From Halanaerobium saccharolyticum (GTDB lineage Bacteria > Bacillota > Halanaerobiia > Halanaerobiales > Halanaerobiaceae), in the NCBI RefSeq assembly GCF_004362045.1, contig NZ_SNWX01000030.1, positions 1-39,523 of the forward strand: DNA of 39,523 nucleotides, in the 5' to 3' direction. Position 1 is the stretch's first letter. The number at the start of each line of letters is the position of its first letter. The position numbers were made by a program, and so were the translations under genes. The notes beneath the pieces were generated by a model that made no database searches, was not told the DNA's origin, and saw only the letters and a program-made list of their open reading frames with translations. Below are positions 1 to 39,523 of this stretch, piece after piece.

Positions 1-94
1 TAATTAATTCTTAATGAACCGCCCAGTACCGAACGGTACGCTGTGGTGGTGTGAGAGGACGGGGAATAAACTAATTATTTCCCTCCTACTCGAT
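1..94 (+). mobile_element. Group IIC intron, 3' end (domains V and VI)
   Basis: The 5' part lies outside the window. Bases 19-49 fold as a domain V hairpin: CCGCC (19-23) pairs with GGTGG (45-49) and GTACC (26-30) with GGTAC (35-39). A CGC at 20-22 agrees with the catalytic triad described for group IIC introns. It is followed by GTGTGAGAGGACGGGG, an AT-rich loop and CCCTCCTACTCGAT, which pair as domain VI; this 3' end is typical of bacterial IIC introns. The intron end is placed at about 94. Stop codons at the left edge are compatible with the maturase gene having ended just upstream. The malF-like gene starts 21 bases later, so the intron sits inside or at the edge of a sugar-transport operon. 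Confidence 0.88.
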
Positions 95-115
95 TTAATA
101 TGAGGAGGTTTACTG

Positions 116-1186
116 ATGGCAAAAAAGGGGATGTCGAAGTTAGGAAAAGAGGAACAAAAACTTGCTCTTAAATTATTGACTCCAACCTTAATTGTTTTAT
201 TGGTAATTGCTGTTTATCCATTAGGGCAGGTTTTTTATACCAGTTTTACCAATCGGACTTTTGCAGGTACAGGAACAACAGAATTTATAGGTTTAGAAAA
301 TTATCAAAAATTACTGTCTTTTTCTATTGAAGAATTACCACCAGTAATAGATGAAGAAACAGGTAAGATTAAAGTTGATGAAGAAACGGGTGAGCAGATT
401 TTCAAAACTCCTATACAGGTATTACCAAGACAGCCAGAACTGCATCGACCCGTATATATATTTAGTTTTTTTGGCAATAAGTATGTGATTGGAGCTGTTA
501 CTCCAGATTTTATCAGTGCTGTTTTTAATACAATAATTTTTACTATTTTTTCAGTTTTAATAGAAACATTATTGGGTCTGGGAGTAGCTTTAGTAGTAAA
601 TAGTGAGTTTAAGGGAAGAGGAATGATGAGAGCAGTTATGCTTGTTCCCTGGGCTGTAATAACTGTAGTTTCAGCTAAAATGTGGCAGTGGATGTTCCAG
701 CCAACAAGAGCTGGATTGTTTAATATGCTGCTGGACAAATTTGGTATAGGATCCGGTAATTTTTCTTTCCTGACCAATCCCAGCCTCCAGATGCCTGCTA
801 TTATTGCTGTTGATGTCTGGAAAACAACTCCATTTATGGCATTACTCCTCCTGGCGGGTTTACAGCTGATTCCGCAGGAATTATATGAAGCCGCAGAAGT
901 TGATGGAGCAAGTAAAGTGCGTCAATTCTTTACTATCACATTACCACTATTAAAGCCCTCTGTTGCAGTGGCTTTGATTTTTAGAACTTTAGATTCATTG
1001 AGAGTTTTTGATGTATTTCAGGTATTATTAGCTCAAAAACGCTACTCAATGGCCAGTTTTAATTATTTTCAGCTTATTTCTGCCAGACAGATGGGAATGG
1101 CTTCAGCTATCGGAGTTATTATTTTCATCTTAATATTCTTTTTTGCCTTAGCTTACATGAAAGCACTGGGAGTTGATACAGAATGA
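116..1186 (+). CDS. Sugar ABC transporter permease, MalF-like
   Basis: Inner-membrane subunit of a carbohydrate ABC importer (CUT1 family). A first membrane segment lies near residues 21-41. A hydrophilic loop of about 90 residues follows (to about 135), which is long for small MalF homologues and holds an imperfect internal repeat around DEETGKIKVDEETGEQI. Five further membrane segments come after it. The EAA loop that docks on the ATPase is clear near residues 257-280 (YEAAEVDGAS then LPLLKP). The start is supported by AGGAGG at 103-108. It overlaps the next permease gene by four bases (ATGA), which implies translational coupling. With the GH65 phosphorylase downstream, an alpha-glucodisaccharide such as maltose, trehalose or kojibiose is the likely substrate; this is inference. 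No binding-protein or ATPase gene is in view. Confidence 0.9.
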   Translation: MAKKGMSKLGKEEQKLALKLLTPTLIVLLVIAVYPLGQVFYTSFTNRTFAGTGTTEFIGLENYQKLLSFSIEELPPVIDEETGKIKVDEETGEQIFKTPIQVLPRQPELHRPVYIFSFFGNKYVIGAVTPDFISAVFNTIIFTIFSVLIETLLGLGVALVVNSEFKGRGMMRAVMLVPWAVITVVSAKMWQWMFQPTRAGLFNMLLDKFGIGSGNFSFLTNPSLQMPAIIAVDVWKTTPFMALLLLAGLQLIPQELYEAAEVDGASKVRQFFTITLPLLKPSVAVALIFRTLDSLRVFDVFQVLLAQKRYSMASFNYFQLISARQMGMASAIGVIIFILIFFFALAYMKALGVDTE

Positions 1187-2049
1187 GTAGAACTCAAAAG
1201 AAAGTACTTAAAAAAATATTGTTTTATTTTGTGCTGGGAATAATAATTGTTTACTTATTATTTCCATTTTACTGGGCTGTAAACTCGTCTTTAAAATCTC
1301 AGGCTCAGCTTTCAATGACACCAGCTACTTTAATACCTAGAGATCCTGATACTGGTGAAATATCAATTTTTACCCGTAATTATTTTGCAATTTTTAAAAA
1401 TGGACAGTTTTTACGTGGTTTAGTAAACAGTTCTATTGTTGCAACCTCAACAACTATCTTATCATTAATAGTAGGTTCTTTTGCAGCTTTTTCTTTAGGA
1501 AAATTACGATTTAAGGGTAAAGAACCAGCTTTATATGTGATTTTAGCAATGACGATGTTTCCTCAGGTGACTGTATTATCTGGTTTATATGCAGTAATTA
1601 ATGCTCTTAATTTAAGTGCTCGTTTTAGTATGATCTTTACTTATATGCTGTTTACTCTACCTTTTACCACCTGGGTTTTAACATCATTTTTTAGAGATCT
1701 GCCCAAGGAAATTATGCAGTCAGCTCAGGTGGATGGAGCAACTCCATTTCAGACTTTTCATATGATCTTATTACCATTAACTGCTCCTGCTTTAGTTACC
1801 ACCGGTCTTTTAGCATTTATTCAGGCCTGGAATGAGTATCTATTTGCGCTCACATTTACATCTATTGATCCAAGTGCCAGGACAGTTCCAGTTGCTATCC
1901 AGTATTTCTCGGGGGAATTTGCCCGGCAGGAGCCATTTGGAGAAATTATGGCTGCTGCAGTTGTTGTTACAATTCCAATTGTAGTTTTAGTATTAATTTT
2001 CCAGAAACGTATTGTTGCTGGTTTAACCGCAGGTGCTGTTAAAGGTTAA
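1183..2049 (+). CDS. Sugar ABC transporter permease, MalG-like
   Basis: Second permease of the same CUT1 importer, 288 residues, the usual size for MalG-type subunits. An N-terminal membrane anchor (about 13-31) is followed by a short periplasmic stretch and five more membrane segments. The EAA loop near residue 178 reads MQSAQVDGATPF and then LLPLTAP. The C-terminus, FQKRIVAGLTAGAVKG, is typical of MalG-type proteins, where this tail reaches the nucleotide-binding domain (family knowledge). The ATG lies inside the end of the upstream permease gene. The ATPase must come from elsewhere, probably a shared MalK/MsmK-type protein (inference). Confidence 0.92.
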   Translation: MSRTQKKVLKKILFYFVLGIIIVYLLFPFYWAVNSSLKSQAQLSMTPATLIPRDPDTGEISIFTRNYFAIFKNGQFLRGLVNSSIVATSTTILSLIVGSFAAFSLGKLRFKGKEPALYVILAMTMFPQVTVLSGLYAVINALNLSARFSMIFTYMLFTLPFTTWVLTSFFRDLPKEIMQSAQVDGATPFQTFHMILLPLTAPALVTTGLLAFIQAWNEYLFALTFTSIDPSARTVPVAIQYFSGEFARQEPFGEIMAAAVVVTIPIVVLVLIFQKRIVAGLTAGAVKG

Positions 2050-2132
2050 AATGATAGACTGGACTGAAAGTTATTTTAAGATATTTGTTTTAAGAAATAT
2101 ATATCTGGCTGATTAGAAATTAGAGAAAATAA

Positions 2133-2184
2133 GGCCATCCGGGTTATGAGTTTTCTGTAACTGGATGGCCTGCTCTATTTTTTG
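2133..2184 (+). terminator. Intrinsic terminator after the permease genes
   Basis: GGCCATCC (2133-2140) pairs with GGATGGCC (2163-2170), and the stem continues inward through GTTA/TAAC. A T-rich tract follows at 2177-2183 after seven unpaired bases. The gap between stem and T-tract makes it less than ideal. It would separate the transporter genes from the GH65 gene or lower its expression. Confidence 0.65.
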
Positions 2185-2263
2185 TTATCTTAATAGAAAA
2201 TGTCTCAACTTTAAATGGCTGGATGTACTTGAATAAAAGTTTATATATACAGGAGGTATTAAA

Positions 2264-4570
2264 TTGAACTACGAAGATTTTTTCAGCATTAAAGATGACT
2301 GGAATTTACAAATTGAAGGTTTAAAAGAAGAACAATTTGTTCATTATGGGAGTAATTTATTATGTGGTAATGGCTATTTAGGCTATCGAGGAACTCTAGA
2401 TGAATGGGATAAGGAACAGTATCAGGCCTGTGTAATAACAGATACATATGATCTTGCAGATGGGAAATGGAAAGAACTATCTAATTCACCCAATGCACTA
2501 ACAACAGAGTTAAGAGTGGATGGTCAAAAATTTGGAGATTACCCAGAACAGGATCAGATGATTACTGAGTTAAATTTTAATTATAAATATGGTATTTTCA
2601 GGAGAAAATCTAAATCGAAAACAGTTAATGATCTTGAAATTGTTTCAGAAAGATTTGCTTCCTATGACAATTTACATCTGATAGCAAATAATTATCAAAT
2701 AAGTAAAATTAAGAAGAAAAAAATAGAATTAAAGCTTGGAATAAATGGCGATGTCTGGGATTTAAATGGACCTCATCTTGAAAACTTTAAAGGTGAATAC
2801 GATTCCCAAAAAAACATTTTATATTTAAAGGCTAACACAGTAGAGAGTAAAATACCTCTAGTAACAGCTCTTTCTTTTAAGCTTATAAAAGGTAAAATAA
2901 AGAATTTAAAAGTTGAAAATGAAAAAAAATCAATTTATTTATTGTTGAATATTGAAGCAGAAGCAGAAAAAATAGAGCTGGAAAGAAATATGATAGTTTA
3001 TTCCGGAAATGATCGAGAGAATCCACTGAGTTCTGCAATAAAGGATGCTGAGTTAACTCTGGAATTGGGCTATCAAAAACTAAAAGAAAAACATCAGGCA
3101 GTCTGGGATGAAAAATGGAAACTAATGGATATTGAAATTAAAGGGAATCTTCTGGATCAGCTGGCCGTTAGATTCAATCTTTATCATAACATTATTGCTG
3201 CACCTGCCCACAGTGAGCATTTGCCAATTGGAGCTCGAGGTCTATCCTGTCAGGCTTACCAGGGAGCTGCTTTCTGGGATCAAGAAATATTCAATTTACC
3301 AATGTTTTTGTTTACAGAAACAGAAACTGCAAAAAATATTTTAAAATATAGATATCATACTTTAAATGGGGCTAGAAAAAAAGCTAAAGATTTGGGCTAT
3401 GAAGGAGCATTTTATGCCTGGATATCAGGTAAAAGTGGAAAAGAATTGTGCCCCTCTTTTTTCTTTAAAGATGTAATCAGCGGTCGTAAAATTAGAAATC
3501 ATTTTAATGACTGGCAGATCCATGTGTCTCCGGATATCAGTTATGCAATCTGGAACTACTATCTGGCAAGCGGGGATCTTGATTTTGTAATTAATTATGG
3601 GGCGGAAATTTTATTTGAAGTTGCCCGCTTTTTACATTCCAGAATTCATTTTAATCAGTATAAAGATCAGTATGAGATTATTCGACTTTTAGGCCCAGAT
3701 GAGTATCATGAAAATGTAGATAATAATGCTTTTACTAACTATCAGTCTCAATTTGCGCTAAAAAAAGCTATTTATTTCTATTATAAGATGGAAAATGAGT
3801 ATCCAGAAAAACTGCAGCAGCTAATAGAAAAAATTCAACTTAGTGAGTCAGAAGTTACAGCCTGGCAGGAAATTTCCGAAAAGATCTATTTACCTCAGCC
3901 TGATCAAAATAATTTAATTGAACAATTTGATGACTATTTTGACTTAGAAGATACTACAGCCGAAGTATTAGAAAACCGATTAATTGATCAGGAAGAATAC
4001 TGGGGCTGGCCAAATGGAGTTGCCGTTTTTACTCAGGTAATTAAACAGGCTGATATAATACAGCTATTTACCTTACATGATATATTTTCTGAGGAAGTAC
4101 TGACTGCCAATTATGATTATTATGAACCACGAACTCAGCACGGTTCTTCTTTAAGCCCTTCTCAATATGCAGTTGTTGCTGCTAGACTGGGAAGAGCAGA
4201 AGAATGCTATGATTATTTTAAAAAATCGGCTTTTATTGATTTAATGAGTACTAATAAAGCTGTCAGTGGAGGTACTTTTATTGGAGGGATCCATACTGCA
4301 GCAGCCGGTGGAATCTGGCAGTTAATAGTTAATGGTTTTGCCGGTATGAAAATTGATAAAAGAGGACTCTCATTTAAACCAGTACTCTGTCAGGACTGGA
4401 AAGAAGTTAACTTTAATTTAAATTATCAGGATAAAAAATTTAAAGCAGTTTTAGGACAGAATAGTTTCAAATTAACAGCAGCTGTTGAAAACAATGAAAT
4501 ACTTAAATTTAGTGTTTTTGAAAAAGAATATACTCTTAAGCCTGGAAAAGAAGTTAAGATTAAATTTTAA
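2264..4570 (+). CDS. Glycoside hydrolase family 65 disaccharide phosphorylase
   Basis: Cytoplasmic inverting phosphorylase that splits an alpha-glucodisaccharide with phosphate to give beta-glucose 1-phosphate and glucose (family knowledge). At 768 residues it has the full family length: N-terminal beta-sandwich, linker, (alpha/alpha)6 barrel and small C-terminal beta domain. Visible signatures are GAAFWDQEIFNLPMF near 335 (usually WDTE), GPDEYHENVDNNAFTN at 477-492 with the catalytic acid region, HGSSLSPSQYAVVAARLG near 626, and GGIHTAAAGGIWQLIVNGFAG near 675. The start is a TTG with AGGAGGT at 2251-2257. Maltose, trehalose, kojibiose or nigerose specificity cannot be decided by eye; the GIHTAA form recalls kojibiose-type enzymes. 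The beta-phosphoglucomutase gene that often accompanies GH65 is absent, and an IS follows directly. Confidence 0.93.
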   Translation: MNYEDFFSIKDDWNLQIEGLKEEQFVHYGSNLLCGNGYLGYRGTLDEWDKEQYQACVITDTYDLADGKWKELSNSPNALTTELRVDGQKFGDYPEQDQMITELNFNYKYGIFRRKSKSKTVNDLEIVSERFASYDNLHLIANNYQISKIKKKKIELKLGINGDVWDLNGPHLENFKGEYDSQKNILYLKANTVESKIPLVTALSFKLIKGKIKNLKVENEKKSIYLLLNIEAEAEKIELERNMIVYSGNDRENPLSSAIKDAELTLELGYQKLKEKHQAVWDEKWKLMDIEIKGNLLDQLAVRFNLYHNIIAAPAHSEHLPIGARGLSCQAYQGAAFWDQEIFNLPMFLFTETETAKNILKYRYHTLNGARKKAKDLGYEGAFYAWISGKSGKELCPSFFFKDVISGRKIRNHFNDWQIHVSPDISYAIWNYYLASGDLDFVINYGAEILFEVARFLHSRIHFNQYKDQYEIIRLLGPDEYHENVDNNAFTNYQSQFALKKAIYFYYKMENEYPEKLQQLIEKIQLSESEVTAWQEISEKIYLPQPDQNNLIEQFDDYFDLEDTTAEVLENRLIDQEEYWGWPNGVAVFTQVIKQADIIQLFTLHDIFSEEVLTANYDYYEPRTQHGSSLSPSQYAVVAARLGRAEECYDYFKKSAFIDLMSTNKAVSGGTFIGGIHTAAAGGIWQLIVNGFAGMKIDKRGLSFKPVLCQDWKEVNFNLNYQDKKFKAVLGQNSFKLTAAVENNEILKFSVFEKEYTLKPGKEVKIKF

Positions 4571-4624
4571 AAATTAAAATTAATTATAAAAATTTGGAAG
4601 CTAATGTTTTTAAATAAAAATAAA

Positions 4625-4645
4625 CTTGAATTCGGCAAGTAAAAA
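4625..4645 (+). repeat. Left terminal inverted repeat of the IS1380 element
   Basis: The sequence CTTGAATTCGGCAAGTAAAA continues with one more A. It is the exact reverse complement of 6335-6355. Confidence 0.93.
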
Positions 4646-4711
4646 TACCGAATGCAGTTATGATAGTCTTTAAACAGAAAATCTAGTTCAAATTTTTTTG
4701 AATAAAAAAAT

Positions 4712-4783
4712 AGAATCTCCCTTAAGGTTTGTGGTAAAATGTTTTTAGCACAAAAACCATACCAAAACCAAAAAGGAGATTCT
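4712..4783 (+). promoter_or_regulatory. Hairpin sequestering the transposase RBS on read-through RNA
   Basis: AGAATCTCC (4712-4720) is perfectly complementary to GGAGATTCT (4775-4783), which contains the transposase Shine-Dalgarno core. Weaker inner pairing is possible (GGTTT...TGGTA with TACCAAAACC). An extended -10 element TGGTAAAAT lies at 4732-4740, so a transcript from the IS's own promoter would start near 4747 and lack the left arm. Only RNA entering from outside, for example from the GH65 gene, would form the hairpin. The pairing is seen directly; the regulatory role is inferred by analogy with IS10 and IS50. Confidence 0.65.
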
Positions 4784-4786
4784 GAT

Positions 4787-6154
4787 ATGAGTTTACCACA
4801 AAACAACAATAAAATAAATAGTTTTAACAAATTGAATATTCCAGCTAAATTTGATAGTGATACTGTGTCCAGTTGTCCAGCTTTTTCTTATCTGGAAGCT
4901 GCTAAATCCTGTATAGATTTTAAATCTTTAATTTCAGATAATATTAGTTATCAAAAAGCAGCTAACGCAATCTATCAGCCTACTGATATCATTGATTTTA
5001 TGGTTGATGCATCCATCCTAGGGTATTCCCGCTTTTCTCATTATGAAAATCTTAGAGAAGATGCAGGATATCTAAAAATCAAAGAATTTAATGTTCCCAG
5101 TGAAAAAGTATGTCGTGATCTTCTGAAAGCCATGCCAGAAGAAAGTGTAAATGAACTGAGAGAGCTCAATAAAAATCTTCTAGCAACAATTGCTAAAACA
5201 CAGCCTGCTAAAGAAGTGATCCTCGATTTTGACGATACAGTCTGTACCGTTTTTGGTAATCAGGAAGGTTCCGCAAATGGATATAATCCAAGGTATAAAG
5301 GCAGACCTTCTTTTAAAGAAAAAGTGGGAATCATATCTAAAACTGATGAACTACTTAACCTGACACTGGAAGAAGGTACTCATCACAGCAACCATGAATT
5401 TCTTAGTTTCTTAGAATCCTGTATTGAGACTCTACCCAAAACCTGGTATCTAAAAAGAATCAGAGCAGATAGAGGTTTCTTTGATCAGAAAAACTTTAGA
5501 TACTGTGAAGATAACGGCATCGAATATGTCATTAAAGCTAAAATGCAAAATGGTGTCAAAAAGATTATTGATTATGTCAATGAAAATCCTGATCAATATC
5601 CCTGGGTTAAAATCGATAACACATTTAGTGTTACAGAAATTAGAGTCCCGCTAAAAAGCTGGGATAGAGAGCGTAGATTTGTTTTAATCAAAAAATCATT
5701 ACCAAAAAGCAACAAAAATGGTCAGCTTCTTTTTGAAGAGTTTACCTATGAATATCAGGCCATAGTTACTAATGTTGACTATCTAACAGCTGAAGAAGTA
5801 TTCAATGACTACAACCAACGCTGTAATATTGAAAACAAGATAGACGAGCTGAAAGAAGGCTTTGCCTTTGACCAGAACACTCAGATTAATCGCAAATGTA
5901 ATGAGCTGTATTTACTGATTAAAATGATTGCTTTTAACCTTAATAACTGGTTTAAAAGAACTTTCTTACCTGAAAGTATGCACCATCATGAGATAACAAC
6001 GTTAAGAAGGATCTTTTACAAAATAGCAGGTAATATCTGCGGCAGCGGCTGGTACAAACACATCCGCTTTGCCCCAAATAAAATACTGGAAAAAACAATT
6101 AAACATCTTAGAAAAGCGTTAACAGATTTTAGAAAGAAGGTGGTGCTAAATTAA
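4787..6154 (+). CDS. IS1380-family transposase
   Basis: DDE transposase of 455 residues, full length for IS1380. The motif block DFDDTVCTVFGNQEGSANGY holds the first catalytic Asp. The stretch RIRADRGFFDQKNF holds the second Asp. NIENKIDELKEGFAFDQ holds the catalytic Glu in its usual context. The ATG at 4787 is chosen over an in-frame ATG 48 bases upstream because AAGGAG at 4773-4778 is correctly spaced and the extra codons would overlap the predicted promoter. No frameshift or internal stop is present, so the protein may be active. Its RBS lies in the right arm of the hairpin at 4712-4783. Confidence 0.93.
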   Translation: MSLPQNNNKINSFNKLNIPAKFDSDTVSSCPAFSYLEAAKSCIDFKSLISDNISYQKAANAIYQPTDIIDFMVDASILGYSRFSHYENLREDAGYLKIKEFNVPSEKVCRDLLKAMPEESVNELRELNKNLLATIAKTQPAKEVILDFDDTVCTVFGNQEGSANGYNPRYKGRPSFKEKVGIISKTDELLNLTLEEGTHHSNHEFLSFLESCIETLPKTWYLKRIRADRGFFDQKNFRYCEDNGIEYVIKAKMQNGVKKIIDYVNENPDQYPWVKIDNTFSVTEIRVPLKSWDRERRFVLIKKSLPKSNKNGQLLFEEFTYEYQAIVTNVDYLTAEEVFNDYNQRCNIENKIDELKEGFAFDQNTQINRKCNELYLLIKMIAFNLNNWFKRTFLPESMHHHEITTLRRIFYKIAGNICGSGWYKHIRFAPNKILEKTIKHLRKALTDFRKKVVLN

Positions 6155-6334
6155 AACCACCAGTACAGTTTAGACTGATTTTTAAGCTATGAAAACCATA
6201 GTTTAGTTAAGTGCGTCTAAAATCTGGAAGCTGGAAATTTTTTTAACTGGTTATTTAAATTAAGACTAAATATTTAATTTTAATAGATTGGAATGATTTT
6301 TTAACGGCAAAAATCTAAAAAGAACTACTTTAAC

Positions 6335-6355
6335 TTTTTACTTGCCGAATTCAAG
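6335..6355 (+). repeat. Right terminal inverted repeat of the IS1380 element
   Basis: TTTTTACTTGCCGAATTCAA plus a final G, a perfect match in inverted orientation to 4625-4645. The flank at 6356-6387 is a run of AAATA-type units that also occurs left of the element, so the target site was low-complexity sequence. Confidence 0.93.
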
Positions 6356-6381
6356 ATAAATAAAAATAAATAAAAATAAAT

Positions 6382-6409
6382 AAAAAAGGCTCCCATTTAT
6401 CAGGGAGCC
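6382..6409 (-). terminator. Intrinsic terminator of the ABC operon
   Basis: Read on the minus strand, GGCTCCC (6409-6403) and GGGAGCC (6394-6388) form a 7-bp GC-rich stem with an 8-base loop, followed by TTTTTT (6387-6382). It closes the minus-strand transporter operon, 22 bases after its last stop codon. Confidence 0.88.
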
Positions 6410-6430
6410 TGACTAATTAAATCTATTTTA

Positions 6431-7228
6431 TTAAACTGAGAGCAGCATGCGGTCATTATTAAATTTACCACCGTGTTTAATTTCAAACATTTTCAGCAGT
6501 TTTTCTATTGTAAGTTCCTCTTTTTCTTCAGCTTTAATATCATAAATAATTTGGCCGTCATCCATCATAATCAAACGATTGCCCATCTTAATAGCATCTT
6601 CCATATTATGAGTGATCATTAAAGTAGTTATATTGTTTTCATTGACCAATTCTGCAGTTAAGTTTTTAATTTTAATTGCTGTTGCAGGATCTAGAGCGGC
6701 TGTATGCTCATCCAATAATAACAGACGCGGATTGGCTACAGTAGCCATCAAAAGTGTTAAGGCCTGCCTCTGACCTCCAGATAGAAGCTTAACTTTGGTT
6801 GTCAGCCTTTTTTCTAGTCCCAGATCAATTTTTTCCAGATGTTTACGCATAATTTCTCTTTTATGTTTACTTAAACCCCATTTAAGAGAAAGATTATTAC
6901 TTTTAGAAATTGCCAGTGACAGATTTTCTTCGATTGTCATTTCGGGGGAAGTTCCGGCTAGTGGATTCTGAAAAACACGTCCAATCTCTTGAGCACATTT
7001 ATACTCAGATTTTTTTGTGATATCCTCATTATCCAGAATAATAGTACCATTTTCAACGGGAAAAACCCCGGCAATAGAATTTAAAAGAGTTGACTTACCT
7101 GCTCCGTTACTACCTACTATTGTAATAAAATCTCCTTCATTAACAGTTAAATCAATTTTATTAATTGCTATATTCTCATTTGGAGTACCTCTGTAAAATA
7201 TTTTTTCTAAATTTTTGACTTTCAGCAT
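6431..7228 (-). CDS. ABC transporter ATP-binding protein (TrpZ-type)
   Basis: ATPase of an importer of the COG2984/COG4120/COG1101 type, annotated in other firmicutes as a putative tryptophan/tyrosine transporter. All ABC motifs are present: Walker A GSNGAGKST near residue 38, signature LSGGQRQALTL near 149, Walker B LLLLDEHTAALDP near 170, and H-loop ITHN near 205. Length is 265 residues. GAGGTGATAAAAAATG supports the start at 7228. It lies 6 bases after the permease stop codon, so the two are co-translated. Substrate is not proven; amino acid is the family expectation. Confidence 0.9.
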   Translation of the reverse strand: MLKVKNLEKIFYRGTPNENIAINKIDLTVNEGDFITIVGSNGAGKSTLLNSIAGVFPVENGTIILDNEDITKKSEYKCAQEIGRVFQNPLAGTSPEMTIEENLSLAISKSNNLSLKWGLSKHKREIMRKHLEKIDLGLEKRLTTKVKLLSGGQRQALTLLMATVANPRLLLLDEHTAALDPATAIKIKNLTAELVNENNITTLMITHNMEDAIKMGNRLIMMDDGQIIYDIKAEEKEELTIEKLLKMFEIKHGGKFNNDRMLLSV

Positions 7229-7234
7229 TTTTTA

Positions 7235-8101
7235 TCACCTCAATGCTTTTTTTATTCTTGGAGTTGATAGGAAAATAATAACCAGAATAGCTGTTAATAA
7301 TTTTAAATCAGAAGCTGCAAGTCCCAGGTTCAGAGCAATAGAAATACTGAAACGATAAAGAATTGAACCAATAATAACTCCCATAGTTGCAATCATAATG
7401 GACCTTTCTCCTATTACAACCTCACCAATGATTACTGATGCCAGACCGGCCACAATTGTACCAACTCCCATATTTACATCTGCAAATCCCTGATACTGAC
7501 CAACAAGAGCACCGGAAAGAGCAACTAAAGCGTTGGAAATTATTAATCCCAGCATTTTCATAGAATTTGTACTGATTCCCATACTTCTAATCATCTGCGG
7601 GTTATCTCCAGTAGCTCTCAGAGCAAAACCAATCTGGGTATTTAAAAATGCATCCAGAACTAATTTAACAGCAACTATTATTACAATTAACAAGAGTAAA
7701 TTATTCCAGGGATAAGGGACACCAAGATCTCTAATAAAAGAGAAAATTGTATCCTTTCCTATCAGCGGTATATTAGGCCTGCCCATTACCCTCAGGTTAA
7801 TAGAATACAAAGAAGTCATAGTCAAAATACCGGATAGAAGAGGAGCAATTTTTAATTTAGTATTTAAAAAACCTGTAATTGCTCCGGCAAAGCCACCTGC
7901 AATGATAGCTGCTCCCAGTGACAAAAATGGATTCATCCCCATTGTGAGTAATCTTGCCGAAACAGCAGCTCCCAGAGGAAGGCTGCCGTCTACAGTAAGA
8001 TCCGCAAAATCAAGGATTCTAAAAGATATAAATACCCCCAGAGCCATGATTCCGAAAGCCAGACCCTGTTCTAAAGACGTAATTGCAAAACTTAGATTCA
8101 T
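7235..8101 (-). CDS. ABC transporter permease (TrpY-type)
   Basis: Integral membrane subunit of the same importer, 288 residues, with about eight hydrophobic segments resembling the branched-chain amino acid/ribose permease superfamily. Recognisable parts are LDFADLTVDGSLPLGAA near 35 and GFALRATGDNPQMIRSMGI near 165, the conserved cytoplasmic loop. I start it at the ATG at 8101, since GAGGTG lies 5 bases upstream. A GTG twelve bases further up would overlap this Shine-Dalgarno sequence. It is 55 bases after the binding-protein gene. Confidence 0.9.
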   Translation of the reverse strand: MNLSFAITSLEQGLAFGIMALGVFISFRILDFADLTVDGSLPLGAAVSARLLTMGMNPFLSLGAAIIAGGFAGAITGFLNTKLKIAPLLSGILTMTSLYSINLRVMGRPNIPLIGKDTIFSFIRDLGVPYPWNNLLLLIVIIVAVKLVLDAFLNTQIGFALRATGDNPQMIRSMGISTNSMKMLGLIISNALVALSGALVGQYQGFADVNMGVGTIVAGLASVIIGEVVIGERSIMIATMGVIIGSILYRFSISIALNLGLAASDLKLLTAILVIIFLSTPRIKKALR

Positions 8102-8156
8102 AACACACCTCACATCATTTCTAAACTACATATTTTATTTAAAATAATTCTTAATT

Positions 8157-9134
8157 TTATTCCTGTGTAATTTCTTCATAAATTACATCAGCTCTGTCTA
8201 AGACAGCAGCAGGTATTTCAAGATTTAAATTTTCAGCAGCTTTTTTATTTAGATATAATTTTAATTGATCTGAAGATTGTACAGCCATTTCTGCAGGATC
8301 AGCTCCATTTAAAATTTGTGCTGCCATTTTACCAGTTTGAATACCCAATAATTTATAGTCAATTCCTAAAGTAGCAATTGAGCCCTGTCTAACCTGTCCA
8401 TTCTCTGATGCAAATACAGGGATATTATTTTGATTGGTAATATTTAAAACAGAAGGTAAAGCAGATACTATAATATTGTCTGTAGGGACATAAACTGCAT
8501 CAACATCTCCGACTAGAGAAGAAGCGGCAAGACTAACTTCACTACTATTGCTGACTGTAGCTTCGTGTAGTTTAATTCCCATTTCTGCTGTAACCTTTTT
8601 TACCAGATCAATCTGAACAACTGAGTTTACTTCACCAGGATTATAAAGAACTCCCAGATCAGTTATTTCCGGAATAAATTCTTTAATTAATTCAATCTGT
8701 TTTTCTACTGGATTCATGTCTGTAGTTCCAGTCATATTTCCGCCTGGAACTTCCATGCTTTCAACTATACCAGCCTTTACAGGATCAGTTACAGCCGTAA
8801 ATAATACTGGTGTATCTGTAATTACATTTGCTGCAGCCTGAGCATTAGGAGTAGCAATTGTCAGGATTAAATCTAGATTGTCTCCTCTAAACTGTTGAGC
8901 AATAGATTGAGCAGTTGCAAAATCAGCCTGGGCATTTTGCACAATAAATTCGATGTTTTCTTTACTAAATCCAGCGGCTGTAAGTCCTTCAATAAAACCT
9001 TCCCGGGCTGCGTCCAGAGCTGGATGTTCCACAAATTGCGAAATACCTATTCTATACTCCTGGGCACCTGCTAAGCTGCTAACTAAGACTAATAAAACTG
9101 ATAAAATTACTAAAATCGAGATATTTTTTTCCAT
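8157..9134 (-). CDS. ABC transporter substrate-binding protein (TrpX-type, COG2984)
   Basis: Periplasmic binding protein, 325 residues, resembling family 1 binding folds. The N-terminus is a signal peptide with a hydrophobic core at 6-22 and probable cleavage after SSLAGA. There is no lipobox cysteine, so it is a soluble periplasmic protein, which suggests a diderm cell. The body shows YRIGISQFVEHPALDAAREGF, LILTIATPNAQAAANV and GVLYNPGE, characteristic of COG2984. Homologues in firmicutes take up tryptophan or tyrosine and are often under T-box control (established). Here the upstream leader has no T-box core but does have a strong terminator. The RBS AAAGGGG is clear, and an upstream CCCC could pair with it. 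Confidence 0.9.
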   Translation of the reverse strand: MEKNISILVILSVLLVLVSSLAGAQEYRIGISQFVEHPALDAAREGFIEGLTAAGFSKENIEFIVQNAQADFATAQSIAQQFRGDNLDLILTIATPNAQAAANVITDTPVLFTAVTDPVKAGIVESMEVPGGNMTGTTDMNPVEKQIELIKEFIPEITDLGVLYNPGEVNSVVQIDLVKKVTAEMGIKLHEATVSNSSEVSLAASSLVGDVDAVYVPTDNIIVSALPSVLNITNQNNIPVFASENGQVRQGSIATLGIDYKLLGIQTGKMAAQILNGADPAEMAVQSSDQLKLYLNKKAAENLNLEIPAAVLDRADVIYEEITQE

Positions 9135-9170
9135 TTTTTATTCCCCTTTCTAACTGGTAGTGGGGATAAT

Positions 9171-9197
9171 AAAAAAAACACTCCTGGTGGAGTGTTT
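9171..9197 (-). terminator. Attenuator in the leader of the TrpXYZ-type operon
   Basis: On the minus strand AAACACTCC (9197-9189) and GGAGTGTTT (9184-9176) form a 9-bp stem with an ACCA loop, running straight into eight T residues (9178-9171). It lies between the promoter at 9319-9348 and the first gene at 9134, so transcription of the operon must pass it. Confidence 0.9.
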
Positions 9198-9312
9198 AAT
9201 TGCTTTTAGCTATTTCGCCTAAATTAGGTAAAGATACCCCTTGTTTAAACAAATAGCTTTAGCTTCCCTACAAATTCTCCTACCGTATTACCATGCTACC
9301 AGTTATTTGATT
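9198..9312 (-). promoter_or_regulatory. Structured leader RNA of unknown class, riboswitch or protein-bound attenuator
   Basis: About 115 nt from the predicted start site to the attenuator. Possible helices in the RNA are GCTATTT (9248-9254 region) with AAATAGC, GGTATCTTTACC, CCTAATTTAGG and TTGTTTAAACAA. AACTGGTAG at its 5' end (9304-9296) is perfectly complementary to CTACCAGTT (9160-9152), located after the terminator and just before the RBS. The 5' part has three UAG triplets within 31 nt (9298, 9282, 9270). I could not match it to T-box, purine, SAM, TPP, c-di-GMP, lysine, ykkC or yybP-ykoY consensus sequences from memory. A HutP-like antiterminator gene lies immediately upstream. Confidence 0.7.
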
Positions 9313-9318
9313 TTCTTT

Positions 9319-9348
9319 ATTATACTATTATATGTGTACCTTTGTCAA
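9319..9348 (-). promoter_or_regulatory. Sigma-A-type promoter of the TrpXYZ-type operon
   Basis: On the minus strand: perfect -35 TTGACA (9348-9343), 18-base spacer, perfect -10 TATAAT (9324-9319). Transcription should begin near 9312, so the structured leader begins almost at the first nucleotide. Confidence 0.88.
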
Positions 9349-9387
9349 CTTAATGAGCCCATATAAAATAATGATTTAATTAACTAA

Positions 9388-9810
9388 TTAATCCCCTTTA
9401 TCAAGTAATGAACGATGACTTAAACCAACAGTAACTTCATTTAAATTAAACATACCTACCCCAAAAAAGACAGCAACAACTATATGTTCCCCACTGCGGG
9501 CAACACCAATTTTACCTCCTACATTTAAACCCATTGTTCTGGGCATAATCTGGGTAACTGCATCATGAGCTGCTCCAGCAACTGCTCCCTGGGCAACATG
9601 TGATTCGTCTATTATATTTTCTCTTTTGGCAGCAATAACTGCTCTTTCAATGATTTCTGGAACAGATTTATTGAATTCACCACCAAAGTCCACAGCCGCA
9701 GTATTTATCTCATCAGCTGCAAAATCTTTTTTTAATTGTTTTTCTTCACTTCGAGTAGAAATAGCCATTTTAATAGCTGCTTTTGCAGTTTCTAAACTAT
9801 TATGCTCCAT
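9388..9810 (-). CDS. hutP: HutP-family RNA-binding antiterminator
   Basis: HutP of Bacillus subtilis binds the hut leader RNA with L-histidine and Mg2+ and prevents termination. This 140-residue protein has the family's C-terminal core: DESHVAQGAVAGAAHDAVTQ at 68-87, then IGVARSGEHIVVAVFFGVGM and EVTVGLSHRS at the end. H71 and H132 align with two of the three metal-binding histidines (H73 and H138, from memory). The third (H77) appears replaced by G75, while H82 aligns with another conserved His. AGGAGG lies upstream of the ATG. No hut catabolic genes are in view. The next operon downstream on the same strand has an attenuator, and no clear terminator separates the two, so this is its candidate regulator (inference). 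An extended -10 TGCTATAAT lies at 9849-9841. Confidence 0.85.
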   Translation of the reverse strand: MEHNSLETAKAAIKMAISTRSEEKQLKKDFAADEINTAAVDFGGEFNKSVPEIIERAVIAAKRENIIDESHVAQGAVAGAAHDAVTQIMPRTMGLNVGGKIGVARSGEHIVVAVFFGVGMFNLNEVTVGLSHRSLLDKGD

Positions 9811-10064
9811 AATTTTTCCTCCTCAGTAATTGTTAACTTAATTATAGCAGAAATTTTAACTAAAGTGAAACTTCAAATTTTAATCAGTAATTTTAGAGCA
9901 TGTTTTTATTTTTGTGCAATTGTTTTATAGTAAAATCAAATAAGATTGTGGGATCTAATTGCATCTTTAGGAGAGATAACTTATAATATTAGTACTGAAT
10001 CAAATTAATTTTTAGACTCAATGGAGATGAGGAAAATAATAAATTGTTTTTGGAGGGGTTTTAA

Positions 10065-10610
10065 ATTAATATTTTACTAGTAGCACTGGCATTAGCACTT
10101 GATGCTGCAGGTGTCACAATGGCAATTGGCTGTGGAACTAGAACAAATCTGAGAGAGAAATTTAAGGTTATAATTTCATTTGGCTTTTTTCAATTTTTCT
10201 TTGCTTTAACTGGTGGATTAGCAGGAAACTATATTGATACAAATTTCTTTACTATTTCTAATTATTTTAGTGGAGCGGTGATATTTTTACTCGGTATTTT
10301 TCTGATTCGAGAGGGATACAAAAACGGAGAAGAGTGTATATACAGACAGCTAAGTTTCTGGACTGTGGTTGTGCTTGGAGTAAGTGTCAGCATTGATGCT
10401 CTGGGTGCTGGATTTTCACTTCTTTTTAGTTTAGATTATTCTCTGATCTTTCAGGATTCATTAATAATTGGCCTTATTGCTGCTGTAATTACAGCAGCTG
10501 CTTTTAAAATTGTTAACTATATTAAACATATTGCTTTAGTGGAAAAATATGCAGATTATGTTGGGGGCTTTATTTTATTAATAATTGGGATCAATACTTT
10601 TCTTGCATAA
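10065..10610 (+). CDS. MntP/YtaF-family membrane protein with predicted AUU start
   Basis: Six-segment inner-membrane protein; MntP members export manganese, YtaF members are of unknown function. The two halves carry related Asp motifs: ALALDAAGV in segment 1 and SVSIDALGAGF in segment 4. The first canonical ATG (10119) would cut away most of segment 1 including its conserved Asp and has no Shine-Dalgarno sequence. Reading upstream in frame gives ILLVALALALDAAGVTMAIG, the expected family N-terminus, back to a TAA at 10062. GGAGGGG at 10052-10058 lies 6 bases before an ATT at 10065, which I take as the start (181 residues, the normal family length). The next ATT (10071) is an alternative. No yybP-ykoY riboswitch consensus was seen upstream. 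Confidence 0.75.
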   Translation: MNILLVALALALDAAGVTMAIGCGTRTNLREKFKVIISFGFFQFFFALTGGLAGNYIDTNFFTISNYFSGAVIFLLGIFLIREGYKNGEECIYRQLSFWTVVVLGVSVSIDALGAGFSLLFSLDYSLIFQDSLIIGLIAAVITAAAFKIVNYIKHIALVEKYADYVGGFILLIIGINTFLA

Positions 10611-10646
10611 TTCTAGTAAAAAGCAAAGAAATAATTTAGATAAAAG

Positions 10647-10702
10647 AAAACCGGCTGCTGCAGTGTTTACTTAAAATTTAGTCTGCATTGGCCGGTTTTT
10701 TT
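10647..10702. terminator. Bidirectional terminator between convergent genes
   Basis: AAAACCGGC (10647-10655) pairs with GCCGGTTTT (10691-10699), with further inner pairing of CTGCAGTG against CTGCATTG-type sequence. T residues follow on the plus strand, and A residues precede, giving T's on the minus strand. It serves the MntP-like gene and the RNA methyltransferase. Confidence 0.85.
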
Positions 10703-10745
10703 GTTTAGTGATAGGATATCTGTTTATTTAATATTGAAGCTATAT

Positions 10746-11912
10746 TTAGACTTTCTTTAAAAGAGTAATTACTTCTAAATGTTTTGTATGGGGAAACATA
10801 TCTACAGCTTTAAATTTTTCTAATTTATAGTTATGAATTTCCAGTTCTTTTAAGTCCCTGGCCAGGCTTTTTGGATTACAGGAGATATATAAAATCTCAT
10901 CTGAATCTGCTGCAGCAATTTTAGTTAGGGCTTTAGGGTTGATGCCCGGTCTGGGAGGGTCAATAATCAGCAGATCGGACTGCTGTTCAATATTATTGAT
11001 TTCTTCCAGCACATCTCCAGCAATATACTCTGTATTCTGCACATTATTCATTTCAGCATTTTCTGCTGCTCTTTCTGCAGCATCTGGATCAATTTCTATC
11101 CCATAGATTTTTGCAGCGTCAGCAGCGATAGATTGAGAAATGGTACCAGCTCCACAGTAAAGGTCATATACTATTTTCTCTTTTGCACTGCCAATATATT
11201 TTTCTGCCTCAGAATATAATAGTTCAGCCCCTTTTGTATTGGTCTGAAAAAAAGAAAGAGAATCTATTTTAAATTTATTATCCAGCAGCTGATCATAAAA
11301 GTAGTTGCGGCCGTGGTAGATTTTCATTTCATCACAGCTTACCTGATCCGAAAAACCATCATTAATAGTCTGCACAAAACCCACAAGCTCCCCTTTTAAA
11401 GCAAGAGTCTTTAACTTCTCAGTCAGTTGAGAGAAATCATGATCCTGCTGACTGGTAGTAACCAGATTGGCTGCAACTTCTCCAGTATTAATACCTTTTC
11501 TAATTACTAAATTGCGCAAAAAACCCTCTCTTAATTTAACATGATATTTTTTAAATTCATTTGCCCGGCAGTAATCTATAATAGTACTTAAAATATCTCT
11601 AAAATCCTGATCAACTAATAAGCATTGATCAACTGTAATTACATCAAACATTCTACCCTGGGGATGCATACCCAGCTGCAGTTTGCCACCTTTTTTTAAA
11701 TCTCCAAAGCTAAATTCCATATTATTTCGGTATTCATAAATATCAGGACTTGCCAGAATTCCTTCAAAGTTGTCAATATCTATTTCTTTTTCTTTAAAAA
11801 TATTTAAAAGAGTATTTTTCTTGTTCTCGAGCTGCTCAGAATAAGGAACTTCCTGAATTGAACAACCTCCACAGCGATCATAATGAACACATAAATCTTT
11901 ATTTTTTACCAA
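10746..11912 (-). CDS. 23S rRNA (uracil-5-)-methyltransferase, RlmD/RlmCD family
   Basis: SAM-dependent enzyme that makes 5-methyluridine in 23S rRNA. Cys8, Cys14, Cys17 and Cys97 (CVHYDRCGGCS and VDQCLLV) match the [4Fe-4S] ligands of RumA/RlmD. The SAM site is YDLYCGAGTIS near 245, the base-flipping region LIIDPPRPGI near 315, and the catalytic cysteine is in YISCNPKSLARDL near 345. At 388 residues it lacks the usual N-terminal TRAM domain. Start is a TTG at 11912 with AGGAGGT 8 bases upstream. It lies 32 bases after the NSS gene and is probably in its transcript. Confidence 0.9.
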   Translation of the reverse strand: MVKNKDLCVHYDRCGGCSIQEVPYSEQLENKKNTLLNIFKEKEIDIDNFEGILASPDIYEYRNNMEFSFGDLKKGGKLQLGMHPQGRMFDVITVDQCLLVDQDFRDILSTIIDYCRANEFKKYHVKLREGFLRNLVIRKGINTGEVAANLVTTSQQDHDFSQLTEKLKTLALKGELVGFVQTINDGFSDQVSCDEMKIYHGRNYFYDQLLDNKFKIDSLSFFQTNTKGAELLYSEAEKYIGSAKEKIVYDLYCGAGTISQSIAADAAKIYGIEIDPDAAERAAENAEMNNVQNTEYIAGDVLEEINNIEQQSDLLIIDPPRPGINPKALTKIAAADSDEILYISCNPKSLARDLKELEIHNYKLEKFKAVDMFPHTKHLEVITLLKKV

Positions 11913-11944
11913 AATTGAACCTCCTAAAATTTATTGACTCATAA

Positions 11945-13270
11945 TTAAATTGTCTGATAGATATTAAAAAGCATAATAAATAAAACAGCTGCCGGCACAA
12001 TATATTTCAACAGTATAGAATAAATACTTCCAATTTTAAAACGGCTGTTTTTATTGGCTTCTTTAACTGCATTTTTACTGCCCCAGATATGACCAACAAA
12101 GATCGAAGTTAAAATACCACCTGTTGGCAGAAAGATTGAATTAGAAAACCAGTCATAAGTGTCAAGGACATCCATACCCAAAAAACTGAAATTAGAAAAT
12201 GAGCTGTAACCTAAAAGCGGCGGGATTCCAATTAAAAAGATTAAAAAACCCATGAGATAGGATGCTTTTTTTCTTTTCCATTGATATTCATCAACTAAAA
12301 AGGCTACCACAACTTCGAGCATTGAGATTGAAGAAGTTAAGGCTGCAATTGTCAGCAGTAAAAAGAAAATCACTGAAAAAAATGTTCCAAAGGGCATCTG
12401 TGTAAAAACTGCAGGTAAAGTAATGAATGTTAGACCAGGTCCAGAAGCCGGATCAAGTCCAAACGCAAAAACTGCAGGGAAAATCGCAAAACCTGCCAGT
12501 AAAGCTACTGCAGTATCAAAAATTAAGACATAGCCAGCACTCTCACTAATACTTTCTTTTTCACTTAAATAACTTCCATAAGTAATCATTGCTCCCATAC
12601 CAAGGCTTAATGTAAAAAATGCCTGTGAGATGGCATCAGCAAAGGTCTGAAAACTAATTGCAGAAAAATTAGGTTTTAAGTAAAAACTTAAACCGGCTCC
12701 AGCTCCCTCCAGTGTCACAGAACGAATGATCAGTAAAAAGATTATTGCAAATAAAATGGGCATTAAAATTTTGACCAATTTCTGGATTCCATTAACAACT
12801 CCCGCACCAATAACGGCAATTGTTAAAAACATAAAAATTCCATGCCAGATAATTGGTTCAGCAAAACTGCTGATATGCCCCGAAAATATTGCCGGAAAAT
12901 TGCTTTCTGCAGTAAAGCTTAAAGACTTAAAAATATAGGACATTCCCCATCCTGCCACAACAGAGTAATAGCTTAAAATTACAAAACCCGATAACACACC
13001 AAGAGCTCCGACCAGCGGCCAGGCAGAGTCAGGTGCCATCTTTTTAAAAGCTCCAATCGGATTTTTAGCAGTAATTCTTCCCAGGGACATTTCTGAAACT
13101 AAAATTGGATAACCAATAAATAAAATTGCAGCTAAATAGATTAAAATAAAAATTGCGCCCCCATTAGTTCCAGTAATAAACGGGAAACGCCAGATATTGC
13201 CAAGACCAATGGCAGATCCAGATGCAGCCAGAATAAAACCTAATCTGGAAGTCCAGTTTTCTCTCTCCAT
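11945..13270 (-). CDS. Sodium-dependent symporter, NSS family (MhsT-like)
   Basis: Na+-coupled amino acid or osmolyte importer of the LeuT fold, 441 residues, with about eleven membrane segments. The N-terminal signature RLGFILAASGSAIGLGNIWR covers the Na+ and substrate sites of segment 1, with the unwound GSAIGLGN stretch. The later FFTLSLGMGAMITYGSYL is the segment 6 region, and TSSISMLEV contributes to the second sodium site (family knowledge). The length matches bacterial 11-segment members. AGGAGG precedes the ATG. Substrate is not determinable from sequence. Confidence 0.92.
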   Translation of the reverse strand: MERENWTSRLGFILAASGSAIGLGNIWRFPFITGTNGGAIFILIYLAAILFIGYPILVSEMSLGRITAKNPIGAFKKMAPDSAWPLVGALGVLSGFVILSYYSVVAGWGMSYIFKSLSFTAESNFPAIFSGHISSFAEPIIWHGIFMFLTIAVIGAGVVNGIQKLVKILMPILFAIIFLLIIRSVTLEGAGAGLSFYLKPNFSAISFQTFADAISQAFFTLSLGMGAMITYGSYLSEKESISESAGYVLIFDTAVALLAGFAIFPAVFAFGLDPASGPGLTFITLPAVFTQMPFGTFFSVIFFLLLTIAALTSSISMLEVVVAFLVDEYQWKRKKASYLMGFLIFLIGIPPLLGYSSFSNFSFLGMDVLDTYDWFSNSIFLPTGGILTSIFVGHIWGSKNAVKEANKNSRFKIGSIYSILLKYIVPAAVLFIMLFNIYQTI

Positions 13271-13696
13271 AAATAAATCCTCCTTGTTATTTTGCTTATA
13301 ATATTTACTTTTGCCTGTTTATTTTATCATATTAGGCGGCGGGCATCAATTTTAAAATTTCAGTAACTTTACTGCTGGTGTTATTTGTAAAATAGTAAAA
13401 TTAAAATCAGCTCTGAAAACGATTAAGTAAAATCAAATACATTTAATTGTTTTTTCTCATAAAAGCTGGAAATCATTCTATATATTTGTTATAATACATT
13501 CAACCTGAATAGATGAGTTGAGGATAGTATACAATCAGTGAAATTAACAAAAGTAATTATTATTTAGAAGTAAGTTGATGATTGTATTTTTAGATGAGCT
13601 ATAATGTTATTTTGAGTATATTTTAAATTTTAGTTTAGCTGAGCCAGGATATATCAGGTAAAAATGAGTAGAAAAGAAGACAAGGAGGAAAATGAA
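13271..13696. other. Intergenic region between two divergent NSS genes
   Basis: No gene is seen in these 426 bases. A TATAAT at 13489-13494 may be a plus-strand -10 but lacks a convincing -35. ATACAATCA (13529-13537) and TGATTGTAT (13579-13587) form a perfect 9-bp inverted repeat around a 41-base AT-rich loop, followed by TTTTTAG. This could be a leader hairpin or two operator half-sites. A 12-residue in-frame extension of the downstream gene (from 13664) is rejected because AAGGAGG at 13682-13688 serves the ATG at 13697. Confidence 0.5.
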
Positions 13697-15172
13697 ATGG
13701 AACAGAAACGTGATCAATGGGGAAGTAGACTTGGTTTTATTTTAGCAACAATTGGTTCAGCAGTAGGGCTTGGTAATATCTGGCGTTTTTCATATCAGGC
13801 ATATGAAAATGGTGGTGGAGCATTCTTATTTCCATATTTATTTGCCCTAATAACTGCAGGTATACCGCTATTATTACTTGAAATGGGTTTTGGATTTTTT
13901 ACAAGAAACTCTGCCCCCAGCTCTTTTCGTAAAATTAACGAAAAATTTGAATGGGTTGGCTGGTGGTCAATATTAATTGCTTTTGTAGTAACAGTTTATT
14001 ATATTGTTATTATAGCCTGGAGTTTGTTATTTGTGTTTGAATCATTTTCGCTGGGTTGGACAGCTGATCCAGAAGGATTTTTCTTTGGTGAATTTCTGAA
14101 TTTTTCTGGTAGTGCTTTTGAATTAGGTGGAATTCAGTGGCCAATATTTTTTGCTTTACTTGCAATCTGGTTAATTAATTATTTAATCATTGCTGGTGGA
14201 GTGGAAAAGGGAATTGAAAAAGCGAGTAAGATTTTTATGCCTCTTTTAGCTGCGATGGTTCTAGTAATTGTATTTAGAGGAGTTACACTTCCGGGAGCAA
14301 TGGAAGGAGTAAAAGCATTTATTACACCTGATTTTTCCAAAATTTTGGATTGGAATATCTGGGTTGGTGCTTATGGACAGATCTTCTTTACTTTAAGTCT
14401 TGGTTTTGGAATTATGATTGCTTATTCCAGTTATCTGCCTAAAAAATCAGATGTAGTTAAAAATGGAATTATTGCTGCTTTAGCAAATAGTGTTTTTAGT
14501 ATAGTAGTAGGTTTTGGTGTTTTTGGTATACTTGGATATATGGCTACCCAGCAGGGAGTAGCAATTGGAGATGTGGCAACTTCTGGTATCGGACTTGCTT
14601 TTATCGCTTTTCCGAAGGCTATAAATTTATTGCCGGGCTTACCACAGTTATTTGGCTTTGCCTTTTTCTTTTCTTTAACAATTGCAGGACTTTCATCCAG
14701 TATCTCGCTGATTGAATCAGTAGTATCATCACTAATCGATAACTTTAGTTTAAGTCGTAAAAAAGCTGTAACTATAGTTTCGATAGTTGGATTTTTGCTT
14801 GGGGTACCAATGGTTACCCAGGGTGGTTTAGCTATCTTAGATATTGTTGATCACTTTGTTAATATTTTTGGTTTGCTGGTAGTAGGATTAGTGGAAATGC
14901 TGGTCTTAAGTTATGCCTTTGATCTGGATAAGATTAAAGATAATATGAATGCCAGTTCTGATCTGCATATTGGTGGGGGTTGGAAAGCAATGATTAAGGT
15001 AGTAGCACCTTTGTTTATTGGTATTGGATTTATTCAAAATACCATTTCAGAATTTAGTGCTGCATATGGAGGATATCCGATGAGTGAACTTCTTACCTTT
15101 GGCTGGCTTGTTGCAGCACTGCTTGTAATATTTGCAGTCTTAATTGCTAATAATAGTAAAAACAAAGTATAA
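13697..15172 (+). CDS. Sodium-dependent symporter, NSS family
   Basis: Second LeuT-fold Na+ symporter, 491 residues from the ATG at 13697, which has AAGGAGG at 13682-13688. Signatures: RLGFILATIGSAVGLGNIWR (segment 1), FFTLSLGFGIMIAYSSYL (segment 6), GLSSSISLIESVVSSL (segment 8). It is clearly related to the product of 11945-13270 but longer, with extra C-terminal membrane segments, so it is an older paralogue and not a fresh duplicate. Two divergent NSS genes fit a salt-adapted organism importing amino acids or osmolytes with Na+ (inference). Confidence 0.92.
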   Translation: MEQKRDQWGSRLGFILATIGSAVGLGNIWRFSYQAYENGGGAFLFPYLFALITAGIPLLLLEMGFGFFTRNSAPSSFRKINEKFEWVGWWSILIAFVVTVYYIVIIAWSLLFVFESFSLGWTADPEGFFFGEFLNFSGSAFELGGIQWPIFFALLAIWLINYLIIAGGVEKGIEKASKIFMPLLAAMVLVIVFRGVTLPGAMEGVKAFITPDFSKILDWNIWVGAYGQIFFTLSLGFGIMIAYSSYLPKKSDVVKNGIIAALANSVFSIVVGFGVFGILGYMATQQGVAIGDVATSGIGLAFIAFPKAINLLPGLPQLFGFAFFFSLTIAGLSSSISLIESVVSSLIDNFSLSRKKAVTIVSIVGFLLGVPMVTQGGLAILDIVDHFVNIFGLLVVGLVEMLVLSYAFDLDKIKDNMNASSDLHIGGGWKAMIKVVAPLFIGIGFIQNTISEFSAAYGGYPMSELLTFGWLVAALLVIFAVLIANNSKNKV

Positions 15173-15200
15173 TTATTGTATAATTTAATTAATGAAATTG

Positions 15201-15229
15201 AGTCCCCAGTTTAGGCTGGGGGCTTTTTT
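15201..15229 (+). terminator. Intrinsic terminator after the NSS gene
   Basis: CCCCAG (15204-15209), loop TTTAGG, CTGGGG (15216-15221), then GC and six T residues. Confidence 0.9.
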
Positions 15230-15278
15230 GATTTTTTAAAAATAAATTATATAATATTAACAGAGGAGGAGATAAGGA

Positions 15279-15779
15279 ATGAAAGAAATTTTTGAACGCA
15301 GAAGTATTAGAAAATATATGGACAAAGAGGTTGAAGAAGAAAAAATCCAGAAATTGCTGAAAGCAGCAGTGGCTGCTCCATCAGCCGGGAATGAGCAGCC
15401 CTGGCATTTTATTGTGATTAAAGCTAGAGAACACCTTGACCAGCTGGCTGAAATTCATCCTTATGCCAAAATGTTAAAAGAAGCACCACTGGCAATTGCA
15501 GTCTGTGCGGATCTGGATCAGCAGAGACATCAGGGTTTCTGGGTTCAGGACTGTGCGGCAGCAACTCAAAACATTTTACTGGAGGCTGTTTCTTTAGAAC
15601 TTGGTGCAGTCTGGATTGGCTGTCACCCGGCTGAGGATAGAGAAAAAGCAATAAGTGAGTATTTAGATGTACCTGAAAACGCAAAAACACTTTCTTTAAT
15701 TTCAATTGGTTATCCTGCTGAAGAAAAAGGAGAGGTAGATAGATTGAGTGATGATATTATTCATCAAGGAAAATGGTAA
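15279..15779 (+). CDS. Nitroreductase-family FMN oxidoreductase
   Basis: FMN-dependent NAD(P)H oxidoreductase, 166 residues, the short form of the family. The FMN phosphate-binding motif RRSIRKY lies at 7-13, AAPSAGNEQPWHFIVI near 33-48, and the glycine-rich ELGAVWIGC near 112 completes the isoalloxazine site. GGAGGAGA precedes the ATG. The natural substrate is unknown. It is 19 bases upstream of the PHP-domain gene and likely cotranscribed. Confidence 0.88.
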   Translation: MKEIFERRSIRKYMDKEVEEEKIQKLLKAAVAAPSAGNEQPWHFIVIKAREHLDQLAEIHPYAKMLKEAPLAIAVCADLDQQRHQGFWVQDCAAATQNILLEAVSLELGAVWIGCHPAEDREKAISEYLDVPENAKTLSLISIGYPAEEKGEVDRLSDDIIHQGKW

Positions 15780-15798
15780 AAAACAGAGGAGCTGAATT

Positions 15799-16488
15799 AT
15801 GGATAAATTTAAAATTGAACTGCATGCCCACAGTGCTGAAAGCAGCCGCTGTGGGTCAATTGGTGCAGAAGAAGTAATAAGGAAATATTCTAAAGCTGGT
15901 TTTAATGTTTTGGTTTTAACTGATCATTATTATGCTCGCTTTTTCGACAAGTTAACTAATTTGAGCTGGGAAAAGCAGATCGAAAAATATTTAAAGGGTT
16001 ATAAAACTGCCTGTCAGGCTGCTAAAAATCTAAATTTTAAAGTTTTTCTGGGACTTGAGATTAAATTTAATGATGATCCAAATGAATATTTAATTTATGG
16101 ATTAAAAGAAGACTTTTTAATCAATCATCCTAATCTGCATCGATTATCTCTAGAAGAATTTAGAACTTTAACTATTGATCAAAATGAAGAAATTTTAATC
16201 TATCAGGCTCATCCTTTTCGACCAGGAATGGCACCAGCGGCTGCTAATCTTTTGGATGGTCTGGAAGTTTATAATGGTAATCCTCGTCATAATTCAAAAA
16301 ATGATAAAGCATTAAGTTATGCAGAAGAACATGATCTAAACATGATATCTGGTTCTGATTTTCATGAAGCTGAAGATCTGGGCCGGGGAGGACTTGCAGC
16401 TGATAAAATGCCGGCAGCAGTGAGCGATCTTTGTTCTCTATTGAGAAGTGGAAATTATAAACTAATCAAAAATGGAGAATACCAGTAG
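15799..16488 (+). CDS. PHP-domain metal-dependent phosphoesterase
   Basis: Predicted phosphoesterase with a PHP active site, 229 residues. Metal-ligand motifs are all present: HAHS (H9, H11), LTDHYY near 41, GLEIK near 86, QAHPFRPG near 136 and SGSDFHEAEDLGRGG near 192. Stand-alone PHP proteins of this size act on small phosphorylated substrates; the substrate here cannot be inferred. AGGAG lies before the ATG. The gene ends 14 bases from the stop codon of the convergent mnmH gene with no clear terminator between them. Confidence 0.85.
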   Translation: MDKFKIELHAHSAESSRCGSIGAEEVIRKYSKAGFNVLVLTDHYYARFFDKLTNLSWEKQIEKYLKGYKTACQAAKNLNFKVFLGLEIKFNDDPNEYLIYGLKEDFLINHPNLHRLSLEEFRTLTIDQNEEILIYQAHPFRPGMAPAAANLLDGLEVYNGNPRHNSKNDKALSYAEEHDLNMISGSDFHEAEDLGRGGLAADKMPAAVSDLCSLLRSGNYKLIKNGEYQ

Positions 16489-16502
16489 AGTAAAATCCCT
16501 TT

Positions 16503-17570
16503 CTAAATCTGGTAGTGGTCCAAAATTTTGCGGGCTGCTTCCTTTATGTTTTCAGCCCTGATTTCAGCTTCATAATTATTAACTTTTTTCTGAGAATGTT
16601 CATACATTGGATCATAATATTCTTCTAAGAGAATTTCAGTTAACTCTTTAAATTTTGCCTTTTCAGCCAGCTCTAAAAGCTTAAAATAAGATTCTTTACC
16701 TGCTTTTTTGATTATATATTTTTTAATTGCTGTTAGAGATTCTAAAACTCTGTCAATAAATGCATCCTGATTTTTTTCTATATCTTTAATATATTCTAAA
16801 TAAATATTTTCTACCCTTTTTTGCATAGAGGCGGTGATTAACAGGTCTTCACCGGCTTTCATTTTTTGATGAAAAAAATCTGGGATAACAGAATGACCAA
16901 CTCTTCTGCTTTCGGCCTCTACAAAAATAACTTCATTTTTTTGATCTTTTATTTTTAATTCTTCCCAGAGTAATGATTCAAAATATTTCTGATTAAATGG
17001 TTTTTTAAGACCTATACTGCCAAAGGCTGAACCTCTGTGATTTGCGATTCCTTCCAGGTCGATAATATTTGCTCCCATTTTTTCTAGTTCTTTTAAGATA
17101 TAGGTTTTCCCAACTCCAGTGTTTCCGTGGAGAACTACAATCTGTCCTTTGAATTTATAGTTTTCTAGTTTCTCAAGAATATAATGGCGGTAATGTTTAT
17201 AGCCGCCTTCCAATCTGTAAACCTCAATACCTGCCAGATCTGAAAATTCAGCCAGACTCTTACTTCTTAGACCTCCGCGAGAACAGAATATTATTAGATT
17301 ATCATAATTTTGAGCAAGTTGATTAACTTCTGCGATTAAATCTGGAATTTTTGGAGAAACTAACTCAACACCTTTTAGCTTTGCTTTTTTTGGGCTCTGC
17401 TGTTTATATATAGTACCGATGATTTTTCTTTCTTCATGATTGAGTAATTCTATATTAACTGCACCTGGAATTGTAGCTTCCTGATATTCAGCTTCAGTTC
17501 TTGCATCAATATAGATGCTATTTTTTAATTGCAGGCTTTCCGGATAAGTGATTAATCTTTCTTTTCTCAT
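16503..17570 (-). CDS. mnmH: tRNA 2-selenouridine synthase MnmH (SelU/YbbB)
   Basis: Replaces sulfur by selenium at the wobble 2-thiouridine of certain tRNAs, through a geranylated intermediate. The N-terminal rhodanese domain (about 5-130) has YIDARTEAEY and the active-site loop FCSRGGLRS with Cys96. The C-terminal P-loop domain has Walker A GNTGVGKT at 149-156. The 355-residue length is normal. The usual loop is CWRGGMRS, so W to S is a small variation. SelD, needed for selenophosphate, is not in this window. Confidence 0.9.
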   Translation of the reverse strand: MRKERLITYPESLQLKNSIYIDARTEAEYQEATIPGAVNIELLNHEERKIIGTIYKQQSPKKAKLKGVELVSPKIPDLIAEVNQLAQNYDNLIIFCSRGGLRSKSLAEFSDLAGIEVYRLEGGYKHYRHYILEKLENYKFKGQIVVLHGNTGVGKTYILKELEKMGANIIDLEGIANHRGSAFGSIGLKKPFNQKYFESLLWEELKIKDQKNEVIFVEAESRRVGHSVIPDFFHQKMKAGEDLLITASMQKRVENIYLEYIKDIEKNQDAFIDRVLESLTAIKKYIIKKAGKESYFKLLELAEKAKFKELTEILLEEYYDPMYEHSQKKVNNYEAEIRAENIKEAARKILDHYQI

Positions 17571-17739
17571 TTATTTACACCCTTTGATAAATTTATTAAA
17601 AGTTTTAATTATAATTCAGATTAACTTAAATTATTTTAGTAGTTTAACAAAAATAAGTGTCTTATCTATTATTCTATCCTAAAATAGAGTAAAATGAAAA
17701 TCTATAATAAAAAAAATTATTTCTGCGTAATTTTATTAC

Positions 17740-17775
17740 TTGAATTGAAAATAAAAAAGTGTTATAGTTATAACA
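17740..17775 (+). promoter_or_regulatory. Promoter of mrp with overlapping palindromic operator
   Basis: -35 TTGAAT (17740-17745), 17-base spacer, -10 TATAGT (17763-17768). The perfect inverted repeat TGTTATA-GT-TATAACA (17760-17775) covers the -10 and would block RNA polymerase if bound. The binding factor is unknown; the MarR regulator at 19675 is one candidate. Confidence 0.6.
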
Positions 17776-17820
17776 GTTAAATGAACAAATGACCATAATA
17801 TATAATGAGGTGATTATTTA

Positions 17821-18657
17821 ATGTATGATGTTAAGGAAAAGAAAGTAAAGTTAGAACACGGCTCAATTAATAAGGGGATTATTGCTGTAGCAAGTGGTAA
17901 AGGTGGAGTAGGAAAATCTACTGTTACTGTCAATCTTGCAACTGCCCTGGCGGAATTGGGATATAAAGTTGGAATTATAGATGCAGATGTAAGGGGATTT
18001 AGTGTTCCCCGTATTCTGGGAGTCACAGATAAACCAAGAGCAGTTAGCGAAAAAGAAATTATTCCTCCAGAAGTTAAGGGAATTAAGGCAATTTCAATGG
18101 GATCTTTTGTAGGAGAAAATGAACCTGTGATCTGGCGTGCACCTCTGCTTGCTGGTGCTTTGGAACAGTTTTTTAAAGATGTGCGCTGGGGTGAATTGGA
18201 TTACATGCTGATCGATCTGCCTCCAGGAACAGGAGATATGCCTTTAAATATTATGCAGAAGGTTCCCCATGCCGAAACTCTGGTTGTAACCACCCCTCAG
18301 GTAACAGCAACTAAGGTAGCAGGTAGAATTGGAGCCATGGCAGATAAAATGGACCATGAGATTATTGGAGTAGTAGAGAATATGGCCTATTATCAGTGTC
18401 CAGAATGTGGCCGTAAAGATTATATTTTTGGAGAAAATGGTGGCCAGGATTTAGCAGATTTCATGGGAACAGAATTACTTGGTCAGCTGCCTTTAATTTC
18501 TGAAGTTCGACGCCGCAGTGATTCTGGTAAACCAATTGTTTTTGATGAACCGGAAGCTGAAATATCTAGAGAATTTATCAAAATTGCCAAACGTCTTGCT
18601 GCAAGAGAAGCTGGCTTTGATGAAAAAGTTGAACCGCTTAAATTAAATATGGATTAA
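17821..18657 (+). CDS. Mrp/NBP35-family Fe-S cluster carrier ATPase
   Basis: Cytoplasmic P-loop ATPase (ApbC/Mrp group) that carries and delivers iron-sulfur clusters. The deviant Walker A is SGKGGVGKST at 25-34, the switch IIDADVRGFSVPRILG near 52-67, and Walker B-like LIDLPPGTGDMPL near 131. The bridging cluster site is CPECG (Cys193, Cys196). Length is 278 residues. GAGGTG lies before the ATG. It is followed by a broken NifX-like gene and a DUF5320 gene, a set found together in many strict anaerobes (MinD/Mrp-NifX-DUF5320, related to the orange-protein cluster), so metal-cluster handling is the probable role. Confidence 0.92.
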   Translation: MYDVKEKKVKLEHGSINKGIIAVASGKGGVGKSTVTVNLATALAELGYKVGIIDADVRGFSVPRILGVTDKPRAVSEKEIIPPEVKGIKAISMGSFVGENEPVIWRAPLLAGALEQFFKDVRWGELDYMLIDLPPGTGDMPLNIMQKVPHAETLVVTTPQVTATKVAGRIGAMADKMDHEIIGVVENMAYYQCPECGRKDYIFGENGGQDLADFMGTELLGQLPLISEVRRRSDSGKPIVFDEPEAEISREFIKIAKRLAAREAGFDEKVEPLKLNMD

Positions 18658-18666
18658 TATTCTGGT

Positions 18667-18734
18667 ACCGGGTACTTGTAAAAAATTGGAATTCATTATA
18701 AAGTTTATTTGACAATTTTTTACAAGTACCCGGT
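18667..18734. repeat. 22-bp perfect-stem hairpin repeat inside the nifX-like remnant
   Basis: 18667-18688 and 18713-18734 are exact reverse complements over 22 bases, starting ACCGGGTACTTGT and ending ACAAGTACCCGGT, with a 24-base loop. It sits where the N-terminal part of a NifX-like gene should be. ACTTGTACCTGGTACC at 19555-19570 resembles one end (reverse complement GGTACCAGGTACAAGT) and may be a decayed copy. Likely a small non-autonomous repeat element; the class is not recognised. Confidence 0.75.
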
Positions 18735-18735
18735 G

Positions 18736-18918
18736 CTATCTATTTTCGAAAAGAACAAGATAGAAGTTGTTTGCGGTGCTGCTGGAGAAGCAAAAGCTGC
18801 AGTAATTGATTATCTTAATGGAAAATTAGATGCATCTGCTAATGGATGTTCTCATGGAGATCATGATCATCAGCATCAGCATAATCATGAGCACCATCAC
18901 GGAAATCATAAGCATTAA
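18736..18918 (+). pseudogene. C-terminal remnant of a NifX/dinitrogenase Fe-Mo cofactor-binding protein
   Basis: The reading frame gives LSIFEKNKIEVVCGAAGEAK, then AVIDYLNGKL and a His-rich tail (HGDHDHQHQHNHEHHH). This matches the last half of small NifX/NifB-C-like proteins of about 120 residues, including the metal-binding histidine tail. The first half, with the conserved start and Gly-rich centre, is missing. The frame opens with a TTG at 18709, but that codon is in the hairpin repeat and has no RBS. I therefore call it a broken gene. Intact relatives bind Fe-Mo type clusters. Confidence 0.8.
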
Positions 18919-19012
18919 AAAATCTTTAGAAATCTAAATAAAATTTCTGTGGCGGGTAGAAACTGGTTTATATAAACCCGCTGAAAAAAAAATAAATTTT
19001 TTTGCTTAATTA

Positions 19013-19069
19013 TTGACATATGCTCAAAATAAAGTTATAATGTAGTTGCAGAATAAAAAGCATATGTTC
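19013..19069 (+). promoter_or_regulatory. Promoter of the DUF5320 gene with paired inverted operators
   Basis: Perfect -35 TTGACA (19013-19018), 17-base spacer, perfect -10 TATAAT (19036-19041). ACATATGCT (19016-19024, overlapping the -35) and AGCATATGT (19059-19067, about 12-20 bases into the transcript) are a perfect 9-bp inverted repeat with centres 43 bases apart. Each copy also holds the palindrome CATATG. Two inverted copies around a consensus promoter suggest repressor sites; the MarR gene 630 bases downstream is the natural candidate. Confidence 0.72.
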
Positions 19070-19098
19070 ATAAAAAATTAATAAAGGAGTGATTGATT

Positions 19099-19479
19099 AT
19101 GCCAAGAGGAAATAGAAGAGGTCCAGAAGGTGCATGTCAAATGACAGGAAGAGGATTAGGTTATTGTGCAGGCAATGATCAGCCGGGATTTACAGCTGAT
19201 ACAGCTCCCCAGAGAGCAGGAAGAGGATTTAGAAATGGGTCCGGTCAAGGTCCGAGATTTGGCCGCGGTCAGGGAAGAGGTCGTGGAATTGGTCATGCTA
19301 GAGCTGCGGTAGGTCGCGGTAGAGGAGCTTATCATCAACCTGCTGAAAATGAAGCAGAAGACTTAAATAGTCCTGAAAGCAGGAATCGCGAAATAACAAG
19401 ATTAGAAAATCTTGCTAATACTCTTTCCAGTGAGTTAGAAATTGTCAAAAATAAAATTGATGAACTAAAAAACAACTAA
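19099..19479 (+). CDS. DUF5320 family protein
   Basis: Small basic protein of unknown function, 126 residues. It opens with PRGNRRGPEGACQMTGRGLG, the hallmark of DUF5320, continues with a Gly/Arg-rich middle (GRGQGRGRGIG and similar, 40-80), and ends in a predicted coiled coil (about 94-126, EITRLENLANTLSSELEIVK). Such proteins accompany NifX-like and Mrp ATPase genes in anaerobes, which holds here. The ATG at 19099 has AAAGGAG 10 bases upstream; a TTG two codons earlier is less likely. A terminator at 19505 follows. Confidence 0.85.
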   Translation: MPRGNRRGPEGACQMTGRGLGYCAGNDQPGFTADTAPQRAGRGFRNGSGQGPRFGRGQGRGRGIGHARAAVGRGRGAYHQPAENEAEDLNSPESRNREITRLENLANTLSSELEIVKNKIDELKNN

Positions 19480-19504
19480 ATATTAATTATAGACTGTAAT
19501 TTTA

Positions 19505-19531
19505 AGGGCCCTATTTAAGGGGCTCTTTTTT
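19505..19531 (+). terminator. Intrinsic terminator after the DUF5320 gene
   Basis: AGGGCCCT (19505-19512) pairs with GGGGCTCT (19519-19526), with G-U pairs, followed by six T residues. Confidence 0.8.
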
Positions 19532-19604
19532 GCTGCAATTTAGTGAATGATATCACTTGTACCTGGTACCTATATATATCCTCGTTATATTTGTTTTTAG
19601 AGCT

Positions 19605-19624
19605 AAATTATTATATAATAATTT
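19605..19624. promoter_or_regulatory. 20-bp perfect palindrome upstream of the MarR gene
   Basis: AAATTATTATATAATAATTT is identical to its reverse complement and lies 51 bases before the marR-like ATG. AT-only palindromes arise by chance in such DNA, but the position fits an autoregulatory MarR site. Confidence 0.4.
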
Positions 19625-19674
19625 TAACTATTGAAATGATATTTTAAAAAAGATAATTAGGTGAGGGATGTAAT

Positions 19675-20106
19675 ATGGGAGATAAAATTAATAATAAAAT
19701 TGAAGAAAAAATACGTAATATATCTAAATATTTAAATGAGTACACAAAAGATCATCTTAAGTGTTATAATTTAACTCTGGGAAGATTTCATGTGTTAAGA
19801 GTTATTATTGAATCACAACCTGTAAGTATGGGAGAGATTCACGAAGAACTGCATATGGCTAATAGTACTGTGACAGTAATAGTTGATTATTTACATGAGG
19901 CCGGGCTGGTCAAAAGAAAAAGAGATACTGAGGATAGAAGAGTTGTTCTTTTAGAAATCACTGAAAAGGGAAGAGAAATAATGGTGAGTTTGATTAAAAA
20001 GAGGCAGGATTTTATGGAAAAAGCTTTACTGGATATGGAAGATTCTGCTGAAGAACTGTCTCAGCTTCTAGAAAAATTATTAGATAAAATTGAAGAGATA
20101 TATTAA
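19675..20106 (+). CDS. MarR-family transcriptional regulator
   Basis: Winged-helix dimeric DNA-binding protein, 143 residues. The recognition helix region is MGEIHEELHMANSTVTVIVD at 60-79, followed by the wing motif KRKRDTEDRRVVLLEITEKG, the classic MarR DxRR signature. The C-terminal helices form the dimer interface. The gene follows the Mrp/NifX/DUF5320 group on the same strand behind a terminator. Probable targets are its own palindrome at 19605 and the inverted sites at 19016/19059 (inference). The ligand is unknown. Confidence 0.9.
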   Translation: MGDKINNKIEEKIRNISKYLNEYTKDHLKCYNLTLGRFHVLRVIIESQPVSMGEIHEELHMANSTVTVIVDYLHEAGLVKRKRDTEDRRVVLLEITEKGREIMVSLIKKRQDFMEKALLDMEDSAEELSQLLEKLLDKIEEIY

Positions 20107-20133
20107 AATATAGAAGTTTATGGAGTGATGATT

Positions 20134-21780
20134 TTGAGAAAAAGACTCATTATTTTTTTCAGTATATTTTTATTAATATTTATCTTTAATTTGAATGCAG
20201 CTGCTCAAAGTGAGCTTGCTATGTCAATTAGAAATCATTTGCTTGTAATTGAAGAATATGACGGCTTGTTTCCTGAGAATGAAGATGTTAATTTTTATCA
20301 ACAATTAAAAGAATTTTATGATCAGAGATACTATCAGTCTATCTGGTTTCAAGGGGCACAGTTTAGAAGAGATCCGGAAGCGCTGGTGGAAGAAATTAAA
20401 AACAGTTATGATGAGGGTTTAAATCCTGAAGATTATCACCTGGAATATATAGAAGAAAATATTAAGGATAAAAATCTGTTTGCAGAAGGTTCACTCAACA
20501 AAAGAGCTCTGCTTGATATTTTATTAACTAATGCCTATCTGAGCCTGGCTTCTGATTATTTAAATGGAAAAATTGATGCAGAAATAATAGTTGAGGATTA
20601 TAGTTATCAACCTGATAACCTCGAAGCACAAAATCTTTTGGAACTGCTGCTTGAAAAAAAGGATGTAGCCCAGACTTTGCAGGAACAGCTTCCTAAAATA
20701 GATAATTACAGAAAATTAAAGCAAAAATTGGCCGATTATCGTAACTCTGAAAAAATAAAAGAGTGGCCGCAAATAGATTCCGGTGGCCTTCTAGCTGAAG
20801 AAGCGGAAGGACAGAGGGTGGCTCAGCTAATTTCTAATTTAAGTGCCCACAATTATTTAAATCAAGGTCAAATTGAGAATAATGATTATTTTGACCGAAC
20901 GGTAAAAAGAGCTGTAATTAGATTTCAGATGGATCATGGTTTAAAAGTAGATGGAGTTGTAGGTGAGAAAACTCTTAAAGCTTTAAATGTTCCTCTAGAC
21001 TACAGAATAAAACAGATAATCATAAATATGGAAAGATGGCGCTGGCTGCCTGAAGATTTAGGAAGCCGCTATATTTATGTAAATATTGCGGACTATAATC
21101 TTAAATTATATGAGAATAATCAGGTTATTATGGAAATGAAAACTATTGTTGGTCAGGAGCAGAGGAGTACTCCGGTTTTTAGTGATACCATTAAGTATCT
21201 GGTTTTAAATCCCTACTGGTATGTACCTAAATCAATCGCTGTTAAAGATAAACTCCCTCTGATTAAGGAAGATTATACTTATCTGAAAGATAATAATTAT
21301 TCTTTGTTTAAATATACGGGAAACGGTGGATTAAAAGAGATTAATCCGGCAGAGGTTGATTGGTCAAAGATTAACAAGCAAAATTTTAATTATCTGCTGC
21401 GGCAAAATCCAGGAGACCAGAATGCCCTGGGGAGAGTAAAATTTATGTTTCCGAATAGATTTAGTGTTTATTTACATGACACACCTGGTAGATATTTATT
21501 TTCAGCAACTGATAGAAGTTTTAGTTCAGGCTGTATTAGAATTGAAAATCCAGTAGATCTGGCAGAATATCTTTTGCAAGACCAGGAAAAATGGAATCGA
21601 GAAGCTATACTGGCGGAGATGAAAAAAGATACGGAAAAAACTATTTATTTAAATAACCCGATTAAAATTTATATCCAGTACAATACCGCCTGGGTAGATT
21701 CTCTGGGAAATTTAAATTTTAGAGAAGATATATACAATCGAGATCAAAAAGTAATAAATGAATATTTCAAATCCCAATAG
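20134..21780 (+). CDS. L,D-transpeptidase, YcbB/LdtD-like
   Basis: Periplasmic enzyme forming 3-3 cross-links in peptidoglycan. Order: signal peptide with cleavage after NLNAAA, the helical scaffold domain of YcbB-type enzymes (about 30-210), a peptidoglycan-binding domain (about 225-285, with FQMDHGLKVDGVVGEKTLKA), and the YkuD catalytic domain (about 300-500). The active site is HDTPGRYLFSATDRSFSSGC followed by IR, with catalytic Cys near 467. I start at TTG 20134 because GGAG at 20122-20125 is 8 bases upstream; GTG 20125 and ATG 20128 lie on or too close to that sequence. The gene 54 bases downstream encodes an M15-type peptidase, mirroring the E. coli ldtD-mepK neighbourhood. Confidence 0.92.
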   Translation: MRKRLIIFFSIFLLIFIFNLNAAAQSELAMSIRNHLLVIEEYDGLFPENEDVNFYQQLKEFYDQRYYQSIWFQGAQFRRDPEALVEEIKNSYDEGLNPEDYHLEYIEENIKDKNLFAEGSLNKRALLDILLTNAYLSLASDYLNGKIDAEIIVEDYSYQPDNLEAQNLLELLLEKKDVAQTLQEQLPKIDNYRKLKQKLADYRNSEKIKEWPQIDSGGLLAEEAEGQRVAQLISNLSAHNYLNQGQIENNDYFDRTVKRAVIRFQMDHGLKVDGVVGEKTLKALNVPLDYRIKQIIINMERWRWLPEDLGSRYIYVNIADYNLKLYENNQVIMEMKTIVGQEQRSTPVFSDTIKYLVLNPYWYVPKSIAVKDKLPLIKEDYTYLKDNNYSLFKYTGNGGLKEINPAEVDWSKINKQNFNYLLRQNPGDQNALGRVKFMFPNRFSVYLHDTPGRYLFSATDRSFSSGCIRIENPVDLAEYLLQDQEKWNREAILAEMKKDTEKTIYLNNPIKIYIQYNTAWVDSLGNLNFREDIYNRDQKVINEYFKSQ

Positions 21781-21834
21781 TAGTTAATTTAAACTAATAC
21801 AATACATTTAAATAAAGGAGAAAAAGAAGAATAG

Positions 21835-22791
21835 ATGAAGAAAAAATTATATTTATCAATATTATTATGTACATTATTAATTATAACCCTATCAGTTAAT
21901 ACAGCAGCTTTTTCAGCCGAACATGCAAATTTTTCTGTAGAATATAATGGGTTAAAGATACCGTTTAAAATATTTAGTATTTTTGTAATGCCTCGAGAAG
22001 AAATTAAATTTTCTATTGCAGAAGAAGATAAAGGTCAGATGTATCAAATTGAACTCGGTGGTAAGATATTTGAAAGCGACAATTCATTTAACTGGAATGC
22101 TCATGCAGAAAGTGGATATTATCAGGCTACCATTAAAGAAAAAAACAATAATGGTCCAGCTTCAGAAATTAAAATTAATGTTTTTGTGCTTCATCCACGC
22201 GGACAAAAAAATGGCCAGTATTTAGAAAACTTTAGAATCGGAAATTATCCAGAAATCCCCACAGACAAGAAAGATCATTATAAAAAACCGGATGGCTTCT
22301 GGAAAATAGATGAATCAATACTTGATTTGAAAATAACTCCTCATTTTAAAGTGGCACAGTTTCTAACAAGACAGAGTAATCAGCTGCCGCAATTTATAGC
22401 AATTCAGGAGTCTTTACTGTTAAAATTGGAGTTTTTTCTGGAAGAAGTTAACAAAGCCGGCTATCAGGCCGAAACATTTGGGATTGTAAGTCTTTATCGA
22501 TCTCCTTATTTTAACAAGAAAATAGGAAATGATACTGATTTTAGCCGTCATCTTTTTGGAGATGCTGCAGATATATATATTGACAATAGTGGAGATAGAT
22601 GGATGGATGATCTAAATGGTGATAGTCAGTCAACTAAAGCAGATGCAGATCTTCTTTATGATCTGGCAGTAAAATTTGATCAAAAAGAAGAATTCTTTCA
22701 TCTGCAGGGTGGAGTTTGCAGTTATAAGGGTAATGGAGTTAGAGGGCCTTTTATACATATTGATACCCGGGGCTTTCATGTCAGCTGGTAA
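21835..22791 (+). CDS. Exported M15/DUF882-like peptidoglycan endopeptidase (MepK-like)
   Basis: Predicted periplasmic zinc peptidase, 318 residues. A signal peptide (cleavage near AAFSAE) is followed by a beta-rich region of about 100 residues that I do not recognise, then a C-terminal M15-type domain. Zinc-site motifs are SRHLFGDAADIYID (the HxxGxAxD pattern) and GPFIHIDTRG (HID). Family members cut peptidoglycan peptides; E. coli MepK, coded next to ldtD, cuts the 3-3 bonds made by L,D-transpeptidases. An insert with DLNGDSQSTKADAD between the motifs looks like a calcium-binding dockerin-type loop. GGAG precedes the ATG. Confidence 0.82.
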   Translation: MKKKLYLSILLCTLLIITLSVNTAAFSAEHANFSVEYNGLKIPFKIFSIFVMPREEIKFSIAEEDKGQMYQIELGGKIFESDNSFNWNAHAESGYYQATIKEKNNNGPASEIKINVFVLHPRGQKNGQYLENFRIGNYPEIPTDKKDHYKKPDGFWKIDESILDLKITPHFKVAQFLTRQSNQLPQFIAIQESLLLKLEFFLEEVNKAGYQAETFGIVSLYRSPYFNKKIGNDTDFSRHLFGDAADIYIDNSGDRWMDDLNGDSQSTKADADLLYDLAVKFDQKEEFFHLQGGVCSYKGNGVRGPFIHIDTRGFHVSW

Positions 22792-22853
22792 TTGAAAGTA
22801 AAAATAGTTAATAATTGGCGAATGTTTTTATTTAATAATAGGAGGTAATTTAA

Positions 22854-24353
22854 TTGTTAATCGGAGATATTATTTCTAAAACTGCAAATCAAAAAAAAGA
22901 AGAAACTGCAGCAGTACTGGATGACCGAAAAATTACATATGGTGAGCTGGAAAAAGAGAGCAATCAACTTGCTCACGGGCTGATAGACTTAAATATTAAG
23001 CCTTCAGATATGGTCAGCATTATGCTCCCTAACTGTTTAGAATTTTTAACCGCCTATCTCGGGGTTATCAAATCGGGAGCAACTATGGTGCCTTTAAATA
23101 TTAGTTTTAAGACACTGGCAGTTGAATACATTTTAAATAATTCTGAAGCAAAGATAGTGATTACTTCAAAAAAGTTTTTGCCTTTAATTAAAGACTGTGA
23201 TCTAGACTTTCTGGAAAATATTATTCTAGTTGATGGTGATAAATCTGATGATTATCTATTATTATCAGATTTAAAAGATAAAAAAACATCTCTACCAGAA
23301 CTAAAAAATATTGATCAGGAATTTACTGCAGCCTGTCTTTACACTTCTGGTACTACCGGTAAGCCCAAAGGTGCAATGTTAACCCATCATAATTTAATAT
23401 TTGATACTCAAAAAACTATTGAACATTTAAAGGTTGATGACAGTGATCGCTATATCTGTGTACTGCCGATGTTTCATGCCTTTGCTGAGACGGTATGTAT
23501 CTTAATGCCGCTGTTTTTAGGGGCGGAAATAGTTATTATGGATAGATTTTTACCAGAAAAAGTATTGAAAACTATTCAGGAAAAAAATGTGACATTTTTT
23601 GCTGGAGTACCAACAATGTACTCAGCTCTCTTAAATGTTAAAAATAAAGAAGAATATGATCTTTCTCATTTAAATCTCTGTATCTCCGGTGGTGCTGCTA
23701 TGCCGCAGCAGACAATGGAGGATTTTGAGGAGACATTCAAGGTTAAGATTCTGGAAGGTAATGGTCCTACTGAAACTTCACCGGTTGCCTATGTAAATCC
23801 TGTTGATGGGGTAAGAAAATCAGGATCAGTCGGGCTTCCAATTCCCGAAACGAAAGTTAGAATTGTGGATGAAGATGATAATCAATTACCTTCTGGTAAA
23901 ATTGGAGAAATTGTAGTTCAGGGTGAACATGTAATGAAAGGTTATTTTAAGATGCCTGAAGCAACTGAGAAAACTCTGCGTGGTGGTTGGTTACACACAG
24001 GTGATCTCGGTAAAATGGATGAGGATGGTTATGTCTATATTATTGATCGAAAAAAGGATATGATTAATGTTGGTGGTATGAATGTGTATCCCCGGGAAAT
24101 AGAAGAACAGTTATATAAACATCCGAAGATTAGAGAAGCAGCTGTAGTTGCTACCAAAGATGAACTTAGAGGTGAAATTCCGAAAGCAGTGATTGTTTTA
24201 AAAGATGGTGAAAGTGCCACTGAAAGAGAAATTCAGAAATACTGCATGCAGTATTTTGCTAATTACAAAATTCCTAAATTGGTAGACTTTATTGAGGAAC
24301 TGCCTAAAAATGCCACTGGTAAAATTGATAAAAAGTCTTTAAGCGATCTTTAA
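22854..24353 (+). CDS. Long-chain acyl-CoA synthetase-like AMP-forming ligase
   Basis: Adenylate-forming enzyme that activates a carboxylic acid with ATP and then joins it to CoA, 499 residues, full length. Motifs in order: LYTSGTTGKPKGAMLTHHNL near 162-181 (phosphate-binding loop), GNGPTETSPVAY near 300, WLHTGDLGKMDEDGYVYIID near 380 (ribose-binding Asp), RKKDMINVGGMNVYPREIEE (hinge), and the catalytic Lys in ATGKIDKKSL at the C-terminus. Start is TTG with AGGAGGT 8 bases before. Fatty acid is the default substrate guess; the chain length cannot be read from the sequence. Confidence 0.9.
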   Translation: MLIGDIISKTANQKKEETAAVLDDRKITYGELEKESNQLAHGLIDLNIKPSDMVSIMLPNCLEFLTAYLGVIKSGATMVPLNISFKTLAVEYILNNSEAKIVITSKKFLPLIKDCDLDFLENIILVDGDKSDDYLLLSDLKDKKTSLPELKNIDQEFTAACLYTSGTTGKPKGAMLTHHNLIFDTQKTIEHLKVDDSDRYICVLPMFHAFAETVCILMPLFLGAEIVIMDRFLPEKVLKTIQEKNVTFFAGVPTMYSALLNVKNKEEYDLSHLNLCISGGAAMPQQTMEDFEETFKVKILEGNGPTETSPVAYVNPVDGVRKSGSVGLPIPETKVRIVDEDDNQLPSGKIGEIVVQGEHVMKGYFKMPEATEKTLRGGWLHTGDLGKMDEDGYVYIIDRKKDMINVGGMNVYPREIEEQLYKHPKIREAAVVATKDELRGEIPKAVIVLKDGESATEREIQKYCMQYFANYKIPKLVDFIEELPKNATGKIDKKSLSDL

Positions 24354-24359
24354 GATTGT

Positions 24360-24389
24360 TTGATGTTATTGTTTTTTAACTTTTATAAT
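24360..24389 (+). promoter_or_regulatory. Probable sigma-A promoter of pcm
   Basis: TTGATG (24360-24365), 18-base spacer, perfect TATAAT (24384-24389), 56 bases before the pcm ATG. The imperfect repeat GACTC...GAGTC in the leader is not clearly a terminator. Confidence 0.6.
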
Positions 24390-24444
24390 GGACTCCAGTT
24401 AGAGAGTTTATTAGTGAGTCTAAACTTTAGCGGAGGTGTAGAAT

Positions 24445-25095
24445 ATGGAAAGAGATTTTGAAAAACTTCGCCAGCAGATGGTAAAAGAACAGTTAATTAA
24501 AAGAGGGATAGAGGATCAGTCAGTAATTGATGCTTTTAAGAAAGTTCCGAGAGAAAAATTTATGTTAGAAAAAAATAGACATTTAGCCTATGAGGATGGT
24601 GCTCAAAGTATAGAGGAAGGTCAGACAATCAGTCAGCCCTATATTGTCGCTTCTATGCTGCAGGCCCTTAATTTAGATCAATCAGACAGAGTTCTTGAGG
24701 TGGGGACTGGCTCCGGTTATGCTGCAGCTCTTTTAGCAGAAATTGCCGCTGAAGTTTATACTATTGAAAGAATTGAGAAGTTAGCAGAAAAAGCAAAAGC
24801 GGTACTCGGAGAATTAAACTATGAGAATGTTGAAGTAAAAGTTGGTGATGGGAGTCTGGGCTGGGAAGAAAAAGCCCCTTATGATGCTATTATAGTTTCT
24901 GCAGCAGCTCCCTATGTACCAGAAAAACTGCAGGATCAGCTCAAAAAAGGTGGCCGAATAATAATTCCTATTGGAGATCGTGGTGGAATTCAGAGTCTGA
25001 AATTAATAAAAAAGAAATATAATGGAAAATTCAAGGAAGAAGAGCTTGAGTATGTAAGGTTTGTTCCTCTTTTAGGAGAGGACAGCTGGAAATAG
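24445..25095 (+). CDS. pcm: Protein-L-isoaspartate O-methyltransferase
   Basis: Repairs isoaspartyl residues in damaged proteins by SAM-dependent methylation. 216 residues, normal length. The PCMT signature is clear: VPREKFM near 33, GQTISQPYIVASMLQAL near 59-75 (substrate loop), and SAM motif I VLEVGTGSGYAAALL near 85-99. DAIIVSAAAPYVPE near 146 and GGRIIIPIGDR near 168 are motifs II and III. AGCGGAGGTG precedes the ATG. A hairpin terminator follows. Confidence 0.94.
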   Translation: MERDFEKLRQQMVKEQLIKRGIEDQSVIDAFKKVPREKFMLEKNRHLAYEDGAQSIEEGQTISQPYIVASMLQALNLDQSDRVLEVGTGSGYAAALLAEIAAEVYTIERIEKLAEKAKAVLGELNYENVEVKVGDGSLGWEEKAPYDAIIVSAAAPYVPEKLQDQLKKGGRIIIPIGDRGGIQSLKLIKKKYNGKFKEEELEYVRFVPLLGEDSWK

Positions 25096-25105
25096 TTTGT
25101 TTAAT

Positions 25106-25130
25106 CAGCCGTTTTAAGCGGCTGGCTTTT
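25106..25130 (+). terminator. Intrinsic terminator after pcm
   Basis: CAGCCG (25106-25111), 7-base loop, CGGCTG (25119-25124), then GCTTTT. It sits directly before the PutP remnant. Confidence 0.75.
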
Positions 25131-25131
25131 A

Positions 25132-25479
25132 ATGGGGCTGCCTGGTGCCGTTTATCTGGGGGGATTAAGTCAGGCCTGGTCGCTTCAGGTAAGTTATTTG
25201 AATCATTATTTAATATTAATTATACTGCCGGTATTATTTTCAATTTTTTCTAAAAAGACTTCCTGGCAGTCTATTTTTGCAGGGATGATTGTGGGAACTA
25301 TAACTTTAATTATCTGGAAAGAAAGTGGTCTCGGTGCTACTCTGTATGAGATAGTGCCTGGATTTATGATCAATGTAATTGTTATTATGGTGGTTAATAA
25401 AATTTATCAACAGCAGGATCAGGGAATATTGAGTGAGTTTGAAGAGGTAGAAAAAATTTATCAGAGAGATATAAAATAG
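25132..25479 (+). pseudogene. C-terminal remnant of a sodium/solute symporter (PutP-like, SSS family)
   Basis: The 115 codons encode two or three membrane segments ending in FAGMIVGTITLIIWKESGLG and LYEIVPGFMINVIVIMVVNK, characteristic of the last two segments and tail of PutP-type proteins of about 480-500 residues. A cytoplasmic tail, EFEEVEKIYQRD, also fits. No RBS precedes the first ATG, and a terminator hairpin abuts it. About three quarters of the gene is missing, so this is a deletion remnant and not a short transporter. Confidence 0.85.
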
Positions 25480-25501
25480 TTGTAAGAAAGGTTGGATATT
25501 A

Positions 25502-26269
25502 ATGAGAATTTATTCCTGGAATGTTAATGGAATTAGAGCAGCAGCAAGAAAGGGGTTTTTAGACTGGATAGATAAAGAACAGCCTGATATTCTGGGACTG
25601 CAGGAGATTAGAATTCAGGATCATCAATTAAAAGATAAATTACGGGAGATAGACGATTATTATTCCTATTTTACTTTTGGGGAGAAAAAAGGTTATAGTG
25701 GGGTAGCCTTATATACTAAAATAGAACCAATTGATGTCTGGTATGGCCTGGGAATTAGACGATTTGACAGGGAGGGAAGAGTTATAGCAGCCGAGTTTGA
25801 AGATTTTTATCTGCTTAATATTTACTTTCCCAATGGTAAAAGCAGTCAGGAACGGCTTGATTATAAACTTGATTTTTATGATGCCACCCTCGAATACTGT
25901 GAGGAACTTCGTAAAAATGGAAAAGAGGTAGTGATCTGTGGAGATTATAATACTGCCCATCATCCTATAGATCTCCATGATCCCGATTCCAACCAACAAA
26001 CTTCTGGGTTTTTACCGATCGAAAGAAAGTGGCTTGATAAACTTGAAGATCACGGATATATAGATACTTATCGCTATTTTTATCCTGAAAAAGAGACTTA
26101 TTCCTGGTGGAGTTATAGAACCAGAGCTCGTGAGAGGGATGCAGGTTGGAGGATAGACTATCATTTTGTCTCTGAGGGACTGAAGGACAGTCTAAAAAGT
26201 GCAGAGGTTTTAACTGAAGTTATGGGCTCAGACCACTGTCCGGTTACTATTACCCTGGATTTAGATTAA
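25502..26269 (+). CDS. xth: Exodeoxyribonuclease III (AP endonuclease)
   Basis: Base-excision repair enzyme that cuts at abasic sites and has 3'-5' exonuclease activity. 255 residues. All ExoIII signatures are present: SWNVNGIRAA at 5-14, LGLQEIRIQ near 32 (metal-binding Glu), ICGDYNTAHHPIDL near 145, SWWSYRTRARERDAGWRIDY near 198-217, and GSDHCPV with the catalytic His near the end. AGAAAGG precedes the ATG. It begins 22 bases after the PutP remnant. Confidence 0.94.
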   Translation: MRIYSWNVNGIRAAARKGFLDWIDKEQPDILGLQEIRIQDHQLKDKLREIDDYYSYFTFGEKKGYSGVALYTKIEPIDVWYGLGIRRFDREGRVIAAEFEDFYLLNIYFPNGKSSQERLDYKLDFYDATLEYCEELRKNGKEVVICGDYNTAHHPIDLHDPDSNQQTSGFLPIERKWLDKLEDHGYIDTYRYFYPEKETYSWWSYRTRARERDAGWRIDYHFVSEGLKDSLKSAEVLTEVMGSDHCPVTITLDLD

Positions 26270-26321
26270 TTAAATTTTAACTTAAGTATGAATATCAAGT
26301 CTGAGAATATAAATCAAATTC

Positions 26322-26363
26322 AAAGGCAGACTGAAATCAGGTAAGTTTTCAGTCTGCCTTTTT
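26322..26363. terminator. Bidirectional terminator between xth and the OFA transporter gene
   Basis: AAAGGCAGACTGAAA (26322-26336) pairs with TTTCAGTCTGCCTTT; T's follow on the plus strand, and leading A's give T's on the minus strand. Confidence 0.9.
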
Positions 26364-26420
26364 AAGTTTCATTATTTATTTTTAATCAAAGTGAAAATAT
26401 TTATTATTTTAAACCCAAAT

Positions 26421-27671
26421 TTAAACATTTCCAGCTGAATAATTGGTTTCCTTTTCAGAATTATTAACCCGATCTTTTTTCAAAAAGAGAAAAGAAATAA
26501 TTATTCCGATAGCAGCAATTATTAAAGTTGGGTAAAAGACATACTGATAACTTCCCATAATATCTCTGATACTTCCGGAAAACAAATTACCAATAACTGC
26601 CCCAACACCATAGGCTGTAAATAGATAACCATAGTTTTGACTGTAATTTTTCTTGCCGAAAAAATACGAAGTTGCAGCAGGAGCTATCGCAAGCCATCCT
26701 CCCAGATTTAGCCAGAAAATTGAAAAAGACATAAAGTATAGTACGGGACTGCCGGAAGTGTTAATTATCATTAATAAGGAAGCAATAATAATTAAGGAAA
26801 AAGAAATGATTGCTGTCTTTTTTGCCTTTAATTTATCTGTCAGGGCTCCAAATATCGGACGTCCAATTCCATTAAAAATTGCAAATAAAGAGACATAAAT
26901 GGAAGCTGTGGTTGAGTCCAGGTTAATTAATTCTACTGCAACTGGACCAGAAATCGCAATTGCCATCAGTCCAATAATAGTTCCAATTACAAAAGTGGTC
27001 CAGAGCGCATAAAAGCTTCTACTTTTAAGCATTTTTTCAGGAGCAATTTCTGAGCTTAAGTTTTTCTTCTGCTTAGTCTTAGAATCTTTCTTGTTTGTTT
27101 CTGGAAACTTAAGTGGTAAGGCAAGTAGAGTAATAATTACTGCAAATAAAACGCCTAGAATTTTAAAAGTAGTAAAAGCCCCAAAATTTCTGATTAACCA
27201 GCTGGCTGCAGGAGCAGTTATAAAGGGGGAAAGTCCAAAACCTCCCAGGGTTAAACCAACTGCCAGACCTTCTTTATCCGGAAACCATTTGGCGGCTACA
27301 GCCATGGGAGCACCGTAAGCTATACCAACTCCCATTCCTCCTATGACACCATAACTAATAGTTAGAACTATAATAGAAGAAGTGAAACCAGATAAAAACC
27401 AGCCAATAGAAATAAAAATTCCACCAACGATTGTCATTACCTTTGGACCATATTTATCCATATAGCTGCCTGCAAAGGGCATAGCCAGAGCATAAAAGAC
27501 AAGGAAAACCATATAGGGCAGACCACTTTCAGTAGCCCCTATATTAAAAGCAGTTTCTATTGGTTTACGAAAGATACTCCAGGAATAAATTGTTCCCATA
27601 CACATAAATATTATTAAGCCTAAAGGAATATAAAGCCATCTACTCTTATTCTCAGTTACTGAAGATTGCAT
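26421..27671 (-). CDS. MFS transporter, oxalate/formate antiporter (OFA) family
   Basis: Twelve-segment major facilitator, 416 residues. Typical OFA features: MGTIYSWSIFRKPIE near 25-40, the loop SYMDKYGPKVMTIVGG near 70, GVGIAYGAPMAVAAKWFPDK near 115-134 and GRPIFGALTDKLK near 270 (second A-motif-like loop). OFA members exchange monocarboxylates or dicarboxylates such as oxalate, formate, lactate or pyruvate. There are no oxalate-decarboxylating enzymes nearby, so the substrate is open. Upstream at 27720-27732, ATTAAC-A-GTTAAT is a small palindrome near a likely promoter. Confidence 0.88.
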   Translation of the reverse strand: MQSSVTENKSRWLYIPLGLIIFMCMGTIYSWSIFRKPIETAFNIGATESGLPYMVFLVFYALAMPFAGSYMDKYGPKVMTIVGGIFISIGWFLSGFTSSIIVLTISYGVIGGMGVGIAYGAPMAVAAKWFPDKEGLAVGLTLGGFGLSPFITAPAASWLIRNFGAFTTFKILGVLFAVIITLLALPLKFPETNKKDSKTKQKKNLSSEIAPEKMLKSRSFYALWTTFVIGTIIGLMAIAISGPVAVELINLDSTTASIYVSLFAIFNGIGRPIFGALTDKLKAKKTAIISFSLIIIASLLMIINTSGSPVLYFMSFSIFWLNLGGWLAIAPAATSYFFGKKNYSQNYGYLFTAYGVGAVIGNLFSGSIRDIMGSYQYVFYPTLIIAAIGIIISFLFLKKDRVNNSEKETNYSAGNV

Positions 27672-27945
27672 GTTTTAATATTTCCTCCCTGTTTTCTAAA
27701 TTTACTTGAATATATAGCTATTAACAGTTAATATATTATTATAAAAGTGATTAAAATCTTTAATAAATCTATAAATTTAACAGCTATAGTTAGAAATATC
27801 ATAACAAAACTACCTAACTTTATCAAGCTAAAAGACTGAAATCTAAATATTTAAAATCTTAAGTTGATAAGTTTTAAAAAAATTTAACTAATTAACATTC
27901 AAAAAATTAAAATTCAAAAATATATAAATAAGATGAGGATAAATT

Positions 27946-28866
27946 ATGGATAAAAAAATAATTGCAGTCGTCAATCCAGCAGCAGCTGGAGGAAAAGCTG
28001 TAAAGATTTGGCCTAAAAAAAATGAATATTTTAAGCAGGAGTTTAGCAATTTTGAGGAGATTTATACCAGAGAACCAGGTGAAGCAGTTAAATTTGCTCA
28101 AAAAGCAGTGGAAGAAAATTACGATTATATTATGTCAGTTGGTGGTGATGGTACTGTAAATGAGATTATTAACGGAATTCTCTCAGCCGAGAAAAAAGAA
28201 TTGAGAACAAAATTAATTATTTATCCTCTTGGTACCGGTTCTGATTTAAGCAGAACATTAAACCTGCCAACTAATATAGAAGATTTTATCGACCTGGTTA
28301 AACAAGAAAAAAGCAGAAGTGTTAGAGTTGTAGAGGCAGATTTTTTTAATTACCAGCAGCAAAAGACCAAAAGATATTTTCTCAATATTGCTGATTGTGG
28401 TATGGGAGCTGAGGTTGCAAAAAAATTAAATGAAAGCAAAAAAACAATTGATGGAAGTCTAAGCTATCTGATTAAAATTTTTCAGACTCTGTTTAATTAC
28501 CAAAATAAAGAAGTTAAAGTTGAAGCAGATAATAAGCTGCTTTATCAGGGGAAGATAAGATCTGTTATAATTGCCCAGGGTAATTATTTTGGTGGTGGAA
28601 TAAAAATTGCTCCTGAAGCTGGTCTTTTTTCTGACAAATTAAATTTAGTTTTGTTAAAAGATTTCTCTAAATTAGGTATAATCCTTAATTTAATTAAAGC
28701 CTATAAAGGCAAACATCTCAGCCATAGTCTGGTAGAATCACATCAGGTAGAAAAAATTAAGATTTCTAGTCAGGAGCGGGTAGAATTGGAGCTGGATGGA
28801 GAATCAGTGGGAATCTGTGATAGCAGTTTTAAGATTTCAGAAAAAGAAATAGAAATTTTAATTTAA
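27946..28866 (+). CDS. Diacylglycerol kinase-family lipid kinase (YegS/DgkB-like)
   Basis: ATP-dependent lipid kinase of the DAGK catalytic superfamily, 306 residues. NPAAAGGKAVKIWP at 10-23 and MSVGGDGTVNEIINGI near 64-79 form the nucleotide and catalytic site. PLGTGSDLSRTL near 97 is the GTxND-like loop, where Ser replaces the usual Asn. DCGMGAEVAKKL and LELDGESVG near the end are the usual C-terminal motifs. Likely phosphorylates diacylglycerol or a related lipid. GAGGATAA before the ATG is a modest RBS. Confidence 0.88.
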   Translation: MDKKIIAVVNPAAAGGKAVKIWPKKNEYFKQEFSNFEEIYTREPGEAVKFAQKAVEENYDYIMSVGGDGTVNEIINGILSAEKKELRTKLIIYPLGTGSDLSRTLNLPTNIEDFIDLVKQEKSRSVRVVEADFFNYQQQKTKRYFLNIADCGMGAEVAKKLNESKKTIDGSLSYLIKIFQTLFNYQNKEVKVEADNKLLYQGKIRSVIIAQGNYFGGGIKIAPEAGLFSDKLNLVLLKDFSKLGIILNLIKAYKGKHLSHSLVESHQVEKIKISSQERVELELDGESVGICDSSFKISEKEIEILI

Positions 28867-28911
28867 TTTTTAATTGTAATGTTAAATCACTGTAAAGTTG
28901 ATAGGTTTTTC

Positions 28912-28938
28912 TTGACATAAAAAAAATTATATTATAAG
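28912..28938 (+). promoter_or_regulatory. Probable promoter of the arsR-arsC operon
   Basis: Perfect -35 TTGACA (28912-28917) and TATAAG (28933-28938) with a short 15-base spacer. Downstream AT-rich repeats (ATATGAGTAG, GAATATATGAATATT) could hold the ArsR operator, but no clean palindrome is seen. Confidence 0.5.
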
Positions 28939-28986
28939 CTTTAAATATGAGTAGAATCGAATATATGAATATTGGGGGAAATTTAA

Positions 28987-29349
28987 ATGGAAATTATTGA
29001 AGTTTTAAAAGCCCTTGCTCATGAAAATAGAATAAGGATCTTAAATCTTTTAGAGGAATCTGAATTATGTGTCTGTGAACTGGAAAATATTATGCAGGTG
29101 ACTCAGTCCAATGCTTCCAGACATCTGTCTAAATTAAAACAGGTAGATTTAATTAAGGGCCGCAAAAAAGCACAGTGGATTTATTATAGTTTGAATCAGG
29201 AACTGTTGACTGAACATAAATTTCTGCAGTATTTAATTGAGGAAGAAATTAAAAATTTTGAAGCTGCTAAAGAAGATAAATCGAGATTGAAGAAATATAA
29301 TTCAAGTTCATTAAGTTGTGAAACACTACCAGATAGCGATATTTTTTAA
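28987..29349 (+). CDS. arsR: ArsR-family metalloregulator
   Basis: Winged-helix repressor released by arsenite or a similar thiophilic metal, 120 residues. The sensor motif is ELCVCEL (CxC in helix alpha-3, residues 26-32), as in classic ArsR. The recognition helix TQSNASRHLSKLKQVDLIKG lies at 39-58. The C-terminal end carries one extra Cys. It lies 30 bases upstream of arsC. No arsenite exporter (ArsB/Acr3) is present here. Confidence 0.9.
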   Translation: MEIIEVLKALAHENRIRILNLLEESELCVCELENIMQVTQSNASRHLSKLKQVDLIKGRKKAQWIYYSLNQELLTEHKFLQYLIEEEIKNFEAAKEDKSRLKKYNSSSLSCETLPDSDIF

Positions 29350-29379
29350 AACTAAAAATATAAAAAAGGAGAGAGTTTA

Positions 29380-29781
29380 ATGAAATATAAAGTAGCTTTT
29401 GTTTGTGTGGGAAATTCCTGCCGCAGTCAGATGGCAGAGGGATTTGCCAGAGAATATGCGGGTGATATTCTGGATGTTTATAGTGCAGGTACAGATTCTT
29501 CTCCAGAAGTAAAACCTAATGCGGTTAAAGCAATGGATGAAGTTGGGATAGATATCAGTGATCAATATCCTAAATTATTGGAAGAAATACCATCAGAATT
29601 GGATGTTTTAATTACAATGGGGTGTGGAGTTGAATGTCCATATATCCCCTGTAAGTTTAGAGAAGACTGGGGTCTGGATGATCCAGCCGGCCAGCCGATG
29701 GAAGTATTTAGAGAAACAAGAGAAATTATTGATAGTAGGGTAAAGGAACTAATAAAAAAAATTAAGAATGATGAAATTTAG
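29380..29781 (+). CDS. arsC: Arsenate reductase, thioredoxin-coupled LMW-PTP type
   Basis: Reduces arsenate to arsenite with a cysteine relay, 133 residues. The phosphatase-like P-loop is CVGNSCRS (Cys9 nucleophile, Cys14, Arg15). The relay cysteines are in ITMGCGVECPYIPC (Cys82 with Cys86 or Cys91); S. aureus ArsC uses Cys10/82/89. WGLDDPAG near 97-104 holds the general acid Asp. AAAGGAGAG lies before the ATG. Since no exporter is linked, arsenite must leave by a system elsewhere. Confidence 0.93.
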   Translation: MKYKVAFVCVGNSCRSQMAEGFAREYAGDILDVYSAGTDSSPEVKPNAVKAMDEVGIDISDQYPKLLEEIPSELDVLITMGCGVECPYIPCKFREDWGLDDPAGQPMEVFRETREIIDSRVKELIKKIKNDEI

Positions 29782-29892
29782 AGATAATAGAGATGAATTG
29801 TATTTTTTAACCAAAAATAATATCTTAAGTTATATATTACTTTAATTAGAAAAAATATAAGATTATAGTGTTTTAAAAATCACATATGTCTT

Positions 29893-29924
29893 AAAAAAAC
29901 CGGCCAGTATTATACTGGCCGGTT
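29893..29924 (-). terminator. Intrinsic terminator of the periplasmic-protein gene
   Basis: On the minus strand a 12-bp stem ACCGGCCAGTAT/ATACTGGCCGGT with a very short loop is followed by seven T residues. One of the strongest terminators in the window. Confidence 0.92.
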
Positions 29925-29954
29925 AGTTATTTTCTATTGCTTAAAAGTAGTTAT

Positions 29955-30452
29955 TTACCAATTATTAACTAAGTTACCTGTTACAGTAGTTCCATTTTCA
30001 ATCTTGAAAGTCTTTTTAGCAGCTTCATTTTCAAAATAAACATTACCTTTTACAGTAAAACCAGTTGTTAATTTAAAGTTTTCTGCTGCTACATAAACAT
30101 CTCCTACAAAAGTACCAGCTTTAAATCTTGTGTTAGGGCTCTTAACGGTAATGCTTGGAGCTTTTAAAGTATATCTGTCAGTTACATTGTGATCAGAATC
30201 CTGATCATACAGAGCTAACTTACGGTCTAACTCACCGTCATTTTTAAATTTACCTTCTAGAACGATCTCTTCATCAACAGTTAAATCCTGCTGGATGATT
30301 ACGATCCAGGCACCATCTGCACTAGCAGCATTCATTAAGCTAGCTTCGTCAACCACTACAGAGGGAGAAGAAACTGTGTCCTGAGCACTTACTGTTGGTG
30401 CAACTAATAAAGCTGCTACCGCGATCATTAATACAATTGTTTTGATTTTCAT
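29955..30452 (-). CDS. Small exported protein of unknown function
   Basis: 165 residues with a clear signal peptide (cleavage after PTVSA). I do not recognise the family. The mature part alternates short beta-like strands, for example IVIIQQDLTVDEEIVLEGKF, SITVKSPNTRFKAGTFVGDV and FTVKGNVYFENEAAKKTF, reminiscent of a right-handed beta-helix or polymer-forming domain. It is a single-gene unit with a good promoter (30498-30527), AGGAGG-type RBS and a very strong terminator. Its codons look more GC-ended than those of neighbours, suggesting an abundant periplasmic or envelope protein (inference). Confidence 0.75.
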   Translation of the reverse strand: MKIKTIVLMIAVAALLVAPTVSAQDTVSSPSVVVDEASLMNAASADGAWIVIIQQDLTVDEEIVLEGKFKNDGELDRKLALYDQDSDHNVTDRYTLKAPSITVKSPNTRFKAGTFVGDVYVAAENFKLTTGFTVKGNVYFENEAAKKTFKIENGTTVTGNLVNNW

Positions 30453-30497
30453 AAATAATTCCTCCTTTAAAAATTTAAATTAATTTAACCTATCTCT

Positions 30498-30527
30498 ATC
30501 TTAACATATATGTGAAAAATGTGTCAA
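30498..30527 (-). promoter_or_regulatory. Promoter of the small exported protein gene
   Basis: Minus strand: perfect -35 TTGACA (30527-30522), 18-base spacer, -10 TAAGAT (30503-30498) preceded by TG, an extended -10. Confidence 0.78.
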
Positions 30528-30676
30528 GTGCTATAAGTAATTTATTTTTTATTTTTATGAATTATCATTATTCAATAAAGGAATGATAGGGGAAACATAG
30601 AATATATTAAATAAGTTATTTTATCAAGCTATTTTTATGATATTTTTTTTATGATATTTAATGAGAGGTGAAAATT

Positions 30677-32245
30677 ATGAAGGAGATTATAGAAATCGCC
30701 GATTTAAGAGGGCGGGTTAAACTTGAACTGGATATTATCGCAGATTTTTTTGCTGTGAAAGATTTAAAAATGGCAGTTTTGACACCAGGATCTGAGCTTG
30801 AAATTTTTAGTCAGCAAAAAGAAGATTTTGGGAAAGCAGTTAATAAAATTAAGCTTGCTAAAAATTCGTATCCTGAAATTATGGCAGCATCAGATTCTGA
30901 GATTAAAAATATATTAGCGGAATATTTAACTGATTTTAGAGGTGAACTTCTTTACTTTAAAGTTAAGGCTGCTGGACATATGTATATTATATATTTTTCT
31001 TTCAATTCAAATATTGAAAGTCATAAAGCTGAGTCTATAGACCTTTTTAAAAGGCAATTAAAATCTGTTTTAGATGGTATTTACAAACAGGAAGCAATAA
31101 AAGTTAATTTAAGTCAGAAAAATATAGAAAATAAGAACTTAAAAAAAGAAAAGTACATTACTGCTTCAGCACTTGACTCAGTTCCCGGTAACATTTCAAT
31201 TTTAGATAAAGAGGGCAAAATTGTTTATACAAATAGTTCCTGGGAACAGTTTGCAGCTGAAAATGGAGCCTTACCAGGGAATGTCGGTATAGGTGAAAAT
31301 TACTTAGAAATATGTAAAGAAGCTGTAGCAGGAGGAGATTTATTTTCTGCCAGAGCTTATAATGGAATTTTATCTGTTTTAAATGATGAGCAGAATAATT
31401 TTAGTATGGATTATCCCTGCCATTCACCTGAGGAAAAAAGATGGTTTAGAATGTATGTTTCTTCTTTTAAAGGTATAGGATCTTATGAAGTTATGATCTT
31501 ACATCAGAATATTACTAGAGAAGTTTTGTCTGAAAAAAATTACGAGAAGATATTAAATGAATTTCCCGCCGCCATAATAAAATATGATACTGAGAAAAGG
31601 CTTATCTATTTTAATCAAAAGGCTATGGAATTATTTGATTTAACAGAAAGAGATTTGAATAAAACTTTTGCTGATTTAAAGATTGCTAACTACAGCAAAG
31701 GTAATTATCTGGAGAAATTAAATTATGTTATTGAAAATCATAAAAATACTAAGACAAGAATAGTAGTAAAAAAAGATGGTAAGGAAAGATATTATGATAA
31801 TTTTTTAGTTCCTGATTTTGAGGCAAATAAGTTGAAAACGATTACCTCAATAATTCCGGAACAGTTAGTAGATCAAATAACCAGGTCTCATTCTCCAAAA
31901 CACAGAAATCATTATCTGCAGCTTTTTAATAATTTTCCAGATGCCCTGGTACTTCTTAATCTTGATGAGAAAATCATTAATGCTAATAAAAAGTTCTGTC
32001 AGCTTTTTAAATATGAGATGGAAGAATTGAAAAACAAGGAACTTGACTCTCTGATTGTACCAGCAGGAAAAGAGGGGGAGGCCAAAGATTTTTCTCAACT
32101 TGTTTTAACCGGGACTCAATTAGAACATCAGGTTTGTCGTATTAATTCCAGGGGAGAAAAGCTTAACCTGCAATTAACTGCGTTTCCTGTACTTTTAAAT
32201 AATAATAAAATAGGTATCTATGCAATTTATAGAGAAATAAAATAA
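30677..32245 (+). CDS. Multi-PAS protein without output domain
   Basis: Cytoplasmic sensor-like protein, 522 residues. The N-terminal 150 residues resemble the small ligand-sensing domain found with such proteins (DLRGRVKLELDIIADFFAV), uncertain. Then three PAS-like domains: about 165-285 (SVPGNISILDKEGKIVYTNS), about 290-400 (FPAAIIKYDTEKRLIYFNQK) and about 415-522 (FPDALVLLNLDEKIINANKK). No histidine kinase, GGDEF, EAL or methyl-accepting domain follows, so it must act through a partner. The ATG at 30677 has GAGAGGTG upstream; a GTG at 30668 overlaps that RBS. Next gene: a DUF342 protein 34 bases on. Confidence 0.8.
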   Translation: MKEIIEIADLRGRVKLELDIIADFFAVKDLKMAVLTPGSELEIFSQQKEDFGKAVNKIKLAKNSYPEIMAASDSEIKNILAEYLTDFRGELLYFKVKAAGHMYIIYFSFNSNIESHKAESIDLFKRQLKSVLDGIYKQEAIKVNLSQKNIENKNLKKEKYITASALDSVPGNISILDKEGKIVYTNSSWEQFAAENGALPGNVGIGENYLEICKEAVAGGDLFSARAYNGILSVLNDEQNNFSMDYPCHSPEEKRWFRMYVSSFKGIGSYEVMILHQNITREVLSEKNYEKILNEFPAAIIKYDTEKRLIYFNQKAMELFDLTERDLNKTFADLKIANYSKGNYLEKLNYVIENHKNTKTRIVVKKDGKERYYDNFLVPDFEANKLKTITSIIPEQLVDQITRSHSPKHRNHYLQLFNNFPDALVLLNLDEKIINANKKFCQLFKYEMEELKNKELDSLIVPAGKEGEAKDFSQLVLTGTQLEHQVCRINSRGEKLNLQLTAFPVLLNNNKIGIYAIYREIK

Positions 32246-32279
32246 GAGAAGATTAGATTGTAAGGGAGGCAATTTTATT

Positions 32280-34055
32280 TTGGAAAATAAAGATGGAATA
32301 GTTTATCTTGAGGATGGAAAACTAACTATCATTAATCCAGAGGGGCTGGGCAGATATCCCAGGATTATTGCTGGAGAAAATGTTGAAATTTATATAGCTG
32401 GAGAGAAGGAAAGTAAAGAAGTAGTTGTCAGCCAGGATGCAGAAGATTTAATTGAGTTTAAAATTAAGAAAGTTAAAAAAAGCAAAAATTTAACTACAGA
32501 AATCAGCGAAGATAAATTGAAGGCCTATTTAATAATTGAGATTACTCCTGAACAGCGATTAGAGCTTAAAGATACAGAAGCAGCCAATCAAATTAAAGTG
32601 GAAACTGAAAGTAAAGAAAAGATTTTTCCAAAAGTAAATAAGGATGAAATAATTGAACTTCTAAATCTCCATAATATCAGTCATGGTATTAAACATGATT
32701 ATCTCAATCAATTTCTGGCTCAGGAAGGTAATTTAAGTGGAAGACATTTAATTGCTGAGGGAAGAAAAGCAGAAAAAGGTAAGAATGCAGAAATTATAAA
32801 AAGTGAAGAATATAAAAAGAGAGAAGAAAATTTATTTAATGTTATTGACTCAATCGACAAAGGTGAGATGATCTGTTATAAACAGAAAGCAGTTGAAGGA
32901 AAAGCCGGGATCAATGTTTTTTCAGAAAGAATTCCTCCTCCTCCTGTTAAAGACTTAAAACTTAGCGCAGGTAAAAATGTACAGCTGACAAAAGCCGGTT
33001 TAAAAGCAGTTGCTTTAGCAGGCGGTCAGCCTAAATTGCTCAGGAGAAGCTCAACAGTAGAGGTCCATATTTATAAACAATATATAATCAAAGGTGATGT
33101 AGATAAATATACCGGGCATATTAAATATGACGGGGATCTTCTTGTTAAAGGGGATGTAAAGGACTATTTTAATGTTGATGTAGGTAATGATTTAAAGGTT
33201 CAGGGGAATATTGCCAATGCTGAAGTTAAAACCCGGGGTAACCTGTATGTAAATAATAATATTATAGCCAGTGAGTTATTTATTGGTAACTATCTGGATC
33301 GAGAAATTGTAACAGCTTTAAATAAAATTATAGGCAGTTTAGAAAATCTCAAAAAAGCTGTAGAAGAGATTTTAGGTGAGGCTAATAAAAGGAAAATGGA
33401 TCTCAATAATTTTCGCACTGGCAGAGTTTTAAGGCTGCTGATCGAAAATAAGTTTCCAGTATTAAAAAAGTTAATTTTAAATGTCAACGATAAAATAAAT
33501 AATAGTGATCAGTTAAAAAAATATTTTAAGGAGATTACACCCTATTTTAATAATATGGCAAATATAGAACGAATCACAGATGAGAGGATTCTCTATAAAT
33601 TTAAAGATAATTTAGAAGAATTTATAGAACTTAACTTAGATCACAACGGTGTTCTAAATATTTATGCCGGTTATATCCAGAACTCCGAAATCAATATTGG
33701 GGGTTCAGTGATCATAAATCGTCTGGGCTGCTATAATTCGACTATTAGAGCCAAAAAATCAATTATTGTTAAGAGTAAATCAGGTTTTTTAAAGGGTGGC
33801 TCCTATCAGGCAGAAGAAATTATTTTTGCCCAGGAAGCAGGCAGCAAATTAAGCAAAACATATTTTAGAGTTGGGGAACAGGTTTTTATTAAACAGGCTC
33901 TGGGAACTCTAGTAATTAAGAGTGATCAGGATAGTAAAATTATTGAAGCTGGGACCAAAAATATAAATTTTAAGGTTAATGATTTTGGCCAGCTGGTAGC
34001 TGCCTCTAATCTACCCAATATAAATCAGTATCTGCTGCGAGAGGAGAAGGTGTAA
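32280..34055 (+). CDS. FapA-family (DUF342) protein
   Basis: 591-residue protein of the FapA/DUF342 family, function poorly known; relatives occur with signalling and surface-polymer genes. N-terminal part about 1-200, then VEGKAGINVFSERIPPPPVKD near 208-228, the family hallmark (usually G.DG..V.G..I....G). This is followed by a beta-helix of short repeats such as IKGDVDKYTGHIKYDGDLLV, VKGDVKDYFNVDVGNDLKVQ and NAEVKTRGNLYVNNNIIASE. A helical coiled-coil insert occupies about 340-450, and the beta-helix resumes (STIRAKKSIIVKSKSGFLKG). TTG start with GGGAGG upstream. Cotranscribed with the PAS protein. Confidence 0.85.
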   Translation: MENKDGIVYLEDGKLTIINPEGLGRYPRIIAGENVEIYIAGEKESKEVVVSQDAEDLIEFKIKKVKKSKNLTTEISEDKLKAYLIIEITPEQRLELKDTEAANQIKVETESKEKIFPKVNKDEIIELLNLHNISHGIKHDYLNQFLAQEGNLSGRHLIAEGRKAEKGKNAEIIKSEEYKKREENLFNVIDSIDKGEMICYKQKAVEGKAGINVFSERIPPPPVKDLKLSAGKNVQLTKAGLKAVALAGGQPKLLRRSSTVEVHIYKQYIIKGDVDKYTGHIKYDGDLLVKGDVKDYFNVDVGNDLKVQGNIANAEVKTRGNLYVNNNIIASELFIGNYLDREIVTALNKIIGSLENLKKAVEEILGEANKRKMDLNNFRTGRVLRLLIENKFPVLKKLILNVNDKINNSDQLKKYFKEITPYFNNMANIERITDERILYKFKDNLEEFIELNLDHNGVLNIYAGYIQNSEINIGGSVIINRLGCYNSTIRAKKSIIVKSKSGFLKGGSYQAEEIIFAQEAGSKLSKTYFRVGEQVFIKQALGTLVIKSDQDSKIIEAGTKNINFKVNDFGQLVAASNLPNINQYLLREEKV

Positions 34056-34236
34056 AGATGTTAAACTATTAAATAATTAATGAAATTTTTATGTAAGATG
34101 TCAAAAAATAAGTTTTTTTGCAGGAATATCAGATAAATTGTTGAATAATAAATAATAGCAATTAAAGTAAAAATAAGCTGGGAAAGATGAGGTTAAAACT
34201 GATTTTTGACCAGTAATATTAAGTTTTAGGAAGAAA

Positions 34237-34254
34237 AATAGGCCTAGGCCTATT
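34237..34254. repeat. 18-bp perfect GC-containing palindrome
   Basis: AATAGGCCTAGGCCTATT equals its reverse complement. It lies in a 284-base gene-free gap, 10 bases before a terminator. The GC-rich core in AT-rich DNA makes chance less likely than for AT-only palindromes. Function unknown. Confidence 0.6.
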
Positions 34255-34263
34255 GTGAGCCTG

Positions 34264-34291
34264 AACCAACACTTTATGGTGTTGGTTTTTT
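34264..34291 (+). terminator. Intrinsic terminator before the DUF2294 gene
   Basis: ACCAACAC (34265-34272), loop TTTATG, GTGTTGGT (34279-34286), then a run of T. It ends the PAS-DUF342 transcript. Confidence 0.9.
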
Positions 34292-34339
34292 CTGTTTATT
34301 TACATATTTTTCTATTTTATTTGGGGGAGCTGGACGTTA

Positions 34340-34681
34340 GTGAAAAAATATGCAACATTAAATCACGAACTAAGTAAGGTGTATAAAAAAATTTCAGGGA
34401 AAGGACCAAAATATTTAAAGACATATGCATTAGAAAACATTCTGATCATTAAAATTAACTGGTATCCGGAAAAGATTTTCAGTAATTTTAAGACGGATGA
34501 GGGAAAGCAGATAATCAAAAAAACTTATAAGTATATTTTTAATAACTGGGGGAAGGAAGCAAGAAAAATTATTGAAGAAATACTGGATTGTAAAGTAACT
34601 GAATTTTATTATGATCAAAATATGGCTTTGTCAGAAAATGAAAAGATAATAATTTTTATATTGGATAACAAAATAGAATAA
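34340..34681 (+). CDS. DUF2294 family protein
   Basis: 113 residues. The pattern matches DUF2294: LNHELSKVYKKISGKGPKYL, then ENILIIKINWYPEKIF, DEGKQIIKKTYKYIF and KIIEEILDCKVTEFYYD, ending in ENEKIIIFIL. The family function is unknown; members are small cytoplasmic proteins found in anaerobic firmicutes, often near signalling genes. Start is GTG at 34340 with GGGGGAG about ten bases upstream; an ATG ten bases further is out of frame. It lies 30 bases before the KaiC-like gene. Confidence 0.75.
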   Translation: MKKYATLNHELSKVYKKISGKGPKYLKTYALENILIIKINWYPEKIFSNFKTDEGKQIIKKTYKYIFNNWGKEARKIIEEILDCKVTEFYYDQNMALSENEKIIIFILDNKIE

Positions 34682-34711
34682 ATAATTTGTTGTTCCAGAA
34701 AGGGGTTAATT

Positions 34712-35832
34712 ATGGTAAAAAATAAACGTTTACTGACTGGAGTAGAAGGGTTAGATGTGATTTTAAATGGGGGGTTGATTGCTAAAAAGACATATCTTTT
34801 ACGGGGAGGACCTGGAACGGGGAAAACTACCCTGGGAATTCATTATTTAGTTGAAGGAATTAAAAATGATGAAAATTCAACTTTAATAACTTTGACTGAA
34901 AATAAAAATAAATTAATAAGTGATTTTAATAATAGAAATTTTAATTTAGAAAAAATTAACTTTATTGATCTAACTCCATCTTCTAAATTAATTGAAGATA
35001 ATCAGCAGTATAGTGTTTTTTCAGTGGAGGAAGTTGAGAAAAAATCAATAATTGAAAAAATAATAGATGAATTAAAAGTAAGTAAGGCAGATAGGGTTTA
35101 TTTTGATGGTTTAACTCAGCTTAGATTTTTAGCTAAAAATGAATTTGAGTTTCGAAATGAGATATTATCGTTAATTCAATTTGCAGTGGATAGAAAAATA
35201 ACGCTGCTAATTTCTTCTGAAGCAAATAAAAACAGGCCTGATGATGATCTGCAATTTATGACTGATGGCGTTATAGACTTAAGTTTCATTAATAAAAATA
35301 GAAGATATATTAATATCAGTAAATTTAGAGGATCTGATTTCATTACAGGAAAACATTCTTTAAAGCTCACAGAAGAAGGAATGAAAGTTTATCCACGACT
35401 AAAGATAAATAAGAATGAATTTGACTACAACAATGAAATAATATCATCAGGAATTCTGGAAGTGGATAATTTACTGCATGGGGGAATAGAAAAGGGTACA
35501 ACAACTGTAATTTCCGGGGCAAGTGGTGTTGGAAAAACCACTCTGGGGCTTCAATTTTTACAGGCTGCCTCGAAACGTGGAGAGAGATCAGTTATTTAGC
35601 AGATAATTTAATGTTTTTGCGGTATTTAGAGTTTAATGGTGAATTAAAAAAAGCAATAGGAGTTTTAAAAAAGAGACTCAGTGATTTCGAAAAGCAGATG
35701 CGGGAATTTGAGATTACCAATCAGGGAATTAGGGTTGGAAAACCTTTGACCCATCTCCGGGGAATACTAACCGGAAATCCAGAATTTATAACTGAAAATT
35801 TCAAAGGAAGTTCTAAACATGAATTTAAATAG
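34712..35832 (+). pseudogene. KaiC-like tandem ATPase gene with internal deletion
   Basis: Intact homologues have two RecA-like domains, about 480 residues. Domain 1 is complete (Walker A RGGPGTGKTT at 31-40, Walker B-like ADRVYFDGLTQL near 128). Domain 2 begins (GILEVDNLLHGGIEKG, Walker A ISGASGVGKTT) but stops with TAG shortly after GERSVI at 35599. In another frame the far C-terminal end follows at once (ADNLMFLRYLEFNGELKKAI, then VLKKRLSDFEKQMREFE and HLRGILTGNPEF) to 35832. Roughly 100-130 residues including Walker B of domain 2 are lost with a frameshift. The 295-residue first part, with a good RBS (GAAAGGGG), may still be translated as a one-domain ATPase. Such proteins usually work with sensor kinases or c-di-GMP enzymes, as the next gene suggests. 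Confidence 0.85.
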
Positions 35833-37615
35833 TACTGTTCAAGTCAATGAGCTCTTTAAAACTTTAAATGAGGATAAGGTAAATAAAATACTTGTTTTAA
35901 ATAAAAATGAAAAAGATTTTTCTTTGATCAAAAACTTTTTAGATAGAGATTTTAAAGTATTAAAACTTGAAAAAGAAACTGACTTATTTAAAGCTAACTA
36001 TGATTTGATTATTCTCGATGCCTACTATTATAAAAAGTTTAAAAAAGAAATAATTAAAATAAAGGAAAGTGAAGTGCCTATCTTTTTGCCGGTGATTTTA
36101 CTATCAGGTGCAGATAAACAAGATATTTATTTAAAAGAACAGGAAAACATATTTGATGATTTATTTATACTTCCTGTTAAAAAACAAATAATGAAATATA
36201 GAATAAAGAATTTATTAAAGATAAGAAAATTATCATTGAAATCTGAATATCGATATTACGAATTAGCTGAAAAATCACCTATTGGAATCTTTATTTTAAA
36301 TAAAGATAAAATTATTTATGCTAATCCAGTTTTCACAAAAATATTAAATAAAAACTGTAAACAAATTATCAATCAAGAATTAATGACTTTTATACATAAA
36401 AAAGATAAAGCAAAAATCAATAATCTATTAAAGAAAAAAGGTAAAAAGGGGACTAAAAATGTAGAAATAAGAATAATTATTAATAAAAACCAGGTGAAAT
36501 GGCTTAATTTGAATTTTAATCAGATTAAATTTAACGATAAAAAATCAATTTTAGTAACCGCTCAAAATATTACTGAAAAAAAAGAGAAACAGAGTCAAAT
36601 AAAATTTTTAAACTATCATGACAAATTAACGGGGTTATATAATCGAAACTTTTTAGAAAAAGAATTAAAGCGATTAAGTACTCGAAGACAGCTTCCTATT
36701 TCTGTAATTATGGGAGATGTTAATGGCTTAAAACTGGTTAATGATGCTTTTGGCCATCAAAAAGGAAATGAACTTTTAAAAGCAATAGCAGGAATTTTTG
36801 AAACTGTCTGTCGGAAGGAAGATATCATTGCCAGATGGGGAGGTGATGAATTTGTTATCTTGTTACCAAAAACTTCCTTAGATAATGCTCGAAAAGTAGC
36901 AGAGAGAATAAGAAAATCATGTGCTGAAGCAGATAAGATGCCTATTAACTTAAGTATAGCTCTGGGAGTTGCTCAGATTAAGAATCTCGATCAGTCCTAT
37001 GAAGAAGTCTTTAAAAAAGCGGAAGCCAAAATGTATAGAAATAAAATCTCTGGAAGTGAAAGTGCAAGTAATTCTATTATTTTATCTCTGGAAAACACGC
37101 TGCTGGAAAAGAGTCATGAAACAAAAGAACATGCTGCCAGAATGAATAATTTAGTAGTCAAATTTGCTAACAAATTAAATCTTTCTACCAGTGAAATTGA
37201 TAATTTAAAGTTACTAAGTAAATTGCATGATATTGGGAAGGTTTCTATTCCTGAAAAAATATTAAAAAAACCAGATAAATTAACTGAAGAAGAGTATGAA
37301 ACTGTAAAGGATCACCCTGAAAGCGGTTATCGGATTGTCAAATCAATACCTGAACTTGCATCTGTAGCAGAAGGAGTTTTATCACATCATGAACGCTGGG
37401 ATGGCAGTGGTTATCCTCAGGGATTGGTAGGTAAAAAGATTCCTTATACAGCAAGGATTATTGCGCTTATTGATAGTTTTGATGTGATGACTCATCAACG
37501 ATCATATAAATCAGCTATTTCTAAAAAAGAAGCTCTGTCCGAAATTCAGAGATGTGCTGGTAGTCAATTTGATCCAGAGCTGGCAGAAAAATTTATAGAA
37601 ATGATTCAAAATTAA
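35819..37615 (+). CDS. REC-like/PAS/GGDEF/HD-GYP cyclic-di-GMP enzyme
   Basis: 598 residues with both synthesis and breakdown modules for c-di-GMP. Domains: receiver-like about 20-135 (NYDLIILDAYYYKKF; the acidic pocket looks incomplete), PAS about 145-260 (KSPIGIFILNKDKIIYANPV), GGDEF about 262-415 with an intact RWGGDEF (341-345) and an intact inhibitory site RKED (332-335). HD-GYP about 425-598 has LHDIGK (H470, D471) and HHERWDGSGYP (523-533). Both active sites look functional. The ATG lies inside the end of the broken KaiC-like gene (14-base overlap); its RBS is only AAAGGAAG at 35803-35810. The two were probably translationally coupled. Confidence 0.92.
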   Translation: MNLNSTVQVNELFKTLNEDKVNKILVLNKNEKDFSLIKNFLDRDFKVLKLEKETDLFKANYDLIILDAYYYKKFKKEIIKIKESEVPIFLPVILLSGADKQDIYLKEQENIFDDLFILPVKKQIMKYRIKNLLKIRKLSLKSEYRYYELAEKSPIGIFILNKDKIIYANPVFTKILNKNCKQIINQELMTFIHKKDKAKINNLLKKKGKKGTKNVEIRIIINKNQVKWLNLNFNQIKFNDKKSILVTAQNITEKKEKQSQIKFLNYHDKLTGLYNRNFLEKELKRLSTRRQLPISVIMGDVNGLKLVNDAFGHQKGNELLKAIAGIFETVCRKEDIIARWGGDEFVILLPKTSLDNARKVAERIRKSCAEADKMPINLSIALGVAQIKNLDQSYEEVFKKAEAKMYRNKISGSESASNSIILSLENTLLEKSHETKEHAARMNNLVVKFANKLNLSTSEIDNLKLLSKLHDIGKVSIPEKILKKPDKLTEEEYETVKDHPESGYRIVKSIPELASVAEGVLSHHERWDGSGYPQGLVGKKIPYTARIIALIDSFDVMTHQRSYKSAISKKEALSEIQRCAGSQFDPELAEKFIEMIQN

Positions 37616-37635
37616 ATATTAATCGGGGGGATTTG

Positions 37636-37713
37636 ATGTTTTTTAAAAAAAGTTTTAAGTTTAAGTTAATGCTGTTGGTAATTTCACCGGCAGGCTTTTT
37701 GCTATTTTATTAA
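37636..37713 (+). pseudogene. N-terminal remnant of a membrane sensor or chemoreceptor
   Basis: After GGGGGGA, an ATG opens a 25-codon frame: MFFKKSFKFKLMLLVISPAG then FLLFY and stop. A positively charged start followed by a single membrane segment is the usual opening of methyl-accepting chemotaxis proteins and similar sensors. Nothing more of such a gene follows; the sequence passes straight to the region upstream of the CvfB-like gene. A strong RBS in front of such a short frame suggests the remainder was deleted. Confidence 0.55.
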
Positions 37714-37771
37714 TTTAGCTTTTATGTTACAATAAAGATACAATTAACTAAAGAAAGGTACTGGTGAAATA

Positions 37772-38236
37772 ATGAGAAGCAGTGATATTGATACAACAGG
37801 AATTGAAGAAGCTCCAGAAAATGTAGAGTTTAGTGAAGGTGATAAGGTAGATATTTTAGTTTATAAATTTACTGATTTGGGAGCGACAGTAATTATTAAT
37901 GACAAATATTTTGGTTTAGTTTATGAGAATGATATTTATAAAGAAATTACAATTGGAGACCAGCTAAAAGGTTATATTAAAAAAATTAGAGACGACAATA
38001 AAATTGATGTCAGTCTGCGAAAGATAGGCTATGGTAGAATCGAAGATGCGAAAGAAAAAATCCTGGATCGTCTTCAGGCTAAAGGTGGCTCGTTATCCTT
38101 AAATGATGACAGTTCACCTGAACGCATAAAAAAAGAGTTAGAAATCAGCAAGGGAAGCTTTAAAAAGGCAATTGGTGGTTTATATAAAGAAAAAATTATC
38201 GATATAACTTCTAAAGGAATTAAGTTGAAAAAATAA
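37772..38236 (+). CDS. CvfB-like S1 RNA-binding protein, shortened
   Basis: 154 residues. The S1-like domain is FSEGDKVDILVYKFTDLGAT, then VIINDKYFGLVYENDIY and GYIKKIRDDNKIDVSLRKIG. The C-terminal winged helix reads AKEKILDRLQAKGGSLSLND, then RIKKELEISKGSFKKAIGGL and IDITSKGIKL. This is the last half of CvfB/YitL proteins (about 280 residues, three S1 domains). The first two S1 domains are absent. GAAAGG and GGTG lie before the ATG and an extended -10-like TGTTACAAT lies at 37725-37733, so it could be expressed as a short protein. I cannot tell whether it is a truncated gene or a natural short form; the deletion scar just upstream favours truncation. Confidence 0.7.
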   Translation: MRSSDIDTTGIEEAPENVEFSEGDKVDILVYKFTDLGATVIINDKYFGLVYENDIYKEITIGDQLKGYIKKIRDDNKIDVSLRKIGYGRIEDAKEKILDRLQAKGGSLSLNDDSSPERIKKELEISKGSFKKAIGGLYKEKIIDITSKGIKLKK

Positions 38237-38249
38237 GAAGAGAAAAGAG

Positions 38250-38951
38250 TTGTCTAAATTGAAGGGTAAAAGTTCCTTTTTAGATTGTATTGTTTTTAAT
38301 CTCATGATTTTAATTTCAGCTATTTTTCTCTGTCTGACAGCGGTTCCAGTTGAAGCTGTAGAAATAGTCTCGCTTTCAGTCGAAAAAACAGAAAAAGATG
38401 TTTATCAGATTGAGGCAAAAATCCCAATCCTGATGGAATTAAATCGAAAAAACATACAGGAAAAATACAATGATCTTTTTAGAGATAATATTCTAACCTT
38501 TATTGAATATACTATCGAGATGGCTAGACAGAGTCAGCAGGATTTTTCTGAGGCGGAGTTCCCGATGCGGGAATTTGTAGGTAGAGTAGATTTTGATTTA
38601 AAAAATAGTAGTGAAATATTAAGCATTAAATTTAATTATTATCAGTATACAGGTGGAGCTCATGGTAATCCCTACAGTTTGAGCTATAATATTGATCTTT
38701 CCTCAGGTAAAGATTTAAATTTAAGCACCTTTCTGGAACAACAGGATATGACCCTCATTGAGGTAGAAGAGCTGATTAAAGCTGAAATAAAAAAGAATCC
38801 TGATATTTATTTTCAGGATGATTATGGTTTTCAGAGTTTAGATGAAGATCAGTGTTATTATCTGGAAGGTGATGAGCTGGTAGTGTATTTTCAACCATAT
38901 GCTATAGCTCCCTATTCAACTGGAATGCCGGAATTTAGAATTAAATATTAA
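38250..38951 (+). CDS. Exported DUF4163/DUF3298 (RsiV/PdaC-like) protein
   Basis: 233 residues. N-terminal signal sequence (hydrophobic core about 15-32, cleavage near VPVEA). The mature part follows the DUF4163-DUF3298 pattern: YQIEAKIPILMELN, FNYYQYTGGAHGNPYSLSYN, IDLSSGKDLNLSTFL and a C-terminal YYLEGDELVVYFQPYAIAPY leading to GMPEFRIKY. Related domains occur in the RsiV anti-sigma factor and in peptidoglycan deacetylase PdaC, where they sense or bind envelope material; here no catalytic domain or membrane anchor is attached. Start is a TTG at 38250 with a weak purine-rich RBS, 13 bases after the CvfB-like gene. Confidence 0.82.
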   Translation: MSKLKGKSSFLDCIVFNLMILISAIFLCLTAVPVEAVEIVSLSVEKTEKDVYQIEAKIPILMELNRKNIQEKYNDLFRDNILTFIEYTIEMARQSQQDFSEAEFPMREFVGRVDFDLKNSSEILSIKFNYYQYTGGAHGNPYSLSYNIDLSSGKDLNLSTFLEQQDMTLIEVEELIKAEIKKNPDIYFQDDYGFQSLDEDQCYYLEGDELVVYFQPYAIAPYSTGMPEFRIKY

Positions 38952-38960
38952 TTATCTAGA

Positions 38961-38986
38961 CTGCTGTATTAATTTACAGCAGTTTT
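38961..38986 (+). terminator. Intrinsic terminator, insertion target of the group IIC intron
   Basis: CTGCTGTA (38961-38968) pairs with TACAGCAG (38975-38982), followed by TTTT. The intron begins four bases later, the typical target for group IIC introns. Confidence 0.88.
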
Positions 38987-38990
38987 ACTA

Positions 38991-39523
38991 GTTTGCCTGG
39001 CATGAATATTTGCTAATCAGTGAAAGTCTGATGTGGGGGTTAATAGTGCCAACCACTAGCTGAAGACAAGGGTGTCCATCGCGAGGTGGAATCTGAAGGA
39101 AGTTGGAGGCAAAGCTTCGGTCTGAGGAATACGAACTGTATAAAAGGCACAATCCTGTGGGTGAATTTGCACAACAAAATAAAGCCCAAAACTATTCAAG
39201 ACAGGAAGTGTAAATACAGCAGATAGATGAAGTGAAAGTAAATATTCTTAACCAGGGAAGAATCTGACAGCTAATTGTGGTGATGAATTTCTAAGCAATA
39301 AACTCTGCAGTAATGTAAGAGCTGAACTGTCAGAATGCAGCAGAAGTCATAGTAGATTGGCGGATATATACGCTAATTGAAGGATGAAACATTAGGAGGT
39401 TTCTTAGATTTGAACAACTCGACGGAATCACATAGAAAGCAGACAACTTCATATGAAGGCTGCTCTCAGGAGAGAAGGCTGGAAGCTGGAAGTAATGAGA
39501 GAGTGCAGAGTGTTTCTGCGGCG
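38991..39523 (+). mobile_element. Group IIC intron, 5' part (domains I-III and start of IV)
   Basis: The sequence from GTTTGCCTGGCATG onward matches, segment by segment, the Oceanobacillus iheyensis group IIC intron as I remember it. Examples are GTGAAAGTCTGATG, CAAGGGTGTCCATCGCGAGG, TGGAATCTGAAGGAAG, CAAAGCTTCGGTCTGAGGAA, ACGAACT, GCACAACAAAATAAAGCCC, CAGATAGATGAAG, and GGCGGATATATACGCTAATT. The 5' end is put at 38991, right after a terminator hairpin, as expected for IIC introns. The first bases GTTTG deviate from GTGYG. Domains V and VI lie beyond the window. It has the same strand and class as the intron end at 1-94. Confidence 0.9.
39410..39523 (+). CDS. Group II intron reverse transcriptase/maturase, N-terminal part
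   Basis: Runs off the right edge after 38 codons. A TTG start at 39410 has AGGAGG at 39394-39399. The frame gives TTSYEGCSQERRLEAGSNER, the start of group IIC intron-encoded proteins, where TTYEG-like and ERELEA-like words are typical. An in-frame stop at 39374-39376 limits any extension. The catalytic YADD region is not in view. The protein should splice this intron and support its movement into other terminators. Confidence 0.78.
   Translation, partial: MNNSTESHRKQTTSYEGCSQERRLEAGSNERVQSVSAA

Follow-up and report, generated by a model that had tools for sequence, protein, structure and literature searches.

A HutP-family protein encoded beside a tryptophan-type ABC importer in Halanaerobium saccharolyticum, here called HutP-A, probably belongs to a distinct HutP subfamily that works as a TRAP-like attenuation protein and turns the importer off in response to an aromatic amino acid or a close metabolite. 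HutP itself has been described as a histidine-responsive antiterminator of hut operons. The locus was found in a stretch of 39,523 nucleotides (contig NZ_SNWX01000030.1, positions 1 to 39,523), referred to below as the window, and was compared with related loci across the phylum; genomes, loci and leader families are named by our own labels only where they must be told apart.

The hutP-trpXYZ locus and its leader

The genes and control elements of the locus are listed in Table 1. The promoter of the trpXYZ leader was the top-scoring one among the 22 promoter-like sites of the region. The 178-nt leader that follows it folds with a z of -4.5, none of 200 shuffled sequences being equally stable. 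The importer gene set (PF04392, PF02653 and PF00005) is complete and of the TrpXYZ type. It should be noted that the window trpX scored 298 bits against the NCBIfam TrpX model NF041285, under the equivalog cut-off of 390, and the substrate of the importer is therefore not certain; scores of 351-359 bits were obtained in loci L117 and L126.

No Rfam 15 family at gathering score covers the window leader, and none was found at related loci. Neither the window leader nor any of 12 related loci matched the T-box covariance model (RF00230). The best loose match, Phe_leader (E 0.12), came mainly from the generic terminator and was rejected.

A preliminary description of this DNA had listed the HutP-family gene, the consensus promoter, the 178-nt leader, a 9-bp terminator and three importer genes on one strand, and all of these are present. 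Its terminator span of 9197-9171 holds for the hairpin (9197-9176), while the end at 9171 takes in part of the U-tract. It was also right that hut catabolic genes are missing: there are none in the window, and HutH (PF00221) is absent from the whole genome. What it had overlooked are the GGUA repeats, their complementarity to the terminator and to an anti-repeat, and the phylum-wide distribution of the system.

Table 1 Features of the hutP-trpXYZ locus in the window
Feature	Position	Strand	Remarks
hutP-A, 140-aa HutP-family protein, proposed RNA-binding attenuator	9388..9810	-	PF09021, 153.5 bits (cut-off 25)
Promoter of the trpXYZ leader, TTGACA-18-TATAAT	9319..9348	-	12/12 consensus; kept in the compared Halanaerobiales loci
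Repeat 1 with 5' flank, AACUGGUAG	9296..9304	-	Pairs with the anti-repeat
Three GGUA repeats, GGUAGCAU-GGUAAUAC-GGUAGG, proposed HutP-A binding site	9279..9300	-	8-nt period
Repeat 3, GGUAGGAG, 5' strand of the proposed antiterminator	9277..9284	-	Complementary to the terminator 5' arm and loop
Intrinsic terminator, AAACACTCC-ACCA-GGAGTGTTT	9176..9197	-	9 bp, then 8 T; conserved in relatives
Predicted Shine-Dalgarno sequestering hairpin, CCCC (9165-9162) with GGGG (9146-9143)	9143..9165	-	
Anti-repeat, CUACCAGUU	9152..9160	-	Between terminator and Shine-Dalgarno; pairs with repeats 1-2
trpX-like substrate-binding protein of ABC importer	8157..9134	-	PF04392, 301 bits
trpY-like permease	7235..8113	-	PF02653
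trpZ-like ATPase	6431..7228	-	PF00005
Operon-end terminator	6387..6410	-	

Several other features of the genome were recorded. A second trpX-like paralog (L226; own genome C6:4153-5115), 63% identical and with a promoter near its start, showed neither a GGUA leader nor an Rfam T-box. In the window, a DDE_Tnp_1_4 transposase gene (4739-6154, +) separates the importer operon from a glycoside phosphorylase-like gene, and group II intron domains RF02001 and RF01998 (39075-39385, +) are found near the right end. A manganese efflux gene of the Mntp family (10119-10610, +) adjoins hutP; its open reading frame extends 5' of the first ATG, and a rare start codon (e.g., ATT after GGAGGGG) may be used.

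HutP-A, the GGUA repeats and their distribution

The AlphaFold model of HutP-A (pLDDT 91.4) matched six HutP entries with VIA-align Z scores of 15-17, the next unrelated match scoring 7.1, and Foldseek against HutP structures gave a best E of 5e-8. This is the fold of a single-stranded RNA-binding protein. Searches of PDB sequences with HutP-A, whether with a single sequence or with a profile, found no HutP entry, but the fold comparison did. The positions of the Mg-histidine triad (H73, H77 and H138) are occupied by Gly, Gly and Glu/Asp in all 60 HutP-A sequences, in an alignment whose register near the helix comes from MAFFT and flanking A..A..E/D-A matches rather than from a residue-level structural alignment. 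The reference for the triad was a sequence that we take to be that of Bacillus subtilis HutP, and the sequence of PDB 4ok9 has the same histidine motif.

Proteins of PF09021 were found in all 38 Halanaerobiales genomes and fall into three types, of which HutP-A, the type of the window, occurs in 20 genomes from four families. The second, HutP-B (~155 aa; L052:4836-5306, own genome C2:174895-175281), is closer by sequence to the Bacillus/Geobacillus HutP (PDB 4ok9, E 8.8e-5). Its gene sits before ABC exporter and lipid A-type genes, and similar proteins are encoded in many Halanaerobiales genomes. In the third, CBS domains are fused to the HutP domain (L053:4700-5491, own genome C19:44714-45082), which suggests a nucleotide-sensing RNA-binding protein; the gene lies beside ispF/ispD, gltX and cysS, and such matches occur in most Halanaerobiales genomes.

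The 5' end of the window leader reads AACUGGUAGCAUGGUAAUACGGUAGGAG, with GGUA at 9300-9297, 9292-9289 and 9284-9281, a period of exactly 8 nt, and the repeats start about 12 nt downstream of the expected transcription start. The conserved element of the leaders is (GGUANNAY)3, located upstream of the terminator; the region from the repeats to the terminator varies freely in length and sequence among relatives. In the 26 leaders collected, 47 of 53 adjacent GGUA pairs are spaced by exactly 8 nt, and the consensus of the unit is GGUA(G/A)(U/G)A(Y). The repeats are direct and non-palindromic, and their strand is fixed relative to the gene. The genome of the window contains a single match, even with up to one mismatch allowed, and the named records that carry the leader motif are mostly Halanaerobium.

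The motif tracks HutP-A. With related genomes counted as independent in these and the pairing statistics below, 18 of the 20 HutP-A genomes of the Halanaerobiales had the strict motif, in one copy each, and all 18 genomes without HutP-A lacked it. The two other HutP-A genomes, G001 and G007, have looser copies plus an extra set over the trpX start. Among the 398 genomes sampled from the phylum, 242 have HutP-A matches and 20 have the strict motif, 19 of these together with HutP-A; most HutP-A genomes thus do not have the strict three-repeat form. The motif of the remaining genome, G038, stands isolated, and no gene start is recognisable downstream of it. Three further matches to the genome-wide pattern were in Magasanikbacteria and Bacteroidetes records, where we estimate that about two would be expected by chance.

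In the 19 genomes with both motif and HutP-A, the motif precedes trpX (7), hutP (5) or a DAHP synthase gene (6), or, in one genome (L175), spans the start codon of aroH, which lies within an operon immediately downstream of hutP. Copies of GGUA also cover the translation start in G001, G007, G082, G390 and G341. Outside the Halanaerobiales, HutP-A is followed directly by aroH (chorismate mutase) at 24 of 38 loci, often with aroF-pheA-tyrA-aroA; many Clostridia-like bacteria have the gene among those for aromatic amino-acid synthesis. In L151, profiles identified chorismate mutase (TIGR01796), DAHP synthase, prephenate dehydratase and EPSP synthase, as well as a prephenate dehydrogenase-like protein that fell below equivalog cut-offs. 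Ten of the 38 loci have neither aroH nor trpXYZ, and reading them revealed no partner common to all ten.

Of the best 30 trpX loci, 22 come from HutP-A genomes, and 14 of these have paired GGUA repeats upstream; the other eight, from genomes without HutP-A or with weak hits only, have none, and one genome without it (G174) has a T-box at trpX. In the window's genome, one DAHP synthase gene (L233:1159-1354, +) is preceded by a T-box-like leader, with a score short of gathering (71 bits, E 1.6e-15), and by no GGUA repeats, so the HutP-A regulon there seems to consist of the importer alone. A TwoAYGGAY RNA match (L216:1278-1435, -; 49.7 bits, gathering 43) was observed in G082 between tandem trpX-like genes and on their strand; the first gene of this pair bears GGUA repeats.

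Predicted antiterminator and Shine-Dalgarno switch

When the nascent window RNA was folded to the terminator loop, seven of the eight bases of repeat 3 paired with the terminator, in its 5' arm and loop (P 0.97-1.0), in the form CUCC-ACC with the A bulged. In h_G331, the terminator segment CUCCUACC pairs with the last repeat over eight pairs, and in G151 (CUCUUACC) and G237 (CUCUUACU) the complementarity is kept by G-U pairs. The 23 distinct leader terminators were more complementary to the repeat than 179 other distinct terminators from the same loci (p = 3e-12, relatedness not corrected). Real terminators were taken as the background because single-sequence shuffle tests of each leader gave only modest results. 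The pairing varies over the 26 leaders and is weak in G352, h_G353, a_G378 and a_G071. As the full-length leader folds with the terminator formed, antitermination would have to be kinetic, with the antiterminator made first.

A second switch is predicted at the ribosome-binding site. The duplex of repeats and anti-repeat, including repeat 2, reaches -18.7 kcal/mol (z -4.1; 0 of 300 shuffles), and next to the anti-repeat lies the CCCC that would otherwise sequester the GGGG of the Shine-Dalgarno. The match became poorer when leaders were given each other's anti-repeats (p = 0.006, seven representatives). The predicted probability that the window Shine-Dalgarno is unpaired was about 0.86 with the repeats free and 0.00 with the repeats blocked; across 15 trpX leaders the means were 0.77 and 0.05, against 0.74 when other 25-nt stretches were blocked and 0.30 when the repeats were shuffled. 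Family f7 supports the anti-repeat poorly, and in two of its leaders the Shine-Dalgarno is mostly hidden even when the repeats are free. In G390 the switch is missing, and GGUA copies cover the start region itself.

Proposed mechanism and its alternatives

From these observations we infer that HutP-A binds the repeats in response to a ligand and lowers expression. At high levels of an aromatic amino acid, or of a closely related metabolite, HutP-A would bind the trpXYZ transcript at its 5' end, on the three GGUA repeats. Repeat 3, once bound, could not pair with the terminator loop and 5' arm to build the antiterminator, and transcription would stop; in any read-through mRNA the bound repeats could not pair with the anti-repeat, CCCC would pair with the Shine-Dalgarno, and translation would be poor. 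The OFF state would thus have the repeats occupied by HutP-A and both the terminator and the Shine-Dalgarno hairpin formed. Under scarcity of the amino acid, the free repeats would form the antiterminator and the repeat/anti-repeat helix, two ON helices that nest, and the importer would be made. Other bacteria of the phylum would use this protein and these repeats to regulate DAHP synthase, trpX, the hutP gene and, with repeats spanning the start codon, aroH.

The sign of this response is where HutP-A and B. subtilis HutP would part. The latter recognises NAG repeats in clusters of three and averts termination (PMC7430163), and the shared Pfam family and fold would suit a similar induction circuit, in which ligand-bound HutP-A blocks the terminator and activates the importer. 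We consider this quite unlikely, as the window repeats overlap the antiterminator strand and not the terminator, which is about 80 nt downstream, the Shine-Dalgarno becomes hidden when the repeats are blocked, and activation of the other, biosynthetic targets by their end product would be odd. The overlap with the antiterminator strand, together with the biosynthetic and uptake targets, argues for ligand-bound attenuation as in TRAP. The same wiring could also serve histidine or another metabolite: HutP proper senses histidine, and the aromatic ligand of HutP-A is deduced from its gene neighbourhood. This is unlikely, given the replacement of the histidine triad in every HutP-A sequence, the lack of hutH in the genome, and neighbours that include chorismate mutase, DAHP synthase, prephenate dehydratase and dehydrogenase and TrpX-like proteins, which point to an aromatic amino acid as the likely signal.

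Explanations that leave HutP-A out fare less well. A leader that is conserved and strongly structured (z -4.5), with mutually exclusive folds, might be a riboswitch sensing a metabolite directly, the HutP gene being a conserved neighbour without a role in it. This is highly improbable: the conserved core is a short linear repeat and not a pocket-like fold, the spacer to the terminator is free in length and sequence, no Rfam family matches, and the repeats are restricted to HutP-A genomes save for one isolated hit and also occur bare across start codons. It is very unlikely, too, that the repeats act as an operator in the DNA, recognised by a transcription factor, or as the site of another RNA-binding protein. 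Operators do lie at such distances past the expected transcription start, but direct, non-palindromic repeats on a fixed strand, complementary as RNA to terminator loops and anti-repeats and once placed over a start codon just after hutP within the operon (L175), do not resemble one, and they track HutP-A, which has an RNA-binding fold.

Attenuation by HutP-A is thus our preferred reading, and it retains part of the preliminary description. That account had proposed that this HutP relative responds to an amino acid and governs read-through into its own importer, and had asked whether the hutP-leader-trpXYZ order is conserved in Halanaerobiales. Gene order, kept at 18 of 19 Halanaerobiales group-A loci from four families despite differing flanking genes, and the tracking of HutP-A by the motif favour the core of the idea. 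The two outcomes it had named as counting against it did not appear: the motif is absent from Halanaerobiales genomes without HutP-A, and the leader matches no Rfam riboswitch family. Its importer-specific scope gives way to a phylum-wide aromatic amino-acid arrangement, and HutP-type antitermination to a likely attenuation in which bound protein would cause termination and a hidden Shine-Dalgarno. Nor is adjacency to hutP needed, since motif-bearing trpX genes are unlinked to hutP in G373 and G411.

TRAP is an 11-mer that binds 11 (G/U)AG repeats. HutP-A, an unrelated protein that has the HutP fold and is predicted to bind three GGUA repeats of 8-nt period, may be its counterpart. The TRAP (MtrB) system combines leader repeats, a choice between antiterminator and terminator, translational control of some targets and aromatic amino-acid genes (PMC7430163), and the computed HutP-A leaders resemble it in working, the repeats both overlapping the antiterminator and governing access to the Shine-Dalgarno. 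HutP-A and B. subtilis HutP (PDB 1wmq, 1wpv, 1vea and 4h4l) are alike in PF09021 and fold, and HutP-A would similarly be expected to bind three short repeats on one RNA strand. HutP proper is a hexamer in which the ligand induces RNA binding, and it recognises NAG/UAG triplets within the terminator region. The motif here, however, is made of GGUA units every 8 nt; HutP-A lacks the Mg-histidine triad and accompanying hut genes, and its repeats also occur at start codons. Its sites overlap the antiterminator, not the terminator, and a response of opposite sign is therefore predicted. The Streptococcus suis trpXYZ operon, which encodes the same type of tryptophan importer, is also leader-controlled, by a T-box (PMC9382623); a T-box senses tRNA, whereas the window leader has none and would sense through a protein. 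In PyrR-type attenuation a protein on the leader decides between antiterminator and terminator (PMC7430163), but the RNA element, ligand and targets differ. The HutP-A system is apparently undescribed; no description of HutP with tryptophan, chorismate, DAHP synthase or Clostridia was found in open-licence papers, subscription papers being outside this search.

We lean towards the broader view that the commonest HutP subfamily of the phylum is an aromatic amino-acid attenuator and not a histidine antiterminator. It would be an independent evolutionary solution to the task of TRAP and would act through (GGUANNAY)n on both transcription termination and the start of translation, its targets being DAHP synthase, chorismate mutase, a tryptophan-type importer and the hutP gene itself. 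The proposal is directly testable with one small protein and one 180-nt RNA. If it is true, a protein of 242 of the 398 sampled genomes would gain a regulon, an RNA code (GGUA, 8-nt period) and a likely ligand class, and its mechanism would be opposite in sign to that of the type member HutP. A second, unrelated protein doing the job of TRAP would mean convergence in the RNA-based control of aromatic amino acids.
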